From Micrococcaceae bacterium RIT 802 (lineage in GTDB: Bacteria > Actinomycetota > Actinomycetes > Actinomycetales > Micrococcaceae), in the NCBI GenBank assembly GCA_016892645.1, contig JAFEMX010000007.1, positions 1 to 64,000 on the forward strand: a stretch of DNA of 64,000 nt, read 5' to 3'. Position 1 is the first letter of the stretch. Each line of letters starts with the position of its first letter. The translations under genes and the position numbers were made by a program. Shown here piece after piece: positions 1 to 64,000 of the stretch. A model generated the notes under the pieces. That model saw only the letters and a list, made by a program, of their open reading frames with translations, was not told the origin of the DNA and ran no database searches.

Positions 1-1164
1 CCGGCCGACGAGCAGCGACTGGATGGAGTCGGTGCCCTCGTAGGTGCTGACGATGTCCATGTCGGTCAGGTGGCGGGCGACATGGCGTTCGATGAGCACA
101 CCGTTGCCGGCGAGCATGTCGCGGGCCTCGCTGCAGATCCACTTGGCCTTCTGCGCGGTGGACATCTTGACCATCGAGGCCATCGGGCCGGTGAGCCGCC
201 CGGTGTCGGCGAGCTCGGCCATGCGGTTGCACATCAGCTGCATGGCGGTGAGTTCGGCCAGCATGTTCGCCAACTTGTTCTGCACGAGCTGGAAGCTGGC
301 GATGGGCTTGCCGAACTGGACGCGTTCTCCGGCGTAGGCGGCGGCGATCTCGTAGGCGGCCATCGCGTGGCCGACGGCCTCCCAGGCCGCTCCGCCGCGG
401 GTCGCGGTGAGGACCGTGGAGACGTCGCGGAAGGAGTGGCAGTTCTCCAGCCGGTTGGCCTCGGGGATGCGCAGGTCCTCGATGACGATGTCGGACTGCA
501 GGATGGCGCGCTTGCCCATCTTGCCCGTGATGACGGTGGGCAGGTAACCGGCGGGGTGGGCGCCGTCGTCGTCCTTCTCCATCACGAAGCCCTTGACGTT
601 GCCATCGGCCTCGTCGCGGGCGAAGATGACCACGACGTCGGCGGCGTCCCCGTTGCCGATCCAGCGCTTGTGCCCGGTGAGGACCCAGTCCTCGCCGTCG
701 CGGCGGGCACTGGTTTCCAGGGCGACGGAATCGGATCCGTGCTCCGGTTCGGTCAGGGCGAAGGCGCCGGTGCGCTCCAGCGTGGCCATGGCCGGGAGTA
801 GGCGGGCGCGCTGTTCGTCGCTGCCGAGCATGTCGATGGCCCCCATGCACAGCGAGGAGTGCACGCCGATGTAGGTGTTCACCGAGCCGTCGCCACGGGC
901 GATCTCGCGCGAGACGATGCCCATGGCCCGGCGGCTGAGCCCCGGGCAGCCGTTGCCCTCGATGGTGCCGCCGATGATGCCCAGGTCCGCCAGGCCGGGG
1001 CGCAGCTGGTGGGGGAACTCGGCGCGTTCCCAGTAGTCGTTGATGATCGGGAGGATGTCCGCGTCGACGAAGGCCCGGATCCTGTCGCGCAGCGCGGTCT
1101 CCTCGGCGCTGAGTTCGTCGTCGAGCCGGAAGTAGTCGCTGGTGACCGTTCCTGGTTGTTGCAC
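1..1164 (-). CDS. Acyl-CoA dehydrogenase (glutaryl-CoA dehydrogenase-like), 3' end cut by window edge
   Basis: FAD-dependent acyl-CoA dehydrogenase; 388 codons are visible and only the last few residues are missing. The N-terminal alpha domain (about 15-125), the middle beta domain with FALTEPEHGSD (about 140-150) and the C-terminal helical domain are all present. The segment STYEGTDSIQ near the window edge holds the glutamate that acts as catalytic base in the glutaryl-CoA/short-chain branch. That branch oxidises glutaryl-CoA or related short acyl-CoAs in amino-acid and dicarboxylate breakdown. The start chosen is a GTG giving VQQPGTVTS, preceded by a weak GGACGG. A promoter with inverted repeats lies about 115 bases upstream. 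Whether it decarboxylates glutaryl-CoA or uses another short acyl-CoA cannot be told from motifs. Confidence 0.88.
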   Translation of the reverse strand, partial: MQQPGTVTSDYFRLDDELSAEETALRDRIRAFVDADILPIINDYWERAEFPHQLRPGLADLGIIGGTIEGNGCPGLSRRAMGIVSREIARGDGSVNTYIGVHSSLCMGAIDMLGSDEQRARLLPAMATLERTGAFALTEPEHGSDSVALETSARRDGEDWVLTGHKRWIGNGDAADVVVIFARDEADGNVKGFVMEKDDDGAHPAGYLPTVITGKMGKRAILQSDIVIEDLRIPEANRLENCHSFRDVSTVLTATRGGAAWEAVGHAMAAYEIAAAYAGERVQFGKPIASFQLVQNKLANMLAELTAMQLMCNRMAELADTGRLTGPMASMVKMSTAQKAKWICSEARDMLAGNGVLIERHVARHLTDMDIVSTYEGTDSIQSLLVGR

Positions 1165-1279
1165 TGGCTGCCGTCCTGTCCTGGGGGGTTCGCGGACCTG
1201 CGGGCCCGCCGTCGCGTTCCGGACGGCGGCGGGCTGCCACGATCCCCCCGGTGATGCAGCTCCCACCGTCCGGAACAAT

Positions 1280-1312
1280 TTGCACACTATATGCAACTTG
1301 TTGCGCGGGCAA
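1280..1312 (-). promoter_or_regulatory. Putative promoter/operator for the acyl-CoA dehydrogenase gene
   Basis: Read on the minus strand, TTGCCC (1312-1307) and TATAGT (1291-1286) are separated by 15 bases. This small AT-rich spot also holds two overlapping inverted repeats: TTGCA-7-TGCAA (1280-1296) and GCAAC-TT-GTTGC (1293-1304). The second sits between the hexamers, as a repressor site would. The cognate regulator is not evident. The spacing is short of the ideal 17, so the promoter call is tentative. Confidence 0.4.
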
Positions 1313-1328
1313 GGGGTATCGACGCAGG

Positions 1329-2609
1329 CTACCGCCGCTCGTCGGGCTGCTCGGTCTGCTGGACCTCCCCCGTGGCGACCTCCTTTGCCTCGACGGCCTC
1401 ACGGGCCGCCGCGTCGGCCTCCTCCGCTGCCTCGGCCGTGGCCTCGGCGTCACCGGCGGCGGAGGTGGCGGCGTCGTCGGCCACGTCGGCGGACTCGGAG
1501 GCGGCTTTTGCCTCGGCCCGGGCCTCCTGCGTGGCCCCGTCGGAGGCGAGGGAGATCTGGCGGCGCAGGTATTCGCGGTTGCTGAACGTCGCGCGGCGCA
1601 CCGCATCGGCGTCCGAAAGCCCGGATCCGACGGCACCGGCGATGATGCCCATGGACGCCGCCAGCCAGGCCAGGTTCAGGAATTCGGGCAACCCGGCCTC
1701 GTGGCCGAGCTGGTCGGACATGTAGTCGAGGTTGATGACCACCAGTCCACCGATGAGGATCAGCACGAACAGGAACACGAACATCGTCGTCACGGCCAAC
1801 GCTACGGTCAATAGTGTCGCGGTGTTGTAGGTGATGCGCCGTTCGCGCCACTTGGCGCCTTGGGGGCGTTCCAGCAACCCGTGGGAGGCGATCAGCCACA
1901 CGGTCATCACGACCACCGAGAGCAGGGCGATGCCCAGCAGCCGTGGGGTGCTCAGGTAGTCGGCCATGGACCAGATGCTGGTGTAGAAGATGCCGAACGC
2001 CCCCGTCGCCGACGCCGCGGCCATGGCCGAGGACAGCTTGGGGACCAGGCGGAACGGTTGGTTGCTGCGTACCATGCCGATCTGCATGGCCACCCGTCCG
2101 AACAGTCCCTTCACGGTTTCGAAGGTGTGCTGCGACTCCGGGTCCTCCAGTCCGTCATCGACCGAGAACGTCCTGCGGGTCAGCGAATCGTCCTCGACGG
2201 CCGCCGCCCGTCGCGCATGGGCCTCGTGCAGCGTTGCGGTCACGCCCACCAGCCGGCGGCCCAGGCGGCGCGGGTGCACCATGCCCAGGGAGGGCAGCAC
2301 CACCATGGCGGATCCGTACCCGGTGTTCACCGAGGAGACCAGCGGTTCGCCGCGCACGTATTTGGGCAGGTCGGTGATGTAGAGGATGTAGTCCCACTGG
2401 TGCTCGGTGCGCACCAGTTCGGAGTTCGCCGTGAGCTGGACGCTGCCATCGCGGTCCAGGGGCAGGGAGAGTTCCTCGACCTCGACGCTCCAGTCGACGC
2501 CGTCGTCGACCCGTTGGTTCAACTCGCTCGCCAGATGTTCGCGGAGGCGGTGCGATAGGGACAGCGGCAAGCCGGGGTCGGCGGCAATGCCAACGGTCAG
2601 GTTCTTCAT
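1329..2609 (-). CDS. Unknown multi-pass membrane protein with Ala/Glu-rich tail
   Basis: I do not recognise this family. The 426-residue product starts MKNLTVGIAADPG. The first 180 residues look soluble, with mixed alpha/beta character. Hydrophobic stretches at about 190-210, 220-245, 270-300 and 320-345 suggest four membrane spans. The last 65 residues are a low-complexity acidic, alanine-rich tail (repeated A-E-A and A-A-D units), probably a disordered or coiled cytoplasmic extension. An in-frame ATG 18 codons upstream (2663) is possible, but the sequence between is Pro/Arg-rich and unlike a conserved N-terminus. No neighbour suggests a function. Confidence 0.7.
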   Translation of the reverse strand: MKNLTVGIAADPGLPLSLSHRLREHLASELNQRVDDGVDWSVEVEELSLPLDRDGSVQLTANSELVRTEHQWDYILYITDLPKYVRGEPLVSSVNTGYGSAMVVLPSLGMVHPRRLGRRLVGVTATLHEAHARRAAAVEDDSLTRRTFSVDDGLEDPESQHTFETVKGLFGRVAMQIGMVRSNQPFRLVPKLSSAMAAASATGAFGIFYTSIWSMADYLSTPRLLGIALLSVVVMTVWLIASHGLLERPQGAKWRERRITYNTATLLTVALAVTTMFVFLFVLILIGGLVVINLDYMSDQLGHEAGLPEFLNLAWLAASMGIIAGAVGSGLSDADAVRRATFSNREYLRRQISLASDGATQEARAEAKAASESADVADDAATSAAGDAEATAEAAEEADAAAREAVEAKEVATGEVQQTEQPDERR

Positions 2610-2822
2610 GGGCACCAGGTTTTCCGTGAGGGGGCAGGGTGGGTGCCGGATGGGGAGTCGCACTCCACAGGATGCCGGCAGCCGGCGGCCCGTGCGGTGA
2701 TCGCCCGGAGTTCCAACGGCCCAGAGGTGTTCTTACCCGGCAACGCTATCCGCGCGGCCGGGACGCCCGCAAACCTGCTGGTCACGCCCCCTGTCGGCCG
2801 CGCCGCGCCCTCCGCATGGGCG

Positions 2823-3713
2823 CTATCCGGCGCCGGGCAGCCGGACCTCCACCAGGTCGTCGACGATGCGGGTCTCGAATGCCGGCTGGTCGGTGGTGGC
2901 CGGCCCGTGGACGACCGCGCCGGTGTCGAGGGAGAAGACGCTGCCGTGCCAGGGGCATTCGACGCAGGGCGCGCCGGCATGCCGGCCCTCCCCGCCGTCG
3001 AGCAACCGGCCCTCGTGCAGCGGTGCCGACAGATGGCTGCAGGTATCGGCCAGAACATGGAGCCGGGTCCCGCGCCGGCTGACCAGCAGCGGGACACCCG
3101 CCACGACCCGTTGACCGAGCACGCCGTCCTCGATGTCAGCCAACGGCCCCAGCTGTTGCCAGCCGGTGGGAAAACGGTGCGGGACGTCTTCGGTGTGGTT
3201 AGCACCGGCTGCCTGCCGGTAGGCCAGGTGCCCGCCGAGATAGCCGCCGACGCCGGCCAGCGCCAGACCGGTGAAGGACAACGCCCGGCCGGCACCGTGG
3301 CGCCCGCGGATCCGTTGGACCAACGATGCCGCATACAGGCTGGTGGCCAGCACGTTCGCCCCCGAGTGCACGATCCCCACCCGCAGCTGTTGTTCGTGCA
3401 GCTTGGCCCAGTCGGCATAGCCGGCGAGCGCCGCGGGGGCGGCACCCATCAGCCCCGCGCCCACGAGCAGTTGGGCCGGCTTCTCCATCCCGGGCACCAG
3501 GTCCAGGACACCCGTGGAGACCCAGGCCCCGAGCGGGACCTGCACCGCCAGCGGGTGCACCGGGTGGCCGATCGGGACGCCGTGCAGCACGTCGCGCAGT
3601 CCCTGGGGGCGCAGGGCGCGATCGACCACCGACCGCACGCTGTTGACCAGGGGATCCAGGGTGGAGAGGTTCTCCAGCCGATCCATGACGTTCAAGCCAG
3701 GCAGGCGTTTCAT
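2823..3713 (-). CDS. DUF2231 membrane domain-Rieske [2Fe-2S] fusion protein
   Basis: The 296-residue product has an N-terminal DUF2231-type region (about 40-180). It begins at the conserved GHPVHPLAVQVPLGAW and contains roughly four hydrophobic helices. A C-terminal Rieske domain (about 195-290) follows. The cluster ligands are visible as C-S-H in TCSHLSAPLH and C-P-W-H in VECPWHGSVF. The family is widespread in actinobacteria; it is presumed to be membrane-tethered redox machinery with the Rieske cluster on one face, partner unknown. The start is well supported by AGGAGG (rc of 3719-3724) five bases before the ATG. No second redox subunit is encoded beside it. Confidence 0.88.
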   Translation of the reverse strand: MKRLPGLNVMDRLENLSTLDPLVNSVRSVVDRALRPQGLRDVLHGVPIGHPVHPLAVQVPLGAWVSTGVLDLVPGMEKPAQLLVGAGLMGAAPAALAGYADWAKLHEQQLRVGIVHSGANVLATSLYAASLVQRIRGRHGAGRALSFTGLALAGVGGYLGGHLAYRQAAGANHTEDVPHRFPTGWQQLGPLADIEDGVLGQRVVAGVPLLVSRRGTRLHVLADTCSHLSAPLHEGRLLDGGEGRHAGAPCVECPWHGSVFSLDTGAVVHGPATTDQPAFETRIVDDLVEVRLPGAG

Positions 3714-3816
3714 CGGTCCTCCTTCGACGCTCCGAGCGTAGCCACCCCGGCCGCGGGGCACCAGAGAACGCGTGGCGGCGGCTACGTGGCGGCGGCACCG
3801 TGGCCGCGCGATCCCG

Positions 3817-4443
3817 TCAGGCGTCGCCGGTGCGTGCCGCCCGGATGAAGTCGCGGATCAACCCGGCGTCCTTGACGCCCCGGCTGGACTCGACGCCGCT
3901 GGAGACGTCCGCCCCGCTCGCCCCGGAACCGGCCAGCAACGCCCCGACGTTGCCGGGGGTCAACCCGCCGGCGAGCAGCCAGAAACCCTCGGGTGTGCGA
4001 TCGGCCAGCACCGACGCGTCGAAGGTCTGCCCGGCACCGGGCTCGACGGCGTCCAGCAGGAGCCGCTCCCCCGCCCAGGCGGCGCGCTCGGACGCCGGCA
4101 GGGCGGTGAAGGCCGCCGCGGCAAACGCCCGGAGGGTGCGGAACCCGGCAGCCTGGACGGCCCGGACGTCCTCGAGGGACTCGTCTCCATGCAACTGCAC
4201 CGTCGTGACCCCGGCAGCCTGGGCCGTTTCCAGCACGACGGCGAGGGGCTGGTTGCGGAACACGGCCACGGTTTCGACGGTGGCCGGGACCGTTGCCACC
4301 AACCCGCGCACGGTGGTTGCGCCAACGGTGCGGGCGCTTCCGGGGGCGAAGATGAACCCGAGGGCGTCGGCCCCTTCAGCGACCGCGGTGGCCACCATGT
4401 CGGGGGTGCGCAGGCCGCAGATCTTCACAAACCGTTCGGTCAT
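3817..4443 (-). CDS. trpF: Phosphoribosylanthranilate isomerase
   Basis: A 208-residue TIM-barrel enzyme converting N-(5'-phosphoribosyl)anthranilate to CdRP in tryptophan synthesis. VKICGLRTPDM at the N-terminus carries the catalytic cysteine. LLLDAVEPG holds the catalytic aspartate, and LLAGGLTPGNV plus GADVSSGVES form the phosphate-binding loops. The start is the ATG giving MTERFVKICG; an ATG five codons upstream is also open. It stands alone here, without other trp genes. Many actinobacteria use the bifunctional HisA/TrpF enzyme PriA for this step, so a dedicated TrpF is informative. Confidence 0.93.
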   Translation of the reverse strand: MTERFVKICGLRTPDMVATAVAEGADALGFIFAPGSARTVGATTVRGLVATVPATVETVAVFRNQPLAVVLETAQAAGVTTVQLHGDESLEDVRAVQAAGFRTLRAFAAAAFTALPASERAAWAGERLLLDAVEPGAGQTFDASVLADRTPEGFWLLAGGLTPGNVGALLAGSGASGADVSSGVESSRGVKDAGLIRDFIRAARTGDA

Positions 4444-4557
4444 GCCCCGGGCTCCCATCGTGTCTCGAATGCGCGCCCGGCCCCCGGGCGCAAAATCCCA
4501 TTATCCCGCCTGCCCGGCCGGACGCGTAGAAGGCACGTCACAGAGGACCGGTCGAGG

Positions 4558-5721
4558 CTAGGACAGTCCGGTGGCGAGCATCCCCAGGGTCTCCGCGGTG
4601 ATGGCGGTGTAGAGCGGAATCGCATCGGGGTAGATGTATTCGTTCCGCGCGTGGGCACCATCGCCGACGGCACCCATGCCACACAGGACGGGGATGCCCA
4701 GGGCGGCGACGAAGTTGGCGTCGCTGCCGCCGCCGACCGAAATGCCCTCCAGGTCATGGCCGAAGCCGGCCGCGGCGGTGCGCACGATGTTGAAGAGCTT
4801 CTCTCCGGGTTGGCCCATCGCCATCGGGGGCCGGTTCCAGTTGTGCTCGATCTCCAGGCGCACTCGATCGTCGCTGATGGCGATCGCGTCGAATGCGGCG
4901 TCGACGCGTTGCATTTCCCCGCTGTTTTCGACCCTGATGTCCACCATTGCCGTGGCGTGTCCGGCCGAGACGTTGGTGCCGGAGCCGCCGTTGACCAGCC
5001 CCACGTTGATGGAGGTTCCCTGGGACAGGTCAGCGATGCGGGTGGCTGCGGTGATGGCCTCGGCGATGGCGTGGATGGCGCTGGCCCCTGCGGTCGGGTT
5101 GAGCCCGGCATGGGCTTCGATCCCGGTGGCCGTCATGCGGAAGATGCCGATTCCCTTGCGTCCCGTCTTGACCGCACCTCCGGAGGTCGGTTCCAGCACC
5201 AGGACCGCGTCGGCCTCGCGGGCCGCCGCTTCGATGTGCGGGCGCGAGGACAACGACCCGATTTCCTCGTCGCCGTTGAAGAGGTAGGTCACGGTGGGTG
5301 TTTCGCGTCCGGCCTCCCGCAGGAGCCGGAGGGCCCAGATGCCTTGGACCAGTCCGGTCTTCATGTCGAAGATGCCGGGGCCGCTCAGCGTGGGGCGTCC
5401 GGCGTCGTCGGTGGATTCGCGGATGCCCCACCTCTCCAGGGTCCCGGTCGGCCACACGGTGTCATAGTGGGCGATGACGAGCACGCGCCCCACGCCGGTT
5501 CCCGGGTAGGTCATTTTCACCGTGGGGCCCTGGTCGCCGCCGTCGAGGAAGTCCAGGTTGGCGGGCTCGCCGAGGTGGCCAATGGTCAGTTGCCTGATGT
5601 GTTCGGCGCCCTGTTGGAGTGCCGTCAGGTCGTAGCTGTGCGTCTCGAGGCGGACGAGGTCGGCAATGTCCTGCACCATGGCTGGCTGGGCGGACTGGGC
5701 CGATTCCAAATGTGATGTCAT
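4558..5721 (-). CDS. M20-family metallopeptidase (glutamate carboxypeptidase-like)
   Basis: A 387-residue zinc peptidase of the CPG2/ArgE/DapE superfamily. Metal-site motifs appear in order: VIAHYDTVWP (His, and Asp that steadies it), GPGIFDMKTG (bridging Asp), NGDEEIGS (general-base Glu and metal Glu) and VLEPTSG. The middle dimerisation domain spans about 185-300, with HAGLNP. It is intracellular, with no signal peptide. The ATG is preceded by AAGGAG eight bases upstream. It lies 52 bases downstream of abgT on the same strand. In E. coli, AbgT imports p-aminobenzoyl-glutamate and AbgAB, M20-type peptidases, cleave it, so a folate-breakdown-product or acyl-glutamate substrate is a fair inference. 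Confidence 0.87.
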   Translation of the reverse strand: MTSHLESAQSAQPAMVQDIADLVRLETHSYDLTALQQGAEHIRQLTIGHLGEPANLDFLDGGDQGPTVKMTYPGTGVGRVLVIAHYDTVWPTGTLERWGIRESTDDAGRPTLSGPGIFDMKTGLVQGIWALRLLREAGRETPTVTYLFNGDEEIGSLSSRPHIEAAAREADAVLVLEPTSGGAVKTGRKGIGIFRMTATGIEAHAGLNPTAGASAIHAIAEAITAATRIADLSQGTSINVGLVNGGSGTNVSAGHATAMVDIRVENSGEMQRVDAAFDAIAISDDRVRLEIEHNWNRPPMAMGQPGEKLFNIVRTAAAGFGHDLEGISVGGGSDANFVAALGIPVLCGMGAVGDGAHARNEYIYPDAIPLYTAITAETLGMLATGLS

Positions 5722-5773
5722 GCGGGTGCTCCTTGGTTTTGCGTACGGGGTTCGCGTAGCCCGGGGGCGGTTC

Positions 5774-7306
5774 TTAGATGCCGAAGGGAATCCCGAGTCC
5801 GAACCACAGCATGAAGAAGGCGATCCACACGACCCAGATAACCATGGCGAGGGGAATCGTGAAGGAAGCCAAGGTTCCGATGCCTGCGGACTTGCGGTAT
5901 TGCTGGATGAAGCCCAGCGCCATCACGAAGTAGGGGCTCATCGGGGTCACGCAGTTGGTGACCGAGTCCGCGATCCGGTACATGGCCTGGGTTGTCTCCG
6001 GCGCGATGTCCACCAGCATCAACATCGGGACGAAGATCGGAGCGGCCAACGACCACATAGCCGAGCCACTGGTCACCACGAAGTTCATGATCGAGATCAT
6101 GACCGCCAGCCCCAGGAGGATGGCCCAGGCGGGCGCATTGAGACGCTCCAGGGAACTGGCTCCGGTGATGGCGAGGACTTCCCCGATGCCGGTCCACTTG
6201 AAGTAGGCCAGGAACTGGGAAATGGCAAAGAACAGCACCAGAATCGGGGCCATCGACTTCATGCCCTCCACCATGGCCGACAGGGCGTCGGACGTCTTGG
6301 CGTAGGTTCCGGCGGTCCGGCCGTAGACAAACCCGACGACGGCGAAGAACAAGCCGATGACAAAGGCCATCCCGCTGATCACCGGCGATGCCAGAATGCT
6401 GCCGCCCTCCCCACGCAAGGGAGACGTCGACGGAAGCATGGCGGCCACGAGGACCACGAAGAAGATGATGGCGGCCCACCCCGACCGGCGCAGGGCACGG
6501 CGTTGGACGTTGGTGATCATGAGGTCCGAGAGCGTCGGCCCGTTGTCGTCGTTGTCGTCAGCGTCAAGGTCCGGACGTTTGGCCAGCACCAGCTCCACCA
6601 CCAGGGTGATGGTGATGGCAATGAGCACCGCTGAGGCCGCGCCGAAGAAGTAGTTGGCCAGCGGCGTCACATGCACGGTCGCATCGATGGTCGTTGCCGC
6701 GGCTGTCGTGATCGACGAAAGCAGGACGTCGGTAGTGGTCAACGACGGCGAGGCATCGTACCCGGCCGAAATCGAGACGAAGGCGACGATTGCACCGAGC
6801 ACGGCACTGCGCCCCACGGCACGGAAGATCATGGCACCCAGCGGGATGAGGGTCACGTAGGCGGCATCGCCGGCCACGTGGCCGACCATTGCCGCCATGG
6901 AGAGGGCAAAGGTCACGTACTTGGCCGGCATGCGGGTTACCGTCTGGCGCAACACCGCATCGATCAATCCGCTGCGCTCGGCGACGGCGATGCCCAGCAG
7001 GGTGGTCATGATGGTGGCCAGCGGAGGGAAATTGGCAAAGTTCTTGACCGCGTCGCCGATGATCGTCTGCATGCCGTCGGCGCTCAGAAGGCTGCGGATC
7101 TGCACAGTCTCGCCGGAGCTGGGATTAATTGCGGAGATTCCCGCGCCTTCCAGGATCGCGCTGAGGACGATCACCACGGCAGCGAGGATCCAGAAGAGCC
7201 AGAACGGTTGCGGGAGCTTGTTTCCAACCCGTTCGATGGCCCCGAAGATGCGGAACGAGGCCCGGACAAAGGCCGACTGGGGTTCGGTCCCGAGTGATGT
7301 TTCCAT
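5774..7306 (-). CDS. abgT: AbgT-family transporter
   Basis: A 510-residue multi-pass membrane protein of the AbgT family (p-aminobenzoyl-glutamate importers; some members export sulfonamides). Conserved features include the N-terminal RVGNKLPQPFWLFW, the GHVAGDAAYVTLIPLGA re-entrant region, and the C-terminal SVTNCVTPMSPYFVM element. About 11-13 hydrophobic helices are visible, separated by an acidic cytoplasmic loop (LDADDNDDNG) near residue 250. Start: ATG preceded by TAGGGAAAG. It probably forms an operon with the M20 peptidase, and its regulator is likely the divergent Lrp-type gene. The direction of transport cannot be judged from sequence. Confidence 0.9.
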   Translation of the reverse strand: METSLGTEPQSAFVRASFRIFGAIERVGNKLPQPFWLFWILAAVVIVLSAILEGAGISAINPSSGETVQIRSLLSADGMQTIIGDAVKNFANFPPLATIMTTLLGIAVAERSGLIDAVLRQTVTRMPAKYVTFALSMAAMVGHVAGDAAYVTLIPLGAMIFRAVGRSAVLGAIVAFVSISAGYDASPSLTTTDVLLSSITTAAATTIDATVHVTPLANYFFGAASAVLIAITITLVVELVLAKRPDLDADDNDDNGPTLSDLMITNVQRRALRRSGWAAIIFFVVLVAAMLPSTSPLRGEGGSILASPVISGMAFVIGLFFAVVGFVYGRTAGTYAKTSDALSAMVEGMKSMAPILVLFFAISQFLAYFKWTGIGEVLAITGASSLERLNAPAWAILLGLAVMISIMNFVVTSGSAMWSLAAPIFVPMLMLVDIAPETTQAMYRIADSVTNCVTPMSPYFVMALGFIQQYRKSAGIGTLASFTIPLAMVIWVVWIAFFMLWFGLGIPFGI

Positions 7307-7457
7307 GCGTACTTTCCCTACTCTGCAAGCAAGTTTATGGCGTAGCTCACGATGCTATTGCAGGTAATACTCAGAAGACAAGACATTTTTGCATGAACTG
7401 CTCACTCGGTGGTTAATGAACGCGGATAATCGGCGGATTCCATGCGAAGATGGTCCC
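7307..7457. promoter_or_regulatory. AT-rich divergent control region between abgT and the Lrp-type regulator
   Basis: This 151-base region is far more AT-rich than its surroundings and separates two divergent genes. Three TGCA-centred elements occur at 7324-7327, 7359-7362 and 7390-7393, spaced about three helical turns apart. Such spacing could suit a wrapping Lrp-type oligomer. A possible rightward promoter is TTGCAT (7389-7394) with TTAATG 18 bases on. These assignments are suggestive only. Confidence 0.4.
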
Positions 7458-8477
7458 ATGCTGGACGATTTGGACCGGGCAATCATTGGAGTACTCCACG
7501 CGAACCCGCGTGCCCCCTGGGATGAGATCGCACCCATCGTCGGCGTTAACGCGAGTACGGTATCCCGCCGCTATGCCCGGTTGGCCACGGAAAACATCGT
7601 CCGGGTCGTCGGCGAAGTCAACTGGAGCCTGTATTCATCCACCCTGCCTGTCCACCTCCGAGTGGAGACCAACGGGGCGCCCCCCTCGCAGATAGCCGAT
7701 GCCCTGGCCGCATTCGGCAATATCCAGCACCTGGCCCTGGCCTATGGCCGCTATCCCATTTTTGCGACGCTGCATGCACCCACCGAAGAAAAGGCAGCGG
7801 AGATCCTCCGCACCATCCACGAACTCCCCGGCGTGTCCGCGGTGATCACCCTCCCGGTGCTGGCATATGCCGTCAAGGGGTCCGGCTGGGATCCCCAGAT
7901 CCTGGATGACCGACAGCGGGAACTGTGCGCTCCTGCGTCGCCGCCCATCCGACGGCACGAGGAAACCACCGCCGCACCAAACGGCTTCGCCCTGCCCGAC
8001 GACCAGGAAAAGCGGGCGCTGTCCCTGCTCCAACAGGATGCGCGCGCGACGGCTTCACGGATCGGCAGCGAAATTGGCCTCGCGCACTCGACGGCCAATC
8101 GAATGCTCCACCGCTTCATGTCCAACGGCTGGTTTCGGCCCCGGGTTGAAATCGACGGCGCCTACCTGGGGTACGAGGCTCCGTTCGCCCTGCGGGCCAA
8201 GGCCTCCCACGAGTCCATCACGACCGTATGCCGGGAGCTCGCACACCATCCATCAACGCGCTTCGTCACGCAAGTCGCTTCGGAGTACAACGTCTTTTGC
8301 ACTGGATTGGCCCGAAACCGTGCGCATCTGGCGGAGCTGATCAACGAGGACTTCGGGACCATTCCGGGCATTCGCGAACTGGACATCGACTTGTTCCTCA
8401 TGGAAACCAAGAGATTCTGGATGTCCCGCGGACCGGGCCAGCGTCTGGGTGGCTTCGCGCCACCGGCCCTCATTTAG
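7458..8477 (+). CDS. Lrp/AsnC-family regulator with two tandem HTH units
   Basis: The 339-residue length is about twice that of a normal Lrp. MLDDLDRAIIGVLHANPRAPW starts a first AsnC-type winged helix (about 1-60) followed by an Lrp ligand-binding-like segment (about 65-140). A second winged helix starts near LPDDQEKRALSLLQQDARAT (about 178-235), followed by another sensor-like segment to the end. Start: the ATG at the beginning of the HTH; an upstream ATG at 7389 would add 23 residues with no HTH character. It is divergent from abgT-peptidase and presumably controls them. Base composition is less GC-rich than its neighbours. Confidence 0.82.
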   Translation: MLDDLDRAIIGVLHANPRAPWDEIAPIVGVNASTVSRRYARLATENIVRVVGEVNWSLYSSTLPVHLRVETNGAPPSQIADALAAFGNIQHLALAYGRYPIFATLHAPTEEKAAEILRTIHELPGVSAVITLPVLAYAVKGSGWDPQILDDRQRELCAPASPPIRRHEETTAAPNGFALPDDQEKRALSLLQQDARATASRIGSEIGLAHSTANRMLHRFMSNGWFRPRVEIDGAYLGYEAPFALRAKASHESITTVCRELAHHPSTRFVTQVASEYNVFCTGLARNRAHLAELINEDFGTIPGIRELDIDLFLMETKRFWMSRGPGQRLGGFAPPALI

Positions 8478-8507
8478 GAGCCATGACGCGGGCCAACCCC
8501 GACCGAC

Positions 8508-9071
8508 TCACCGCTCGTCATGCGTCTGCGTGTGGATGCGCTCGCCGTCGGCTCCGAAGATGCTCAGCACGTCCACCGGCTTGTCATCGGCCGAACACAT
8601 CGCGTGCGGCACCCGGGTGTCGAACTCCGCAGCCTCGCCGGGTCCGAGCACCAGATCCCGGTCGCCGAGCAGCAGGCGCAGCTGGCCGGACAGGACGTAC
8701 ACCCAGTCGTAGCCGTCGTGCACCCGCTGCTCGGGCAGGGTCTTGCGGCCCGGATAGGTCATCCGAAAGGTCTGGGTCGGCGAATTCGGCGGGGAGAGCT
8801 TGAGCGTCCGGATGCCGTGGTGCGTCGTCCGAACCGGTCGGATGCGCGGATCGGGCACCTCGGCCGGGATGAGGTCGTCGATGGTGATGCGCAGCTCGCG
8901 GGTCAAGGGCAGCAGGAGCTCCAGGCTGGCCTGCCGCTTCCCCGATTCCAGGCGCGAGAGCGTGGAGACGGACATGCCGGCCTTCGTGGCCAGGTCATCC
9001 AGCGTCCTGTCCTGTTTCACCCGGGCCGCGCGCAGCCGTGGCCCGATCTGTTCGAGTACAGCGTCCTTCAT
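8508..9071 (-). CDS. XRE-family regulator with C-terminal cupin sensor domain
   Basis: A 187-residue one-component regulator. The N-terminal HTH (about 8-65) shows RAARVKQDRTLDDLATKAG and VSTLSRLESGKRQAS. The C-terminal cupin (about 100-175) includes HDGYDWVYVLSGQLRLLLGD and a GPGEAAEFDTRVPH strand, usually a small-molecule or metal pocket. It is divergently transcribed from the thioredoxin-reductase-like flavoprotein and methyltransferase pair, 81 bases apart, so it likely regulates them and itself. No ligand can be inferred. Confidence 0.88.
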   Translation of the reverse strand: MKDAVLEQIGPRLRAARVKQDRTLDDLATKAGMSVSTLSRLESGKRQASLELLLPLTRELRITIDDLIPAEVPDPRIRPVRTTHHGIRTLKLSPPNSPTQTFRMTYPGRKTLPEQRVHDGYDWVYVLSGQLRLLLGDRDLVLGPGEAAEFDTRVPHAMCSADDKPVDVLSIFGADGERIHTQTHDER

Positions 9072-9094
9072 CCCACACCCCTACACGTCGTCAG

Positions 9095-9111
9095 TTTGCT
9101 GTTTCCGCAAA
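9095..9111. promoter_or_regulatory. Inverted repeat in the divergent cupin-XRE/flavoprotein intergenic region
   Basis: TTTGC-7-GCAAA lies in the 81-base spacer between the two divergent start codons. It is followed by two direct TTGCG elements (9117-9121 and 9134-9138). This is the natural place for the XRE protein to bind, but no footprint-level evidence exists. Confidence 0.35.
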
Positions 9112-9152
9112 GATAGTTGCGATTCTAGCATTGCGGGGTCCACAGTTGAAGC

Positions 9153-10100
9153 ATGGAAACCACACACGACTTCGACGTCATCATCATCGGCGCCGGCGCT
9201 GCCGGCCTCAGCGCCGCGCAAATGCTCGGCCGCTCCCTGCGCAGCGTCCTGGTGCTCGACACGGCCAGCCCGCGCAACCGCCTCGCTGCCCACATGCACG
9301 GCATCCTGGGCGGCGACGGCTTGAACCCCCGGGATTTCCTCGCCCGCGGACGTGCCGAGGTAGCGGCCTACGGCGTGCAGTTCGGCACGGCGGGCGCCTC
9401 CACCGTCGCCGAAACGGCCACCGGCATGGCCGTGACCACCACCGACGGCACCACGCTCACCGCCCGCCGGCTCATCGCCGCCACCGGCGTCCGGGACGAG
9501 CTCCCACCCATCCCCGGACTGGCCGAGGGCTGGGGCCGCGATGTGCTGCACTGCCCGTACTGCCACGGCTGGGAGGTCAGGGGCAGCAGGCTCGGTGTGC
9601 TGGCCACCTCCCCGATGGCGGTGCACCAGGCCCACCTCATCCGGCAGTGGAGCGATGAGGTGGTGTTCCTCAGCGCCGATGCCGGTCCGGTCGACGACGC
9701 GGTCGCCCGCACCCTCGGATCTCGTCGCGTCGTGATCGAACCGAGGCGCGTGGTGGAGGTGACCCGGAACGACGCCGGTGCTCTCACTGGGGTACGACTG
9801 GCGGACGGGGACGAGGTCGCGCTGGACGCCATCTTCACCGCCGGGCAGCTGCATCCCAACGATGCCTACCTGGACGGTCTGGGACTGGAACGCGAGGAGA
9901 TGCCGTTCGGCAGCTTCATCCACGCCGATTTCACCGGCAAGACCAGCAATCCCCGCGTTTTTGCCGCCGGGAACATCACGAGCCCGATGGCCAATGTGCC
10001 GATCAGCATGTCGGCGGGCACGATGGCTGGCAGCATGGTCAACATGGACCTGGTGACCGAGGACTTCGACCTCGCCGCCGAACGGATCGATGCAGCATGA
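9153..10100 (+). CDS. Thioredoxin-reductase-like NAD(P)/FAD-dependent oxidoreductase
   Basis: A 315-residue class II pyridine nucleotide-disulfide reductase-like flavoprotein. FAD is bound by FDVIIIGAGAAGLSAAQ (residues 7-23) and the C-terminal GRVFAAGN-type motif (PRVFAAGNITSPM). The redox pair is H-C-P-Y-C-H-G (about 132-138) in place of the C-A-T-C of true thioredoxin reductases; this is typical of a distinct actinobacterial subgroup. It lies in the same unit as the following methyltransferase (ATGA overlap) and divergent from a cupin-XRE regulator. It could reduce a small disulfide or metalloid-linked substrate; this is not assigned. Confidence 0.87.
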   Translation: METTHDFDVIIIGAGAAGLSAAQMLGRSLRSVLVLDTASPRNRLAAHMHGILGGDGLNPRDFLARGRAEVAAYGVQFGTAGASTVAETATGMAVTTTDGTTLTARRLIAATGVRDELPPIPGLAEGWGRDVLHCPYCHGWEVRGSRLGVLATSPMAVHQAHLIRQWSDEVVFLSADAGPVDDAVARTLGSRRVVIEPRRVVEVTRNDAGALTGVRLADGDEVALDAIFTAGQLHPNDAYLDGLGLEREEMPFGSFIHADFTGKTSNPRVFAAGNITSPMANVPISMSAGTMAGSMVNMDLVTEDFDLAAERIDAA

Positions 10101-10792
10101 GCGAACGGATCGAGGACACGATGGAACACCACCACGGCCACCACCATGACGGCGCCGAGGCCCCCACGGATGCCCGGGCCTTCTGGGATGCCCGCTATGG
10201 GGAGCGCGAGAGGATCTGGAGCGGGTCGGCCAACCGCGCCCTGGTGGACACCGTCACCGGGATGGAGCCGGGCGCGGCCCTGGACCTGGGATGTGGCGAA
10301 GGCGGCGACTCGCTCTGGCTGGCCGAAGCCGGGTGGAAGGTCACGGGCGTCGACATCTCGGAAACCGCACTGGCCCGCGCCCGGGAGGAGTCCAGGACCC
10401 GCGGGATCAGCCCCCAGGACATCGAGTGGATGCAGATCGATCTCGCGCAGGACTTCCCCGCGGGGACGTACGACCTGGTCTCCGCCTGCTTCCTGGCCTC
10501 CCAGATCCCGCTTCCGCGGAGCGAGATCCTGCGCCGGGCAGCCGCCGCGGTCGCCCCCGGCGGCATGCTGCTGCTCGTCTCCCATGCGAGCGCTCCCCCG
10601 TGGGCCGGAAACCATCACCACGGTCCGCGGGACTTCCCCTCGCCGGCGGAGGAACTGGCGGCGCTGGATCTGGACGAGACCGCCTGGGAGATCACGACGG
10701 CGGAAACCAGGACGCGCGAGGCCACCGGCCCCGATGGCGAACCGGGCACCCTGGAGGACACCATCGTCGTGGCCCGACGCCGCCGGGGTTGA
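10097..10792 (+). CDS. Class I SAM-dependent methyltransferase with His-rich N-terminus
   Basis: The 231-residue product overlaps the flavoprotein stop by four bases (ATGA), so the two are translationally coupled. The N-terminus contains HHHGHHHDG (residues 11-19), a potential metal-binding segment. The Rossmann methyltransferase core follows: motif I LDLGCGEGGDSLWLA (about 58-72), motif II GVDISETAL, and motif post-II near IEWMQIDLAQDF. It resembles thiopurine/tellurite-type small-molecule methyltransferases in layout (FWDARYGERERIWSG). The substrate is unknown. Confidence 0.85.
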   Translation: MSERIEDTMEHHHGHHHDGAEAPTDARAFWDARYGERERIWSGSANRALVDTVTGMEPGAALDLGCGEGGDSLWLAEAGWKVTGVDISETALARAREESRTRGISPQDIEWMQIDLAQDFPAGTYDLVSACFLASQIPLPRSEILRRAAAAVAPGGMLLLVSHASAPPWAGNHHHGPRDFPSPAEELAALDLDETAWEITTAETRTREATGPDGEPGTLEDTIVVARRRRG

Positions 10793-10841
10793 GCACCATG
10801 TCCGCGTTATCCTGAGGTCGGCTGGGAGGGAAGCCGATTTC

Positions 10842-10861
10842 ATAGCTTTGGTTGCTATAAC
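10842..10861. promoter_or_regulatory. Possible operator/-10 upstream of the XRE antitoxin-like gene
   Basis: ATAGC-7-GCTAT (10842-10858) forms a perfect inverted repeat that overlaps a good -10 hexamer, TATAAC (10856-10861), in a short AT-rich island. Autorepression is usual for antitoxins of this kind. No convincing -35 is present. Confidence 0.4.
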
Positions 10862-10897
10862 TGATCTACGTCTTCACGTGGGGAGATCCTTCGAGAG

Positions 10898-11395
10898 GTG
10901 ATGCTCGAAACCGGCACCACCCAGATGGGCCTGTCACGGATGAGTGGCGTTCACCAGCCCAGCATCAGCCAATTCCTTTCCGGAAAAGTGGATTTCAGTG
11001 ACGAGCAACTCGACCGGCTGCTCTCCTGCATGGAACGACGCCTCGAAGTTACCCGTCGGTCCGTACGCCCCGAGCTGACGCATTCCGAGCGCCGGTCATG
11101 GATGCTTCATCGCAAAATCTCAACGCACCTGACGATGGCCTCCTTCAAGGAATGGCTCCCCCAACTGGAGCGCAACTTCGAGCGCCTGCTCCACGGCGTT
11201 CGAGGACCGGTGCACCTTCGGAACATCCAGCAATGGCTGGCCCTGATCGACCAAAGCGACATCGTAGGCCTGCACCGCGCCATGACAGGTCTGGACCGAA
11301 CCTCCATCGAGATGCGCGAGGTCTCGCCCTTCGGGGGCATCCTCCCCGACGAACAACGGCACGAGGTCCTGGACGAATTGCGTCGCGCCAGCTGA
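10898..11395 (+). CDS. XRE-type HTH protein, antitoxin of a nucleotidyltransferase pair (orphaned)
   Basis: The 165-residue product has an N-terminal XRE helix-turn-helix (QMGLSRMSGVHQPSISQFLSG, about 8-28). Its C-terminal region (WMLHRKISTHLTMASFKEWL, EMREVSPFGGILP) is characteristic of actinobacterial proteins always followed by a nucleotidyltransferase gene. The partner here begins at the overlapping TGATG but is truncated after 18 codons. The start is uncertain: GTG 10898 or ATG 10901. In-frame codons upstream (reading GEILRE) look like a continuation of helix 1 but have no start codon. It is less GC-rich than its neighbours, consistent with an acquired module. Confidence 0.72.
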   Translation: MMLETGTTQMGLSRMSGVHQPSISQFLSGKVDFSDEQLDRLLSCMERRLEVTRRSVRPELTHSERRSWMLHRKISTHLTMASFKEWLPQLERNFERLLHGVRGPVHLRNIQQWLALIDQSDIVGLHRAMTGLDRTSIEMREVSPFGGILPDEQRHEVLDELRRAS

Positions 11396-11508
11396 TGCGC
11401 CGCGATCAACTCGAGCACGCGATCCGCACCGCCTGCCAGATCATCGACGGGGTCGGACCCATGCAGGCTCGAAACGAGCGGTGGCAAGGTAGTCCGGCCG
11501 GGCCCGAC
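11395..11508 (+). pseudogene. N-terminal stub of a nucleotidyltransferase toxin-like gene
   Basis: The ATG overlaps the antitoxin stop (TGATG). The first 18 codons, MRRDQLEHAIRTACQIID, match the usual N-terminus of nucleotidyltransferases found after this antitoxin family. That N-terminus normally runs on into a GSQAILG active-site motif. Here it turns into unrelated sequence (GVGPMQARNERW...) and no nucleotidyltransferase motif follows before the convergent TauE gene. This is most simply a deletion that removed the rest of the toxin. The frame stays open past 11508, into the opposing TauE gene, so the end given is nominal. Confidence 0.6.
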
Positions 11509-12258
11509 TCAGGCCAGGCCGATCCACCCCTTGGCCACGGCGGCCAGCGCGCCCGCGAACGCGATGGCGAGGATGAAGATCCGGGCGTGATGGTCCTTGA
11601 CGTGGCGTTGCAGCCGTTCCCCACCGAAGATCCCGATGGCGATGGCCAGCACGAACAGGCCCCAGTCCCACCAGGGCAGCACGAGTTGCTGTTCCGGGGC
11701 CACGATGGCCTTGGAGACGACGGTGACTAAGCCGATCACCGCGAAGAACGGCTGCATCGTGGCGGCGAAGGAGCGCTGCGGCCAGCGTGAGAGAACCGCG
11801 TAGGCGCTGACGGCGGGGCCGCCGACGCCGGCCATCGCGTTCGTCAGGCCCGACAGGGCCCCGGCCACGGCGCGCGGAGCCGGTCCGCTGACATGGGCGT
11901 TGGCCCGGGACAGGCCCAGGGAGAGCAGCAAGGCGATCAGCACCACGATGCCCACCACCAGCGACAGGAGCGAGGATTCCATCCGGGAGGCGATGATGGC
12001 ACCGACCACCGACCCGACGACGCTGAACGCGGTCAGCCAACGGAAGGCGGACCAGTTGATGTCCTTCCAGACCCGCGGGGTGATCAGCACCGAGGAGACG
12101 ACGCCGCAGATGTTCACCAGCAGGACCCCGTCGTGCGGGCCCAGCAACAGGACCAGGAACGGGGATGCCAGCATGGCGAACCCCAATCCGGCAACGCGTT
12201 GGGCGACGGCACCGACAAGCACCAGGCCGGCAGCGACGGCAACGATTTGGGGATCCAC
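11509..12258 (-). CDS. Sulfite exporter TauE/SafE-family membrane protein
   Basis: A 249-residue membrane protein with about eight hydrophobic helices and the TauE/SafE signature near the N-terminus (GAVAQRVAGLGFAMLASPFL, about 17-36) and again near the middle (ALSGLTNAMAGVGGPAVSAY, about 134-153). These repeats reflect the family's internal duplication. It probably moves an organosulfur or small organic anion. GTG start. It is not coupled to any sulfur-metabolism gene here, so the substrate is open. Confidence 0.85.
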   Translation of the reverse strand: MDPQIVAVAAGLVLVGAVAQRVAGLGFAMLASPFLVLLLGPHDGVLLVNICGVVSSVLITPRVWKDINWSAFRWLTAFSVVGSVVGAIIASRMESSLLSLVVGIVVLIALLLSLGLSRANAHVSGPAPRAVAGALSGLTNAMAGVGGPAVSAYAVLSRWPQRSFAATMQPFFAVIGLVTVVSKAIVAPEQQLVLPWWDWGLFVLAIAIGIFGGERLQRHVKDHHARIFILAIAFAGALAAVAKGWIGLA

Positions 12259-12331
12259 CGAGCTAGCCTACCGGTGGCCTGAGGGGAGCCCGTTCAGCCC
12301 GGGGCGGATCGGCGTGGCCGAGGTCCGCCCC

Positions 12332-14005
12332 TCAGGCTGAGAGCTTGCCGCGCATCTCGATGGCGATCTGTGCGGCATCGAGATTGGCGAGGGCGTCCTC
12401 CAGGACATCGGCGTCGAAGGTCCCGTTGTCGCGGGCGTCCAGCAACGCCGAGCGTTGCGAAGAGATGACGGCGATCTGGTGCGTTTTCGCCGTCTGGAAC
12501 CGTTCGTGGCGGGTGGCATCCGCGCCGAGCGCCAGGGGCGCGACAGTGGCGGCGCGTTCGCGCATCAGCTCGAAGATGCGCTCCTGCTCGGCCCGTGCCT
12601 GCCCGTCGACGGCGCCCTCCTTGGTCGTCGGCATGATGCGGCGCAGCAGCAGGCCGATCGTCCCGCCCTGGAGCAGCAGGGATATCAGCGCGACGGCGAA
12701 CGCGATCAGCACGAGCATCGATCGCATCGGCGTATCCTCCGGGAGCGTCTGCGCTGCGGCCACCGTGACTGCACCCCGCATGCCGGCCCAGACCACCGCG
12801 GTGCCTTCCCGCCACCCCAGCGGTGCACGGAGGAAGTAGTCGATATCGGCCAGCGAACGGGTGATCCGGACGGAGAAACGTTGCACGTCCCGCTCGGTCA
12901 CCCGGTGCCACGTCCTGGCGTTGGTGTTGGCGAACGCCTCCTGCTGTCCCTCGGGCGTACTGAGTTTTTCGTGCATGCCCTCCAGGCGTCCCTGCATCCG
13001 CGCGCCGCGATGGGCGCGGCGTGAAAGGCTGCCCAGCAGCGGGACGACGTAGGCGGCCCGCACCAGGATCGTCAGCACCAGGGCACCGGCGGCGATCAGC
13101 ACTGCAGTCCCCACGCCGGCGTGGTCCTGCTCGACGTTCTGCACAATGGACTCGAGCTGCAAGCCCATGGTCAGGAAGACCGCACCCTCGAGCACGAGCT
13201 CGACCATGCGCCAATTCTGGGCGTCCGAGAGCCGGTTCTGCGGCGAGAGCTCCCGTGGAGCGCGGATGCCGGTGACCAGGCCCGCCACGACGGCGGCGAC
13301 CAGGCCCGATGCTCCCAGCAATTCGGCGGGCACCGCGGCAAGGAACGGCAGCACGAAGGAGATCACGGTGTTCACCGTCGGATCGCCCACCCGTTTGCGC
13401 ACCACGAGGTTGAGCCATCCCACGAGTCCGCCGATGAGCATCGCCACGACCACCGAGTAGGCGAAGGTGCCGACGGCACCCCAGAACGAGAACGACGCGG
13501 CCGTCGCGACGATCGCGGTCCGCAGCAGCACGAGTGCCGTGGCGTCGTTGAGCAGGCTCTCACCGTCGAGCATCGCCACCACGCGTTGTGAAATCGGGGT
13601 CTGTTTGACGATCGATGTCGCCACCGCATCGGTGGGGCTGACGATCGCCCCCAGGGCGACGCCCCAGGCGAACCCGAGCTCGGGGATCGCCAACATGAAG
13701 AACAGCCCGAGCACCAGGGCGCTGGCGACGACGAGGACCACTGACAGGCCGCTGATGGCGCCGAACTCGCGGCGGAAGTTCATCGTGGGCATCGACACCG
13801 CGGCGGAGTAGAGCAGCGGGGGCAACAGGCCCTCGAGGATCCATTCGGGTTCGATCTCCACGGTCCCGAACAGGGGCAGGAAGCTGGCGGCGACACCGAT
13901 GGCCACAAGCACCAACGGGGAGGCGATACCCAGTCGTGGGCCGATCAGCGTCGCGCCGGCGATGGCCAGCAGTCCGATCACGATCACCGCGAGGAGTTCC
14001 ATCAT
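12332..14005 (-). CDS. Na+/H+ antiporter, CPA1/NhaP type
   Basis: The 557-residue product has about 12 hydrophobic helices in its first 420 residues and a cytoplasmic C-terminal domain. Key ion-path residues of the CPA1 family are visible: the aspartate in AIVSPTDAVATS (about 120) and the ND pair in DGESLLNDATALVLL (about 145-160). It exchanges cytoplasmic Na+ (or K+) for protons. The start MMELLAVIVIG was chosen because hydrophobic helix 1 begins at once; the open frame upstream is Arg-rich, low-quality sequence that belongs to the opposite reading of a gene remnant. No clear ribosome site precedes it. Confidence 0.88.
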   Translation of the reverse strand: MMELLAVIVIGLLAIAGATLIGPRLGIASPLVLVAIGVAASFLPLFGTVEIEPEWILEGLLPPLLYSAAVSMPTMNFRREFGAISGLSVVLVVASALVLGLFFMLAIPELGFAWGVALGAIVSPTDAVATSIVKQTPISQRVVAMLDGESLLNDATALVLLRTAIVATAASFSFWGAVGTFAYSVVVAMLIGGLVGWLNLVVRKRVGDPTVNTVISFVLPFLAAVPAELLGASGLVAAVVAGLVTGIRAPRELSPQNRLSDAQNWRMVELVLEGAVFLTMGLQLESIVQNVEQDHAGVGTAVLIAAGALVLTILVRAAYVVPLLGSLSRRAHRGARMQGRLEGMHEKLSTPEGQQEAFANTNARTWHRVTERDVQRFSVRITRSLADIDYFLRAPLGWREGTAVVWAGMRGAVTVAAAQTLPEDTPMRSMLVLIAFAVALISLLLQGGTIGLLLRRIMPTTKEGAVDGQARAEQERIFELMRERAATVAPLALGADATRHERFQTAKTHQIAVISSQRSALLDARDNGTFDADVLEDALANLDAAQIAIEMRGKLSA

Positions 14006-14061
14006 GGCGAAAGTCTGCCAGCAACTCCCCGCGGTGCCGAGGCCGGGGCGGCGCCCGGAAC

Positions 14062-14425
14062 CTACGAGGAGGTCGACGTGGTGCCCGGCGCGCCGCTTGG
14101 CGGGGTCCCGCCGGCGTCGTCCCCGAAGACGTTGTCGTTGGCCGGGGTCATCTGGGCGAGGTTCTTGACCGAGGCGGAGTACCCGTCGGTCGCGTGGACG
14201 GCGCCGCAGGCGTCCTTCGGCAGCGCGATCTGGGAGGTGGCGATGGCGTTGGAGTTGTCGTCGATGGAGCCGGCATCCCGGTAGACCTCGAAGTGGATGT
14301 GCGGCCACCGGCCCGAGTAGCAGGCGGGGAAGATGCCGGTGAACGTGACGGTCTCGGCGTCGTCGGCGACTTGTACGCCGCGCAGGTAGTTCTGGTCCTC
14401 GATCCCGTTGGAATGTGGGCCGTCC
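14062..14425 (-). pseudogene. 3' remnant of a secreted intradiol ring-cleavage dioxygenase-like gene
   Basis: Reading the minus strand from just after the ANTAR-gene stop gives SNGIEDQNYLRGVQVADD, then FTGIFPACYSGRWPHIHFEV, and runs to a TAG at 14064-14062. The block YLRG, ACYSGRWPHIHFEVY and ATSQIALP is diagnostic of the C-terminal half of intradiol-dioxygenase-like secreted proteins, including the metal-ligand Tyr and His pair. About 120 codons remain of an expected 280-320; the signal peptide and first half are absent. The tail (GGTPPSGAPGTTSTSS) is Ser/Thr/Pro-rich. It abuts the ANTAR gene, so a deletion fused the two loci. Confidence 0.72.
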
Positions 14426-15232
14426 CTAGTCGAAATGAGTGACGGGTTTCGACTGGCCCAGCGCGGTGACGATCTCGGACGCGACGTCTCGCAACTTGCT
14501 GTTCCTGCCGCTGGAGGCCGCCCGGAGGACCTCGAAGGCCTCTTGCTGTCCGCACCGGTTTTCCGCCATGATCACGCCCACGGCGATGTCGATCGTGGTG
14601 CGGGATTCGAGCGCGGCACGCAGGTCGGCTGCCCCCTCCACGTAGTGGGCGAAACGCAGGCCCATGCGCAGCGCCTTGGACCATTGCGCCACATGGGACT
14701 GGACCTGTGCAATCGTCGCCGGGTCGAAGCAGTTCGTCGTCGTCGAGTACAGGTTCAGCGCCGCCTCCCCGTCGCTGCCCAGTTCGAACGGCACGGCAAG
14801 GATCGAGTGGATGCCTTCCCGCTCCAGGACATCGGTGAATCCGGGCCACCGGCCGTCGGAGGCCACGTCGGGGACAAAGACCAGCTCGTGTTCGCGCCCC
14901 GCTGTCAGGCAGGGCCCGTCGCCGAAACCGTACTGGATCTCGTCCAGGCGGCGGGCCTGTTCCGAACTGCTGGCGATCGTGGCCGCCTTGCGTCCGCGAA
15001 GTAGCGTGATGCCTCCGAGGATGTCGGTACCGTCGGGCCGGAAGGAGGCCACGGCGTGGCGGGCCAGTTCGTCCAGGAAGTCGGCGAGGTCGCTTTCCTC
15101 GAGGACCAAGGAGTGGATGTGGTCCCACAAGGCAGGGTCCGGGTAATTCGCAGCGTCGAGCGTATCCAAGGGGGCCGATCCATGAGTTGTCCGGTGCCGA
15201 CGTGCCCGTCGTGGTCGCCGCCCGGGGGGCAA
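14426..15232 (-). CDS. GAF-ANTAR domain regulator
   Basis: The 268-residue protein has a GAF sensor domain (about 45-185; FGDGPCLTAGREHELVFVPD, SILAVPFELGSDGEAALNLY) and a C-terminal ANTAR RNA-binding domain (about 205-262). The latter shows RTTIDIAVGVIMAENRCGQQEAFEVL, the usual two-helix signature. ANTAR proteins act as antiterminators by binding paired hairpins in nascent RNA; actinobacterial members are often sensory. The start is unclear: TTG 15232 gives the longest frame, TTG 15169 is an alternative, and the conserved part begins near LDAANYPDPALW. It stands alone, next to the dioxygenase remnant. Confidence 0.83.
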   Translation of the reverse strand: MPPGRRPRRARRHRTTHGSAPLDTLDAANYPDPALWDHIHSLVLEESDLADFLDELARHAVASFRPDGTDILGGITLLRGRKAATIASSSEQARRLDEIQYGFGDGPCLTAGREHELVFVPDVASDGRWPGFTDVLEREGIHSILAVPFELGSDGEAALNLYSTTTNCFDPATIAQVQSHVAQWSKALRMGLRFAHYVEGAADLRAALESRTTIDIAVGVIMAENRCGQQEAFEVLRAASSGRNSKLRDVASEIVTALGQSKPVTHFD

Positions 15233-15444
15233 GGACGGGCAGTACGCAGGAGATCCGGAGAGCAGGTGGACGGCTTGCTGCTAAACCATCGGCATTCATT
15301 CTAGCCACAACGCGCGCCCGACGCGCACGTCCCGCGACGCCTCCGGCGGTGTCCTCGGCGCCTCCGTACGGTGCCACACGAGGGCTTCCAGCCGGTGACG
15401 GGCGGCACCTAGGTGAATACGACAAGCTGTGGTACAAAAAGTCC

Positions 15445-16497
15445 ATGCACCTGATAAAACGACGCCCCACCCTGTCCGCGGCGGCACTGGCCCTGGGCAT
15501 CATCGCGGCCGGCTTGACCGCCGCTCCGGCCTCCGCGGCGCCCCTCGTCCCGGCCAGCACGACGGCGGGGATCACCCTGCCTGCCCAGGGGGCACCGGCG
15601 TCGTCCCCGCTCTCCACCGCCCTGCCGGCGGCCGCGCAGAAGACGACGAAGAAGACGACCAGGATCGTCACGACGGCCAACCTGAACATCCGCACCGGCG
15701 CCGGCACCCAGCACCGCTCGCTGGGCGTGCTGAAGAAGGGGACCACTGTCGTCCCAACGGGCAAGCTGTCGGGGTCCTGGCGGCAGGTCAAGGCCGCCGG
15801 CAAGACCGGCTGGGTGCACTCGCGCTACCTGAGGACCGTGACGACACAACCTGTCAGGTTCGCGAATCCCTGCACCGCGCTGAACCAGAAGAAGGTCCGC
15901 TACAACCCGGGGAACGCCAAGCGGGTGTCGTTTGCTATCGCCGAGTCCTACGGCAGCTACCGGGCGGCCTTCACCAACTGCGTGAAGTCCGGCAAGACCT
16001 GGAAGAAGGAATGGCAGACGGCGGCCACCGTCGGGCTGCGCGGGTTCAAGAAGCCAGGAGTGCCGTCCGGGCACACCGTAAACCGCTGGTCGCCGCAGGG
16101 CATGTTCTCGGTGACCGAGGCCTTCGGCTCCGGGAACCCGGGCACGAAGCTGTCCTACCGCAAGCTCAACCCCCGCTCCCGCTGGTCCGGCACCGCCGGA
16201 TCCTCGTACAACAAGTACTACCTGGACAAGTCGGCCTCGCACCGGCGCTGGCCCGATGAGAACCTCTACAGGATCATGAAGGCCGGCGACTACCGGCAGG
16301 CGGTGGTCATCAACTACAACCGCCCGCCGGACACCCGGATCAAGCAGGGCGCCGGCTTCGCGATCTTCCTGCACACCCACGTGGTCCCGACGTGGGGCTG
16401 CATTGCCATCGGCTATGGCCCGCTGGTGAAGTACGTGAAGAACGCCCGCCAGGGCGACCAGATCATCATGGGGGTGCGCCGGGACATCTTCCGGTAG
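15445..16497 (+). CDS. Secreted SH3b-L,D-transpeptidase-like (YkuD) protein
   Basis: The 350-residue product has a Sec signal (MHLIKRRPTLSAAALALGI..., cleavage near ASA/AP at about 31-32). A bacterial SH3 domain (about 72-135; ANLNIRTGAGTQHRSLGVLK, WVHSRYLR) should bind the cell wall. The C-terminal catalytic region (about 190-345) has HTHVVPTWGCIAIG with the presumptive catalytic Cys at 319. L,D-transpeptidases cross-link peptidoglycan stems or anchor proteins; some homologues are only hydrolases. ATG chosen because the signal peptide begins there. Confidence 0.83.
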   Translation: MHLIKRRPTLSAAALALGIIAAGLTAAPASAAPLVPASTTAGITLPAQGAPASSPLSTALPAAAQKTTKKTTRIVTTANLNIRTGAGTQHRSLGVLKKGTTVVPTGKLSGSWRQVKAAGKTGWVHSRYLRTVTTQPVRFANPCTALNQKKVRYNPGNAKRVSFAIAESYGSYRAAFTNCVKSGKTWKKEWQTAATVGLRGFKKPGVPSGHTVNRWSPQGMFSVTEAFGSGNPGTKLSYRKLNPRSRWSGTAGSSYNKYYLDKSASHRRWPDENLYRIMKAGDYRQAVVINYNRPPDTRIKQGAGFAIFLHTHVVPTWGCIAIGYGPLVKYVKNARQGDQIIMGVRRDIFR

Positions 16498-16733
16498 GCC
16501 GACGCACGGGTTCCGAGTTGACCGGAGGATTGCACAAAGGCTTGTCGATTTCCGTTCCCGTGGGCAAGCTGAAATGACACGACGCATGCACATGGATCTG
16601 CTGGGTCGGTGCGGCCACGGTGCGCGCTCCATCCATCATGGAGTGCCTCCGCCCCCGACACCCATCCGCCACGGCTCATGGTCTGGGCAGTGCCCTCGAG
16701 CGTGCGGCCAGCAGCACCGAGGAGGAACATTCC

Positions 16734-18578
16734 ATGGCAACAACGGTCAGCGATTTTGTTATCGGACGCATCCGGGAATGGGGCGTCAGCCGTATTTTCG
16801 GTTTCCCCGGCGACGGAATCGGAGCCTTCGACGGGGCCCTGGGCAAGGCCGAACGCGACGGCGAGGGACTGGAGTACATCCGCCCCACGCATGAGGAGAT
16901 CTGCGCGCTGATGGCCACGGCGTACGCCAAGTTCACGGGGGAGGTCGGGGTGTGCGCGGCGACGTCCTCCCCCGGCGCGTTCCACCTGCTCAACGGCCTG
17001 TACGACGCCAAGATGGACAACCAGCCCGTGGTTGCCATCGTGGGGCAGCAGGGCCTGAGCTCCCTGGGCACCTTCACGCAGCAGGAGAGCAACCTCGAAC
17101 GCGCCGTGTCCGACGTCGCGGTCTACACGCAGACGGTGGTCTCGCCCAAGCAGGCCCAGGCCGTGGTGGACACCGCCTTCCGCATGGCGCGCGTCCGGCT
17201 CGGCCCCGCCGTCGTCATCCTCCCCCACGACGTCCAAAGCATGGAGATGCCCGAACTCGCACCGGAGAACTGGGTGTCCCGCTCCAGCGCCGTGGCCCCC
17301 TCGACCAGCATCGTGCCCCCGCGCGACGACATCCTCAAGGCCGCCGAGATCATCAATGCCGGGTCGCGGGTGACCTTCCTGGTCGGCCACGGATCCAATG
17401 GCGCGACGGACGAGGTCCTCAAGGCAGCCGAGCTGTGCGGTGCCGGGATCATCACCGCGCTGCGGGCCAAGCAGGTCATCTCCTCCGATGTCCCGTTCCA
17501 CACCCAGCAGCTCGGCTTGCTCGGTTCACGTCCGAGCATGGACCAGATCGCCGGCTGCGACACCCTGGTCCTGTTGGGGACCAACTACCCCTATGCCCAG
17601 TTCATGCCGAAGTCCGGACAGGCGCGGGGCATCCAGGTCGATCTCAAACCGGAGCAGATGGGGCTGCGCTACCCCACCGAGCTGAACCTCTGGGGCGACG
17701 TCAAGGAAACGCTGGCCGCCCTGATCCCGCACCTCGAGGACAAGACGGACAAGTCCTGGCAGCAGGGCATCATCGAGTCCATGAAGGAGTGGGAATCGGA
17801 GATGGAGGCCGAGGCGATGGTCTCCTACGACGATGGCGTGAACCCCCGCCGGGTCTACCACGAGCTCAACAAGCGGCTTCCCCCGCGCGCCATCGTGACC
17901 GCCGACGCCGGGTCGACGGCCGACTGGTACGGCCATCACATCCGCCTGCGCGAGGGCATGCTGGGCGATCTCTCCGGGCGCCTGGCCAGCATGTTGGCGG
18001 CCATGCCGTACGCCACGGCGGCGAAGTTCGCCCATCCCGAGCGCCCGGTGATCTGCACCATCGGCGACGGTGCCTTCCAGATGCTGGGCATGAACGAGCT
18101 CATCACCATCAAGAAGTACATGCAGCGGTGGGAGAACCCGCAGCTGATCATCATGATCCTGCACAACGACGACCTCACCCAGGTTTCCTGGGAGATGCGC
18201 ACCGAGGACGCCAACCCCGTGTGGTCGACCTCGCAGGACGTGGAGTCGATCGACTACGCCGGCTACGCGGAGCTGCTCGGCTTCACCGGCATCCGGGTCA
18301 AGAGCGACGACGACGTCGCCGCGGCGTGGGATGCGGCCTTCGCGCATCGCGGCATCACCGTCATCGACGCGTACACGAGCAAGAACGTCCCGCCGCTGCC
18401 GCCCAAGGTGGCCTTCGAGTTCGCCAAGAACACGGGCTTGGCGCTGCTCAAGGGCGATCCCGACGCGGCCGGGGTCATCCGCGACACCGCGAAGTCGGTG
18501 GTCACCGAGGGCGTGGAGCGGGTCAAGGGGGCGCTGCACCTGGGCCACGACGAGAAGGACGAGGACGGGAAGAAGTAG
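16734..18578 (+). CDS. Thiamine-diphosphate enzyme, pyruvate oxidase/acetolactate synthase type
   Basis: A 614-residue three-domain ThDP enzyme. The N-terminal PYR domain carries the activating glutamate in PTHEEICALMA (E54). The central domain resembles an FAD/transhydrogenase-like fold. The C-terminal PP domain shows the ThDP/Mg motif beginning TIGDGAFQMLGMNE and ending LIIMILHNDD. Closest in style to PoxB-like pyruvate oxidases (pyruvate to acetate and CO2) or acetolactate synthase-like proteins. A charged tail (GHDEKDEDGKK) ends it. AGGAGG precedes the ATG with ideal spacing. Monocistronic; exact substrate not resolved. Confidence 0.85.
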   Translation: MATTVSDFVIGRIREWGVSRIFGFPGDGIGAFDGALGKAERDGEGLEYIRPTHEEICALMATAYAKFTGEVGVCAATSSPGAFHLLNGLYDAKMDNQPVVAIVGQQGLSSLGTFTQQESNLERAVSDVAVYTQTVVSPKQAQAVVDTAFRMARVRLGPAVVILPHDVQSMEMPELAPENWVSRSSAVAPSTSIVPPRDDILKAAEIINAGSRVTFLVGHGSNGATDEVLKAAELCGAGIITALRAKQVISSDVPFHTQQLGLLGSRPSMDQIAGCDTLVLLGTNYPYAQFMPKSGQARGIQVDLKPEQMGLRYPTELNLWGDVKETLAALIPHLEDKTDKSWQQGIIESMKEWESEMEAEAMVSYDDGVNPRRVYHELNKRLPPRAIVTADAGSTADWYGHHIRLREGMLGDLSGRLASMLAAMPYATAAKFAHPERPVICTIGDGAFQMLGMNELITIKKYMQRWENPQLIIMILHNDDLTQVSWEMRTEDANPVWSTSQDVESIDYAGYAELLGFTGIRVKSDDDVAAAWDAAFAHRGITVIDAYTSKNVPPLPPKVAFEFAKNTGLALLKGDPDAAGVIRDTAKSVVTEGVERVKGALHLGHDEKDEDGKK

Positions 18579-18595
18579 CCGGGGCAGCCCCGCGC

Positions 18596-18618
18596 TGTGC
18601 CTCCCCCAGCGGGGCACA
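18596..18618. terminator. Hairpin downstream of the ThDP enzyme gene
   Basis: TGTGCC (18596-18601) pairs with GGCACA (18613-18618) around an 11-base C/G-rich loop that can pair further. It lies 18 bases after the stop and before the convergent hrpB gene. There is no T-tract, so it may be a barrier or a stabilising element. The remaining bases to 18802 show nothing recognisable. Confidence 0.4.
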
Positions 18619-18802
18619 GGACGGCGGATGAGGTGATGCGGCTGTGCCATCCGGCGGTGGCGTCCACGCGCGGCGGTCACGGAGTCCACGATTCATCCGT
18701 GCTGCACCCCTCGTTCGGAGCGCGAGGGGGAAGCGGATTGATCCTGAGTGTCGCGCGGACCGCGACGGTGATGCCCGGTCCGTGGCCTGACACGGCGATG
18801 CC

Positions 18803-21463
18803 CTACACCCTGCGTTTGGTCCTGGCCGTCGCCGGGGCGCTCCACGGGTCCTCCGGCCACGGGTGCTTCGGATACCTGCCACGCATCTCGGCGCGCACCT
18901 GGGCATAGGGGCCCGACCAGAAGGAAGCCAGGTCGTCCGTCACCGCCAGCGGCCGGCCGGCGGGCGACAACAGGTGGAAGAGTACCGGCACGCGTCCCCC
19001 TGCCAGCCGCGGCGTCTCGGCCCACCCAAAGCACTCCTGTAGTTTCACCGCGACCACCGGCCGTCCGTCGCCCTCGTCGATGGCCGGGTAGGTGATCCTG
19101 ACGTTCGAGCCGCTGGGGACCTGCAGCCGCTCGGGGGCCAGTTCACCGAACCGCGAGGCTTCGGGCCACGGCAACAGCCGGCGCAGCGGTTCGGCCAGGT
19201 CAATGGCTTTCACGCTCGCCCCGCCCGCCAGCGCGTTCAGCTCGGGGGCCAGCCATTCGTGCAACCGCCCCAGCAGTGCCTCCTCCGACATGTCGGGCCA
19301 CGGATCACCCAGTTCACGATGGAGCAGGGCCAGGCGACGGCGTAGCGCCTCGGCCGCGGTCGAGAATCCGATGACCTGCAAGCCGTCACGCTCGAGTGCC
19401 TTCGCCACCGCGGACCGGGCGTCCTCCACCGAGGCGCGCACCGGCGTCGTGCCCAGGACGATGCCTCCGAGTCGGCGTTCGCGGCGGGCCACCACCCGGC
19501 CCGACTCGAAACGCGCCTCCACCCGGTCGGTCAGCAGGTGGGTGGCAGCGGCCGCGGCCGTCTCCGGATCGAGCGGTGCGGCGGAACGGATGACGGCTCC
19601 GGTCCCGGCGGCCGCGCGGCCCGCGGCACGGGAGACCTCGGCGATGGCCAGCCACTCGTGCCCGGCCAACGGCGAACCCGTGGGAAGTCCGGCGCGCGTG
19701 CCCGAGGCCAGCAGGTAGCTCTGCCCGGCACCGCCGGTGACCCGGCGCGCGACCCGGTCCGGATAGGCCAGGGCCACCACGAGACCCGGCTCGCCGTGTG
19801 GGCCAACCGCCGGCCGTCCGGCGGCGGGGCCTCCCGTCGAGGGGGCGCGGGACGACATGGCGATCCCCTCCAACCGGGTGGACTCGCGCTTCCAGGCACG
19901 GGACGCCGGGTCGGAGCCGCCGCGCAGGGAGGCCAGGAGCCGGGTCAGGTCCGCCCCGGAGGCGCGGGCGTCGCCGGCGACCATCGCGACGATCTCCGCC
20001 ACCGTCCGGGCGGCCTTCTTCCGGCTGCTGCCGGGGGCGGATGCGAGCCAGGTGGTCCCCTCGATGAGTGCCCGGGCCAGGCGCGGTTCGGCGGGGATGC
20101 CGGTCAGGGTGCGTCCCAGGCCGGTGGCCAGGCCCTCGGGGTCGATGGCCCCGAGTTCGGCCAACACCTCGAGGGCCTCGCGCAACGCGGCGGCAGGTGG
20201 TGGGTCCGGCAGCTTCAGGCCGCGCCCGCCGGGTGCGCCCCAACAGGCCAGCGTCAGGGCGGCACCGTCCAGTTCGGCGACGGCGATCTCCGGGGTCGGA
20301 TGTGCCGGCGCCGCGCCGAAGGTCTTCTGGTCGAAGCAGCGCACCACCGTTCCGGGTCCCTGGCGGGCGGCACGACCGGCCCGCTGGTCGCAGGAGGCGC
20401 GGAAGGCGGAGACGGTGACCAGGCCGGTCATGCCCCGGGTGGCGTCGCGGCGGGGTTCACGGGACAGTCCGGAGTCGATGACCAGGCGGACGCCGGGGAC
20501 CGTGAGCGAGGATTCGGCGAGCGAGGTCGAGACGACCACGCGCGGCGGGTCTCCGGGCCGGCGGCCGGAGACCGCCCGGTCCTGGGTGGCGGCGTCGGCC
20601 TGGCCATGCAGCTCGAGCACTTCGGTGGCCGACCCGGCCAGCCGGCGGCGCAGGGTGGTTGCAACCTGGCCGACTTCCCACGCGCCGGGCACGAACACGA
20701 GGGCGTCGATGCCCGGGTCCTCGGCGAGCGCGTTCCGGTGTGCCGCAGCGGCGGTGGCGGCCACATGGTCGAGGAAGGAGCGGGTCACTCCGCGTTCGTC
20801 CAGCCGGGGCCCGGGTGCAGGCTCCCACCGGGTGGCCAGGGGGTGCAGCGCGGAGGGGCAGTCGATGACGGGGGCCGGCCCCTCGCCGTCGTACTGCCCG
20901 ATCAGCGCCGCGAACCGCGGGGCGTCCAGGGTCGCTGACATGGCCAGGAAGGCCAGGTCGCCACGCAATTCGTGGACCTCGGCGAGCAGGCCGATCAGCA
21001 GGTCGATGTCCAGGGCCCGTTCGTGCACCTCGTCGATGATGACCGCCGCGATGCCGTCGAGCCCGGGGTCCGCAAGCAGCCGGCGCAGCAGGATCCCCGG
21101 GGTCACGAACTCCACCAGCGTTCCCGGCCCGGCCACGTGTTCGCCGCGGACCGTGTAGCCGACACGGTCGCCCATCCGGCTGCCGTCGAGCTGGGCCAGC
21201 CGGCGGGCCGCCGCGCGGGCGGCCACGCGGCGCGGTTGGGTCACGATGACGCGTCCGGCGAGGTTCGCCACCAGCGGAGGGACCAGGGTGGTCTTGCCCG
21301 TCCCCGGCGGTGCCTGCACCACGGCGGTCCCCGCCGGGGCATGCTCGGACAGCGCGGCTTCGAGGTCCGCCAGGGATTCGGCAAAGACGAGCCCGGTGCC
21401 GATGGCTGCCAGATCGAACGGCCGGTCGGCCGTACTGGACGGGCCGGAGGACTGGGGATTCAC
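18803..21463 (-). CDS. hrpB: ATP-dependent RNA helicase HrpB
   Basis: An 886-residue DEAH-type helicase. Motif I is APPGTGKTTLV (about 52-62), motif Ia TQPRRVAARAAA, motif II the variant DEVHERALD (about 143-151), motif III AMSATLD, motif V VVSTSLAESSLTVPG and motif VI QRAGRAARQGPGTVVRCF. The C-terminal HrpB-specific region (about 560-880) is complete, ending with the conserved SFWSGPYAQVRAEMRGRYPKH family tail. Start: a GTG just after GGAGGG, which lies very close to it. HrpB's physiological RNA target is not well defined in any organism. Confidence 0.93.
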   Translation of the reverse strand: MNPQSSGPSSTADRPFDLAAIGTGLVFAESLADLEAALSEHAPAGTAVVQAPPGTGKTTLVPPLVANLAGRVIVTQPRRVAARAAARRLAQLDGSRMGDRVGYTVRGEHVAGPGTLVEFVTPGILLRRLLADPGLDGIAAVIIDEVHERALDIDLLIGLLAEVHELRGDLAFLAMSATLDAPRFAALIGQYDGEGPAPVIDCPSALHPLATRWEPAPGPRLDERGVTRSFLDHVAATAAAAHRNALAEDPGIDALVFVPGAWEVGQVATTLRRRLAGSATEVLELHGQADAATQDRAVSGRRPGDPPRVVVSTSLAESSLTVPGVRLVIDSGLSREPRRDATRGMTGLVTVSAFRASCDQRAGRAARQGPGTVVRCFDQKTFGAAPAHPTPEIAVAELDGAALTLACWGAPGGRGLKLPDPPPAAALREALEVLAELGAIDPEGLATGLGRTLTGIPAEPRLARALIEGTTWLASAPGSSRKKAARTVAEIVAMVAGDARASGADLTRLLASLRGGSDPASRAWKRESTRLEGIAMSSRAPSTGGPAAGRPAVGPHGEPGLVVALAYPDRVARRVTGGAGQSYLLASGTRAGLPTGSPLAGHEWLAIAEVSRAAGRAAAGTGAVIRSAAPLDPETAAAAATHLLTDRVEARFESGRVVARRERRLGGIVLGTTPVRASVEDARSAVAKALERDGLQVIGFSTAAEALRRRLALLHRELGDPWPDMSEEALLGRLHEWLAPELNALAGGASVKAIDLAEPLRRLLPWPEASRFGELAPERLQVPSGSNVRITYPAIDEGDGRPVVAVKLQECFGWAETPRLAGGRVPVLFHLLSPAGRPLAVTDDLASFWSGPYAQVRAEMRGRYPKHPWPEDPWSAPATARTKRRV

Positions 21464-21494
21464 CCCTCCATTGTGCCCGGTAGGGCGCGCCGAC

Positions 21495-22433
21495 CTAGTC
21501 GAAGGTCAGCACCAGGCGCCCCCGGACACCGCCGCCCTCCAACGTCGTGTGGGCCTCGGCTGCGCGATCGGCCGGCAGGATGGCGGCGACGTTCGGGGTC
21601 AGCACCCCGTCCTCCACAAACCGGCGCAGCTGGTCCAGCTTGCCGTCGGCGTGGTAGTCCTCGGCGACCGCCACCCGGTGGATCGTGATGCCGCGTTCGC
21701 TGGGCCCCTCCCAGTAACGCACGGTGGCGAATCCGCCGCCGTCCTTGACCGCCGGCAGACCCAGCTCGTTCTGCACGGCGCCGTCGAGCATGCCGTCCAC
21801 GCCCTCCGGGAAGAGACGGCGGATGTGCTTCGCGACGCTCTCACCCCGCGGGACCATGTGGTCCGGGCCCAGCGCCTCGACGATGCGGCGGTCCTTCTCG
21901 GCGAAGTCCGCGATCACGGTCAGCCCGGCGTGCTTGGCCAATTGGACCGTGTAGCCGCCGAGCGTTCCGGCGGCTCCGGTGACGGCCAGGACCTGTCCGG
22001 GTTGCAGGTCGAGCCGGCGCAGCGTCTGCAGCGCGGTCAGCCCGTTCATCGGCAGCGTGGAGGCCGTCTCCAATTCCGCCCCAGCCGGGGTGTAGGCGAC
22101 GGAGTCAGCGTCGGCCACCAGGTAGGAGACGTAGGCACCCCCATGTTCGCCGGCGGGCAGGGCGATGGCCATGACCTCGTCGCCCACCTCGAACGGCGCG
22201 CCCTCGCCGACCTCGTCGACGATGCCGGCGGCATCCATACCGGGAACGTAGGGTGACGACTTGGCCTTTGCGACCTGTTTGTTGCCGCCGGAGCGCACGA
22301 CGGTGTCCGTCGGGCTCACGGCGACGGCGCGGACCTTGATCCGCACCTGCCCCGGTCCGGCGTGCGGCTCCGGAACCTCGTGGATGGCGAGGGCGTCCGG
22401 CCCTCCGAACTCTGTGACTCCGATGACCTTCAT
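21495..22433 (-). CDS. NADP-dependent quinone oxidoreductase-like (MDR superfamily) enzyme
   Basis: A 312-residue zinc-independent medium-chain reductase. It has an N-terminal GroES-like domain (MKVIGVTEFGGPDALAI, about 1-120) and a nucleotide-binding domain with VLAVTGAAGTLGGYTVQLAKHAG (about 145-165). No zinc ligands are visible, placing it with quinone/zeta-crystallin-type oxidoreductases that reduce quinones or enones with NADPH. Start: the ATG opening the conserved MKVIG; the reading frame continues far upstream but without plausible sequence. Divergent from lgt by 132 bases. Confidence 0.88.
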   Translation of the reverse strand: MKVIGVTEFGGPDALAIHEVPEPHAGPGQVRIKVRAVAVSPTDTVVRSGGNKQVAKAKSSPYVPGMDAAGIVDEVGEGAPFEVGDEVMAIALPAGEHGGAYVSYLVADADSVAYTPAGAELETASTLPMNGLTALQTLRRLDLQPGQVLAVTGAAGTLGGYTVQLAKHAGLTVIADFAEKDRRIVEALGPDHMVPRGESVAKHIRRLFPEGVDGMLDGAVQNELGLPAVKDGGGFATVRYWEGPSERGITIHRVAVAEDYHADGKLDQLRRFVEDGVLTPNVAAILPADRAAEAHTTLEGGGVRGRLVLTFD

Positions 22434-22565
22434 GACGGCGACAACCACGACCCCGGTCCGCCTATTCCTGCCACCCGTGAGCCGCGTCTCTTCCGCCATT
22501 CCGCCCGGCGGCCCAAAGAATGGCATGATCGAACCTGACAACACCCCCTGACACGTAGGGTTCCG

Positions 22566-23573
22566 ATGTACCTTCCCGCCAGCATTCCCAGCCCCGATCC
22601 CGTCCTGTCCCAGCTTCATCTGGGGCCGCTGACGATCCACACCTACGCCCTGTGCATCCTGGCCGGCATCGTCGCGGCCATCGTGATCACCCAGAAGCGC
22701 CTGGCACGCCGCGGCGGCAACCCGGAGACGGTCCTGGACGTGGTCCTCTGGTGCGTTCCACTGGGCCTGGTGGGGGCGCGTTTCTACCACGTGTTCACGC
22801 ACATCGGTGACTACTTCTACCCGGGCGCGGACCCGTGGGACATCATCAAGATCTGGGACGGCGGCAACGCCCTCTACGGGTCGCTGCTCGGTGGAGCCCT
22901 CGGCGTCTACATCGGCTGCCGGCGGGCCGGCGTGCGGTTCCTGTCCTTCGCCGACGCCGTGGCCCCGGCCCTGCTGGTGGCACAGTCGATCGGCCGGCTC
23001 GGCAACTGGTTCAACCACGAGCTCTTCGGCCTGCCCACCACGCTGCCCTGGGGCCTGCAGATCGAGTCTTCCAATCCGAAGTTCCCCGCCGACGCACCCA
23101 TCGGCACCCTGTTCCACCCGCTGTTCCTCTACGAGATCATCTGGAACCTCATCGGCGTGGCCATCATCTTGTTCCTCGAGCGCAAGATCCGCGCCCGCTG
23201 GGGCCGCACCCTGGGCCTCTACCTCATCTGGTACGGACTGGGACGCAGCTGGCTCGAGGCCATCCGCATCGATCCCACCTCCGACGGATTCCTCGGGATC
23301 CCCGCGAACATGTGGACCTCGTTCGCGGCGATCGCCCTGGGTCTCATCCTGTTCATCGTCCAGGGCATCCGGCACCGCGAACCGGAAACCTCGGTCTACC
23401 GTGAGGGTTTCGAGCCGGCGGACGACGAGGCCACCACCGAAGCCGCCGTCGGGAACCCGTCCGGTGTCCCAGCCGACGACGGCGCTCCGGCGGAAGGCCC
23501 CCAGGACACCAGCACGACGACGGAACCCGGCTCCGAGGCGGGCCCCACGGAGACGAAACGCACCGGACTGTAG
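22566..23573 (+). CDS. lgt: Prolipoprotein diacylglyceryl transferase
   Basis: A 335-residue integral membrane enzyme that adds diacylglycerol from phosphatidylglycerol to the lipobox cysteine of prolipoproteins, the first step of lipoprotein maturation. About seven hydrophobic helices; signatures include GLVGARFYHVFTH (about 64-76) and QSIGRLGNWFNHELFGLP (about 141-158) with the catalytic Arg/Asn region. The last 60 residues are an acidic, Thr/Ala/Pro-rich tail, common in actinobacterial Lgt. The Tat lipoprotein at 55.6 kb is one local client. Confidence 0.95.
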   Translation: MYLPASIPSPDPVLSQLHLGPLTIHTYALCILAGIVAAIVITQKRLARRGGNPETVLDVVLWCVPLGLVGARFYHVFTHIGDYFYPGADPWDIIKIWDGGNALYGSLLGGALGVYIGCRRAGVRFLSFADAVAPALLVAQSIGRLGNWFNHELFGLPTTLPWGLQIESSNPKFPADAPIGTLFHPLFLYEIIWNLIGVAIILFLERKIRARWGRTLGLYLIWYGLGRSWLEAIRIDPTSDGFLGIPANMWTSFAAIALGLILFIVQGIRHREPETSVYREGFEPADDEATTEAAVGNPSGVPADDGAPAEGPQDTSTTTEPGSEAGPTETKRTGL

Positions 23574-23641
23574 GCCAACGGGGCGCGGCCGGGCGATGAT
23601 CGCTTGGCCTGCGTTCCGGCCCCGCAGCGGGACCACACTGC

Positions 23642-24043
23642 TCAGGTGATTTTGTCGAAAGTGCAGCTGGGGCCGCTCGCGCTAGCAAGCCTGGCATCGC
23701 AGGTGATCAATACCGCATCAAGCCGTTCCGCCAAGGCCACGTAGGCTGCGTCATAGGCCGTGATGTCGTGACGGAGCTCCCACATGCGTTCCAGCAACGG
23801 AGGCAGCGGCATCCGCCTGATGGGAAAACCCCCTAGATGCGCCAAGGCGCTGGGAGCGACCTGCTCGAGTCCTGCGTTGCCCCCGGCCATGCCACGAAGG
23901 GCGGACACGATCTCCGCATCCAGGTGGGCAGGCGCGAACAGCGTGTCGCCCGCGGCCAGTCGTTCGGCAACGAGGGAGTGCCGTGGATCGTCGGCGGCAT
24001 AGAACACCGCGAGGACCGAAGCATCAACCACCGCCAGGCTCAC
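23642..24043 (-). CDS. vapC: PIN-domain ribonuclease toxin, VapC type
   Basis: A 133-residue PIN-fold protein. The acidic Mg2+-binding residues are visible: VVDASVLAVF (Asp near 7), HLDAEIVSALR (Glu near 44), YDAAYVALAE (Asp near 98) and LITCDARLA (Asp near 116). VapC toxins cleave tRNA or rRNA and are neutralised by the cognate VapB. GTG start overlaps the vapB stop by four bases (GTGA), the typical coupling. All four acidic positions are intact, so the toxin is predicted to be active. Confidence 0.9.
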   Translation of the reverse strand: MSLAVVDASVLAVFYAADDPRHSLVAERLAAGDTLFAPAHLDAEIVSALRGMAGGNAGLEQVAPSALAHLGGFPIRRMPLPPLLERMWELRHDITAYDAAYVALAERLDAVLITCDARLASASGPSCTFDKIT

Positions 24044-24270
24044 GACGCCTCGCGCACCTCCCGCACCGCTGCCACCGCTTCCTCGGCCGTAACCCCTGTC
24101 CCGCGAGGTGGCGAGTAGGCAGCAACGTAATCAGCGACACGCACTGCCTGCGCTACCTCCGCTAGCCGGTCGACGACGAACGCGCTCAGCGACTGGCGGC
24201 TGTCCTCGGCCGCCGCAACAAGTGCGGCGTAGACGTCATCAGGGACGTCGCGCAGGTTCATCCGCTTCAT
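24040..24270 (-). CDS. vapB: VapB/FitA-type ribbon-helix-helix antitoxin
   Basis: The 76-residue antitoxin begins MKRMNLRDVPDDVYAALVAAAEDS, the FitA-like ribbon-helix-helix signature. Its C-terminus (AVAAVREVREAS) is amphipathic and should plug the VapC active site. The start codon is itself part of an inverted repeat (24270-24288), so the mRNA is probably leaderless or very short-leadered, with no Shine-Dalgarno. Upstream in-frame extension is unlikely because it would read through the operator. Confidence 0.88.
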   Translation of the reverse strand: MKRMNLRDVPDDVYAALVAAAEDSRQSLSAFVVDRLAEVAQAVRVADYVAAYSPPRGTGVTAEEAVAAVREVREAS

Positions 24271-24288
24271 GGTGCCATGATGGCACCA
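24270..24288. promoter_or_regulatory. VapBC autoregulatory operator
   Basis: TGGTGCCA-3-TGGCACCA is a perfect 8-base inverted repeat that abuts and overlaps the vapB start codon. Toxin-antitoxin RHH proteins bind such palindromes cooperatively with VapC to repress their own operon. The position suggests the site covers the transcription start. Confidence 0.65.
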
Positions 24289-24383
24289 ATGCCGCGCAAG
24301 TGCCAGAGCGGAGCACCGAGAGTGCCGCCACGGCCCATCCATGACCGCCGGACCGCTGAGGGCCGGCCCCGCCGATCACCAAG

Positions 24384-26924
24384 TCAGCTGTCCAGCCTCG
24401 CCCGCAAATAGGGCGCGGTCCGGCTGTCGGTCGAGTGGGCCACCTGCTCCGGCGTTCCCTCGGCCATGATCCGGCCGCCCTCGTCGCCGCCGGAGGGGCC
24501 GAGGTCCACCACCCAATCGGCCGCTGCCACGACGTCCATCTCGTGTTCGACCACCACCACCGTGTTCCCGGCGTCGACCAGGCGGTTCAGCTGGGCTAGC
24601 AGCAGTTGGACGTCGGCCGGGTGCAGTCCGGTGGTCGGCTCGTCGAGCAGGTAGAGCGTATGTCCGCGCCGGGCGCGCTGGAGTTCGGTGGCCAGCTTGA
24701 TCCGCTGTGCCTCGCCCCCGGAGAGCTCGGTGGCCGGCTGGCCCAGACGCAGGTAGCCGAGCCCGACCTGGCGCAATGTCTCCAGGCTCCGCGCGGCAGC
24801 CGGCACCTCTGACAGGAAGCCCGCGGCCTCGTCGACGCTCAGGGCCAGCACCTCGGCGATATTGCGGCCCTCGTACGTGACCTCGAGCGTCTCGGGGTTG
24901 TAGCGGGTGCCATGGCAGACCGGACACGGCCCGTAGCTGCCGGGCAGGAACAAGAGCTCGACGGCGATGAACCCCTCGCCCTGGCAGTTCTCGCACCGCC
25001 CGCCGGCCACGTTGAACGAGAAACGCCCGGCCCCGTAGCCGCGCGCCTTCGCCTCGTCGGTGGCGGCATAGGTCTTGCGGACCGCATCGAACAGACCGGT
25101 GTACGTGGCCAGGTTCGAGCGCGGGGTGCGCCCGATCGGCTTCTGGTCGACCTTCACCAGCCGGCCGATGCCCTCCGCGCCGTGGATGGCCCCCACCCGC
25201 GGTGACTCGCCCGCGGTGGAAGCCTCGTCGTCGTCCTCGGTGTCGGTGACCGGGGTGCGTACCAGTTCCCCGACGGCGTCGGCCAGCACGCGGCTGACCA
25301 GGGTCGACTTGCCCGAACCGGAGACGCCGGTGACGGCGGTGAGCACGCCCAGCGGGATCCGGGCGTCGAGGCCCTCGAGGTTGTGCATTGTGATGCCTGT
25401 CAGTTCCAGTTGCCCGCTCGGCACCCGGCCCGTGGAGGCCAGGCGCGGGCGGTCGCCGTCGTCGAACAGGTAGGAGCGGGTCAGCGATCCGGCGATGTCG
25501 GCGAGGCCGTCGACGGCACCGGAATAGAGCACCTCTCCCCCGCCCTCTCCGGCGCGCGGCCCGACGTCGACGATCCAGTCGGCCCGCCGCACCACGTCCA
25601 TGTTGTGCTCGACGACGAACACCGAGTTTCCCCCGGACTTCAGCTCCTCGAGCACGGCCAGCAGCGGTTCGGCGTCGGCGGGGTGCAGACCGGCCGACGG
25701 CTCGTCCAGGACGTACACCACCCCGAACAGGCCCGAGCGCAGCTGGGTGGCGATCCGCAGCCGTTGCATCTCCCCGGGCGAGAGCGTGGTGGTCCCCCGG
25801 TCCAGGCTCAGGTAGCCCAGCCCCAGCCCGATGAGCACGCCGATCCGCTCGACCAGGTCGGCGGCAATGGTCGCGGCGACCTCGCTGCGTTCGCCGGAGG
25901 ACCCGGACGACGACGCCGCGCCGGCCTCGTAGTCGCCCTCCGCGAGCGCGGCGGCCGGTTCCAGCAGTGCCGCGAGCTCGCCCAGGGGCAGCCGGTTCAC
26001 CTCGGAGATGGTTTGCCCGGCGAAGGTGACGGCGAGCGCCGCCACCGTCAGGCCGGTGCCACCGCATTCGGCGCAGGGGCCCGAGACCATGAACCCCAGG
26101 ACCCGGTCACGCATGGTCGCGGACTTCGAGTCGGCCAAGGTGTGCATGACATGCCGCTTCGCGCTCCAGAAACGGCCCTTGTAGGGCTTTTCCACCCGGT
26201 CGCGCAGCGGCCTGACCTGCACCACGGGCTGCTCGTCGGTGAACAGCAGCCAGTCGCGGTCCTTCTGCGGCAGCGTCCGCCAGGGTGCGTCGATGTCGTA
26301 GCCCAGTTCGACGGAGACGTCCCGCAGGTTCTTGCCCTGCCACGCACCGGGCCAGGCAGCCACCGCGCCCTCGCGGATGGACAGGTCGGGGTTGGGCACC
26401 AGCGTCTGCTCGGTGACCGTGTGGGAGACGCCGAGCCCGTGGCAGACCGGACAGGCACCGACGGCGGTATTCGGTGAGAACGAGTCCGAATCCAGACGCG
26501 TGGCACCCTCGGGATAGCTGCCGGCCCGCGAATAGAGCATGCGCAGCGAGTTCGACAGCGTCGTCAGGGTGCCCACGCTCGAGCGCGAGCTCGGGGTGCC
26601 GCGACGTTGCTGCAGGGCCACCGCCGGGGGAAGGCCCGTGATGGATTCGACCTTCGGGGTGTTTCCCTGCTGGATCAGCCGGCGGGCGTAGGGGGCGACG
26701 GATTCGAGGAAGCGGCGTTGCGCCTCGGCGAAGATGGTGCCGAAGGCCAGGGAGGACTTGCCCGATCCTGACACCCCGGTGAACGCGACGATGGCGTCGC
26801 GCGGCACATCCACGTCGACATCCACCAGATTGTTCTCCCGGGCACCGCGCACCCGGACGAAGCCGTCCACCAGTTCCTGGCCGGAGGCAGTCTGCGGTCC
26901 GGCAACCGTCGTTAGATTATTCAC
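24384..26924 (-). CDS. UvrA-like ABC excinuclease subunit paralogue (drug-resistance type)
   Basis: An 846-residue protein with two ABC ATPase halves. Walker A motifs are [14 protein letters not shown] (about 49-62) and [14 protein letters not shown] (about 525-538); signature motifs are [12 protein letters not shown] and [12 protein letters not shown]; Walker B regions include [13 protein letters not shown] and [13 protein letters not shown]. Zinc-finger pairs CPVCHG/CAECGG and CENCQG/CPVCHG are kept. It is about 100 residues shorter than housekeeping UvrA (~950), as seen in the UvrA2/DrrC-like paralogues that protect against DNA-binding drugs. GTG start with AGGG eight bases ahead. No export genes or toxin-biosynthesis genes are adjacent. 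Confidence 0.87.
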
Positions 26925-27278
26925 TTGTCGACCCTAGCAACTCCGGGGACGTGCGTCCCCGTTCGGCGTCGTCCGCTTATTCCCCCATCCACGCACCGTG
27001 AACGTGTCGAGGCGTATCCATGGCATGGTGCAGCACCCGGCCGATGACCAGCAGGCCACCGTTCCGGCGGCACTTCAATGACCCCTGGCGGCAGATGATG
27101 CCAACGGGGGGTGCTTCGGGTCGGCGGGGCGGCGAGAAATCCAGCTGCCACCGCGACCGTCAGCCACCCACCTGGTGGACGCCCCCTCTTGCGGAGCGGC
27201 GGCCCCGCTGGTAGGCCTGAAGGTGATTGCCCATACGGCGGATGCCTGAGGGGTGCGTTGCGGAAAGGGTGGGTCACC
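26925..27278. other. Intergenic region upstream of the molybdopterin oxidoreductase
   Basis: These 354 bases separate two divergent genes. Open frames exist on both strands, but they are Arg/Pro-rich and resemble no family, so no gene is called. A short inverted repeat, CCACC-1-GGTGG, occurs at about 27170-27180. No riboswitch or RNA gene was recognised. Promoters for both flanking genes must lie here, but none stands out. Confidence 0.5.
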
Positions 27279-29600
27279 ATGGCCAAGCACGTCGAGAAAG
27301 TCAGCGAACCAGCCGAGTCCGACCTCGTGGTCTCGGATCGCCCCAAGGACTGGGCCGCCGGAATACCGGGCGTCCTGCACTCCATGGAACCGGCGGTGTC
27401 CGCGATGGGTGTGGCGCGAACCGGCCGTACCATCATGAAGATGAACCAGAAGGACGGTTTCGACTGCCCGAGCTGCGCCTGGCCCGACCCGCACCACCGC
27501 AAGGCCTTCGAGTTCTGCGAGAACGGTGCCAAGGCGGTCACCTGGGAGGCCACCCCGATCACCGTCGCTTCCTCGTTCTGGGCCGAGCACTCCGTGTCCG
27601 ACCTGCGCGAGAAGAGCGAATACTGGCTGGGCCAGCAAGGCCGGCTCACCGAACCCGTGTACAAGCCCGTTGGCGAGGACCACTACCGACCCGTCTCCTG
27701 GAACGAGGCCTTCGGCATCCTGGCGGAGAAGCTGAACTCGCTGGACTCCCCCGACCAGGCGGCGTTCTACACCAGCGGGCGCACGTCCAACGAGGCCGCG
27801 TTCGCCTACCAGCTCTTCGCCCGCGCGTTCGGCACCAACAACCTGCCGGACTGCTCGAACATGTGCCACGAGTCCTCCGGCTGGGCCATGGGCGAGACCA
27901 TAGGCGTCGGCAAGTCCACGGTGAACTTCGAGGACTACGAGCAGGCCGACCTGATCATCATCATGGGCCAGAACCCGGGCACCAACCATCCGCGGATGCT
28001 CACCGAACTGGAGAACTGCAAGCGCAACGGCGGCCACATCGTGGCGATCAACCCCTTGCCCGAGGCCGGGCTGCGCCGCTACAAGAACCCCCAGAAGGTC
28101 CGCGGGATCATCGGGCACGGCACCGACATCGCCGACCAGTACCTGCAGATCCGCCTCAGCGGCGACATGGCGCTGATGCAGGCCGTCTCCAAGCGGGTCC
28201 TCGAGGCCGAGGACCGCAACCCCGGCACCGTGCTGGACCACGACTTCCTGGACCGGCACTGCCAGGGGCTGCCCGAACTGCGCGAGCACCTCAGCCACCT
28301 GCGCGAGGAAACCGTCCTGGAGGCCACCGGCCTGACCAGCGCGGAGATCGACGAACTGGCGGACCGCTACATCGCCGCCGACCGCGTCATCGTCACCTGG
28401 GCCATGGGGATCACGCAGCAGAAGAAGGGCGTGGACGCCATCAAGGAGATCATCAACCTCCTGCTGCTGCGCGGGAACATGGGCAAGCGCGGCGCCGGCG
28501 CCTCCCCCATCCGCGGACACTCCAACGTCCAGGGCGACCGCACCATGGGGATCTGGGAACAGATGCCTGACGCCTTCCTGGACTCCCTGCAGGACGAATT
28601 CGGCTTCAACCCCCCGCGCGACCACGGCGTCGATGCGGTGCAATTGTTCGAGGCCATGGGCGAGGGCAAGATCAAGGTGTTCACCGCCCTCGGCGGCAAC
28701 CTCGTTTCCGCCGTCTCGGACACCGGGGTGGCCCATGCCGGCATGGAGGGCACGGACCTGACCGTCCAGATCTCCACCAAACTCAACCGCTCCCACACCG
28801 TCACCGGTGCCGCCGCACTGATCCTGCCGACGATGGGGCGGACCGAGATCGACATCCAGGAATCCGGTGAACAATTCGTGACGGTGGAGGACACCGCCTG
28901 TGCCGTGCACCCGTCCTGGGGCAATGTCGAGCCGGTCTCGCACCACCTGCTCTCCGAAACCGCGATCGTCAGCCGGCTCGCCCACGCCGTGCTGGGCGAC
29001 AAGGTCAACGTGGACTGGCAGGGGTTCGAGAAGAACTACGATCTGATCCGCGACCACATCTCCCGGGTCGTGCCCGGCTGCGCGAACTACAACGAGCGGG
29101 TCCGCCGTGAAGGCGGCTTCATCCTCGCCCACGGCCCCCGCGACACCCGGACCTTCCCGACCCCGTCCGGCAAGGCCCTGCTCACGGTCAACGAACTCGA
29201 ATACGTCGAACGGCCGGCCGGGACGCTGATCCTGCAGACCCTGCGTTCGCACGACCAGTTCAACACGACGATCTACTCCTTCAACGACCGCTACCGCGGG
29301 ATCCACAAGGGACGCGACGTCGTCTTCGTCAACGGTGCCGACCTGGCCGAGCTCGGACTGCGGAACGGCGACTACGTCGATGTCCACGGAGTGCACGACG
29401 ACGGTGTTCCCCGCGTCATGCGCCGGTGCCGGTTGGTGGAATACCCGACCGCGCCGGGTTGCGTGGCCGCCTACTACCCCGAGGCGAACGTGCTGGTGCC
29501 GTTGAGCCTGGTGGCCGACGGCAGCAACACCCCGGTGTCCAAGGCCGTGCTGGTGCGCCTGGAGAAGGTCGACGCACCGGTTCCCGCCGCTAGCCGGTGA
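27279..29600 (+). CDS. FdhF/YdeP-family molybdopterin oxidoreductase
   Basis: A 773-residue enzyme of the formate-dehydrogenase-H/YdeP branch of the DMSO reductase superfamily. The iron-sulfur region has only three cysteines (C63, C66 in DCPSCAWPD and C80 in FCENGAKA), as in YdeP rather than FdhF. Mo-cofactor-binding segments include YTSGRTSNEAAFAYQLFARA (about 161-180), MCHESSGWAMGETIG, IMGQNPGTNHPRM and the C-terminal molydopterin-binding domain (about 650-760). There is no selenocysteine or Tat signal; cytoplasmic. YdeP has been linked to acid resistance in E. coli, but its substrate is unknown. GGAAAGGG precedes the ATG. Coupled to the next gene. Confidence 0.88.
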   Translation: MAKHVEKVSEPAESDLVVSDRPKDWAAGIPGVLHSMEPAVSAMGVARTGRTIMKMNQKDGFDCPSCAWPDPHHRKAFEFCENGAKAVTWEATPITVASSFWAEHSVSDLREKSEYWLGQQGRLTEPVYKPVGEDHYRPVSWNEAFGILAEKLNSLDSPDQAAFYTSGRTSNEAAFAYQLFARAFGTNNLPDCSNMCHESSGWAMGETIGVGKSTVNFEDYEQADLIIIMGQNPGTNHPRMLTELENCKRNGGHIVAINPLPEAGLRRYKNPQKVRGIIGHGTDIADQYLQIRLSGDMALMQAVSKRVLEAEDRNPGTVLDHDFLDRHCQGLPELREHLSHLREETVLEATGLTSAEIDELADRYIAADRVIVTWAMGITQQKKGVDAIKEIINLLLLRGNMGKRGAGASPIRGHSNVQGDRTMGIWEQMPDAFLDSLQDEFGFNPPRDHGVDAVQLFEAMGEGKIKVFTALGGNLVSAVSDTGVAHAGMEGTDLTVQISTKLNRSHTVTGAAALILPTMGRTEIDIQESGEQFVTVEDTACAVHPSWGNVEPVSHHLLSETAIVSRLAHAVLGDKVNVDWQGFEKNYDLIRDHISRVVPGCANYNERVRREGGFILAHGPRDTRTFPTPSGKALLTVNELEYVERPAGTLILQTLRSHDQFNTTIYSFNDRYRGIHKGRDVVFVNGADLAELGLRNGDYVDVHGVHDDGVPRVMRRCRLVEYPTAPGCVAAYYPEANVLVPLSLVADGSNTPVSKAVLVRLEKVDAPVPAASR

Positions 29601-29971
29601 GTCCGCTCGGCGTCGCGTCGCTGCTGGAGCTCGAGCACGCAGGATGGGCCTCGCTCTGCGAGTCCCGGGGCGGGGCGTTCTACGGGGAGCTGATGCTGCC
29701 CGATGCGCTCATGGTCCTGGTCAACGGGATGGTGCTCGGGCGCGGCACGGTCGCGGCCTCGCTCGACGACGCGCCACCGTGGGCCTCCTACCAGATCAAC
29801 GAACCCCGCGTGGTGGGCCTGGGAACGGACGGCGCCGCACTGGTCTACCGTGCCCAGGCCTGGCGCGACGGCGACATCGAGCCGTTCGCGGCGCTCATGT
29901 CGAGCGCCTACCGCCTCGTCGACGGACGACCGCGCCTGGCGCTCTACCAGCAGACCACCATCACACATTGA
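29597..29971 (+). CDS. DUF4440/NTF2-like small protein
   Basis: A 124-residue cone-shaped NTF2/SnoaL-type fold (about 5-120; LLELEHAGWASLCESRGGAF, PDALMVLVNGMV, LALYQQTTITH). Members are small-ligand-binding proteins or partners of enzymes. The GTG start overlaps the oxidoreductase stop (GTGA), so it is produced with that enzyme; a stabilising or substrate-handling role is inferred only from coupling. No catalytic residues are recognised. Confidence 0.78.
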   Translation: MSPLGVASLLELEHAGWASLCESRGGAFYGELMLPDALMVLVNGMVLGRGTVAASLDDAPPWASYQINEPRVVGLGTDGAALVYRAQAWRDGDIEPFAALMSSAYRLVDGRPRLALYQQTTITH

Positions 29972-29986
29972 GCGGTCGGCGCGTGG

Positions 29987-30985
29987 TCAGCGGCGCCAGC
30001 GCGCCCGGGTGTCGGTCCTGCTGGTCTTGCAGGTGTAGACCTTGCCGTTGGACTTGCCGATGCCCCGTGCCCCGCGCAGAGAACAGAATGCGCCGGGCGA
30101 GACCTTCCGGCTGGTCGTCTTGACGGCCTTCTTCGGCGCCGGCTTCTTCGTGGTCGTCTTCTTCGCGACGGTCCCGGCCGGCTTGATCGGTGTGACCTTC
30201 GCGGCCCGCTGCTGCGCGCAGGTCTTCAGGACCCTCGCCATCGCCGACTTCTCCGACGAGGTCACCGACAAGGCGTACTTGCGCTTCACGCTGATCTGCG
30301 TGGCGACGTACTGGCAGCGGAAGCCCCTGTTCCGGGGAACCCACTCCGCGGCGTTGCGATCGCCCTTGGAACGGTTGGCCGACGCCGAGGAGGCCATCAG
30401 GTTCAACGGATCGTTCGCCAACGCCTGGCGCTGGGTCTGCGAGAGCCGTTGCGCCCCGGAGATCCAGGCGTTCTTCAGCGCGACCACGTGGTCGATGTCG
30501 ACCGATCCGGCCTTGACCTTCCAGTTGATGGCCCGGCCGGTGTAGGCGTCGTCCAGGCGCCCGGAGGCCACCTGACAGCGTTTGCGGTCCTTGTACTTCA
30601 CCCGTGACATGTCGCGTTTGAGTGCGTCCTGGCGCTCGTCGCACTTGTTCCGGTTGAAGTCCTTGAACCCGTTGCCGAATTTGGCGTTGCGGTTGTATCC
30701 CGTGGCGGGCGCCTTGCCCTTCACCGGAAGGGCATTGAGCACGGTGCGGGCCCGCGAACCGGTCAGCTTGGCTCCGGGCCTGACCTTCGAGTGGCCGGTG
30801 GAGGCCGGTAGCACGACGGCGGTGCGCTGTGACTCAAAGGCCACGAGGGTGGGGACCGCGGAGGCAATGGCTTCCACTGGGGCCCGCTCCGCCGTCGTGC
30901 CATCAAAGGCCGTCGGCGCCACCAACGCCACGGCCAGGGTTGCCGCGAACAGGGCAGAGAACAGCCCGACTGTTCCCCGTTTCAT
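29987..30985 (-). CDS. Secreted HNH-type nuclease (DUF1524/GmrSD C-terminal domain)
   Basis: The 332-residue protein has an N-terminal signal/membrane segment (MKRGTVGLFSALFAATLAVAL). The DUF1524 domain (about 85-240) shows the HNH-like core DIDHVVALKNAWISGA, the following NDPLNLMASSASANRSKGD and AAEWVPRNRGFRCQYVATQ. A Lys/Ala/Thr/Pro-rich linker leads to a small C-terminal module (SPGAFCSLRGARGIGKS ... VYTCKTS) with a cysteine pair, common in actinobacterial surface proteins. It is predicted to be an extracellular, DNA-cleaving enzyme, used for nutrient release or competition. Tandem with the next secreted basic protein. Confidence 0.86.
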   Translation of the reverse strand: MKRGTVGLFSALFAATLAVALVAPTAFDGTTAERAPVEAIASAVPTLVAFESQRTAVVLPASTGHSKVRPGAKLTGSRARTVLNALPVKGKAPATGYNRNAKFGNGFKDFNRNKCDERQDALKRDMSRVKYKDRKRCQVASGRLDDAYTGRAINWKVKAGSVDIDHVVALKNAWISGAQRLSQTQRQALANDPLNLMASSASANRSKGDRNAAEWVPRNRGFRCQYVATQISVKRKYALSVTSSEKSAMARVLKTCAQQRAAKVTPIKPAGTVAKKTTTKKPAPKKAVKTTSRKVSPGAFCSLRGARGIGKSNGKVYTCKTSRTDTRARWRR

Positions 30986-30994
30986 CCGAATCGC

Positions 30995-31606
30995 CTAGAG
31001 TTTCGAGGCGCGGTAGCCGGCCTTGCGAGCCGCCGAGGTCGTCTTGAAGCACTCCTCGGGCACGGTCCGGGCGTAGTACGCACCGCCCTTGACGTGGTAC
31101 TTCCATTCCTTCTTGCTGCCGGTGCGGTTGCCCTTCACCGGGTAGCCGGCCGGGCAGTTCTTCCCCGTGATGCGCGTGCTCCTGGTGGATGCCTTGGTGG
31201 CGGCCTTCTTCACGACCAGGGTCTGCACCTTGCTGGTCGAACGCTGCTTGGCCCTGCCGACCTTGTATTTCACCGTGGTGGTGATCCGGTAGGTCCCTGC
31301 CTTCAGCGAGGCCGACGTCGCGCTGCGCACCAGGACCTTGTTGCCGCGGGTGACCTTCAGCCGCTTGGAGAGCACCTTCGCGCCTCGCTTCGCGGAGACC
31401 AGCGGCTTGATCTTCACCTGGGCCGACCCCTTGACGGTCTTCGTGGGGATCTTGCGGATCGTGACGGCCGGTGTGGCCTTCTTCGTGGCCACCATGACGG
31501 CTGCGGAGGCCGGTGTGGCCTGGGCGAAGGCGACGACTTGCGCGCCGGAAAGTGCGAGTGATGCGGCGGCTGCGAGCGCGGCGAATCCGCGCAGGACCTT
31601 CTTCAT
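30995..31606 (-). CDS. Secreted basic protein with C-terminal sunset domain
   Basis: The 203-residue product has a Sec signal (cleavage near ASA/AV, residue 35). The middle part (about 40-140) is Lys/Thr/Val-rich, probably a beta-rich fold (KPLVSAKRGAKVLSKRLKV, GTYRITTTVKYKVG). It ends with a sunset domain (about 150-203): C-P-A-G-Y-P-V-K-G-N, then KYHVKGGAYYARTVPEECF and ARKAGYRASKL. Sunset domains accompany secreted nucleases and DNA-uptake proteins in actinobacteria. It lies nine bases upstream of the HNH nuclease on the same strand, so the two are likely co-expressed. Confidence 0.8.
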   Translation of the reverse strand: MKKVLRGFAALAAAASLALSGAQVVAFAQATPASAAVMVATKKATPAVTIRKIPTKTVKGSAQVKIKPLVSAKRGAKVLSKRLKVTRGNKVLVRSATSASLKAGTYRITTTVKYKVGRAKQRSTSKVQTLVVKKAATKASTRSTRITGKNCPAGYPVKGNRTGSKKEWKYHVKGGAYYARTVPEECFKTTSAARKAGYRASKL

Positions 31607-31714
31607 GTATTCCCCCAGGACAAGCGATGGCCGAACGGCCAGGTGGCGTGTGGACCAGCCACTGGAGGAATTCTATACGAGGTTCAAGTAAAGGGGGCAG
31701 CAACCGGGCCGTCC

Positions 31715-31727
31715 GGGGGGGGGGGGG
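31715..31727. repeat. Homopolymer tract of 13 G
   Basis: A run of 13 G in the intergenic region between the sunset-domain gene and DUF4190 gene, followed by CGACCCCC that can pair with part of it. It could be a phase-variable promoter spacer or hairpin, or a site of sequencing length error. Confidence 0.9.
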
Positions 31728-31806
31728 CGACCCCCTTGGTCGCATGCGCGCCGCCCGCCTACGGTGGAGATAGGACAGCCGACACGCCAGCATCGATGGA
31801 GGACCC

Positions 31807-32169
31807 ATGACCGACCCGGGGCAGTATCCGCAACACCAGTACCCGCAGCAGAACCCGCAGGGATATCCGGGGAACCATGCCATCGGATACGGTCAGCCCT
31901 ACGCCGCGCCGCCGCGCGGCATGAGCATCACGTCCCTGGTGCTCGGCCTCGTGTCGATCTTTTCCGGCTTCACCTTCATCGTACCCATCGTGGGCCTGGT
32001 CTTCGGCTTCCTGGGGCTCCGGCGCGAACCGGCAGGCCGGGGCATGTCCATTGCCGGGCTGATCCTCAATGGCGTGATGCTCATCGGCTGGATCCTGGTC
32101 ATCGTCTTCGTGGTCGTCATTGCCGGCGGCCTGTTCACCTTCATGCAGCAAGAAGGCATCAGCGCGTGA
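31807..32169 (+). CDS. DUF4190-type small membrane protein
   Basis: The 120-residue protein has a Pro/Gln/Tyr-rich cytoplasmic N-terminus (repeated Y-P-Q-Q and N-P-Q-G-Y units, about 1-35). Two hydrophobic helices (about 40-72 and 80-112) contain the DUF4190 elements ITSLVLGLVSIFSGF and FGFLGLRR. Its role is unknown. GGAGG precedes the ATG. First gene of a coupled three-gene operon ending in yqeY. Confidence 0.82.
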   Translation: MTDPGQYPQHQYPQQNPQGYPGNHAIGYGQPYAAPPRGMSITSLVLGLVSIFSGFTFIVPIVGLVFGFLGLRREPAGRGMSIAGLILNGVMLIGWILVIVFVVVIAGGLFTFMQQEGISA

Positions 32170-32495
32170 GCCGGCGGCCCCGCGCGTCGGCACCGCTGCT
32201 GGTTGGGGGCCTGCTGGCCGCCCTGGTGATCGGGCCCCTGGCGATCCTGGCCGGACTCGTCCTCGCGGCTTCGAGCATGGCCGCCACCTACTACGGGCTG
32301 CTCGACGGCCCCGGCCCCGGAACAGTGCTGCTGCTCGCGCTCGGCGGCGTATTGATGCTGGCCGGATGGATTGCCGTCATCGTCGGGGTCCACCGGCTGG
32401 CCGGCACCATCGACGCGCTCGGCAGGCACGCGGAGTACGGGATACTGGACGGAGCATCCGCTTCGGCACCACCGCCACGAAAGGCCGCAGAATGA
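32166..32495 (+). CDS. Small two-helix membrane protein
   Basis: A 109-residue product starting at a GTG that overlaps the DUF4190 stop (GTGA). Two strong hydrophobic segments (about 12-45 and 50-78) are followed by a short soluble tail (DALGRHAEYGILDG...PRKAAE). I recognise no family. Coupling on both sides (its stop overlaps the yqeY start, ATGA) argues that it is real despite its small size. Confidence 0.75.
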   Translation: MSRRPRASAPLLVGGLLAALVIGPLAILAGLVLAASSMAATYYGLLDGPGPGTVLLLALGGVLMLAGWIAVIVGVHRLAGTIDALGRHAEYGILDGASASAPPPRKAAE

Positions 32496-32956
32496 GCACG
32501 CTGAAGGAACAACTCCGCACCGACATGACCGCCCACATGAAGTCGGGCAACAAGCTCGCCCTCATGACATTGCGCAACGTCCTCGGCGAGATCAACACCC
32601 GCGAAAAGGGCGGCAAGACTCCGGTGGAGCTGGACGACCAACAGGTGACGACCCTGCTGCAGAAGGAAGCGGCCCGTCGCCGCGAGACCGCCCAGACCTA
32701 TGCCGACGCCGGCCAGGCCGAGCGTGCCGAGCAGGAGACCGCCGAGGCGGCGTTCATCGAGTCGTACCTGCCCGCACCGTTGACCGAAGACGACGTCGTC
32801 GGGATCGTCGAGAAGGCCATCGCCGAACACACGGTGGACGGCGTGAAGCCTGGCATGCGCCAGATGGGGCAGGTCATGAAGAGCGTCAGCGCCGAAGTCG
32901 CCGGACGGTACGATGGCAAGGCCACCAGCGCACTGGTGAAGGAGCGCCTGGCCTAG
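32492..32956 (+). CDS. yqeY: YqeY/GatB C-terminal-like protein
   Basis: A 154-residue helical protein with the family features MSTLKEQLRTDMTAHMKS, LALMTLRNVLGEINTREK and KEAARRRETAQTYADAGQAE. It resembles the tRNA-binding tail domain of GatB, and is thought to act in aminoacyl-tRNA or amidotransferase-like chemistry, though a defined role is lacking. Its last four bases overlap the stop of the convergent gene (shared CTAG). Confidence 0.88.
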   Translation: MSTLKEQLRTDMTAHMKSGNKLALMTLRNVLGEINTREKGGKTPVELDDQQVTTLLQKEAARRRETAQTYADAGQAERAEQETAEAAFIESYLPAPLTEDDVVGIVEKAIAEHTVDGVKPGMRQMGQVMKSVSAEVAGRYDGKATSALVKERLA

Positions 32957-33480
32957 GAATCACCGCGCCCGGTGTCCCGCAAGCCGGCCTTCTTGCGCCG
33001 GATCCGCAGTTCGGCATGGCGGCGGGCCTTCATCGGCAGACCGAACCTGCGGTGGCTGTAGATGATCAGGCCGAATGCAAAGCCCGCGGACCCCATGATC
33101 GAGATCGCGGTCCCCCAGCCGCCGAGCAGCCACCAGTCCTGCGGCCAGTGCCACCACCCCGGCACCGGTGGCCGCAGTCCCCAGACCAGGCCGCAGGCGA
33201 ACATCAGGGCCGCGCCGATCGAGCTCATGACGATCCTCGACCGCGTCTTCACGCCCTCGGCGGCCAGGTGGTAGGCACGCGCCTTCACCGGATGCATGAG
33301 CTTCTCGGCCCAGCGGTAGCGGGTCGAGAGCACCGCCAGGCCGGCCACGATGCACAACAGCCCCGGCCCCGGAAGGACCAGCGCCAACAGCCCGATGGCA
33401 AGCAGAAGCCAGCCCGCGGTGTTGATCGCCAGGGGCTTGAGCCAGACGTGCACGAAGGTGGAAAGCATTTGCCGCAGCAT
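32953..33480 (-). CDS. PGPGW/TIGR02611-type membrane protein
   Basis: The 175-residue protein has two hydrophobic helices (about 20-53 and 82-105), a third near 120-142, and the family signature around ALVLPGPGLLCIVAGLAVLSTRY. The C-terminus is Arg/Lys-rich (RRHAELRIRRKK). Function unknown; found across actinobacteria. An ATG four codons inside (33468) is an alternative start. It converges with yqeY, the two genes overlapping by four bases. Confidence 0.82.
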   Translation of the reverse strand: MLRQMLSTFVHVWLKPLAINTAGWLLLAIGLLALVLPGPGLLCIVAGLAVLSTRYRWAEKLMHPVKARAYHLAAEGVKTRSRIVMSSIGAALMFACGLVWGLRPPVPGWWHWPQDWWLLGGWGTAISIMGSAGFAFGLIIYSHRRFGLPMKARRHAELRIRRKKAGLRDTGRGDS

Positions 33481-33597
33481 ATCGGAGTCGGGCGGCCTCG
33501 CGCTCCCTGCTGCGTCGCCCCACGCACTCGCGCCCGGCCGCACCGGACGGGACGGTAATCTGGGGGCAAGCCAACAGCACGAGGAAGGGGCCAGCAC

Positions 33598-34218
33598 ATG
33601 GCAGACACGGACGCCGGCCCCGACACGCCTGCCCCCGGCGTCGTCCGCGGCGAGGACGGGCTGCTGCGTCCGGTGTGGGCCGCCGACGGGCTGATGCGCG
33701 GGTACTACGACACCGAATGGGGCATGCCCGTGAAGGACGAGCAGGGCCTGTTCGAACGGCTCAGCCTCGAGGCCTTCCAGTCCGGGCTGTCCTGGGCGAC
33801 CATCCTGCGCAAACGCGAGAACTTCCGGGCGGCGTTCGACGGATTCGACCCCGAGACCGTCGCAGCCTTCGGCGACGACGACGTCGAACGCCTGCTCACC
33901 GACGCGGGGATCATCCGCAACCGCGCCAAGATCCGGGCGACGATCAACAACGCCCGGGCCACCATCGACCTGCGCGCCGAGGGCGGCCTGCCCCAGTTCA
34001 TCTGGTCCTTCCAACCGGAGGCCACGCCGGCGCCGGCGACCATGGCCGAGGTACCGACCACCTCCGCGGAATCCATCGCCTTGTCGAAGGCCCTGCGCAA
34101 GAAGGGGTTCTCCTTCGTCGGACCCACGACCATGTTCGCGCTGATGGAAGCCGTCGGCATCGTCGACACCCACCTGGTGGACAGCCACCGGCGCGGCACC
34201 TCGGGCATCTGGGCATGA
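33598..34218 (+). CDS. tag: DNA-3-methyladenine glycosylase I (Tag family), zinc-snap residues lost
   Basis: A 206-residue HhH-superfamily base-excision enzyme that removes 3-methyladenine. Family blocks are clear: YYDTEWGMPVKDEQGLFERL, FQSGLSWATILRKRENF, DAGIIRNRAKI, FIWSFQP and LRKKGFSFVGPTTMFALMEAVG. In E. coli Tag, Cys4, His17, His175 and Cys179 bind zinc; here the equivalents read Val, Tyr, His and Ser. Three ligands are therefore gone, although the base pocket is kept. GGAAGGGG precedes the ATG. Overlaps crcB1 (ATGA). Confidence 0.9.
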   Translation: MADTDAGPDTPAPGVVRGEDGLLRPVWAADGLMRGYYDTEWGMPVKDEQGLFERLSLEAFQSGLSWATILRKRENFRAAFDGFDPETVAAFGDDDVERLLTDAGIIRNRAKIRATINNARATIDLRAEGGLPQFIWSFQPEATPAPATMAEVPTTSAESIALSKALRKKGFSFVGPTTMFALMEAVGIVDTHLVDSHRRGTSGIWA

Positions 34219-34772
34219 GCCGGCGCGACCCACACCCCGAACTTCCCGTCGACACCGACACCGACGCACTCGAGATCCCACCGCGCACCACCCGCCGGAG
34301 ACCTCCGCGCCAGATACTGCACCCCCGGCAATCGGACCGCCCGCTGCACCTGAGCCCGCCGCACGTGGGCGTGGTCCTGCTCGGCGGGATCTTCGGCACC
34401 GCCGCCCGCGAGGGCCTGACCCTCGCCGTCCCCGGCATCGGCGGGTTTCCCACCACGATCCTGGCGGTCAACATCGTCGGCGCGTTCCTGCTCGGGCTGC
34501 TGCTGGAGTCCCTGCTGCGGGCCGGGCACGACGGCGGTGCCCGGCGGACGCTGCGCCTGATGCTGGGCACGGGGTTTCTGGGCGGCTTCACCACCTACAG
34601 CACGTTCGCCGTCGACGCCGTCGAACTCTGGGGCGTGCCGGGAAGCGGCACGGCCGACCCGGCCGCCGGCGTCCTCCTGGTGCTCGCCACCGTCCTGGCA
34701 GGCGCCGTCGCGTCCTGGGCGGGCATTGCGGTGGCCGCCCGGTACCGTCCGCGCACGGAGGCGGGATCGTGA
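34215..34772 (+). CDS. crcB: Fluoride channel CrcB/Fluc homologue 1
   Basis: The 185-residue protein has a 45-residue polar Arg/Pro-rich N-terminal extension, then four hydrophobic helices. Fluc features include ILAVNIVGAFLLGLLLE (conserved Asn of helix 2) and the break GFLGGFTTYSTFAVDAV with the Phe box and central Na+ site Thr/Ser. It exports F-. It is coupled to tag upstream and to a second crcB downstream. Two different subunits in tandem suggest a heterodimeric channel, as in many Gram-positives. The N-terminal tail is unusual. Confidence 0.9.
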   Translation: MSRRDPHPELPVDTDTDALEIPPRTTRRRPPRQILHPRQSDRPLHLSPPHVGVVLLGGIFGTAAREGLTLAVPGIGGFPTTILAVNIVGAFLLGLLLESLLRAGHDGGARRTLRLMLGTGFLGGFTTYSTFAVDAVELWGVPGSGTADPAAGVLLVLATVLAGAVASWAGIAVAARYRPRTEAGS

Positions 34773-35155
34773 CCCCGTTGCTGTTCGCGTGCCTCTCCGT
34801 CGCCGGTGGTTGCGGCGCAGCTCTCCGGTTCTTCTTCGACGGCTGGGTCAAGGCCCACACCCGCGTCGCCTTCCCCGTGGGGACATGGTTGATCAACGTC
34901 TCCGGTTCCCTGGTCTTGGGCCTGTTGGCGGGACTCACCCTGGCCTTCGTGACACCAGAGCCTGTCTACCTCGTGGCGGGAACCGGATTCCTGGGCGGCT
35001 ACACGACGTTCAGCACGGCCAGCTTCGAGTCGGTGCGCCTGCTGCAAGAACGCCGGTACCTGGCCTCGTTGGCCAACGGGCCGGGCATGGCAGTGCTGTG
35101 CGTCGCGGCCGCGGGGCTGGGATACTGGGTCGGCCAGCTCACGTCGTGGGCATGA
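34769..35155 (+). CDS. crcB: Fluoride channel CrcB/Fluc homologue 2
   Basis: A 128-residue compact Fluc subunit with four helices, TWLINVSGSLVLGLLAG and GFLGGYTTFSTASFESV. The GTG start overlaps the crcB1 stop (GTGA). Fluc channels are dual-topology dimers; paired genes usually give oppositely inserted partners. No fluoride riboswitch was seen upstream of the operon (33481-33597). Confidence 0.92.
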   Translation: MTPLLFACLSVAGGCGAALRFFFDGWVKAHTRVAFPVGTWLINVSGSLVLGLLAGLTLAFVTPEPVYLVAGTGFLGGYTTFSTASFESVRLLQERRYLASLANGPGMAVLCVAAAGLGYWVGQLTSWA

Positions 35156-35162
35156 TCCGAAG

Positions 35163-35240
35163 ATGCCGTACCTTCTCTCCGACGACGAGCTGGATCGCGG
35201 GAAGACCAGTCACCCTACAAACTGGTACGTATCGAGCTGA
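35163..35240 (+). other. Possible 25-codon ORF or gene fragment between crcB2 and hipA
   Basis: An ATG seven bases after the crcB2 stop opens MPYLLSDDELDRGKTS..., ending at TGA. It is too short to assign and has no clear ribosome site. It may be a degraded gene start or chance. Nothing else is recognised up to the hipA stop at 35405. Confidence 0.2.
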
Positions 35241-35404
35241 CCTCAGCCGCCAAAGGCCCGGGGGGCGACGCCGCGCTGATGCTTCCGCAACACAGTCGGC
35301 CGGGTCGGGAAGCGGCCGTGGCGCGGAACGAGGCGTCGGCCGTGGAATCGTTCAGCGGCTTGCCGGCAACGACACGGCCAGCTCGGCACGAGCTGTCTGG
35401 TCGA

Positions 35405-36724
35405 TCAGCCTTGCCGCCTGTAGTGCCCTTCGATCCGGCGCCCACCCCGCCGATGCGGCCCCACCCAGGTCGACGCCGCTCCGGGCTTCCAGGACCCGTC
35501 GACCATCGCCTGGGCATGGCGCATGCTCTCACCTTCGAACGCCGTTGCCATGGCTTCCAAGGCGTCGGGTTCCACCCCTGCGTTGACGGCCTCGACGCGC
35601 CATCCTGCGATGGCTTGGGCTACCCGCCGGATGCGTTCGATGGCCTCCGGGGCGGTGAGCCGGAACGTGCCACACTGCTCGACCAGCAGCCTGATGTCCT
35701 TCTGCGCCGGGTCGTCCTCCGATGTCAGGGGCGTGTCCGAGTGGCCGAAACGCTCGGGGTTCACGTCGAACGATGGTGCAAGCCTCCAGCCGTTGCCCAT
35801 ATGCAGGAGACCATGGTTGCGCATGTGGTCGTCGATGTTGTTGGCCATTGCCCCGAATGCGGCCCTGGAGAACAACTCGGCTGCATCCTCGGACGGGCTG
35901 GCCGAAATGGCTGCCACACGGGTGGCCAGGGTTGCGTAGTCCGGGTGTTCGAGCGGTTCAAGGGCGAAGGCGCTCCTGAAGCTCATGTACGGGATGCGGC
36001 GATATGCTTCACGGTCGAATCGTCTGGTCACGAAAATCGAGCTGCTTGGACCCAAGGGGATGATCCGGGACGGCTGGACCCGGATGCCGGCCTTGTGCTG
36101 GAGTCTGATCGCGGTCAGCTCCCACGCCGAGACGTCCCTCGTGTCGCTGGTTCGCGGGAATTTGGCCAGGTGGAGAGAGCCGTCGTCCTCGCGGACCCAG
36201 GCTTTGGGTTGCGCCCCTCCGGGCGAGGAGCCAACACCCACGAGGCGGCGGACCGCTTCGTCGACTACCCCGGTGTCGATGAATCGTTGTGCGGCCTCGG
36301 CGAGCATCGGGAGGTCCTGGACCCCGGCGCTCTGGGATCCGGCGGCGAGGAAGGTGCCGTCCTGCCGGAAGCGCAGTGCGCCCTGGCGGGTCTGGTCGTC
36401 CACCGCGAGGAGCCGGTCGATCTCGGTTGGTGCGTTGAACCGGCGGCCGGTGGCCTTGGCTTGCCTCCGGAGTTCGGCGTCCACGAGGGCGCGACCCCAC
36501 TGATCCGGTGCCGCGTCGTCGAACGCCCTGAAGGTCGTGCGGTGCGATGCAGGCGTGTGCGGACCGCGCTGCAGGGGCAAGTCCGGGGAGATGGCGAACG
36601 ATCGGGAGTCCGCGAGCCAGTCGTCCAGGTATGTGAACGTCATGGAGGAATGCTGGAAGCCGGGCCGGATGTCGATGGTGCAGGTGCCGGACTGCTGCTC
36701 CCCCATCCATATCTCGATGCTCAC
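35405..36724 (-). CDS. hipA: HipA-family serine/threonine kinase toxin
   Basis: A 439-residue HipA-type kinase. The N-terminal subdomain (about 1-110) is followed by VGVGSSPGGAQPKAWVRED (about 165-183; G-G-A-Q-P-K is the phosphate-binding/autophosphorylation loop). NNIDDHMRNHGLLH (about 297-310) gives the catalytic Asp and Asn, and PSFDVNPERFG is the DFG-like metal loop. HipA kinases phosphorylate aminoacyl-tRNA synthetases and induce dormancy. All key residues are present, so it should be active. Its GTG start overlaps the hipB stop (GTGA). Confidence 0.9.
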   Translation of the reverse strand: MSIEIWMGEQQSGTCTIDIRPGFQHSSMTFTYLDDWLADSRSFAISPDLPLQRGPHTPASHRTTFRAFDDAAPDQWGRALVDAELRRQAKATGRRFNAPTEIDRLLAVDDQTRQGALRFRQDGTFLAAGSQSAGVQDLPMLAEAAQRFIDTGVVDEAVRRLVGVGSSPGGAQPKAWVREDDGSLHLAKFPRTSDTRDVSAWELTAIRLQHKAGIRVQPSRIIPLGPSSSIFVTRRFDREAYRRIPYMSFRSAFALEPLEHPDYATLATRVAAISASPSEDAAELFSRAAFGAMANNIDDHMRNHGLLHMGNGWRLAPSFDVNPERFGHSDTPLTSEDDPAQKDIRLLVEQCGTFRLTAPEAIERIRRVAQAIAGWRVEAVNAGVEPDALEAMATAFEGESMRHAQAMVDGSWKPGAASTWVGPHRRGGRRIEGHYRRQG

Positions 36725-37002
36725 GCGTCCCTCCTGCGGGCTCGTTGACGGCCCAGGAGTGGCGCGCGGAGCTTGCCCAGGTCGGTTTCAAGCGGGTCCG
36801 TGGCACCGATCAGCCGTGGGGCGAGTCCAAGCACCGATGCCGCCGACATGAAGGACGCCATCTTCACACCCGGTTCGCCGCGTTCGATACGCCGCCATGT
36901 GGGCAGGGAGATGTCGGCCCGCTCGGCCGCCAACTCTTGGCTCAGGCCAAGCAGGATGCGCCACTGGCGCACGTGCTCCCCCAATTGCTCCAGTTCTTCC
37001 AT
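36721..37002 (-). CDS. hipB: HipB-type XRE antitoxin
   Basis: A 93-residue XRE repressor: EHVRQWRILLGLSQELAAERADISLPTWRRIERGEPG (split over about 9-45) is the HTH, followed by a hydrophobic dimer segment (FMSAASVLGLAPRLIG) and an Arg-rich tail. The ATG was chosen because TGAGGA stands nine bases upstream; a TTG-GTG pair three codons earlier is less likely. It binds its own promoter and HipA. Coupled to hipA. Confidence 0.9.
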   Translation of the reverse strand: MEELEQLGEHVRQWRILLGLSQELAAERADISLPTWRRIERGEPGVKMASFMSAASVLGLAPRLIGATDPLETDLGKLRAPLLGRQRARRRDA

Positions 37003-37022
37003 ATACACCAATCCTCAAAGGC

Positions 37023-37061
37023 AAGTATACATGTAGGTTGCATTAGCTACGATATAGCAAC
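37023..37061 (-). promoter_or_regulatory. hipBA promoter and inverted repeat
   Basis: An AT-rich island holds a good minus-strand -10, TATACT (37028-37023), and an inverted repeat GTTGC-15-GCAAC (37037-37061) lying over the expected -35 zone. HipB typically represses from such paired half-sites. The arm sequence GTTGCTATA (37061-37053 on the minus strand) also occurs upstream of the orphan XRE gene at 10851-10859. Confidence 0.45.
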
Positions 37062-37278
37062 GTCGGAGTACGGTTGTTTGCCACTTTTGGAACGAGGGTG
37101 CCCGTCGGTACAGGTCGGGAGACCGGGTGGACACGCGGTGTGCCGGGTGAAGGCAGCGGGCCTGCGCACCCCAAGGCGGGTGCCGTGGGCATCCCCGATT
37201 GAATGGTCGGCCCGTGGTGCTCCGGGCGTAGCATCGGGCCACAGGGCACGAACTACATCACGACAACAGGAGGGCACC

Positions 37279-37494
37279 ATGTCCACGACCTTCAGCACCG
37301 GCGACCACGTCTCGTGGGACTCCGAGGCCGGCCGCGTCTCGGGGATCATCGTGAAGAAGCACACGAAGGACGTCGAGTACAAGGGCCATATGCGCCGGTG
37401 CAGTCCGGAGGAACCGCAGTACGAGATCCGCAGTGACAAGACCGACCACATCGCCATGCACAAGGGATCGGCGCTGACCAAGATCAAGAAGTAA
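37279..37494 (+). CDS. Hypervirulence-associated TUDOR-domain (HVA1/DUF2945) protein
   Basis: A 71-residue small basic protein: FSTGDHVSWDSEAGRVSGIIV, KDVEYKGHMRRCSPEEPQYEIRSD and HIAMHKGSALTKI make a complete HVA1-type SH3-like barrel. Found in many soil bacteria and fungi; biochemical role unknown, presumed nucleic-acid or protein binding. CAGGAGGG precedes the ATG. Monocistronic. Confidence 0.85.
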   Translation: MSTTFSTGDHVSWDSEAGRVSGIIVKKHTKDVEYKGHMRRCSPEEPQYEIRSDKTDHIAMHKGSALTKIKK

Positions 37495-37515
37495 CCCGGG
37501 CCAGCGCCGTCGTGC

Positions 37516-38616
37516 TCAGCTGTTGACGGCGATCGCGTCCTTCAGCGCGGCAAGGATGAGCGCCACGGAGTCCTGGTTCGCGTTCGGGCCCATGAGCCCG
37601 ATCCGCCAGACCGTGGAGGCGTACTGGCCGACGCCGCCGCCGATCTCGATGGTGTAGCGCTCCAGCAGGTACTTGCGCACCGCAGCGGAGTCGACTCCTT
37701 CGGGGACCTTGACGGTGGTCAGCTGGGGCAGCCGGTAGCCGTCGGCGGCGAAGAGCTCCAGGCCCATCTCCTGCAGCCCCTCCTGCAGGGCCGTGCCGGC
37801 GGCGCGGTGGCGTTCGGTCACGGCGTCGAGCCCCTCGGCGAGGATCCGGTCGATGCCCGCCTCGAGGGAGGCGACCATGCCCACGGGCGCCGTGTGGTGG
37901 TAGGTGCGCTGGCCGCCGGCCGCACCGGTGGTGTAACCGCCCAGCAGCCCAAGGTCCAGGTACCAGGATTGGGGCTTCTGCACCCGTTGCTCGAAGGCGC
38001 GATCGGAGATGGTGAAGGGCGCCAGCCCGGGGGCAACACCGATGCACTTCTGCGTTCCCGCGTAGCCGATGTCGATCCCCCACTCGTCGGCCAGCACCGG
38101 CATGCCGCCGATGGAGGTAACGGCGTCGGCGATCAGCAGGGCATCGCCCTTGATGGCACCCAGGGCCGCCATGTCGGACAGGACTCCGGTGCTGGTCTCC
38201 GCGTGGACGGCGGCGATGACCTTGGGGTTCGGGTGTGCCGCGGCGACGCGTTCGGCGTCCACCGGCGTCCCGTACTCGTGGTCGACGCGCACCACCTCGG
38301 CGCCGACGCGGGAGGCGACCTCGCACATGCGCTCGCCAAAGAGGCCGTTGACGGCGATGACCGCGACGTCACCTGGCGAGATCGTGTTGACGAAGGCGGC
38401 CTCCATGCCGGCCGAGCCGGTGGCGCTCAGCGGAAGCGTCCGGGCATTCTCCGTGCCCCACAGGGTCCGCAGCCCGTCGCAGGTGCGGTCCATCCGGGCG
38501 ATGAACTCGGGGTCCAGGTGGCCCAGCAGCGGCAGGCCCAGGGCGGCGGTCGCCTCCGGATACGGGTTGCAGGGGCCGGGGCCGAAGAGATGGCGGGTGG
38601 GGACGATCTGCTGCAT
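37516..38616 (-). CDS. PLP-dependent alanine-glyoxylate/ureidoglycine-glyoxylate aminotransferase family
   Basis: A 366-residue class V aminotransferase fold. N-terminal FGPGPCNPYPEATAALGLPL, GSAGMEAAFVNTISPGD, DAVTSIGGMP (PLP-ring aspartate) and GYAGTQKCIGVAPGL with the Schiff-base lysine (about 196) are all present. Family members transaminate glyoxylate with alanine, serine or (S)-ureidoglycine (PucG). No purine-degradation genes are adjacent, so substrate is undecided. GGGAG precedes the ATG with good spacing. Confidence 0.87.
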   Translation of the reverse strand: MQQIVPTRHLFGPGPCNPYPEATAALGLPLLGHLDPEFIARMDRTCDGLRTLWGTENARTLPLSATGSAGMEAAFVNTISPGDVAVIAVNGLFGERMCEVASRVGAEVVRVDHEYGTPVDAERVAAAHPNPKVIAAVHAETSTGVLSDMAALGAIKGDALLIADAVTSIGGMPVLADEWGIDIGYAGTQKCIGVAPGLAPFTISDRAFEQRVQKPQSWYLDLGLLGGYTTGAAGGQRTYHHTAPVGMVASLEAGIDRILAEGLDAVTERHRAAGTALQEGLQEMGLELFAADGYRLPQLTTVKVPEGVDSAAVRKYLLERYTIEIGGGVGQYASTVWRIGLMGPNANQDSVALILAALKDAIAVNS

Positions 38617-38773
38617 GGATACTCCCTGGGTTCGGTGGAGCGGCCGCGGCCGCAGGAGGATGGGCTGTCCGTCCCCACCATATGCACGAAATGTCGCAGG
38701 GCGGAATCCACGTTTCACGATGGTGCCGCGACATGGCATTGCCAAGCCCGCGCAGCAGTTCTGGGATGGGGCG

Positions 38774-38983
38774 ATGAGCGAAGCAGTGAAGGGTCCCAGA
38801 TCGTATTTCCCCTCCATCGAGGCGAAGTATGGACATCCCATCGGCCATTGGATGACGGCGCTGGATGCCGTCCGGGACAAGAAGCACCTCGAACAGGTGA
38901 ACTGGCTCAAGACCGAACACGGCTTCGGCCACGGTCATGCCAACGCGCTGGTCCACGTATACCGGAACGAGAAGCAACCGTAG
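38774..38983 (+). CDS. DUF4287 small protein
   Basis: A 69-residue product matching the family core: KGPRSYFPSIEAKYGHPIGHW and LKTEHGFGHGHANALVHVY. Function unknown; members are small stand-alone cytoplasmic proteins or the N-terminal part of DUF5655 fusions. The start codon lies after GGATGGGG. It lies 62 bases before the polyketide synthase gene on the same strand, but is unlikely to be part of that pathway. Confidence 0.8.
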   Translation: MSEAVKGPRSYFPSIEAKYGHPIGHWMTALDAVRDKKHLEQVNWLKTEHGFGHGHANALVHVYRNEKQP

Positions 38984-39045
38984 CCGGCCAGCGAGGCCCA
39001 CGAAGTTCCTTTACGGTCGTTGCGGCCCGGGGATACGCTCGCCAC

Positions 39046-40260
39046 ATGCCGGTAATGATCAGGAACATCCAGACAGCCGTTCCCCCCACGATCCTGCATC
39101 AGGACCAGGCACGTGATGTCTTCGCCGCCCAACCGGGCCTGACCCGCCTGGGCCAACGACTGATCGCCACCTCCTTCAACTCGGCCGCCATCTCGACACG
39201 ACGCACCGCCGTTCCCGAGATGACCCTGGACGAACGCGTGGAGAACCCCGTGTTCTTCGACGCCGACTCCCGCCTGCTGCTGAGCCCGAGCACCAAGGTG
39301 CGCAACGAGGTCTTCGCCCGCGAGGCGGCCCCCCTGTTCATCGAGTCCGCCCGCAAGGCCCTGGAAGCCACCCCCGACCTGTCCGCAGCGGACGTCACCC
39401 ACGTCATCACGGTCTCCTGCACCGGGTTCTACAACCCGGGCCCCGACTACCAGATCGTCCGCGCCCTCGGCCTGAAGCCCTCCACCAAGCGCTCGCACTT
39501 CGGCTTCATGGGCTGCTATGCGGCCTTCCCTGCCCTGCGCGCGGCCAAGAGCTTCTGCGAGGCCGAACCCGACGCTGTCGTCCTGGTCGTGTGCGCCGAG
39601 CTGTGCTCCCTGCACGTACGCAGCTCCAACGACCCCGACACGATCATGGGTTCTGCCCTGTTCGCCGACGGGGCCGCCGCCGCCCTGGTCACGGCACGCC
39701 CGGCCGGGTCGGACGCCGGGCCCGGACTGCAACTGGACTTCTTCGAGACCGTGTTGACCCCCGTGGGCGAGGACGCCATGGCCTGGAACATCGGCGACGA
39801 GGGGTTCGAGATGGTGCTGGGCAGCTATGTCCCGCACATCATCGACGACCACGTCATCGGCGCCCTCGAGCCCCTGCTGGCCAATGACCCGACGGTCCCG
39901 GGCACGTATGCCGACATCGAGCACTGGGGCATCCATCCCGGCGGCCGTGCCATCCTGGACCGGGTCGAGAAGCGCCTGGGCCTGAGCGAGGAACAACTGG
40001 CGCCGGCCCGCAGGGTCCTGCACGACTACGGCAACATGTCCAGTGCGACCGTGCTGTTCGTCCTCAAGGACATCCTCGAGGGGGCAGGCACGGCGTCCGG
40101 CGAGCGCGTGTGCTCGATGGCCTTCGGCCCGGGGCTGACGGTGGAGACCGCACTCATGACGCTGGTCCCCGGGGCTTCCGGGGGCGGTGGGGATGCGGCC
40201 GCCGGGCATGCCGGCCGGCGACCAGCGGTGGAGGCCGCGGCTGCCGGAACCCGGCGTTAG
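39046..40260 (+). CDS. Type III polyketide synthase
   Basis: A 404-residue thiolase-fold homodimeric synthase of the chalcone-synthase superfamily; condenses malonyl-CoA units onto an acyl-CoA starter without an ACP. Catalytic triad: Cys in GFMGCYAAFPALRA (about 161), His in EHWGIHPGGRAI (about 307) and Asn in YGNMSSATVLF (about 338). The C-terminal 30 residues are a Gly/Ala-rich tail beyond the fold. Start ATG gives MPVMIRNIQTAVPP; an ATG three codons on is possible. First gene of a three-gene operon with a methyltransferase and an FAD monooxygenase. Starter length and ring type cannot be read from the sequence. Confidence 0.9.
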   Translation: MPVMIRNIQTAVPPTILHQDQARDVFAAQPGLTRLGQRLIATSFNSAAISTRRTAVPEMTLDERVENPVFFDADSRLLLSPSTKVRNEVFAREAAPLFIESARKALEATPDLSAADVTHVITVSCTGFYNPGPDYQIVRALGLKPSTKRSHFGFMGCYAAFPALRAAKSFCEAEPDAVVLVVCAELCSLHVRSSNDPDTIMGSALFADGAAAALVTARPAGSDAGPGLQLDFFETVLTPVGEDAMAWNIGDEGFEMVLGSYVPHIIDDHVIGALEPLLANDPTVPGTYADIEHWGIHPGGRAILDRVEKRLGLSEEQLAPARRVLHDYGNMSSATVLFVLKDILEGAGTASGERVCSMAFGPGLTVETALMTLVPGASGGGGDAAAGHAGRRPAVEAAAAGTRR

Positions 40261-40269
40261 GCCGCTCCG

Positions 40270-40968
40270 GTGCTGCGCGAGGAGACCATCCTCGAGGAGA
40301 TGGATCGCTCCGACTGCGATCCGGTCCTGCTCCGCCGGACCTATGCCCAGTTCCCGCTGGTCAATGCCTTCGTCTCCGGGTGGGGCGGGCTCTACCGGGA
40401 ACTGATCCGTCCCGCGCTTCCCACCCACCGACGGGCCGGCATTCTGGACATCGGGTGCGGGGGCGGGGACATCACCGCGGCCCTGGCCCGGCGGGCACGG
40501 CGCGATGGATTCGACGTCCACGTGACCGGCATCGATCCCGATGAGCGGGCCCACCGCTATGCGGCGACGGCCCACAGCCACCGTGGCAATCCCCGCCTCG
40601 AGTTCCGCCGGGCCACCAGTGCGGACCTGGTCGCCGCCGGGGAGACCTTCGATGTGGTGGTTTCCAACCACGTGCTGCACCATCTCGGGGAGGCCGAACT
40701 GGACGGCCTGCTCGCCGATTCCGTGGCGCTGGCCCGCGGCGTCGCCGTGCACAGCGACATCCTGCGCTCCCGTGCCGCGCTGCTGCTTTTCGGTGCGGCA
40801 ACGCTGCCGCTGGCGCGCACGTCGTTCATCCGACGCGATGGCCTGACCTCCATTCGCCGCAGCTACCTTCCGGAGGAGCTCCAGGCCGTGGTGCCGCCTG
40901 CCTGGCGGGTGGTCCGGCGACGTCCCTTCAGGAACCTGCTGGTCTACCGTCCCGAGCCATGGCCGTGA
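40270..40968 (+). CDS. SAM-dependent methyltransferase of the polyketide operon
   Basis: A 232-residue class I methyltransferase: motif I ILDIGCGGGDITAALARRA (about 58-76), motif II TGIDPDERAHRYA, and VVSNHVLHHLGEAEL (motif III region, about 131-145). Resembles UbiE/phenolic O- or C-methyltransferases. GTG start nine bases after the PKS stop; its end overlaps the next gene by ten bases. Probably methylates the ring made by the PKS. Confidence 0.87.
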   Translation: MLREETILEEMDRSDCDPVLLRRTYAQFPLVNAFVSGWGGLYRELIRPALPTHRRAGILDIGCGGGDITAALARRARRDGFDVHVTGIDPDERAHRYAATAHSHRGNPRLEFRRATSADLVAAGETFDVVVSNHVLHHLGEAELDGLLADSVALARGVAVHSDILRSRAALLLFGAATLPLARTSFIRRDGLTSIRRSYLPEELQAVVPPAWRVVRRRPFRNLLVYRPEPWP

Positions 40969-42140
40969 TCGACGTCGTCATCGCCGGTGGCGGCCCCAGC
41001 GGCCTGGCACTGGCCGCGCTGCTGCTCCAATCCGGGATCAGCGTCCGCGTGTTGGAGGCCCGGGACTCCCCCGGCACCCATTCGCGGGCCATCGGCCTGC
41101 ATCCGCCGGCCCTCGACGTGCTCGACGCCGCGGGCGTCGGGGAGGCGGCCGTCGCGGCAGGGGTCCGCATCCGCCGCGGCCTCGGCCTGGCCGACGGGAA
41201 GATGATCGCGTCCATGGACTTCGGGGCGCTGCCCGGCCGGCACCGCTATGTCCTCTCCCTGCCCCAGGCCCACACCGTGCGGCTGCTGGGGGAACGGGTC
41301 CGGGACCTGGACGCCGGGGCGCTTCTGCGCGGCGCACGGCTGGAAACGTTCCGCCAGGACGACGACGGGGTCAGGGTCGCCTTCACCACCGCATCCCCCG
41401 CACACGGCACCGCGGTAGCCGCCGAGCGGAGCCGGCACACACTGCGAGCGCGGTTCCTCGTCGGCGCCGACGGGGTGAACTCCACCGTGCGCACGCTGCT
41501 CGGGGAGGCCTTTGCAGGTCTCAGCTACCGCGATGAGTACATCATGGGCGACTACCCCGACACCACGGAATTCGGATCCACTGCCGCCTTGATCCTGCAT
41601 CGGGAAGGCATCGTCGAGTCCTTCCCCCTCCCCGGGGGCCTGCGGCGTTGGGTCGCGTGGCGGCGGCCGGACGAGCCGGTGGACCTGCCTGGACTCGTCC
41701 TGCGGCGCACCGGCCACATCGCCGATCGCGGGTCCGCCAGCATGCTCAACCGGTTTCGCTGCTCCCGACGCAGCGTGCGGCGCATGGCGGCGGGCCGGGT
41801 GGTCCTCATCGGCGATGCGGCACACGAGGTCAGCCCCATCGGCGGCCAGGGCATGGCGTTGGGGCTGATGGACGCGGCGGCCCTGGCACCGCTGCTGCGC
41901 CATGAATTCGGTGCCGGCGGTCGCGGCGCCTCCGCCGGAGGTTTCACCGACTTCTCCGCCGACCGTCTGCGCGCCGCCGCCCGCGCGGGGCGGCAGGCCC
42001 ACGTCAACATGATGCTCGGGCGCCCGTTGCCGCGCGCCACGGACGCCGTGCGGCGTCGGACGGTCGCCGGCCTGGCCTCCCATCCGGGCCTCCTGGATGC
42101 GGTGGCCCACCGGTTCACGATGAGCCATGGCTTCCGCTGA
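40959..42140 (+). CDS. FAD-dependent aromatic-ring monooxygenase of the polyketide operon
   Basis: A 393-residue class A flavoprotein hydroxylase (PHBH fold). FAD/NADPH motifs: VVIAGGGPSGLALAALLLQSG (about 6-26), the DG motif FLVGADGVNSTVR (about 165-177), and GRVVLIGDAAHEVSPIGGQGM (about 283-303). Expected to hydroxylate the phenolic product, for example to a hydroquinone or quinone. Shares ten bases with the methyltransferase gene, so expression is tightly coupled. Confidence 0.9.
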   Translation: MAVIDVVIAGGGPSGLALAALLLQSGISVRVLEARDSPGTHSRAIGLHPPALDVLDAAGVGEAAVAAGVRIRRGLGLADGKMIASMDFGALPGRHRYVLSLPQAHTVRLLGERVRDLDAGALLRGARLETFRQDDDGVRVAFTTASPAHGTAVAAERSRHTLRARFLVGADGVNSTVRTLLGEAFAGLSYRDEYIMGDYPDTTEFGSTAALILHREGIVESFPLPGGLRRWVAWRRPDEPVDLPGLVLRRTGHIADRGSASMLNRFRCSRRSVRRMAAGRVVLIGDAAHEVSPIGGQGMALGLMDAAALAPLLRHEFGAGGRGASAGGFTDFSADRLRAAARAGRQAHVNMMLGRPLPRATDAVRRRTVAGLASHPGLLDAVAHRFTMSHGFR

Positions 42141-42152
42141 CGCGGGTCCGGA

Positions 42153-42716
42153 TCAGCCTTCCGGCCCGGCATCCTCCGGCGGATAGGTGATCGTGGTGCC
42201 TTCCACCTTCGCGAAGGATGTCAGGGTATGCGGCTTGGCCTGCGTGGCGCTGAAGATGTCCAGCACGTCGAAGCCGCGCACCAGCAGGGCGTCGCCGACC
42301 ATCGAGCGGTGGCACCGCCACGGGACAGCTTCCGCGCACATGATCGCCACGACGTCCTCGGCGGCACACGTCGTGAGCTCGTCCATCCCCGCAGCGAAGG
42401 ACTCCGTCTGCATGTAGTCCGCGTAGCCGCGGAACGAGGTGTTCCGCCAGGCCATGTTGGGCGAATCCTTCGTCGTGTGCCGCAGGCCGCCCAGGGCCTC
42501 GATCCGCCGGTACCCGAGACCGCGCTCCGCCAGGCTGTCCGGCAGCTGGTCGATGCCAAATTGCGGATTGTGCCGGGACTTGGGCACCGTGCGGATGTCG
42601 ATGATCCGCTGGACCCCGTGGGCCTTGAGCAGGTCCGCGAACTCCCCGATCGGGTGCGTCGAGTGCCCGACGGTGTAGACGGTCACGGGTCGAGGGCCTG
42701 CCTGGCTGTCATCCAT
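42153..42716 (-). CDS. DUF488 family protein
   Basis: A 187-residue protein with the DUF488 signatures YTVGHSTHPIGEFADLLKAH, IDIRTVPKSRHNPQF, the LGGLRH element and CAEAVPWRCHRSMVGDALL. The two conserved cysteines and the Arg/His pair suggest a redox or nucleic-acid role; function is unproven. The ATG chosen opens MDDSQAGPRP; the GGAGG before it is unusually close, so a start a few codons away is possible. Confidence 0.83.
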   Translation of the reverse strand: MDDSQAGPRPVTVYTVGHSTHPIGEFADLLKAHGVQRIIDIRTVPKSRHNPQFGIDQLPDSLAERGLGYRRIEALGGLRHTTKDSPNMAWRNTSFRGYADYMQTESFAAGMDELTTCAAEDVVAIMCAEAVPWRCHRSMVGDALLVRGFDVLDIFSATQAKPHTLTSFAKVEGTTITYPPEDAGPEG

Positions 42717-42783
42717 GCCTCCAGCATGCCAACCATCCCCCGGCGACGAAACCGAATGCGGACCATCCGCGGATTTCAAACTC

Positions 42784-42811
42784 TTGACGCTCGTCACATA
42801 TTAGATATTCT
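42784..42811 (+). promoter_or_regulatory. kynA promoter giving a leaderless transcript
   Basis: TTGACG (42784-42789), a 16-base spacer and TATTCT (42806-42811) form a good sigma-70-type promoter. The ATG of kynA begins seven bases after the -10, at the expected +1, and no usable Shine-Dalgarno fits between. The mRNA is therefore predicted to begin at the start codon. Confidence 0.65.
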
Positions 42812-42817
42812 TGGAAC

Positions 42818-43765
42818 ATGAGCTGCCCCTACTCCCACGACCCTTCAGGCACGCCCGGAACCGGACCCGGCACCGCACACCCCGCCGTCCGGCATGACGC
42901 GGAACCGGCGCCGCGCGACGCGGCCGGCGTCCGCGACATCGAGGAAACGGTGCACACCGATTTCCGCAACGAGATGTCCTACGGCGGCTACCTGGACCTG
43001 GAACGCGTCCTGCATGCCCAGCATCCACACAGCAGCCCCGAGCACCACGACGAGATGCTGTTCATCATCCAGCACCAGACCAGCGAACTCTGGCTCAAGC
43101 TGGTCCTCCACGAGCTCACCGAGGCGCGGCGCCTGATGGACGCCGACGACCTGGGAAAGGCGCTGAAGTGCCTGGCCCGGGTCAAGCACATCCAGAAGAT
43201 CCTCACCGACCAGTGGTCCGTGCTGGCCACGCTCACCCCGCGCGAGTACGCCCAGTTCCGGGGATCCCTCGGTTCGGCGTCGGGCTTCCAGTCCTGGCAG
43301 TACCGCGGCGTCGAATTCATCCTGGGCAACAAGCACCGCGGCATGCTCAAGGTCTTCGAGTCCCATCCCGAGGCCCACGCCATGCTCAGCCGGCTGCTCG
43401 ACGAACCCACGGTCTACGATGCGTTCCTGGCCGCGTTGGCACGGGCCGGCTACGACATCCCCGAGACGATCCTGCACCGGGACTTCACGAAGCCGTGGGT
43501 GATGCAGGAGGCCCTCATCCCGGTGTTCAAGGAGATCTACGAGTCCGAGGACACCCGCTGGACGTTCTACCAGGCCTGCGAGGACCTGGTGGACCTCGAG
43601 GACAACTTCCAGTCCTGGCGGTTCCGGCACCTGCGCACCGTCCAGCGCACCATCGGCTTCAAGCGCGGCACCGGCGGATCCTCCGGCGTCGACTTCCTCA
43701 AGCGCGCCCTGGACCTGACCTTCTTCCCCGAGCTCTACGCCGTGCGCACCGAAATCGGCAACTAG
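42818..43765 (+). CDS. kynA: Tryptophan 2,3-dioxygenase
   Basis: A 315-residue heme enzyme converting L-tryptophan to N-formylkynurenine. Diagnostic segments: YGGYLDLERVLHAQHP (about 49-64), FIIQHQTSELWLKLV (distal-site His in HQTSE), FRGSLGSASGFQSWQYR and RFRHLRTVQRTIGFKRGTGG, where the His is the proximal heme ligand. The first 40 residues are a variable polar leader. Leads an operon with kynU and a PaaX-type regulator; no kynurenine formamidase (kynB) is present in the window. Confidence 0.95.
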   Translation: MSCPYSHDPSGTPGTGPGTAHPAVRHDAEPAPRDAAGVRDIEETVHTDFRNEMSYGGYLDLERVLHAQHPHSSPEHHDEMLFIIQHQTSELWLKLVLHELTEARRLMDADDLGKALKCLARVKHIQKILTDQWSVLATLTPREYAQFRGSLGSASGFQSWQYRGVEFILGNKHRGMLKVFESHPEAHAMLSRLLDEPTVYDAFLAALARAGYDIPETILHRDFTKPWVMQEALIPVFKEIYESEDTRWTFYQACEDLVDLEDNFQSWRFRHLRTVQRTIGFKRGTGGSSGVDFLKRALDLTFFPELYAVRTEIGN

Positions 43766-43782
43766 CCCGAAAGGCCACCTGC

Positions 43783-45036
43783 ATGAACACCTCCCCCGAC
43801 ACCCTGACCGGCGCCGACCTGGACGCGGCCGATCCGCTGGCGTCCTACCGCGACCGCTTCCTCGTTCCCGAGCACGACCCGGCCCACCCGCTCACCGCCT
43901 ACCTGGACGGCAACTCGCTGGGCCGCCCGCTGGCCGCGACGGCGGAACGCCTCGCCACGTTCGTGCGCACCGAATGGGGTGCCGGGCTGATCCGCAGCTG
44001 GGACGAGAAGTGGATGGACGAGCCCACGGTCCTCGGTGACCGGCTCGGCGACGTCGTCCTCGGCGCCGGGCCCGGGCAGGTGCTCGTCGGCGATTCCACG
44101 TCGGTCCTGCTCTACAAGGCCCTGCGCGCCGCCCTGGACCACCAGCAGGCAGCCGACCCGGCCCGCTGCGACATCGTCATCGATGCGGGCAACTTCCCCA
44201 CCGACCGCTTCATCGTCGAGGGCATCGCGGCCGAACGCGGAGCCACGCTGCGCTGGATCACCCCGGATCCGGATGCCGGGGTGACCACCGCGGACCTGGA
44301 CCAGGTGCTGTCCGGGAGCACCGCCGTCGTGCTGTTGAGCCACATCGCGTACCGTTCGGGCTACCTGGCCGACGCGGCGGCCATCACCGCGCGCGTCAAG
44401 GCCGCCGGTGCCCTCATGGTCTGGGACCTGTGCCATTCGGTCGGTTCCGTGCCCCTGCACCTGGACGACTGGGGCGTCGACCTGGCCGTCGGCTGCACCT
44501 ACAAGTACCTCAACGGCGGCCCCGGCTCCCCGGCCCTGGCCTATGTGCGCTCGGGGCTGCAGTCGAGTCTGCGCCAGCCGATCTGGGGGTGGATGGGGGC
44601 GGCCGACCCCTTCGGGATGACCGCGGCGTACGAGCCGGCGGGCAACATCCGCCGCTTCATCACCGGCACCCCGCCCATCCTGGCGATGCAGCCGCTCAAG
44701 GACATGGTCGAGCTGATCTCCGAGGCCGGCATGGACGCCGTGCGGGCCAAATCGGTGGCGCTGACCGAGCACGCCATCCGGCTGGCCGACGAACGCCTGG
44801 TCCCGCTGGGCGCCCGGCTGGCCAGCCCGCGCGATGCTGCCTGGCGCGGTTCGCACATCACGGTGGACCACGACCGCTTCGCCGAGGTCACCGCACGCCT
44901 GTGGGAGCTCGGGGTCATCCCCGACTTCCGGCCCCCGAACGGGCTGCGCATCGGCCTGTCGCCGCTGAGCACCAGCTTCGCGGAGCTCGAGGCGGGAATC
45001 GACGCGATCGCCACCGCCCTGGCCGAGATGGAATGA
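43783..45036 (+). CDS. kynU: Kynureninase
   Basis: A 417-residue PLP enzyme cleaving kynurenine to anthranilate and alanine. Seen: AYLDGNSLGRPL (about 44-55), VIDAGNFPTDRFI, VWDLCHSVGSVPLH (aspartate for the PLP ring nitrogen) and GCTYKYLNGGPGSPAL with the Schiff-base lysine (about 243). Follows kynA by 17 bases and overlaps the regulator gene by four (ATGA). The anthranilate formed could feed tryptophan recycling or catabolism. Confidence 0.95.
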   Translation: MNTSPDTLTGADLDAADPLASYRDRFLVPEHDPAHPLTAYLDGNSLGRPLAATAERLATFVRTEWGAGLIRSWDEKWMDEPTVLGDRLGDVVLGAGPGQVLVGDSTSVLLYKALRAALDHQQAADPARCDIVIDAGNFPTDRFIVEGIAAERGATLRWITPDPDAGVTTADLDQVLSGSTAVVLLSHIAYRSGYLADAAAITARVKAAGALMVWDLCHSVGSVPLHLDDWGVDLAVGCTYKYLNGGPGSPALAYVRSGLQSSLRQPIWGWMGAADPFGMTAAYEPAGNIRRFITGTPPILAMQPLKDMVELISEAGMDAVRAKSVALTEHAIRLADERLVPLGARLASPRDAAWRGSHITVDHDRFAEVTARLWELGVIPDFRPPNGLRIGLSPLSTSFAELEAGIDAIATALAEME

Positions 45037-45875
45037 GCGCCGTCCTCGACGACATGGACTCCCGCCCCGGGAGCACCACGTCGTTGCTGCGCACCATCAT
45101 CGGACTCTACCTGCGCGACGCCGGCGGCTGGATGTCCTCCGCCCAGCTGCTCGACCTGATGGAGGCCGTCGGGGTGTCCGCGGCCCTGGCGCGTACCGCC
45201 CTGACCCGGCTGCGCAAGAAGGCAGTGCTCGACGCCGAGGCACGCGAGGGCATCCCCGGCTACGCCGTGGGGGCGCGGGCACGCCACATGCTCGACCGCG
45301 GGGACCGGCGGATCCACCAGCCCCGCGCCATGGGACCGGGCGATGCCTGGTGCCTGGTGTCCTTCACCATCCCCGAATCCGAGCGCGGGCTGCGGCACCA
45401 GCTGCGCCGGCGGCTGCATTGGATCGGCTGCGGGACGGTCGGGCCGGGCCTGTGGATCTGTCCGGACTACCTGCGGCCCGAGGTCGAGGAGATCCTCGAG
45501 GACCTGGGCCTGCGCGGCGCCGCGGTGCTCTTCGTGACCGGTTCCCCCCTGGTGGAGGGAACGCTGCGCGATGCCGTCGCCGGCTGGTGGGACCTGGACG
45601 AGATCGCCGGGCTGCACCGGGACTTCCTGGCCCGCCAGGCCGGTGTTGCCGCCGAGCCGCCGGAGGACGGGGCCACCGCCTTTTCGGCCTATGTCCGCTG
45701 CATCGACAGCTGGCGCATCATCCCCTACGTGGATCCAGGCCTTCCGGCAGAATCCCTGCCCGCGAACTGGCCCGGGGCCGACAGCAGCGCACGCTTCCTC
45801 GCGCTGCGCGATGCCTACCGCCCCGCGGCCCGGGCGTTCGTCGAATCCGTGGTCGGGGTCGTTGCGGACGCCTGA
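45033..45875 (+). CDS. PaaX-family transcriptional regulator
   Basis: A 280-residue regulator of the PaaX type (phenylacetyl-CoA repressor family). N-terminal winged helix (about 18-85; IIGLYLRDAGGWMSSAQLLDLM, ARTALTRLRKKAVL), central domain with WCLVSFTIPESERGLRHQLR (about 105-125) and a C-terminal PaaX domain. Overlaps kynU (ATGA), so most likely controls the kyn operon in response to an aromatic acyl-CoA such as anthraniloyl-CoA; the effector is inference. Confidence 0.88.
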   Translation: MSAVLDDMDSRPGSTTSLLRTIIGLYLRDAGGWMSSAQLLDLMEAVGVSAALARTALTRLRKKAVLDAEAREGIPGYAVGARARHMLDRGDRRIHQPRAMGPGDAWCLVSFTIPESERGLRHQLRRRLHWIGCGTVGPGLWICPDYLRPEVEEILEDLGLRGAAVLFVTGSPLVEGTLRDAVAGWWDLDEIAGLHRDFLARQAGVAAEPPEDGATAFSAYVRCIDSWRIIPYVDPGLPAESLPANWPGADSSARFLALRDAYRPAARAFVESVVGVVADA

Positions 45876-45932
45876 ATGCTCCTTACGCATCAGGCCCCAC
45901 GGATCAGCGTGCGGGCACCGTTAACGACGAAA

Positions 45933-46032
45933 CAGCGGCGGTTCACCGTTGGGGGGAATGGTGAATCGCCGCTGCCGTCATACGGGGACTGGGTCCCCGT
46001 AGCTTGTGGTTCCGGGGCTGGGCCCCGGGACC
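45933..46032. terminator. Three tandem hairpins between convergent kyn operon and rpf gene
   Basis: Hairpin 1: 15-base arms 45933-45947 and 45960-45974 with a single G-U pair. Hairpin 2: ACGGGGAC (45982-45989) and GTCCCCGT (45993-46000), 3-base loop. Hairpin 3: 11-base arms 46008-46018 and 46022-46032, one G-U. All are near-symmetric, so they work on both strands. There is no strong T-tract; together they probably form a bidirectional transcription barrier. Confidence 0.7.
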
Positions 46033-46039
46033 GACCTGC

Positions 46040-46973
<934 letters not shown>

Positions 46974-47207
46974 CCGCACGCCGGGGGCCTACGTCAAACC
47001 AGAGTGTCCCCACATCCGGGCTTCCACAAAATATTGACAATCAAAAACCGCGGAATCCCGGCCATGGATCGACTCCCGGTGACCTTCCTGTGAGTCTTGC
47101 CGCAGACCCCTCACAGGTTCCGATCGTGCGTTCTGCACATCGAAACGGATGCCCGGCGGCCGTTACCTTCGAACGTCGGGCACCCGCAGGTATCCGATTC
47201 GTGACCT
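46974..47207. other. Gene-free stretch upstream of the rpf promoter
   Basis: An AT-rich patch at about 47025-47050 contains ATTGACAAT, whose flanks are partly palindromic. No gene, RNA or repeat was recognised. The rest is ordinary GC-rich spacer before the end of the TIGR01777 gene. Confidence 0.4.
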
Positions 47208-48695
47208 TCAGGACCGTCCCAGGACGTGACGCAGGGCCGACGGCAGGTCCGGATGCCGGAACCCGTATCCGAGCTCCTCGACCCGACGGGACGAGACACG
47301 CTGGTCGGCCTGGACGAGTTCCCGGGCTCCCTGCCGTCCCAGCAGCAGGGCGGGTCCGGCGGCCGGCACGGTCACCCACGCCGGCCGGCCGAGCACGGCG
47401 GCCAGGGTGTCGGCATATTCGCTCCCGTCGACCGGATGCGGAGCCACGGCATTGACCGCCCCGGACACGTGTTCATCCAGCGCGGCATGGGCGAAGATCC
47501 CCACGATGTCATCGATGCCGATCCAGCTCTGCATGCCGGCACCGGCCAGCCGCCCGCCCACACCCGCCATGAACAACGGCAGCATCCGCTGCAGCGCTCC
47601 CCCGGCGGGGCTCTGCACGATCCCCGTGCGGAGGGTGGCCACCCGCACCCCGGCGCGTGCCGCCGGTTCGCAGGACGCCTCCCAGGCGGCGCAGGCATCG
47701 GCGAGGAAATCGGTGCCCGGAGGGCAGTCCTCGGTCAACTCCTCCGGGGTGCCGGGCCGACGGGACTGCGGCGAGGCGCCGTAGTAGCCGATGGCCGAAC
47801 CGCACACGAGGGCGCGTTGGCGTCCGTCCGCGGCAAGGTCGGCCAGCGTGCGCGCGAGCAACGAGGTGCCGGCGGTGCGCGATGCCATGATGCGCTGCTT
47901 GTTGTCGGCGGTGAACCGCCCCCCGATCGGGTGGCCGGCGAGGTGGATGACGACGTCGCATCCGGCCAGCGCTTCGGCGTCGATCCGTCCGGCGTCGGGG
48001 TCCCAGGAGATCTCGTCCCCCGCTGATGCGGGACGGCGGACCAGGCGGAGCACGTCGTGGCCGCCACCGAGCAGCAGGGCCCGCAGCTGGGTTCCGACCA
48101 GGCCTCCGGCCCCGCTGATGGCGATGCGCAGCGGCCCGGGCAGCTGGTGCCTGGAGTGGAAGAGCAGGTCGCCGATGAGCTGGCGTTCACGGTACTCGAA
48201 CATGCGCCCCAGTTCCGCGGCGAAACGTTGCTCGCTCCACCGGGACAGCCGGCCCAGCGGCCGTGACCCGGGCGCCGGCAGGGGAAGCGCGTAGGCGACC
48301 GAGTCGCGCATGATGGTGCCCTCGCCGTCGTCCTCGAAGAGGTGGTCGTGGGTCCACGAGGCCAGCGGGCCCGAGTCCATGACGTCGGTGAATCCGCGTC
48401 CGGGCACGAGGCCGACATGGCGGGCGTGCCAGGGGATCTCGGGGCGCACCCAGCCGGGCAGGTGCAGCGCACCGGCGGCGGAGCCCACGGCGGATCCGAG
48501 TCCGAGTCCGAGGCCTCCCGGGGCGCCGATTCCCAGCACCGCGGTCGAGCCGATCTCCAGTCCGTGATCAGGTTCGCGGCGGACGCTGCCGGCAAAGGGC
48601 GGGCTCAGCCGGGCCAGTGCCCCGGGTCGGGTGAACCAGCGGAACACCTCGTCGCGGGGAAAGGGCAGGCTGGTGGTGAACTCGAAATGGGCCAT
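47208..48695 (-). CDS. SRPBCC-TIGR01777 epimerase-like fusion protein
   Basis: The 495-residue product has an N-terminal SRPBCC/START-like domain (about 1-170; FTTSLPFPRDEVFRWFTRPG). A TIGR01777-type extended SDR domain (about 185-490) has the nucleotide-binding loop IAISGAGGLVGTQLRALLL, CDVVIHLAGHP and YYGASPQSRRPG. Family role is unclear; E. coli YfcH is related. GGAGG precedes the ATG. Start at MAHFEFTTSL chosen over an upstream GTG. Confidence 0.88.
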   Translation of the reverse strand: MAHFEFTTSLPFPRDEVFRWFTRPGALARLSPPFAGSVRREPDHGLEIGSTAVLGIGAPGGLGLGLGSAVGSAAGALHLPGWVRPEIPWHARHVGLVPGRGFTDVMDSGPLASWTHDHLFEDDGEGTIMRDSVAYALPLPAPGSRPLGRLSRWSEQRFAAELGRMFEYRERQLIGDLLFHSRHQLPGPLRIAISGAGGLVGTQLRALLLGGGHDVLRLVRRPASAGDEISWDPDAGRIDAEALAGCDVVIHLAGHPIGGRFTADNKQRIMASRTAGTSLLARTLADLAADGRQRALVCGSAIGYYGASPQSRRPGTPEELTEDCPPGTDFLADACAAWEASCEPAARAGVRVATLRTGIVQSPAGGALQRMLPLFMAGVGGRLAGAGMQSWIGIDDIVGIFAHAALDEHVSGAVNAVAPHPVDGSEYADTLAAVLGRPAWVTVPAAGPALLLGRQGARELVQADQRVSSRRVEELGYGFRHPDLPSALRHVLGRS

Positions 48696-48770
48696 GTGTA
48701 CCTCCGTGACCGAGGCTACGCGACGAGCCCGGGGCACACCACGGGTCCCGTGCCCGTCACGGCCTCGGGG

Positions 48771-49508
48771 CTACAGGACCGCCCCGCCGAGCGAGTGCAG
48801 GGACCAGTACCCGCTGCCGCCGATGACGACGGCGAAACCGGTCAGCCAGATCGCCGAGGGGACGCCGGTGGCACGGGCCAGGATGTAGGCATCCGAACTG
48901 TCCAGCCGCCGTCGCCGGGTGTGCACCGCCGTCACCTTGAACCAGTCCTTCACCGCCCCGACGACCAGGGCGATGCCGAGGGAAACGACGATGTACGCGG
49001 CGACGTCGCGACCGGTGAACAGCACGAGCAGCTGGGCCATCACGGCGCAGCCCACGGCGATGAGGATGCCGACGAGGTTGCGGATGAACAGCAACGCCAC
49101 CAGCAGCAGGAGCGCCCCGAGCGACAAGGCGGCCCCGGCCCACCCCGAACACGCGGCCCAGACCATCGCCGCCCCGGCCACTGCCGGCGCCGGATAACCC
49201 CAGAACCCGGACCAGGCCGCTCCCCCGCGGCCGCGGCCCATGCTCACCGTTTCGCCCGAGTGGTTCAGGTTCAGCCGGATCCCGCGGACCACCCGGCCGG
49301 TCATCAGCGCCGCCAGCGCGTGGCCGAGTTCGTGCACGAAGGTCACATAGAGGCCGAACCAGCGCCAGGTCGCCCACGGGACGGACAGTGCAATGGCGGC
49401 GGCCACGATCAGCACCAGGGTCAGGGCCTCGGCGTGCAGCGAGGGGCCGCGGCTGAAACCGACCAGCAGGGCCTGCCACCAGGAATCGACGGAAATCTGC
49501 TCAAACAT
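48771..49508 (-). CDS. M50-type integral-membrane metalloprotease-like protein
   Basis: The 245-residue protein has about six hydrophobic helices and the zinc-protease motif VTFVHELGHALAAL (HExxH, near 60), followed by GVxxx-type segment TGRVVRGIRLNLNHSG. The second canonical metal ligand region (NxxPxPxLDG) is not evident, so this is the compact M50B-like subgroup of uncertain activity. Start MFEQISVD. Divergent from the SGNH hydrolase. Confidence 0.8.
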   Translation of the reverse strand: MFEQISVDSWWQALLVGFSRGPSLHAEALTLVLIVAAAIALSVPWATWRWFGLYVTFVHELGHALAALMTGRVVRGIRLNLNHSGETVSMGRGRGGAAWSGFWGYPAPAVAGAAMVWAACSGWAGAALSLGALLLLVALLFIRNLVGILIAVGCAVMAQLLVLFTGRDVAAYIVVSLGIALVVGAVKDWFKVTAVHTRRRRLDSSDAYILARATGVPSAIWLTGFAVVIGGSGYWSLHSLGGAVL

Positions 49509-49643
49509 GGCTTCGAGGGTAGGGCACCGGCCTGTGAAATCCCGTCCGCGGGCAATTGTCACACGATTGTCATGTTGGCATGCCCCGCTGCGGGCCGGCG
49601 TTCCCTACGCTGGATAGGTCGCGTCAATACCCAGGAGTAGCCA

Positions 49644-50432
49644 GTGCCCGTTTCCGATTCCGCCACCGATGGCGCAGCCGTCCGCCCGTCGCTCATCAGT
49701 CGCATGTCGGCGCGTCCCCGCCGGGTCGTGGCCGCCGGGTTCGTCCTGCTGGCCGTGGCCGCAGGTGCCACCTATCTGGGCCAGCAGCACCAGCAGCCTC
49801 CCCTGACCTCCGACGGCTTCCCGATGGCGCAGCCGATGGCCGCCGGGGCGCAGGCCCTGGAGTTCGCGGTGGTCGGCGACTCCATCACCGCCGACCACGC
49901 CTACCCCGACCAGGTGGGGCGCCGCATCGTCGGGGAACGCTCCTGGGCGGCGTTCGCCCAACAGCCGGGAACCGCCTTCGTCGGCGGCTGGGCACGCGGC
50001 GGGGCGACCACGGCACAGATGCTCGCGGGCTTCACCCCCGTGCCGGCCGACGTGCTGGTGATGATCGCCGGCACCAACGACATCAAGGCCGGTATCCCGT
50101 TCGAGCAGATCGGTGAGAACATGCGCTCGATCGTCGACGTCGCCGACGTTCCCCGGGTCCTCGTCTCCTCTGTCCCCCCGCGCAACGACTTCCGCGAACG
50201 CACGCTCGAATACAACGCCTGGCTGCACGATTTCGTCGCCGAGCAGGGCTGGGGCTGGATCGACGGCTCCCGCGGACTGCGCGCCGATAACCAGCCGGGC
50301 AGGTACGCCGACGGGCTGACCTACGACGGCGTCCATCCCTCCCGCGAAGGGGCGCAGATCCTCGGTTCGGCGGTGCTCGCCGCGCTGGGCACCCAGCCGA
50401 CGGCCCAGGACGCTCCGGCCACCCTGCCGTAG
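49644..50432 (+). CDS. Membrane-anchored SGNH/GDSL-type hydrolase
   Basis: A 262-residue protein with one N-terminal transmembrane segment (about 27-45). The SGNH blocks are FAVVGDSITAD (block I Ser, about 75), GGWARGGATTAQM (block II Gly), MIAGTNDIKAG (block III Asn) and TYDGVHPSREGAQ (block V Asp and His). Likely an extracytoplasmic esterase or lipase acting on acyl or cell-wall substrates. GTG start with AGGAG. Converges with the sugar porter, only three bases between stops. Confidence 0.88.
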   Translation: MPVSDSATDGAAVRPSLISRMSARPRRVVAAGFVLLAVAAGATYLGQQHQQPPLTSDGFPMAQPMAAGAQALEFAVVGDSITADHAYPDQVGRRIVGERSWAAFAQQPGTAFVGGWARGGATTAQMLAGFTPVPADVLVMIAGTNDIKAGIPFEQIGENMRSIVDVADVPRVLVSSVPPRNDFRERTLEYNAWLHDFVAEQGWGWIDGSRGLRADNQPGRYADGLTYDGVHPSREGAQILGSAVLAALGTQPTAQDAPATLP

Positions 50433-50435
50433 CCG

Positions 50436-51851
50436 CTACTGCATGGACTCCAGTTCCCGGCCCTTGGTCTCCCTGACGAACCGGAAGACGAAGAAGAAGG
50501 ACAGCAGGGCGAACAGGGCATAGAGCCCGTAGGCCAGCACCAGGCTGATCTCCGACAAGGTCGGGAACGTCGTGGTGATCAGGAAGTTCGCCAGCCACTG
50601 GGCCGCCGCGGCGACGGAGAGGGCCACGGCGCGCATCTTGTTGGAGAACATCTCCCCGAGCAGGACCCAGACCACCGGGCCCCAGGTGGCGCCGAACGCG
50701 ACGACGAACAGGTTGGCCGCGATCAGGGCGATGACGCCCCACGGCTCGGGCAGGGACACGTCCTTGCCGGTTCCGGTGGACTGGCTGAAGGCGACGGCCA
50801 TGAGCCCCAGGGCGATGGTCATCCCGGCGGAGCCCCAGAGCAGCAGGGGCTTGCGGCCGACCTTGTCCACCAGGGCGATGGCCACGATGGTCACCAGGAT
50901 GTTGGTGACCGAGGTGATCACGGTGATGGTGAAGGAGTCGGCCTCGGTGAAGCCGACCGAGAGCCACAGGCTGGTCGAGTAGTAGAAGATCACGTTGATG
51001 CCGACGAACTGCTGGAAGACCGAGAGCAGGATGCCGACCCAGACGATGGGCAGCAGCCAGCCCTTGCCGCCCACGAGGTTGCGCAGGCCCTGGTTCTTCT
51101 CGGTGCTGATGGTCGACTTGATGGCGGCGATCTTGTCATCGACCTCGTCTCGGCTCTTGAGCCCGACGACCTCGTGCAGGACCTTGGCGGCCTTGGCCAG
51201 CTGCCCGCGGGCGACCAGGTAGCGCGGGGATTCGGGGATCTGCCAGGCCAGCACGCCGTAGATCACGGCCGGGACGATTCCAGTGAGGAACATCCAGCGC
51301 CAGGCCGAGAGGCCGAACCAGGCTTCTGCGGTCGCGCCACCGGACGAGGTGGCGATGAAAGCGTCGGAGAGCAGGGCGACGAAGATGCCCAACACGATGG
51401 CCATCTGCTGCAGCGAGGCGAGCCGGCCGCGGCTGTGCGCGGGGGCGACCTCGGCGATGTAGGCCGGTGCCAGCACGGAGGCCATGCCGACGCCCAGTCC
51501 GCCGATGAAACGCCAGATGATCAGGTCCACGGCGCTGAAGGCGAAGCCGGATCCGGCGGCCGAAATGGTGAAGAGCGCGGCGGCGACCAGCATGGCGCGC
51601 ACGCGGCCCTGCTTGTCGGCGAAGGGGCCGGCAAACCAGGCGCCGACCATCGCGCCGAGCAGCGCGCACGAGACGGTGAACCCGAGGATCACGCTGCTGA
51701 GGCCGAATTGTTCGGCGATGGCGTCGACCGCGCCGTTGATCACGGCGGAGTCGAATCCGAAGAGGAATCCGCCCAGCGCGGCGACGATGGAAACCATCAC
51801 CACTTTGGTCGGGGTCGAGTCATGTTCGATGGTGGCGCTCATGTTCGCCAT
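50436..51851 (-). CDS. MFS sugar porter
   Basis: A 471-residue 12-helix sugar:H+ symporter of the XylE/GLUT type. Signatures: FGFDSAVINGAVDA, RFIGGLGVGMASVLAP then EVAPAHSRGRL, IPESPRYLVARG, QQFVGINVIFYYST, VDKVGRKPLLLWG and the end RFVRETKGRELE. The start is either ATG 51851 (MANMSAT) or 51842 (MSAT); no Shine-Dalgarno decides. Sugar specificity is not determined. Confidence 0.9.
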   Translation of the reverse strand: MANMSATIEHDSTPTKVVMVSIVAALGGFLFGFDSAVINGAVDAIAEQFGLSSVILGFTVSCALLGAMVGAWFAGPFADKQGRVRAMLVAAALFTISAAGSGFAFSAVDLIIWRFIGGLGVGMASVLAPAYIAEVAPAHSRGRLASLQQMAIVLGIFVALLSDAFIATSSGGATAEAWFGLSAWRWMFLTGIVPAVIYGVLAWQIPESPRYLVARGQLAKAAKVLHEVVGLKSRDEVDDKIAAIKSTISTEKNQGLRNLVGGKGWLLPIVWVGILLSVFQQFVGINVIFYYSTSLWLSVGFTEADSFTITVITSVTNILVTIVAIALVDKVGRKPLLLWGSAGMTIALGLMAVAFSQSTGTGKDVSLPEPWGVIALIAANLFVVAFGATWGPVVWVLLGEMFSNKMRAVALSVAAAAQWLANFLITTTFPTLSEISLVLAYGLYALFALLSFFFVFRFVRETKGRELESMQ

Positions 51852-51920
51852 CGTACGCCCGGCCCCGCGGGAGACGGTAGGCGGAGAGTAGGCTGACAAG
51901 CCCAGATACCAAGGAGAACC

Positions 51921-52223
51921 ATGAGCTCGATCGCCACCGCCACCTTGACCACCGCTGGCCTGATCGGCGGCTTCCAGACCGCCCGCACGACCGGAAGCCG
52001 CCCGCTGGGAGGGGCAGTCCTGGCCGCCACCGGTGCCGCCGCCTTCGCCTCCTGCCGCAAGGACGCCGGAACCGGGCGGGCGGCCGCGGTCACCGCCACC
52101 TACCTGGTGGGCTTTGGCGCCTCCCACCCGCTGGCCAAGAAGATCGGCGCCTGGCCCGCTGTCTACGCGGTGGCCGGCGCGACGGCGCTGACAGCGCTGG
52201 TGCTCGGCCGGCGCACGCGGTAG
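51921..52223 (+). CDS. Small hydrophobic protein, function unknown
   Basis: A 100-residue product with AAGGAG before the ATG. Ala/Gly-rich hydrophobic segments at about 8-22, 28-45, 58-75 and 80-95 suggest a small membrane protein; a single cysteine lies in SCRKDAG. No family recognised. Monocistronic. Confidence 0.65.
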   Translation: MSSIATATLTTAGLIGGFQTARTTGSRPLGGAVLAATGAAAFASCRKDAGTGRAAAVTATYLVGFGASHPLAKKIGAWPAVYAVAGATALTALVLGRRTR

Positions 52224-52313
52224 CCTCGCGCTTCCCTGGCACCGGATCGCCCTGGTGGGCGGTCCGGTGCTTTTTCGTGTCCGCGTAACGGGCGCCTTGC
52301 GGATGACCCAACA

Positions 52314-52375
52314 AATCGCAAGTTTCCTGAACATGAATCAATGCTCTTGCCAGAATCGCAAGTTCTTCCTACAGT
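52314..52375 (+). promoter_or_regulatory. Leaderless promoter and direct-repeat operator of the XRE-TetR regulator
   Basis: TTGCCA (52347-52352), 17-base spacer, TACAGT (52370-52375); the ATG at 52383 falls on the expected +1, with no ribosome site. Direct repeats AATCGCAAGTT occur at 52314-52324 and 52354-52364, exactly 40 bases apart (four helical turns); the second lies in the spacer. A close copy, AAATCGAAAGTTTC, lies at 53206-53219. Confidence 0.6.
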
Positions 52376-52382
52376 GGACGGC

Positions 52383-53267
52383 ATGCCCACTCCCACCACG
52401 CCCTCCGGCCAGCTGCCGAACCGGGCCCGCGACGCGATTCGTGGGTCCGGCCTGCCTCAGCGCCGGATCGCCGAACTGATCGGCCTGGACGAATCGAAGC
52501 TCTCGAAGTCATTGAAGGGCACACGCCGTTTCAACGCCGAGGAGATCACGCAGCTGGCGACCGTGACGGGCGTGACGGCCAACTGGCTCATCTCCGGGTC
52601 CGATGCGACGACCGGGGCCACCACTCCGGCGTCTGCCCGGATGCTACCGACCGTCCACCATGAGGATCGCGAAATGGCGCTCAAGCGGCGCACGATCATC
52701 GAACGGGCGTGGTGGCTATTCGCCGAACAGGGCTACGAATCGGTCCGCATCGCCGACATCGCCCGAGAATGCGGGATGAGTCCGGCCGCTGTCCACTATT
52801 ACTTCCCGGCAAAACGGGAGATTTTCGCCGAGACGCTGCGCTATTCGGTCAAGCTGGCCTTCGACCGCCAGGTGGCCGAGCTCCATGCCGTGACCAACCC
52901 CGTCCTGCGTCTCAAGCGCCTGATCCAGCTCCAGCTTCCGGCTGGATCCCCCGGCCGCGCCGAGTGGTCCATCTGGCTGCAGACCTGGGCCCAGGTGGCC
53001 GTGAACCCGGAAGGCCGCGACAACCACGCCCACGGCTACGCACGCTGGCGCCAAACCGTCTCCGCAATCATCACCGAAGGCCAGGACAGCGGCGACTTCG
53101 GCCCCGGCGACCCGGAGTCCCTGGCCCTGGACGTGACGACCATGATGGACGGACTCGGCATCAAGGTCCTCACCGGAATGCTGACTGTCGATCAGATGTA
53201 CCGGCAAATCGAAAGTTTCATCGACCGCACCATCGCCACCCCGAAGGAGTCCACCCATGAACCGTAA
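52383..53267 (+). CDS. XRE-TetR fusion transcriptional regulator
   Basis: The 294-residue product has two DNA-binding parts. An N-terminal XRE-like HTH (about 8-65) shows [21 protein letters not shown] and [20 protein letters not shown] full TetR unit (about 100-290) has [22 protein letters not shown] and [19 protein letters not shown] as HTH. Its C-terminal ligand domain is TetR-type. Gene overlaps the BKACE start by 11 bases, so it leads and presumably represses the carnitine-type operon. ATG at the predicted transcription start. Confidence 0.85.
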
Positions 53268-54144
53268 GGTCATCGTCACCTGTGCCCTGACCGGCGCCGG
53301 AGACACCACCTCCAAGAGCGAGCACGTCCCCGTGACACCGGACGAGATCGCCGCCGACGCCATCGCCGCCGCCCGCGCCGGTGCCTCGGTCGTGCACATC
53401 CACGTCCGCGACCCGCAGACCAAACAGGGCTCGCGCGACACCGACCTCTACCGCGAGGTCGTCCGGCAGATCCGCGCCTCCGACGTGGACCCGGTCATCA
53501 ACCTGACCGCCGGCATGGGTGGCGACCTGGTCGTCGACCCGAGCGAACCCACCGTCCAGCTGTCCGGCACCGACCTGGTCTCCGGCCTGGAACGCCTGGC
53601 CCACGTCGAGGAACTGCGCCCCGAGATCTGCACCATCGACTGCGGCTCGCTGAACTTCGGCGAAGGCAGCCAGCTCTACGTCTCCACCCCCGACATGCTC
53701 CGCGAGGGTGCCGCACGCATCAAGGAACTGGGTGTGAAGCCGGAAATGGAGATCTTCGACACCGGCAACCTCTGGTTCGCCAACGTCATGGTCCAGGAGG
53801 GCTTGATCGCCCCGCCACCGCTCTACCAGCTGTGCATGGGCATCCCCTACGGCGCACCGGTGGACCCGGGCCTGCTCCAGGCCATGGTCAACCTCCTGCC
53901 CGAGGGCGCCCAATGGACGTCCTTCGCGATCGGCCGCGACCAGCTGCCATGGGTCGCCCAGTCGGTCCTGCTCGGCGGCCACGTGCGCGTGGGGCTGGAG
54001 GACAACCTCTACCTGTCCAAGGGCGTCAAGGCCACCAACGCGCAGCTCACCGAGCGCGCCATCGACATCGTCACCAACCTCGGATCCGCGGTCGCCACCC
54101 CCGACGAGGCCCGCGACATCCTCCAGCTCGAGAAGAGGGCCTGA
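53257..54144 (+). CDS. BKACE-family beta-keto acid cleavage enzyme (dehydrocarnitine-type)
   Basis: A 295-residue Zn-dependent TIM-barrel enzyme: [27 protein letters not shown] (metal-ligand His pair), [11 protein letters not shown] and [16 protein letters not shown] (ligand Glu). BKACE enzymes swap acetyl-CoA with a beta-keto acid to give acetoacetate and an acyl-CoA. The neighbours (carnitine-dehydrogenase-like and thioesterase genes) point to 3-dehydrocarnitine, giving betainyl-CoA. GGAG precedes the ATG, inside the end of the regulator gene. Confidence 0.87.
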
Positions 54145-54147
54145 TCC

Positions 54148-55116
54148 ATGAGCACCTACCCCGAAATGCACGACGTCGACACCGTGGCCTGCGTGGGCAT
54201 CGGCACCATCGGCGGCGGCTGGGCCGCGTACTTCCTGGCGCGTGGCTACCATGTCCGGGCCTGGGACCCCTCCCCCGACGCCGCCGCCAAGCTCGCAGCC
54301 CTGATCGACGCCGCGTGGCCGGCACTGACCCAGCTGGGGCTGGCACCGAATGCCTCCAAGGACAACTGGAGCGTTCACGCCGAACTCGCCGACGCCGTGG
54401 CCGGCGTCGGCTTCGTCCAGGAGAGCGCACCGGAGGACCTCGGCCTGAAGTCGGAGCTGCTGGCCCAGATTGACGCGGCGACGCCCCCCGGTGTCGTCAT
54501 CGGTTCCTCCACCTCCGGTTACGGCATGTCCGAGATGAACCGGCGGGCGGCCAGCCCGGCGCGCCTGGTGGTCGGGCACCCGTTCAACCCGCCGTACCTG
54601 ATCCCGCTCGTCGAGGTCGCCGGCGGCGAAGGCACCGACCCTGAAGCCGTCGCCTGGGCCTCCCGATGGTACGACTTCATCGGCAAATCGGTCATCACCA
54701 TGGACCGCGAGGTCCCCGGCTTCATCGCCAACCGGCTGCAGGAGGCACTCTGGCGCGAAGCCCTGCACATGATCGACAACGGAGAGGCGACGGTCGAGCA
54801 GATCGATCTCGCCATCACCGACGGCCCCGGCCTGCGCTGGCCCATCCAGGGCCCCATGCTCACCTTCCACCTCGCCGGCGGGCCCGGCGGGATGGCACAC
54901 ATGCTGGACCACTTCGGCCCCTCGCTGAAGTCCCCATGGACCCGACTGGACGCCCCCGAACTGACCGATAGGCTCCGCGCCGACGTCATCGCGGGCTGCG
55001 ACGAGGAGGCCGGCGAACGCGGGTTCGCCGAGCTGGTCGCCGAACGCGACGCCGCGATCATTGCCATCCGCAATGTCATCGGGGACCTGAAGGCGGCACC
55101 GAAGGCGGCGGTCTAG
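54148..55116 (+). CDS. L-carnitine dehydrogenase-like 3-hydroxyacyl dehydrogenase
   Basis: A 322-residue NAD-dependent dehydrogenase. Rossmann loop VACVGIGTIGGGWAAYFLA (about 12-30); catalytic region with GHPFNPPYLIPLVEV (His about 147) and VPGFIANRLQEALWREALHM, typical of 3-hydroxyacyl-CoA-like dehydrogenases. Length and order match carnitine 3-dehydrogenases (CdhA, about 321 aa), which oxidise L-carnitine to 3-dehydrocarnitine. Starts three bases after the BKACE stop. Specificity is inferred from the gene cluster. Confidence 0.85.
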   Translation: MSTYPEMHDVDTVACVGIGTIGGGWAAYFLARGYHVRAWDPSPDAAAKLAALIDAAWPALTQLGLAPNASKDNWSVHAELADAVAGVGFVQESAPEDLGLKSELLAQIDAATPPGVVIGSSTSGYGMSEMNRRAASPARLVVGHPFNPPYLIPLVEVAGGEGTDPEAVAWASRWYDFIGKSVITMDREVPGFIANRLQEALWREALHMIDNGEATVEQIDLAITDGPGLRWPIQGPMLTFHLAGGPGGMAHMLDHFGPSLKSPWTRLDAPELTDRLRADVIAGCDEEAGERGFAELVAERDAAIIAIRNVIGDLKAAPKAAV

Positions 55117-55557
55117 GTGGCCTGGGAACCCTATACGACGCCGGTCCGCCCCGAGTGGATCGACTACAACGGCCACCTCTCGGAGGCCTACTACGTGCTC
55201 GTCTTCGGCTTCGCCACGGATGCCGCCATGGACGCCCTGGGCATGGGCCCGGGCTACCGGGCCGCCACCTCCAACTCGCTCTACACGGTGGAGGCCCATG
55301 TGCGGTACCTCGCCGAAACGGGCCTGGGCGCCGAACTGGTGGTCACGACGGTGGTCGCCGGTTCCGGGCCGAAGAAGCTGCACCTGTGCCACGAGATGCA
55401 CGCGGAGGGCCAGCTGATTGCCACCGAGGAGATCCTCGGCCTGCACGTCAACCAGGACACCGGGCGGACCTGCGGGTTCGGCGAGGACCTGCTGGCCAGC
55501 ATTTCCGCGCAACGCCGGGAACCCCCCGAATGGAGCGGCCGATCCATCAGCAGCTAA
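55117..55557 (+). CDS. Hotdog thioesterase (betainyl-CoA thioesterase-like)
   Basis: A 146-residue 4-hydroxybenzoyl-CoA-type hotdog protein; PEWIDYNGHLSEAYYVL carries the catalytic-site Asp/His. In carnitine degradation this class releases glycine betaine from betainyl-CoA (CdhB role); in some bacteria the domain is fused to the dehydrogenase. Here it starts by GTG directly after the dehydrogenase stop, with no spacer, so near-fusion coupling is seen. Confidence 0.83.
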   Translation: MAWEPYTTPVRPEWIDYNGHLSEAYYVLVFGFATDAAMDALGMGPGYRAATSNSLYTVEAHVRYLAETGLGAELVVTTVVAGSGPKKLHLCHEMHAEGQLIATEEILGLHVNQDTGRTCGFGEDLLASISAQRREPPEWSGRSISS

Positions 55558-55582
55558 CCCTCCGCCGATTCCAGGAGCCTTC

Positions 55583-57214
55583 GTGCATTCCCCTCCACCG
55601 TTCCACCCCGAGCCAGACCGGCCCGGATCCCGCACCTTCCGGAGCCTCGCCGAGCGCGCCCGCAGCCAGGTCAGCCGGCGCTTCGTGCTCGGGTCCGGCA
55701 TGGCCGTCGGCCTGGGCGCCGCGCTGAGCGCGTGCGGGCAGCAACCCGACGTCGTCGCCGCGCCGACGGGGCCGCCTCAGCGCGGCGGCACGCTGCGCGT
55801 CGGTCTCTCCGGCGGCGGCGCGTCCGACACCCTCGACGCGCACGTCCCGGTGAACACCACGGACATCGCCCGCGTGGTCAACCTCTACGAGTCGCTGCTG
55901 TACCGCGACGAGAACTACGACCTGCAGCCTCTGTTGGCCCTCAGCGCCACCCCTGACGACCGGGCCAAGGTCTGGACCGTCACGTTGCGCCCGGACGTCG
56001 TCTTCCATGATGGCCGCCCCCTTACCGCCGACGACGTCGTCGCCACGTTCAAGAGGATCACCAACCCCGATGACCCCAAGTCGGGCGCGACGGCGCTCAC
56101 CGTTCTCGACGACGTGGTCGCCACCGCCGCGGACACCATCGAATTCCGCTTGAACACCCCCACGGCCACCTTTGACGATTCGCTGGGCCAGTATTCCCTG
56201 GGCATCGTCCCCGCGGACTACGACCCCGCCCACCCGGTGGGGACCGGGCCCTTCAAGGCCAAGAGCTTCTCCCCCGGCCGCCAGTCAGTGTTCGTGCGCA
56301 ACGGGGACTACTGGCGTGCCCGCGAGCCGTACCTGGATGAACTGGTCATCCTGAACTTCGACGACGACGATGCCCTGATCAACGCGCTGCTCTCCACCCA
56401 GGTCGACGCCATCGGGCAGATCCCGCTGGCCCTGACCGAGGTCATCGGATCCGATCCGCGCATCGGCATCCTGAATTCGGAGACCGGCATGTGGCTGCCG
56501 TTCACCATGCGCGTGGACCGCAAGCCCTTCGATGATGTTCGCGTCCGCCAGGCCTTCCGCCTGGTCGTGGACCGCCAGCAGATGATCGAACAGGTCTACA
56601 GCGGTCAGGGCAGGATCGGCAACGACGTCTTCGCGCCCTTCGATCCCGGAACCACCGGGCTTCCGCAACGGACGCAGGACATCGCCCGGGCCCGGAAGCT
56701 GCTGGCCGAGGCCGGCTACCCGGACGGGCTGGACGTCGAACTGGTCACCGCCCCCATCCAGTCCGGTGCCGTCGAGGCCGCGCAGGTCTTCGCCCAGCAA
56801 GCCGCCGAGGCGGGCATCCGCGTGGCGATCCGCCGGGTCGACGCCACCACGTTCTTCGGCGACGACTACCTCAAATGGGACTTCGCCCAGGACTTCTACT
56901 ACACCCGCAACTTCCTGCCCCAGGTGGACAACTCCCTGTTGAAGGACTCCCCCTACAACGAGACGCACTGGGATGACCCCCGGTTCGTGACGCTGGTGCA
57001 ACAGGCCAAGGCAACCCTGGATGAGGCACACCGCAACAAGCTCATTTCCCAGGCCCAACGACTTCTGTGGGAAGAGGGCGGATACATCATCTGGGGCCAT
57101 TCGAACCAGGCCGACGCCTTCCAGCAGTATGTCGCCGGGCTCGTCCCCAACAAGACCGGCCTGGCCTTGTCCGGATTCGAATTCCGCCGTGTATGGCTCG
57201 GAGGCTCCAAATGA
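55583..57214 (+). CDS. Peptide-type ABC substrate-binding lipoprotein, Tat-exported
   Basis: A 543-residue extracytoplasmic solute-binding protein of family 5 (DppA/OppA/NikA). Signal: twin arginine SRRFVLG (RR at 32-33) and lipobox LSAC (Cys 51), so a Tat-routed lipoprotein. SBP_bac_5 domain about 65-530 (VWTVTLRPDVVFHDGRPLTA; GTGPFKAKSF; YWRAREPYLDEL; VRQAFRLVVDRQQM). GTG chosen with AGGAG six bases upstream. Followed by permease (ATGA overlap). Ligand presumed carnitine, its esters or a conjugate. Confidence 0.9.
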   Translation: MHSPPPFHPEPDRPGSRTFRSLAERARSQVSRRFVLGSGMAVGLGAALSACGQQPDVVAAPTGPPQRGGTLRVGLSGGGASDTLDAHVPVNTTDIARVVNLYESLLYRDENYDLQPLLALSATPDDRAKVWTVTLRPDVVFHDGRPLTADDVVATFKRITNPDDPKSGATALTVLDDVVATAADTIEFRLNTPTATFDDSLGQYSLGIVPADYDPAHPVGTGPFKAKSFSPGRQSVFVRNGDYWRAREPYLDELVILNFDDDDALINALLSTQVDAIGQIPLALTEVIGSDPRIGILNSETGMWLPFTMRVDRKPFDDVRVRQAFRLVVDRQQMIEQVYSGQGRIGNDVFAPFDPGTTGLPQRTQDIARARKLLAEAGYPDGLDVELVTAPIQSGAVEAAQVFAQQAAEAGIRVAIRRVDATTFFGDDYLKWDFAQDFYYTRNFLPQVDNSLLKDSPYNETHWDDPRFVTLVQQAKATLDEAHRNKLISQAQRLLWEEGGYIIWGHSNQADAFQQYVAGLVPNKTGLALSGFEFRRVWLGGSK

Positions 57215-58170
57215 TCATGAAACTCGTGTCCCGGCGCCTGCTGGTCAGCGTGCTGATCCTGCTGGTCGTCTCCATCCTGGTCTTCGTGGCCACCCTGCTG
57301 TTGCCCGGGGACCCCGCCCAGGCCATGCTCGGCCAACAGGCCACCCCCGAACGCCTGGCGGCACTACGCGAACAGATGAACCTCAACGATCCGGTGGCCG
57401 TGCGCTACCTGTCGTGGCTCGGCGGCCTGTTCACCGGCGATTTCGGCTACTCCGCCGCCACCTCCGGCCCGGTCTCGGAGCTGCTCGGCGAACGGATCTC
57501 CGCCTCGCTCGTGCTCATGGGCATCGCGGCGCTCATCAGCATCCCGGTGGGCATCGTGGTCGGGACCTACAGCGCGTTGCGCCGTGGCAAGGCAGCCGAC
57601 CATGCTGCCACCATCACCAGCCTGGTCCTGGCCGCCTTGCCGGAGTTCGTGGTCGGCATCCTGCTGATCACTCTCCTCTCCACCACGGTGTTCAAGCTCC
57701 TGCCCTCCGTCACGATGGCCCCTCCGGGCGAGCACGTGTGGAACTACCCGCTTCAACTGGTGCTGCCCGCCCTGACCCTGGTCCTGGTGGTCACCCCCTA
57801 CATCGTGCGGATGATGCGCGCCACCATGATCGAGGTCCTCGATTCCGGATTCGTGGAGATGGCCCGACTGAAGGGAGTCCCCGAACGCCAGGTCATCCTC
57901 CGCCATGCCGTCCCCCACGCGCTGGCTCCGGTGGCGCAGGTCATCGCGATCCAGCTGGCCTGGATGGCCGGAGGCGTGGTCGTCATCGAGTTCCTCTTCC
58001 GCTACCCCGGCATCGGCCAGGCGCTCGTCGACGCGGTGGCCAACCGCGACGTGCAGGTCGTGCAGGCCATCTCCATGCTGATAGCCGCCGCCTACATCGT
58101 GGTCAACCTGCTGGCCGACCTGGTCGGCATCGCCACCAACCCGAAGCTCAGGACGGAGTCCGCCCGATGA
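57211..58170 (+). CDS. ABC permease, DppB type
   Basis: A 319-residue six-helix inner-membrane permease. N-terminal helix LLVSVLILLVVSILVFVATLL is followed by DPAQAMLGQQATPE. The coupling EAA motif is visible in FVEMARLKGVPERQVILRHAVPHAL, split by positions about 213-237. Overlaps the binding-protein stop and the next permease start by four bases each. Pairs with the DppC-type subunit. Confidence 0.92.
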   Translation: MIMKLVSRRLLVSVLILLVVSILVFVATLLLPGDPAQAMLGQQATPERLAALREQMNLNDPVAVRYLSWLGGLFTGDFGYSAATSGPVSELLGERISASLVLMGIAALISIPVGIVVGTYSALRRGKAADHAATITSLVLAALPEFVVGILLITLLSTTVFKLLPSVTMAPPGEHVWNYPLQLVLPALTLVLVVTPYIVRMMRATMIEVLDSGFVEMARLKGVPERQVILRHAVPHALAPVAQVIAIQLAWMAGGVVVIEFLFRYPGIGQALVDAVANRDVQVVQAISMLIAAAYIVVNLLADLVGIATNPKLRTESAR

Positions 58171-59063
58171 GTTCCTCCACCACACCCACCGACATGCCAG
58201 CCGCCTCCATCGAGAGCGAAGCCCAGGCAGCACCGGGCCTGCTGCGGCGCATGATGCGCCAGCGACAGGCAAAGATCGGAGCCGTGTTGACCGGCCTCGT
58301 GTTGCTCGTGGCACTGGTCGGCCCGCTGGTGTTGCCGTGGGCCACCGGCTACTCGTCCACCGCGTTCGCCGGCCGCCCGTTCCAGGCCGACGGGGTTTTC
58401 GGCACCGACAACCTGGGCCGCGACATCCTCAGCCGCTTCCTCGACGGGGGCCTGCGGCTGCTCGCCTATGCCGCCCTGGCCACCGCCCTGGGCATGGTGC
58501 TCGGCGCGGTGATCGGGATGACCGCCGCCTACTCGCGCCCATCGCTGGACAACTTCATCATGCGCTCAAATGACGTCCTGCTGGCCTTGCCGCAACTGGT
58601 TTTCGCGCTGCTGGCCATCACCGTCCTGGGCCCCGAGGGGTGGGTGCTCGTGACGGTCATCGGGATCACCCATGCTCCCCGGGTTGCCCGGGTGACACGT
58701 TCGGCCACCGCGTCGGTGATCACCGAGGACTACGTGCGTGCCTCCGAAATGTACGCGGTGCCCAAATGGAAGATCCTGCTCCAGGACGTCCTGCCCAACA
58801 TCACCGGGCCGCTCATGGTCGAGCTGGGCCTGCGCATGACGTACTCGATCGGCTTCATCGCAGCCCTGTCCTTCCTGGGGCTCGGCATGCAGCCGCCGAC
58901 CGCCGATTGGGGCCTGATGATCAATGAAAACCGCATCGCCCTGATGGTCCAGCCCTGGGGCGTCATCCTTCCGGTGCTGGCGATCGCCGTGTTGACCGTG
59001 GGAACGAACCTGCTCACCGATGCGTTGGCCAAGGCCTCCGCCAACCTAAACGCGGGAAAGTAG
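58167..59063 (+). CDS. ABC permease, DppC type
   Basis: A 298-residue second permease with the N-terminal DppC feature (FGTDNLGRDILSRFL) and EAA loop in YVRASEMYAVPKWKILLQDVLPN. Six helices. It has a longer polar N-terminus (about 35 residues). Coupled to both neighbours; completes the transmembrane channel. Confidence 0.92.
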   Translation: MSSSTTPTDMPAASIESEAQAAPGLLRRMMRQRQAKIGAVLTGLVLLVALVGPLVLPWATGYSSTAFAGRPFQADGVFGTDNLGRDILSRFLDGGLRLLAYAALATALGMVLGAVIGMTAAYSRPSLDNFIMRSNDVLLALPQLVFALLAITVLGPEGWVLVTVIGITHAPRVARVTRSATASVITEDYVRASEMYAVPKWKILLQDVLPNITGPLMVELGLRMTYSIGFIAALSFLGLGMQPPTADWGLMINENRIALMVQPWGVILPVLAIAVLTVGTNLLTDALAKASANLNAGK

Positions 59064-59065
59064 AC

Positions 59066-60784
59066 ATGGACACCACCGTGAACGACACGACGAAGACCGC
59101 TCCCCACGTGGACATTCCGGCCCTGCGGGCACAGGACATCCGCGTGGCCACGCTGGCCGGCCAGGAGATCCTGCACGGCATCGGCTTCGACCTTCATCCG
59201 GGCAAGATCCTTGCGCTAGTTGGGGAGTCCGGCTCCGGCAAGACCACCGCGGGCCTTGCGTGCATGGGCCACTTCCGCCAAGGGCTCCGACTCACCGAAG
59301 GCAGCGTATTCCTCGGCTCCGAGGCTGCCTCCGGCAACCTGCTCGACCTTGCGCCCACCCAGGTACGGCTGCTGCGCGGCGGAACCATCTCCTATGTCCC
59401 GCAGGATCCGGCCCTGTCGCTGAACCCCGCCATGCGGATCGGTGACCAGATTGCCGAAACCCTGCAGGTCCATGGTTTCGGCTCCTCCTCCGCCGAACGC
59501 GCCGAGCGTGTTGCTGAGGTCCTCGCCGAAGTCGGCCTGGCCAGCGACACCGCCTACCAGCGCCGCTACCCCCATCAGCTCTCCGGCGGGCAGCAGCAAC
59601 GCGTTGGCATCGCCATGGCCTTCGCGTGCCGCCCCTCGGTCATGGTCCTGGATGAGCCCACCACCGGGCTCGATGTCACCACGCAGGCACTGGTGCTGCA
59701 GACGATCGACGAAATGGCCGAACGCCACCAGGTCGCCGGCCTCTACATCACCCATGACCTGGCCGTCGTCGCCACGGTGGCCGATGAGGTCCTGGTGATG
59801 CTTTCGGGTGAGGTCGTCGAGCGCGGCACCACCGAGGAAGTGCTCTTCCACCCGCAGCACCGCTATACCCGCAAGCTGCTCAACGCAGTCCCCGACCTGG
59901 ACGGAAAACGACGGGTAGGCGACGTGGAGGCCATCACCGGCGAGCAGCCGCTGGTCTTCCCCGGACCGCATTCCCCCGGCGACCAGAGGATCAATCCCCT
60001 GGCCGAGCCGGGGGACCACGGGCCGACGTCCTCCACTGACCTGCTCGAGGTGTCGGGTCTGGAGCTTGCCTACGGGTCGGCACAGATCCTCGATGGCATC
60101 GACTTCACCCTCGGCGTCGGTGAATCGATGATGCTCCTCGGCGAATCGGGGTCGGGGAAGACGACGCTGTCGCGGTGCGTCGCCGGACTTAACGACGACT
60201 ACCGCGGCACGATCACCCTGCGCGGGACCAAGCTCGCGCCCGGCACCCGCAGCCGGACGGCCGAGCAACGCCAGGGCATCCAATACGTGTTCCAGAGCCC
60301 GTTCTCGTCGCTGAACCCGCGCCGCAGCATCCTCGAATCGGTGGAGGTGCCCTTGAAGATGGCCGGCACCACCGACAAGCGCGAGCGCCGGTCCCGGGTC
60401 CTGGAAGCCCTGGACCGGGTCAAGCTGGGTGCCTCGTACCTGGATCGGCGCCCCGGGGAACTCAGCGGCGGCGAACGGCAACGCGCGGCCATCGCCCGGG
60501 CGCTCGTCAACGCGCCTTCGGTGCTCGTCTGCGACGAGGTCACCTCGGCCCTGGACGTGTCCGTGCAGGCCTCCATCCTGGACCTGCTGCGCACACTGCA
60601 GCTGGAAACCGGGATGGCCATGCTCTTCGTGACGCACAACATCGCCCTGGCCCGGCATATCTCGCAGTCCCTGGCCGTGCTCCAGAAGGGAAGGATCGTC
60701 GATGTCGGCCCGACGGACGAAGTTCTGACCAACCCGCGGCATGCATATACCCGGCAGCTGCTGGACCACGTCCCCACGTTCTAA
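59066..60784 (+). CDS. Fused dual ABC ATPase (DppD-DppF type)
   Basis: The 572-residue product carries two nucleotide-binding domains in one chain. Walker A: GESGSGKTTAGL (about 54-65) and GESGSGKTTLSRC (about 360-372); signatures LSGGQQQRVGIAMA and LSGGERQRAAIARA; Walker [13 protein letters not shown] and VLVCDEVTSALD (Glu follows Asp in both). Energises the importer. Begins two bases after the permease stop. Both sites appear catalytically intact. Confidence 0.93.
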   Translation: MDTTVNDTTKTAPHVDIPALRAQDIRVATLAGQEILHGIGFDLHPGKILALVGESGSGKTTAGLACMGHFRQGLRLTEGSVFLGSEAASGNLLDLAPTQVRLLRGGTISYVPQDPALSLNPAMRIGDQIAETLQVHGFGSSSAERAERVAEVLAEVGLASDTAYQRRYPHQLSGGQQQRVGIAMAFACRPSVMVLDEPTTGLDVTTQALVLQTIDEMAERHQVAGLYITHDLAVVATVADEVLVMLSGEVVERGTTEEVLFHPQHRYTRKLLNAVPDLDGKRRVGDVEAITGEQPLVFPGPHSPGDQRINPLAEPGDHGPTSSTDLLEVSGLELAYGSAQILDGIDFTLGVGESMMLLGESGSGKTTLSRCVAGLNDDYRGTITLRGTKLAPGTRSRTAEQRQGIQYVFQSPFSSLNPRRSILESVEVPLKMAGTTDKRERRSRVLEALDRVKLGASYLDRRPGELSGGERQRAAIARALVNAPSVLVCDEVTSALDVSVQASILDLLRTLQLETGMAMLFVTHNIALARHISQSLAVLQKGRIVDVGPTDEVLTNPRHAYTRQLLDHVPTF

Positions 60785-60795
60785 GGAGCACCTGC

Positions 60796-61974
60796 ATGCC
60801 CTCGACCGCGCCCCTTGAGGCCCACAACGATTCCGGACTACCCGCAGGGGATTTCGCCCGGATCCAGGAGGTGTTCACCGAACACCTCGCGGCCTCCGCC
60901 GGCGGCATGTCGTTCTGCGTCTACCGCGAAGGCGCGCCCGTCCTGCGATTGCACGGCGGAACGACCGTCCGCCCCGGCGGCGACCCCGGGCAGGGGTTGG
61001 CCGGTCCCCGTCCGTGGACCGGCCAGACCCGCGCGGTGCTGTTCTCCGGGACCAAGGGCCTGGTGGCCACCCTCGCGGCCATCCTGGCCGGCCGGGGCGA
61101 ACTGGATGTGCGCGCCCCGGTGGCGGCGTACTGGCCCGAATTCGCCGCGGCGGGCAAGGAGCACGTGCCCGTTTCGGCCCTGCTGGGCCACACCGTGGGC
61201 CTGGTCTATGTCGATCCGGAACCGGAGGGTGGGGACGCCTTCTACGACAACCGGCTTAACGCCTCGATCCTGGCTGCCCAGCGTCCCCTGTGGGAACCGG
61301 GCAGCAAGGTGGCCTACCACGCACACACCTATGGATACCTGATGGCGGAGTTGCTGTTGCGCGTGACCGGAAAGGATGTGGGGACGCTGCTGCAAGAGGA
61401 ACTGTCGGAGCCGCTGGGCCTGGACATCCACCTCGGGCTCCCGCCGGAACTCGACGGGGAGGTCGCGACCATCTTCCGGGCCGGGGACTATGCCATCAGC
61501 ACGTTCCTGACGGACCCGGAGCGCCGGCGCATCGTCGAACGGATGTACGGGAACACCTTGACCGGTACGAAGGACACCTTCAACTCCGTGGGGATGCGCC
61601 GGGCGCAGATGGCCTCCGGCGGGGCCATCGCCACGGCGGAATCGATGGCCGCCCTCTATTCTCAGCTGGTGGCACCCGGACAGCGGATCGTCTCCCCGGA
61701 TGCCCTGGCAGACGCGCGGGCGACGTGGTCGGAGGGCGTGGATGCGGTCAATGACCGCCCCCTGCGTTTCGGTCTGGGATTCGAGTTGGCCGATCCTATC
61801 GGGACCTATGGACCGGTGGCGCCTGCCTTCGGGCACTCCGGTGCCGGCGGCGGACTGCATGGGGCGTGGCCGGACAAGAACGTCGGCTTCTCCTTCCTGA
61901 CCAACGAGATGCTTGCCGAGGACAAGGACCGGCGCGTCAAGGACCTGCTGAAGGTCCTCGCCCAAGTCCTCTGA
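60796..61974 (+). CDS. Serine hydrolase, beta-lactamase/EstB class C fold
   Basis: A 392-residue cytoplasmic class C beta-lactamase-like enzyme: S-x-x-K in FSGTKGLVAT (Ser about 84), Y-x-H in VAYHAHTYGYLMAELL (nucleophile-activating Tyr) and HSGAGGGLHG near the C-terminus. Esterases of this fold hydrolyse small esters. AAGGAG precedes the ATG. Last in the carnitine-type operon, so hydrolysis of imported acylcarnitine or another ester is a reasonable inference. Confidence 0.85.
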   Translation: MPSTAPLEAHNDSGLPAGDFARIQEVFTEHLAASAGGMSFCVYREGAPVLRLHGGTTVRPGGDPGQGLAGPRPWTGQTRAVLFSGTKGLVATLAAILAGRGELDVRAPVAAYWPEFAAAGKEHVPVSALLGHTVGLVYVDPEPEGGDAFYDNRLNASILAAQRPLWEPGSKVAYHAHTYGYLMAELLLRVTGKDVGTLLQEELSEPLGLDIHLGLPPELDGEVATIFRAGDYAISTFLTDPERRRIVERMYGNTLTGTKDTFNSVGMRRAQMASGGAIATAESMAALYSQLVAPGQRIVSPDALADARATWSEGVDAVNDRPLRFGLGFELADPIGTYGPVAPAFGHSGAGGGLHGAWPDKNVGFSFLTNEMLAEDKDRRVKDLLKVLAQVL

Positions 61975-61990
61975 CTCCCGGCCGGCGCCG

Positions 61991-62836
61991 CTAGCTTTTC
62001 GCCGGGCGGCGCCGGGCCCGCGGGACGATCATCGGGGTGCCCGTCGCCGGGTCGTCGATGACCAGGCATTCCAAACCGAAGACCTCCCGGACCAGTTCGG
62101 CGGTCACGATCCGTGCCGGCGGCCCCTGGGCGACGATGCGGCCCTCCTTCATGGCGATCAGGTGCGTGGCATAGCGGGCCGCGTGGTTGAGGTCGTGCAA
62201 CACGGCGATCAGCGTGTTGCCGGCCTCGTGCAGGTCGGCGAAGAGGTCCAGCAGGTCGATCTGGTGGGCGATGTCCAGGAACGTGGTGGGCTCGTCGAGC
62301 AGCAGGATCGGGGTCTCCTGGGCCAAGGCCATGGCGGCCCAGACCCGCTGGCGCTGGCCGCCGGAGAGCTCGTCGACGTGCCGGTCGCGCAGGTCGGCGA
62401 TGTTGGTCGCTTCCATCGCCGATTCAACTGCTGCCTCGTCCGCGGCGCTCCATTGCCGGATGAGCCCCTGGTGGGGGTACCTGCCGCGGGCGACCAGGTC
62501 CACCACGGTGATCGAGTCGGGCGCGACCGAGCTCTGCGGCAGCAGCCCCACGATCCGTGCCGCCTCCTTGGCCTTGTAGGAGGCGATGGCCTTCCCATCG
62601 AGCAGCACCTGCCCGGCAGTGGGGCGCAGCAGCCGCGAGAGCGCGCGCAGGAGGGTGGATTTGCCGCAGGCGTTCGGCCCGACGATGACGGTGAACGAGC
62701 CGTCCGGGATGTCGACCGTGAGGTCCTCGGAGATGACGCGGCGGTCGTAGGCCAGCGTGAGCGACTCGGCGTGCAGCCGCGGTGGCGTGTCGGTGCCGTC
62801 GGTTGCGGGCTGGGTCTGTGACGTGGTGCGGCTCAT
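61991..62836 (-). CDS. Iron-siderophore ABC transporter ATP-binding protein
   Basis: A 281-residue FecE/FepC-type ATPase: Walker A VGPNACGKSTLLRAL (about 53-67), signature LSGGQRQRVWAAMA, Walker B ILLLDEPTTFLDIAHQ and switch His in VLHDLNHAARYA. ATG overlaps the permease stop by four bases (ATGA). Works with the two FecCD permeases upstream on this strand; binding protein lies outside the window. Confidence 0.92.
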   Translation of the reverse strand: MSRTTSQTQPATDGTDTPPRLHAESLTLAYDRRVISEDLTVDIPDGSFTVIVGPNACGKSTLLRALSRLLRPTAGQVLLDGKAIASYKAKEAARIVGLLPQSSVAPDSITVVDLVARGRYPHQGLIRQWSAADEAAVESAMEATNIADLRDRHVDELSGGQRQRVWAAMALAQETPILLLDEPTTFLDIAHQIDLLDLFADLHEAGNTLIAVLHDLNHAARYATHLIAMKEGRIVAQGPPARIVTAELVREVFGLECLVIDDPATGTPMIVPRARRRPAKS

Positions 62837-63921
62837 AGGTGCTTCCGTGCTTCGTGGACGAGGAGGGCGACGAGGTAGATCCCGCCGAGGACGACGGTGA
62901 CGACGCCGACCGGGACCGACGCGGAGACCAGGTGCTGGGCGACCATGTCGGCTGCCAGGAGCAGCAGTGCGCCGGTCAGCGCCGCGGCGCCCAGCGGGAT
63001 GCCGGCACCGCGGACCAGCCGCCGGGCGACCTGCGGCGCGGCCAAGGCGACGAACGCGATGGGACCGGTGATCGCGGTGACCGTGGCGATGAGCCCGACG
63101 CCGACCACGAGGATCGCCAGCCGTGCCTGTTCGGCGGCGACGCCGTGGGCGTGGGCCGCGTCGTCGCCGAGCTCGAGTTGGCGCAGCGGGCGCACGACGG
63201 CAAAGGTGGCCACCCCGAGCACGGCCAACGGGACCAACGCGAAGGCGGTTTCGCTCCAGCCGACCAGCGACAGCGAGCCGGCGCCCCAGATCGATGCGGC
63301 CATGGCCACCTCGGTCTGGGCGCGCAGGAGCAGGTAGGTGTTCACGCCGTTGAGCAGGGCGGTCACCGCGATGCCCACGATGATCAGGCGGAAACCCTGC
63401 ACGCCGCCGCGCCAGGCCAGCAGGTAGACCACCAGGGCGGTGGCCAGGCCGCCGACCAGCGCGCCGGCGGTTTCGGCCACGAGGTTGCTGCCGATCACGG
63501 TGATGGAGATGATCGCCCCGGTGTAGGCGCCGGTGGAGAACCCGATGATGTCCGGGGACCCCAGCGGGTTGCGGGTCAGCGTCTGGAACAGGGCGCCGGA
63601 AACACCGAGCGCGGCGCCGAACGCGACGGCGGCGACCACTCGCGGCAACCGCCATTCGAGCACGATCTTGCTGGCGAATCCCTGGTCGCTGGCCATCGCC
63701 GAGATGACCTGGCCGAGGTTGAGCGGGTAGTCCCCCAGCCCCAGGGCGACCAGGGCCAGGAGCAGCACCGCGGCGGCCAGGGCGGCGCCGACCGCCAGGG
63801 GCCGGCGCGGGATCCGGATGGACCCGCCGGGGACGGGCAGGTGCAGGTGTCCGGCCCGGGGCTCGGCACGGGAGGCCCGGGTCCCGGCGGTGGCGGCCGG
63901 CGGGTTCGGCGTCGTCCTCAT
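62833..63921 (-). CDS. FecCD-family siderophore permease
   Basis: The 362-residue permease has about nine to ten hydrophobic helices, after a polar 35-residue N-terminus. Typical elements: WRLPRVVAAVAFGAALGVSGAL (split at about 88-109), NPLGSPDIIGFSTGAY, GAGSLSLVGW and the C-terminal ATVTAITGPIAFVALAAPQVARRL. Overlaps genes on both sides by four bases (ATGA), so the operon is tightly coupled. Confidence 0.92.
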   Translation of the reverse strand: MRTTPNPPAATAGTRASRAEPRAGHLHLPVPGGSIRIPRRPLAVGAALAAAVLLLALVALGLGDYPLNLGQVISAMASDQGFASKIVLEWRLPRVVAAVAFGAALGVSGALFQTLTRNPLGSPDIIGFSTGAYTGAIISITVIGSNLVAETAGALVGGLATALVVYLLAWRGGVQGFRLIIVGIAVTALLNGVNTYLLLRAQTEVAMAASIWGAGSLSLVGWSETAFALVPLAVLGVATFAVVRPLRQLELGDDAAHAHGVAAEQARLAILVVGVGLIATVTAITGPIAFVALAAPQVARRLVRGAGIPLGAAALTGALLLLAADMVAQHLVSASVPVGVVTVVLGGIYLVALLVHEARKHL

Positions 63922-64000
63922 AGCTGGCTCACCCGGGCCCTGCGGACCAGCAGGATCAGCACGGGGGCGCCGATGACGGCGGTGACGATGCCGACCTGCA
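63918..64000 (-). CDS. FecCD-family permease, C-terminal end only (runs off window)
   Basis: The last 27 codons visible read QVGIVTAVIGAPVLILLVRR then ARVSQL and TGA. The G-x-V-T-A-x-I-G-A-P motif is the usual C-terminus of the partner permease (FepD/FecC type). Overlaps the next gene by four bases. Confidence 0.85.
   Translation of the reverse strand, partial: QVGIVTAVIGAPVLILLVRRARVSQL

Follow-up and report, generated by a model that had tools for sequence, protein, structure and literature searches.

A three-gene type III polyketide synthase operon of Micrococcaceae, predicted to make a decorated phenolic lipid

Results

Organization and occurrence of the operon

The window, a 64,000-nt stretch of DNA from Micrococcaceae bacterium RIT 802, carries on its forward strand a type III polyketide synthase (PKS; 39046-40260, 404 aa), a class I SAM methyltransferase of the PRK06202 family (MT; 40270-40968, GTG start, 232 aa), and an FAD-dependent aromatic hydroxylase of the UbiH/PHBH-like group (FAD protein; 40959-42140, 393 aa). 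Read from the sequence, the PKS and MT genes are 9 nt apart and the MT and FAD genes overlap by 10 nt, and the three genes are one unit. The original prediction of a three-gene operon at 39046-42140 was borne out, with the ORFs in the place and order it gave and the families assigned by Pfam and NCBIfam. Two upstream genes were considered as further members and rejected: a small plus-strand ORF ending at 38983, a piece of which, used as a query, matched only the window's own locus, and a minus-strand aminotransferase gene (37516-38910), which matched only L001, L004, L005, L029, and L030 (both at 1e-8). Because they are matched in so few loci, neither belongs to the unit.

A promoter-like pair lies on the plus strand at 39010-39039, with a -35-like TTTACG (39010-39015) and a -10-like TACGCT (39034-39039) separated by 18 nt. 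The latter ends 6 nt before the PKS ATG, a spacing as expected of a leaderless mRNA, making the pair a candidate promoter. Among 42 upstream regions (L064, L068, L070, L101, and L102 dropped, and the window added), the pattern [TA]ANNNT ends 5-8 nt 5' of the ATG in 35, and at eleven other offsets it is present in 0-4. This pattern was fitted after looking, since the misses of the stricter TANNNT, found in 19 of 46 upstream regions, were inspected before it was widened.

The gene set is common in the family, and related sets occur in distant phyla. The PKS was found in 99 of 149 Micrococcaceae genomes and the MT in 93, all of them within the 99; the six PKS-bearing genomes without the MT, which are all the PKS-bearing genomes of one genus code, show it to be dispensable. 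In a set of 59 relatives that overlaps the 149 genomes, 26 have a close PKS, and 25 of these, but no other relative, have an MT scoring over the PRK06202 cut-off. PKS, MT, and FAD genes occur together in 53 of 56 actinobacterial loci (tblastn, 1e-8), so the arrangement is not a matter of chance. No other neighbor recurs at the actinobacterial operon, the best being present in 9 of 51 loci, in agreement with the original remark that no dedicated transporter or regulator is present; ubiquinone-type partner genes do not recur beside it in these loci. Three loci are incomplete: the contig of L037 stops within the FAD gene, L073 has no FAD match at 1e-8, and L075 has a truncated PKS and leaves the MT and FAD unmatched (tblastn 1e-8). 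Excerpts of a genome-mining study list type III PKS clusters as a frequent class in Micrococcaceae and label the cluster of one surveyed isolate (family not checked) as 100% similar to alkylresorcinol (PMC11078813).

The type III polyketide synthase

The PKS matches Chal_sti_synt_N (2.2e-30) and Chal_sti_synt_C (1.3e-27) in Pfam, and alignment places its catalytic triad at Cys157-His297-Asn330. Its predicted model has a pLDDT of 90.5, with residues 380-404 forming a low-confidence tail. Among 129 aligned PKS rows (120 distinct, the window being counted both as WIN and as L001), all 129 have the catalytic Cys and 128 the His and Asn; the sole exception, L104, is a plasmid copy that looks broken. 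Cys187 aligns with Cys205 of PKS18 (profile alignment to PKS18 and the C205F mutant, entry 1tee), the residue that gates the acyl tunnel there, and is kept in every row of two PKS alignments (14 of 14 and 45 of 45). In a Sphingobium plasmid relative, ACP-like and KS genes lie immediately 5' of the PKS gene. We counted these neighbors and Cys187 as pointing to a putative long-chain starter.

Trp247 aligns with Trp281 of ArsB and Gly256 of CHS, and all 129 rows have Trp at this position, which in PDB alignments is Trp in Steely1, Leu in PKS18 and 4b0n, and Gly in CHS/STS. Excerpts of PMC9927152 and PMC5916927 report this Trp in ArsB, PkqA, SrsA, FtpA, PKS10, and PKS11 and tie it to resorcinol formation. 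Its presence in all aligned PKSs favors an alkylresorcinol, and by its residues the window PKS is predicted to be of the alkylresorcinol type. The Trp is an unclean marker of resorcinol formation, because PKS11 has it, yet appears among the alpha-pyrone synthases in PMC10896814. The top fold match of the PKS is Steely1 (Z 49.6), and the closest folds include CHS, a pyrone synthase, and PKS18; since rows within 1 of the Steely1 Z are tied, the fold list does not decide the product. DpgA, the best NCBIfam PKS model, was rejected: it scores 162 bits, but its cut-off is 425, and no other DPG enzyme was found among the seven window proteins scanned.

The order PKS, MT, flavin enzyme is also that of srsABC of Streptomyces griseus and pkqABC of M. 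smegmatis, and SrsA and PkqA share the Trp with the window PKS. The likeness to srsABC claimed earlier holds for this gene order and fails for kinship. PKSs from srs-like operons of the same taxonomic order as the window are 30-36% identical to the window PKS, and in a tree that covers such PKSs, with SrsA and PkqA themselves left out, eleven of them lie on one side of a 100/100 branch and the window on the other. The tree carries warnings for long branches (L106 and the srs-like rows) and odd composition (L103, L090, L079, and L110). The MTs beside srs-like PKSs of this taxonomic order are of the membrane ICMT type in all four tested, whereas the window MT is a soluble class I enzyme, and the window's genome has no ICMT-family match at E 0.001. 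We therefore rejected direct orthology with srsABC, both on the ICMT findings and on the separate PKS clade. Judged by these sequence comparisons, the window operon belongs to a second type that is widespread, combines PKS, PRK06202 MT, and FAD, and stands apart from the srs type.

The methyltransferase and the FAD-dependent hydroxylase

The original assignment of the MT as soluble class I rather than ICMT type agrees with its domains, which are class I only (Pfam, NCBIfam): Methyltransf_25 matches at 1.2e-16 and NF004851/PRK06202 at 300.7 bits, over a cut-off of 243. UbiG is the second-ranked NCBIfam match, far under its cut-off. The folds nearest to the predicted model (pLDDT 96.0) are NovO (Z 20.4) and CouO (Z 20.1), which are tied, then Coq5 (18.3), tied with BamL/BpumL and CmoA, neither of these two being ring C-methyltransferases; UbiG follows at 16.2. 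The motif N133-H134-x-L136-H137-H138-L139 is invariant in 45 of 45 sequences, and its H134-x-x-H137-H138, after strand 4, resembles the His117-x-x-His120-Arg121 reported for CouO (PMC5289526), so that, by motif only, His137 would correspond to CouO His120 and His138 to Arg121. Nearness of the model to the C-methyltransferases NovO and CouO favors ring C-methylation by the window MT, from which the two differ in being 16-17% identical and in having coumarin as substrate. In a sequence-profile search, other MT kinds rank first, and the HHL is present there too. Against C-methylation stand the second rank of UbiG and HidA of the hierridin operon, reported as an O-methyltransferase (PMC10896814).

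The FAD protein matches FAD_binding_3 (PF01494, 9.8e-45) and, under the model cut-off, the Ubi-OHases model TIGR01988 (4.3e-30), a likeness to the UbiH of ubiquinone decoration. Its PDB relatives, where named, are mostly flavin monooxygenases.

Related operons in other phyla

The nearest described operons are the cyanobacterial hidABC and a planctomycete one, and we infer the kinship with hid only through the planctomycete type. Like the window set, hidABC comprises a type III PKS, a methyltransferase, and an oxidoreductase; of the two gene orders reported for cyanobacteria, hidC>hidA>hidB is that of one group (PMC8086630). The mtr-fdo-t3pks operon of Gimesia maris, compared by description, has the same three activities in the order MT-FAD-PKS, whereas the window order is PKS-MT-FAD. 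According to excerpts of PMC10896814, the Gimesia PKS alone yields C15/C17 alkylresorcinols in C. glutamicum, adding mtr and fdo gives ring-methylated alkylresorcinols, and the Gimesia MT is a probable C-methyltransferase on alkylresorcinol. A Paludisphaera operon, also ordered MT-FAD-PKS, has a PKS that shares 39% identity with the window PKS and falls outside its clade. On the PRK06202 model, the Deinococcus MT scores 334.5 bits, above the window MT, the Paludisphaera MT 232.4, and six others 107.6-161.8. In a Deinococcus radiodurans record (isolate DRR11, L101), PKS, MT, and FAD genes lie in that order on a plasmid. The window PKS is 37-41% identical to planctomycete, alphaproteobacterial, and Psychrobacter PKSs with the same gene set, so the predicted chemistry is carried across a distance.

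Searched with tblastn, 24 homologous loci from other phyla contain UbiE in 15 cases, YceI in 14, and MMPL in 6. An ICMT-like domain is present in eight loci, in five of which it is joined to FAD with no intervening stop; a PKS-FAD fusion is found in one (L078), and L079 has a UbiG-like MT. Window-type FAD and MT are present in the same 11 loci and both unmatched in 13. Another flavoenzyme lies 5' in four loci, assigned by profile in L079 and L084 and, in L090 and L094, only by reading and a four-locus cluster. A U32 protein occurs in four related loci, all without FAD; the relation of U32 to FAD is a correlation, and on the PKS tree these loci need two changes. No hydroxylase was found in five loci; the sequence breaks off close to the PKS in L082, L083, L091, and L098 but not in L085.

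UbiE, YceI, MMPL, the flavoenzyme fusions, and U32 beside distant PKSs suggest a ubiquinone-like ring decoration. UbiE and the UbiG-like MT adjoin distant PKS homologues, whereas the window operon is without UbiE; ubiquinone has a prenyl chain, whereas the PKS-operon route would have a polyketide-made ring and no prenyl chain.

Discussion

In this soil-type bacterium, the probable product of the three tightly packed genes is a fatty phenol or quinone destined for the membrane. On balance, we favor a decorated phenolic lipid as the product, predicted to be a methylated, hydroxylated alkylresorcinol or alkylquinone. The PKS would load a long-chain acyl-CoA or acyl-ACP, extend it with three malonyl-CoA, and close the ring by aldol condensation to give a 5-alkylresorcinol. 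The class I MT would then methylate the ring, the carbon beside the phenol, as in CouO and NovO, being likelier than the oxygen, and the FAD enzyme would hydroxylate it to a methylated alkyl-hydroxyresorcinol that could oxidize to an alkylquinone; methylation and hydroxylation may take place in either order. The end product would stay in the membrane. Its putative nature as a membrane lipid is plausible, as is a putative redox (quinone) role, of which we are less sure than of the membrane location.

A redox version of this explanation, overlapping with it, is that the product is a polyketide quinone (PkQ) serving as an alternative respiratory carrier and made with a different methyltransferase, a reading that we consider possible but doubtful. 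PkQ three-gene clusters are described for M. smegmatis and Streptomyces in excerpts of PMC9927152, and their PKS>MT>oxidoreductase order and Trp residue are those of the window; the ubiquinone-type decoration enzymes adjoining PKS homologues also fit. However, PMC5916927 describes the M. smegmatis cluster as a homologue of srs, and srs-like PKSs form a clade of their own. The host genome has a normal menaquinone-type methyltransferase, and thus no need for a PkQ carrier is shown. Furthermore, cydA, present in 134 of the 149 Micrococcaceae genomes, is absent from 9 of the 99 with the PKS and 6 of the 50 without, revealing no link between the PKS and cytochrome bd across these genomes and leaving a low-oxygen role unsupported.

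This lack of a cydA association agrees with another reading, rather unlikely in our judgment, in which the product is a hierridin-like O-methylated phenolic membrane lipid with a structural or antioxidant function and no quinone or redox role. There, the MT would methylate the oxygens of the phenol, the activity reported for HidA (PMC10896814), in line with the same gene set, the reported hidC>hidA>hidB order (PMC8086630), and the UbiG match and fold of the MT. However, the two best MT folds are C-methyltransferases, and the UbiE, YceI, and U32 partners of distant homologues speak for quinone chemistry. We regard as improbable a product that is a small aromatic or a pyrone (DpgA-, CHS-, or PKS18-like) in place of an alkylresorcinol: the DpgA model, the CHS, pyrone synthase, and PKS18 folds, and the listing of the Trp-bearing PKS11 as a pyrone synthase (PMC10896814) speak for it, but DpgA scores far under its cut-off without any DPG partner among the scanned proteins, and the window PKS departs from CHS at Trp247 and Cys187 and from PKS18 at Trp247.

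Returning to the decorated phenolic lipid, we tentatively raise the possibility that a polyketide route separate from srs/PkQ leads to ubiquinone-like membrane quinones, with the window operon as its minimal form and with extended forms and an interchangeable hydroxylase elsewhere. In Kiritimatiellota, Verrucomicrobiota, and Desulfuromonadales-type bacteria, the extended forms would add varying combinations of UbiE, ICMT- or UbiG-like MTs, YceI (putative quinone-binding), and an MMPL exporter. The hydroxylase may be the FAD monooxygenase, a geranylgeranyl-reductase-type flavoenzyme, or U32. UbiU/UbiV hydroxylate without oxygen, and the cysteine-rich U32 protein of some deltaproteobacterial-type genomes would do likewise. 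In open-licence PMC papers (subscription papers mostly lie outside this scope), we found none on YceI, MMPL, and type III PKS together; none were found there on UbiU, type III polyketide, and quinone or on T3PKS, Arthrobacter, and methoxyhydroquinone, which is not proof of absence.

The window operon is a new member of an already known class of phenolic-lipid operons and not something strange, and the original caution that its product may differ from the srs product was right. The split between the ICMT and PRK06202 types gives each a testable product, O-methylated (SrsB-like) in the one and, as predicted, ring C-methylated in the other. If true, the homologous clusters with UbiE, YceI, and U32 would open to testing a second route to membrane quinones, one based on polyketides and with a variant that needs no oxygen.

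The operon and its host genome

The window comes from a genome of 3.87 Mb, assigned to Micrococcaceae by way of its named relatives. The PKS, MT and FAD genes form one unit on the plus strand of the window, at 39046 to 42140 by reading frames. Family searches placed chalcone/stilbene-synthase N and C domains in the type III polyketide synthase (PKS, 404 aa) and FAD_binding_3 in the FAD protein (393 aa), and the class I methyltransferase (MT, 232 aa, GTG start) matched NCBIfam PRK06202 with 300.7 bits against a cut-off of 243. PKS and MT are separated by a 9-nt gap, and MT and FAD overlap by 10 nt. The order, positions and families of the originally predicted three-gene type III polyketide operon (synthase, methyltransferase, FAD hydroxylase) were confirmed, and the claim that its methyltransferase is class I and not of the ICMT type is upheld by the PRK06202 score and by the absence of an ICMT-family match at E 0.001 in the window's genome. 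At that threshold the genome has one match to the PKS; one YceI protein and one MenG/UbiE-type enzyme over cut-off lie away from the operon. Elsewhere in the window, a HipA-like kinase and HTH (HipB-like) pair on the minus strand (35405-37011) is a possible toxin-antitoxin unit, and two consecutive short membrane-protein-like frames on the plus strand (about 34300-35155) look by eye like a CrcB/FluC fluoride-channel pair.

Window 39010-39045 (plus strand) contains a promoter-like pair, with a -10-like hexamer whose end lies 6 nt ahead of the PKS ATG and a -35-like TTTACG 18 nt further up. Among 42 mutually related upstream regions (the window and 41 relatives), the pattern [TA]ANNNT ends 5-8 nt before the ATG in 35, compared with 0-4 at eleven other offsets, and the -35-like forms are TTTAC in 17 and ATTGT/TTGTC/TTGCC in 23. 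This arrangement is suggestive of a leaderless PKS mRNA, and we grade it no higher because the regions are related and the pattern was loosened after a stricter version matched 19 of 46 regions.

Occurrence in Micrococcaceae and beyond

The PKS occurs in 99 of 149 Micrococcaceae genomes (E 1e-60 or better), spread over 21 of 32 genera, and the MT in 93 (1e-30), all among the 99. The six genomes with PKS and without MT belong to one genus (code g7; G008, G060, G105, G125, G142 and G156), and in the inspected one, G008 (locus L126), the FAD gene directly follows the PKS. Within a set of 59 relatives that overlaps the 149 genomes, a close PKS is present in 26, and 25 of these, but no other genome, score above the PRK06202 cut-off. 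Scanning genome contigs gave 90 confirmed relatives, and among the best 80 of these, which were analysed, all three genes occur together by tblastn in 53 of 56 actinobacterial loci. Seven Deinococcus plasmid records match both PKS and MT, and the whole trio is present in both of the two inspected. No extra gene recurs beside the actinobacterial operon, the commonest neighbour being found in 9 of 51 loci, in agreement with the prediction of no dedicated transporter or regulator. Type III PKS clusters in Micrococcaceae had already been noted in an antiSMASH survey (PMC11078813). We regard the window trio as a genuine, conserved operon that belongs to a known class, the phenolic-lipid or quinone operons of alkylresorcinol type; its methyltransferase is class I, and its product is predicted from the genes.

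Separation from srsABC

The likeness to the Streptomyces phenolic-lipid operon srsABC, originally proposed, holds for the order of synthase, methyltransferase and flavoenzyme, but not for kinship. In the same bacterial order, 11 of 59 genomes have srs-like PKSs, 30-36% identical to the window's. The methyltransferases scanned at four of these 11 loci are all ICMT (PF04140, 2.4e-28 to 8.1e-26), and the one flavoenzyme scanned (L113) best matches a geranylgeranyl-reductase superfamily model, under cut-off. In a tree of 57 PKSs, the 11 form one side of a 100/100 branch. On the other side, the window PKS clusters first with further Micrococcales (92/81) and next with Deinococcus (100/99); neighbouring these are sequences from Kiritimatiellota and Verrucomicrobiota and of deltaproteobacterial type (100/99). 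The PKSs of Alphaproteobacteria, planctomycetes and Psychrobacter lie further out, beside PRK06202-like MTs under the cut-off (107.6-232.4 bits). We therefore distinguish two operon types by methyltransferase (ICMT vs PRK06202-like) and PKS clade, and reject the srsABC type for the window operon.

Predicted chemistry of the synthase and methyltransferase

The catalytic residues of the window PKS are Cys157, His297 and Asn330. In the PDB alignment, Trp247 falls at the CHS position that we take to be Gly256. It therefore matches ArsB Trp281, reported to be tied to resorcinol formation (PMC9927152, PMC5916927). Across 129 aligned PKS rows (120 distinct), Trp and Cys occur in 129 and His and Asn in 128 each, with L104 as the single exception for both. 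At this Microbacterium plasmid locus (L104:5001-7981) the trio looks broken, with both catalytic columns changed; the PLSDB table, which is incomplete, lists no gene for the PKS, and the MT match spans two listed genes. In control PDB alignments, the Trp247 position is occupied by Trp in Steely1, by Leu in PKS18 and brown-algal 4b0n, and by Gly in CHS/STS. Since all 11 srs-like PKSs share the Trp, it backs a resorcinol product without favouring either operon type. Its value as a marker is limited by PKS11, described with this Trp (PMC5916927) and entered as an alpha-pyrone synthase in PMC10896814. Structure comparison of the PKS model (pLDDT 90.5) returned type III PKS folds, the first place being shared by Steely1, biphenyl synthase and many more. 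Cys187 aligns with PKS18 Cys205, the residue altered in PDB entry 1tee and presumably the gate of the long acyl tunnel. The product core is probably an alkylresorcinol. On a Sphingobium plasmid, the PKS is directly preceded by genes for a phosphopantetheine-binding protein and a beta-ketoacyl synthase (L107:3554-4986), a possible source of its acyl starter.

The nearest folds to the MT model (pLDDT 96.0) are NovO (Z 20.4, rmsd 2.8, 206 aligned) and CouO (Z 20.1, rmsd 2.6, 204 aligned); these two tied enzymes methylate a ring carbon. The ubiquinone C-methyltransferase Coq5 follows at Z 18.3, but it ties with enzymes that do not methylate ring carbon, namely BamL/BpumL (18.0-17.8) and CmoA (17.8); the O-methyltransferase UbiG scored 16.2. 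Foldseek's own ranking and the sequence profile both put other methyltransferases first. The motif N-H-x-L-H-H-L after strand 4 is invariant (45/45), and by this motif, not by alignment with CouO, His134, His137 and His138 would stand at the places of His117, His120 and Arg121, which CouO is reported to employ (PMC5289526). PMC10896814 describes the planctomycete (Gimesia maris) relative as a probable C-methyltransferase and HidA, of the cyanobacterial hierridin operon, as O-methylating, and a 2026 paper ties C/O selectivity of such enzymes to substrate placement (PMC13109631). On balance, we lean towards methylation of a ring carbon rather than oxygen.

Quinone-type partner genes in far relatives

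The PKSs of 24 loci from other phyla (L076-L100 minus L095, most of them metagenome-assembled) share 43-50% identity with the window PKS. In these loci, tblastn detected UbiE in 15, YceI in 14, an ICMT-like domain in 8, MMPL in 6 and U32 in 4; 11 have window-type FAD, and it is these 11 that have the MT. When the 22 longer loci were clustered, the counts were UbiE 12, YceI 14, MMPL 6, response regulator 10 and kinase 9, the last two named by reading; partner families were verified by Pfam/NCBIfam in examples. UbiE of L076 exceeds the TIGR01934 cut-off of 158.35 (173.9), that of L077 is slightly below it (153.3), and in L079 an MT fragment resembles UbiG (1.8e-23, under cut-off). The ICMT-like domain, with weak profile matches only (PEMT, DUF1295; MddA under cut-off), resembles a membrane methyltransferase and is naturally fused, without a stop, to the FAD hydroxylase in L076 (7616-9595), L080, L081, L086 and L099. 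L078:1684-4020 is a PKS-FAD hydroxylase fusion in a single open frame of 779 codons.

Four loci with PKS and UbiE and without window-type FAD encode a U32 protein (PF01136) with ten invariant cysteines, recognized by profile at L077:10210-11457, L087:7005-8246 and L089:3401-4639 and by tblastn (70% identity) at L092:4019-5254; tblastn found no U32 in the 11 loci with window-type FAD. The oxygen-independent ubiquinone hydroxylases UbiU/UbiV are, we take it, U32 proteins, and the U32 protein of the four FAD-less loci is a possible oxygen-independent hydroxylase.

Our gradings of core, hydroxylation, C-methylation and redox role are judgements and were not computed. We consider it highly likely that the FAD enzyme hydroxylates the ring. 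The partner genes hint that products of this PKS family enter ubiquinone-like decoration of the ring; such decoration we infer for the window, since its operon has only three genes, and a redox role of its product is a tentative proposal.
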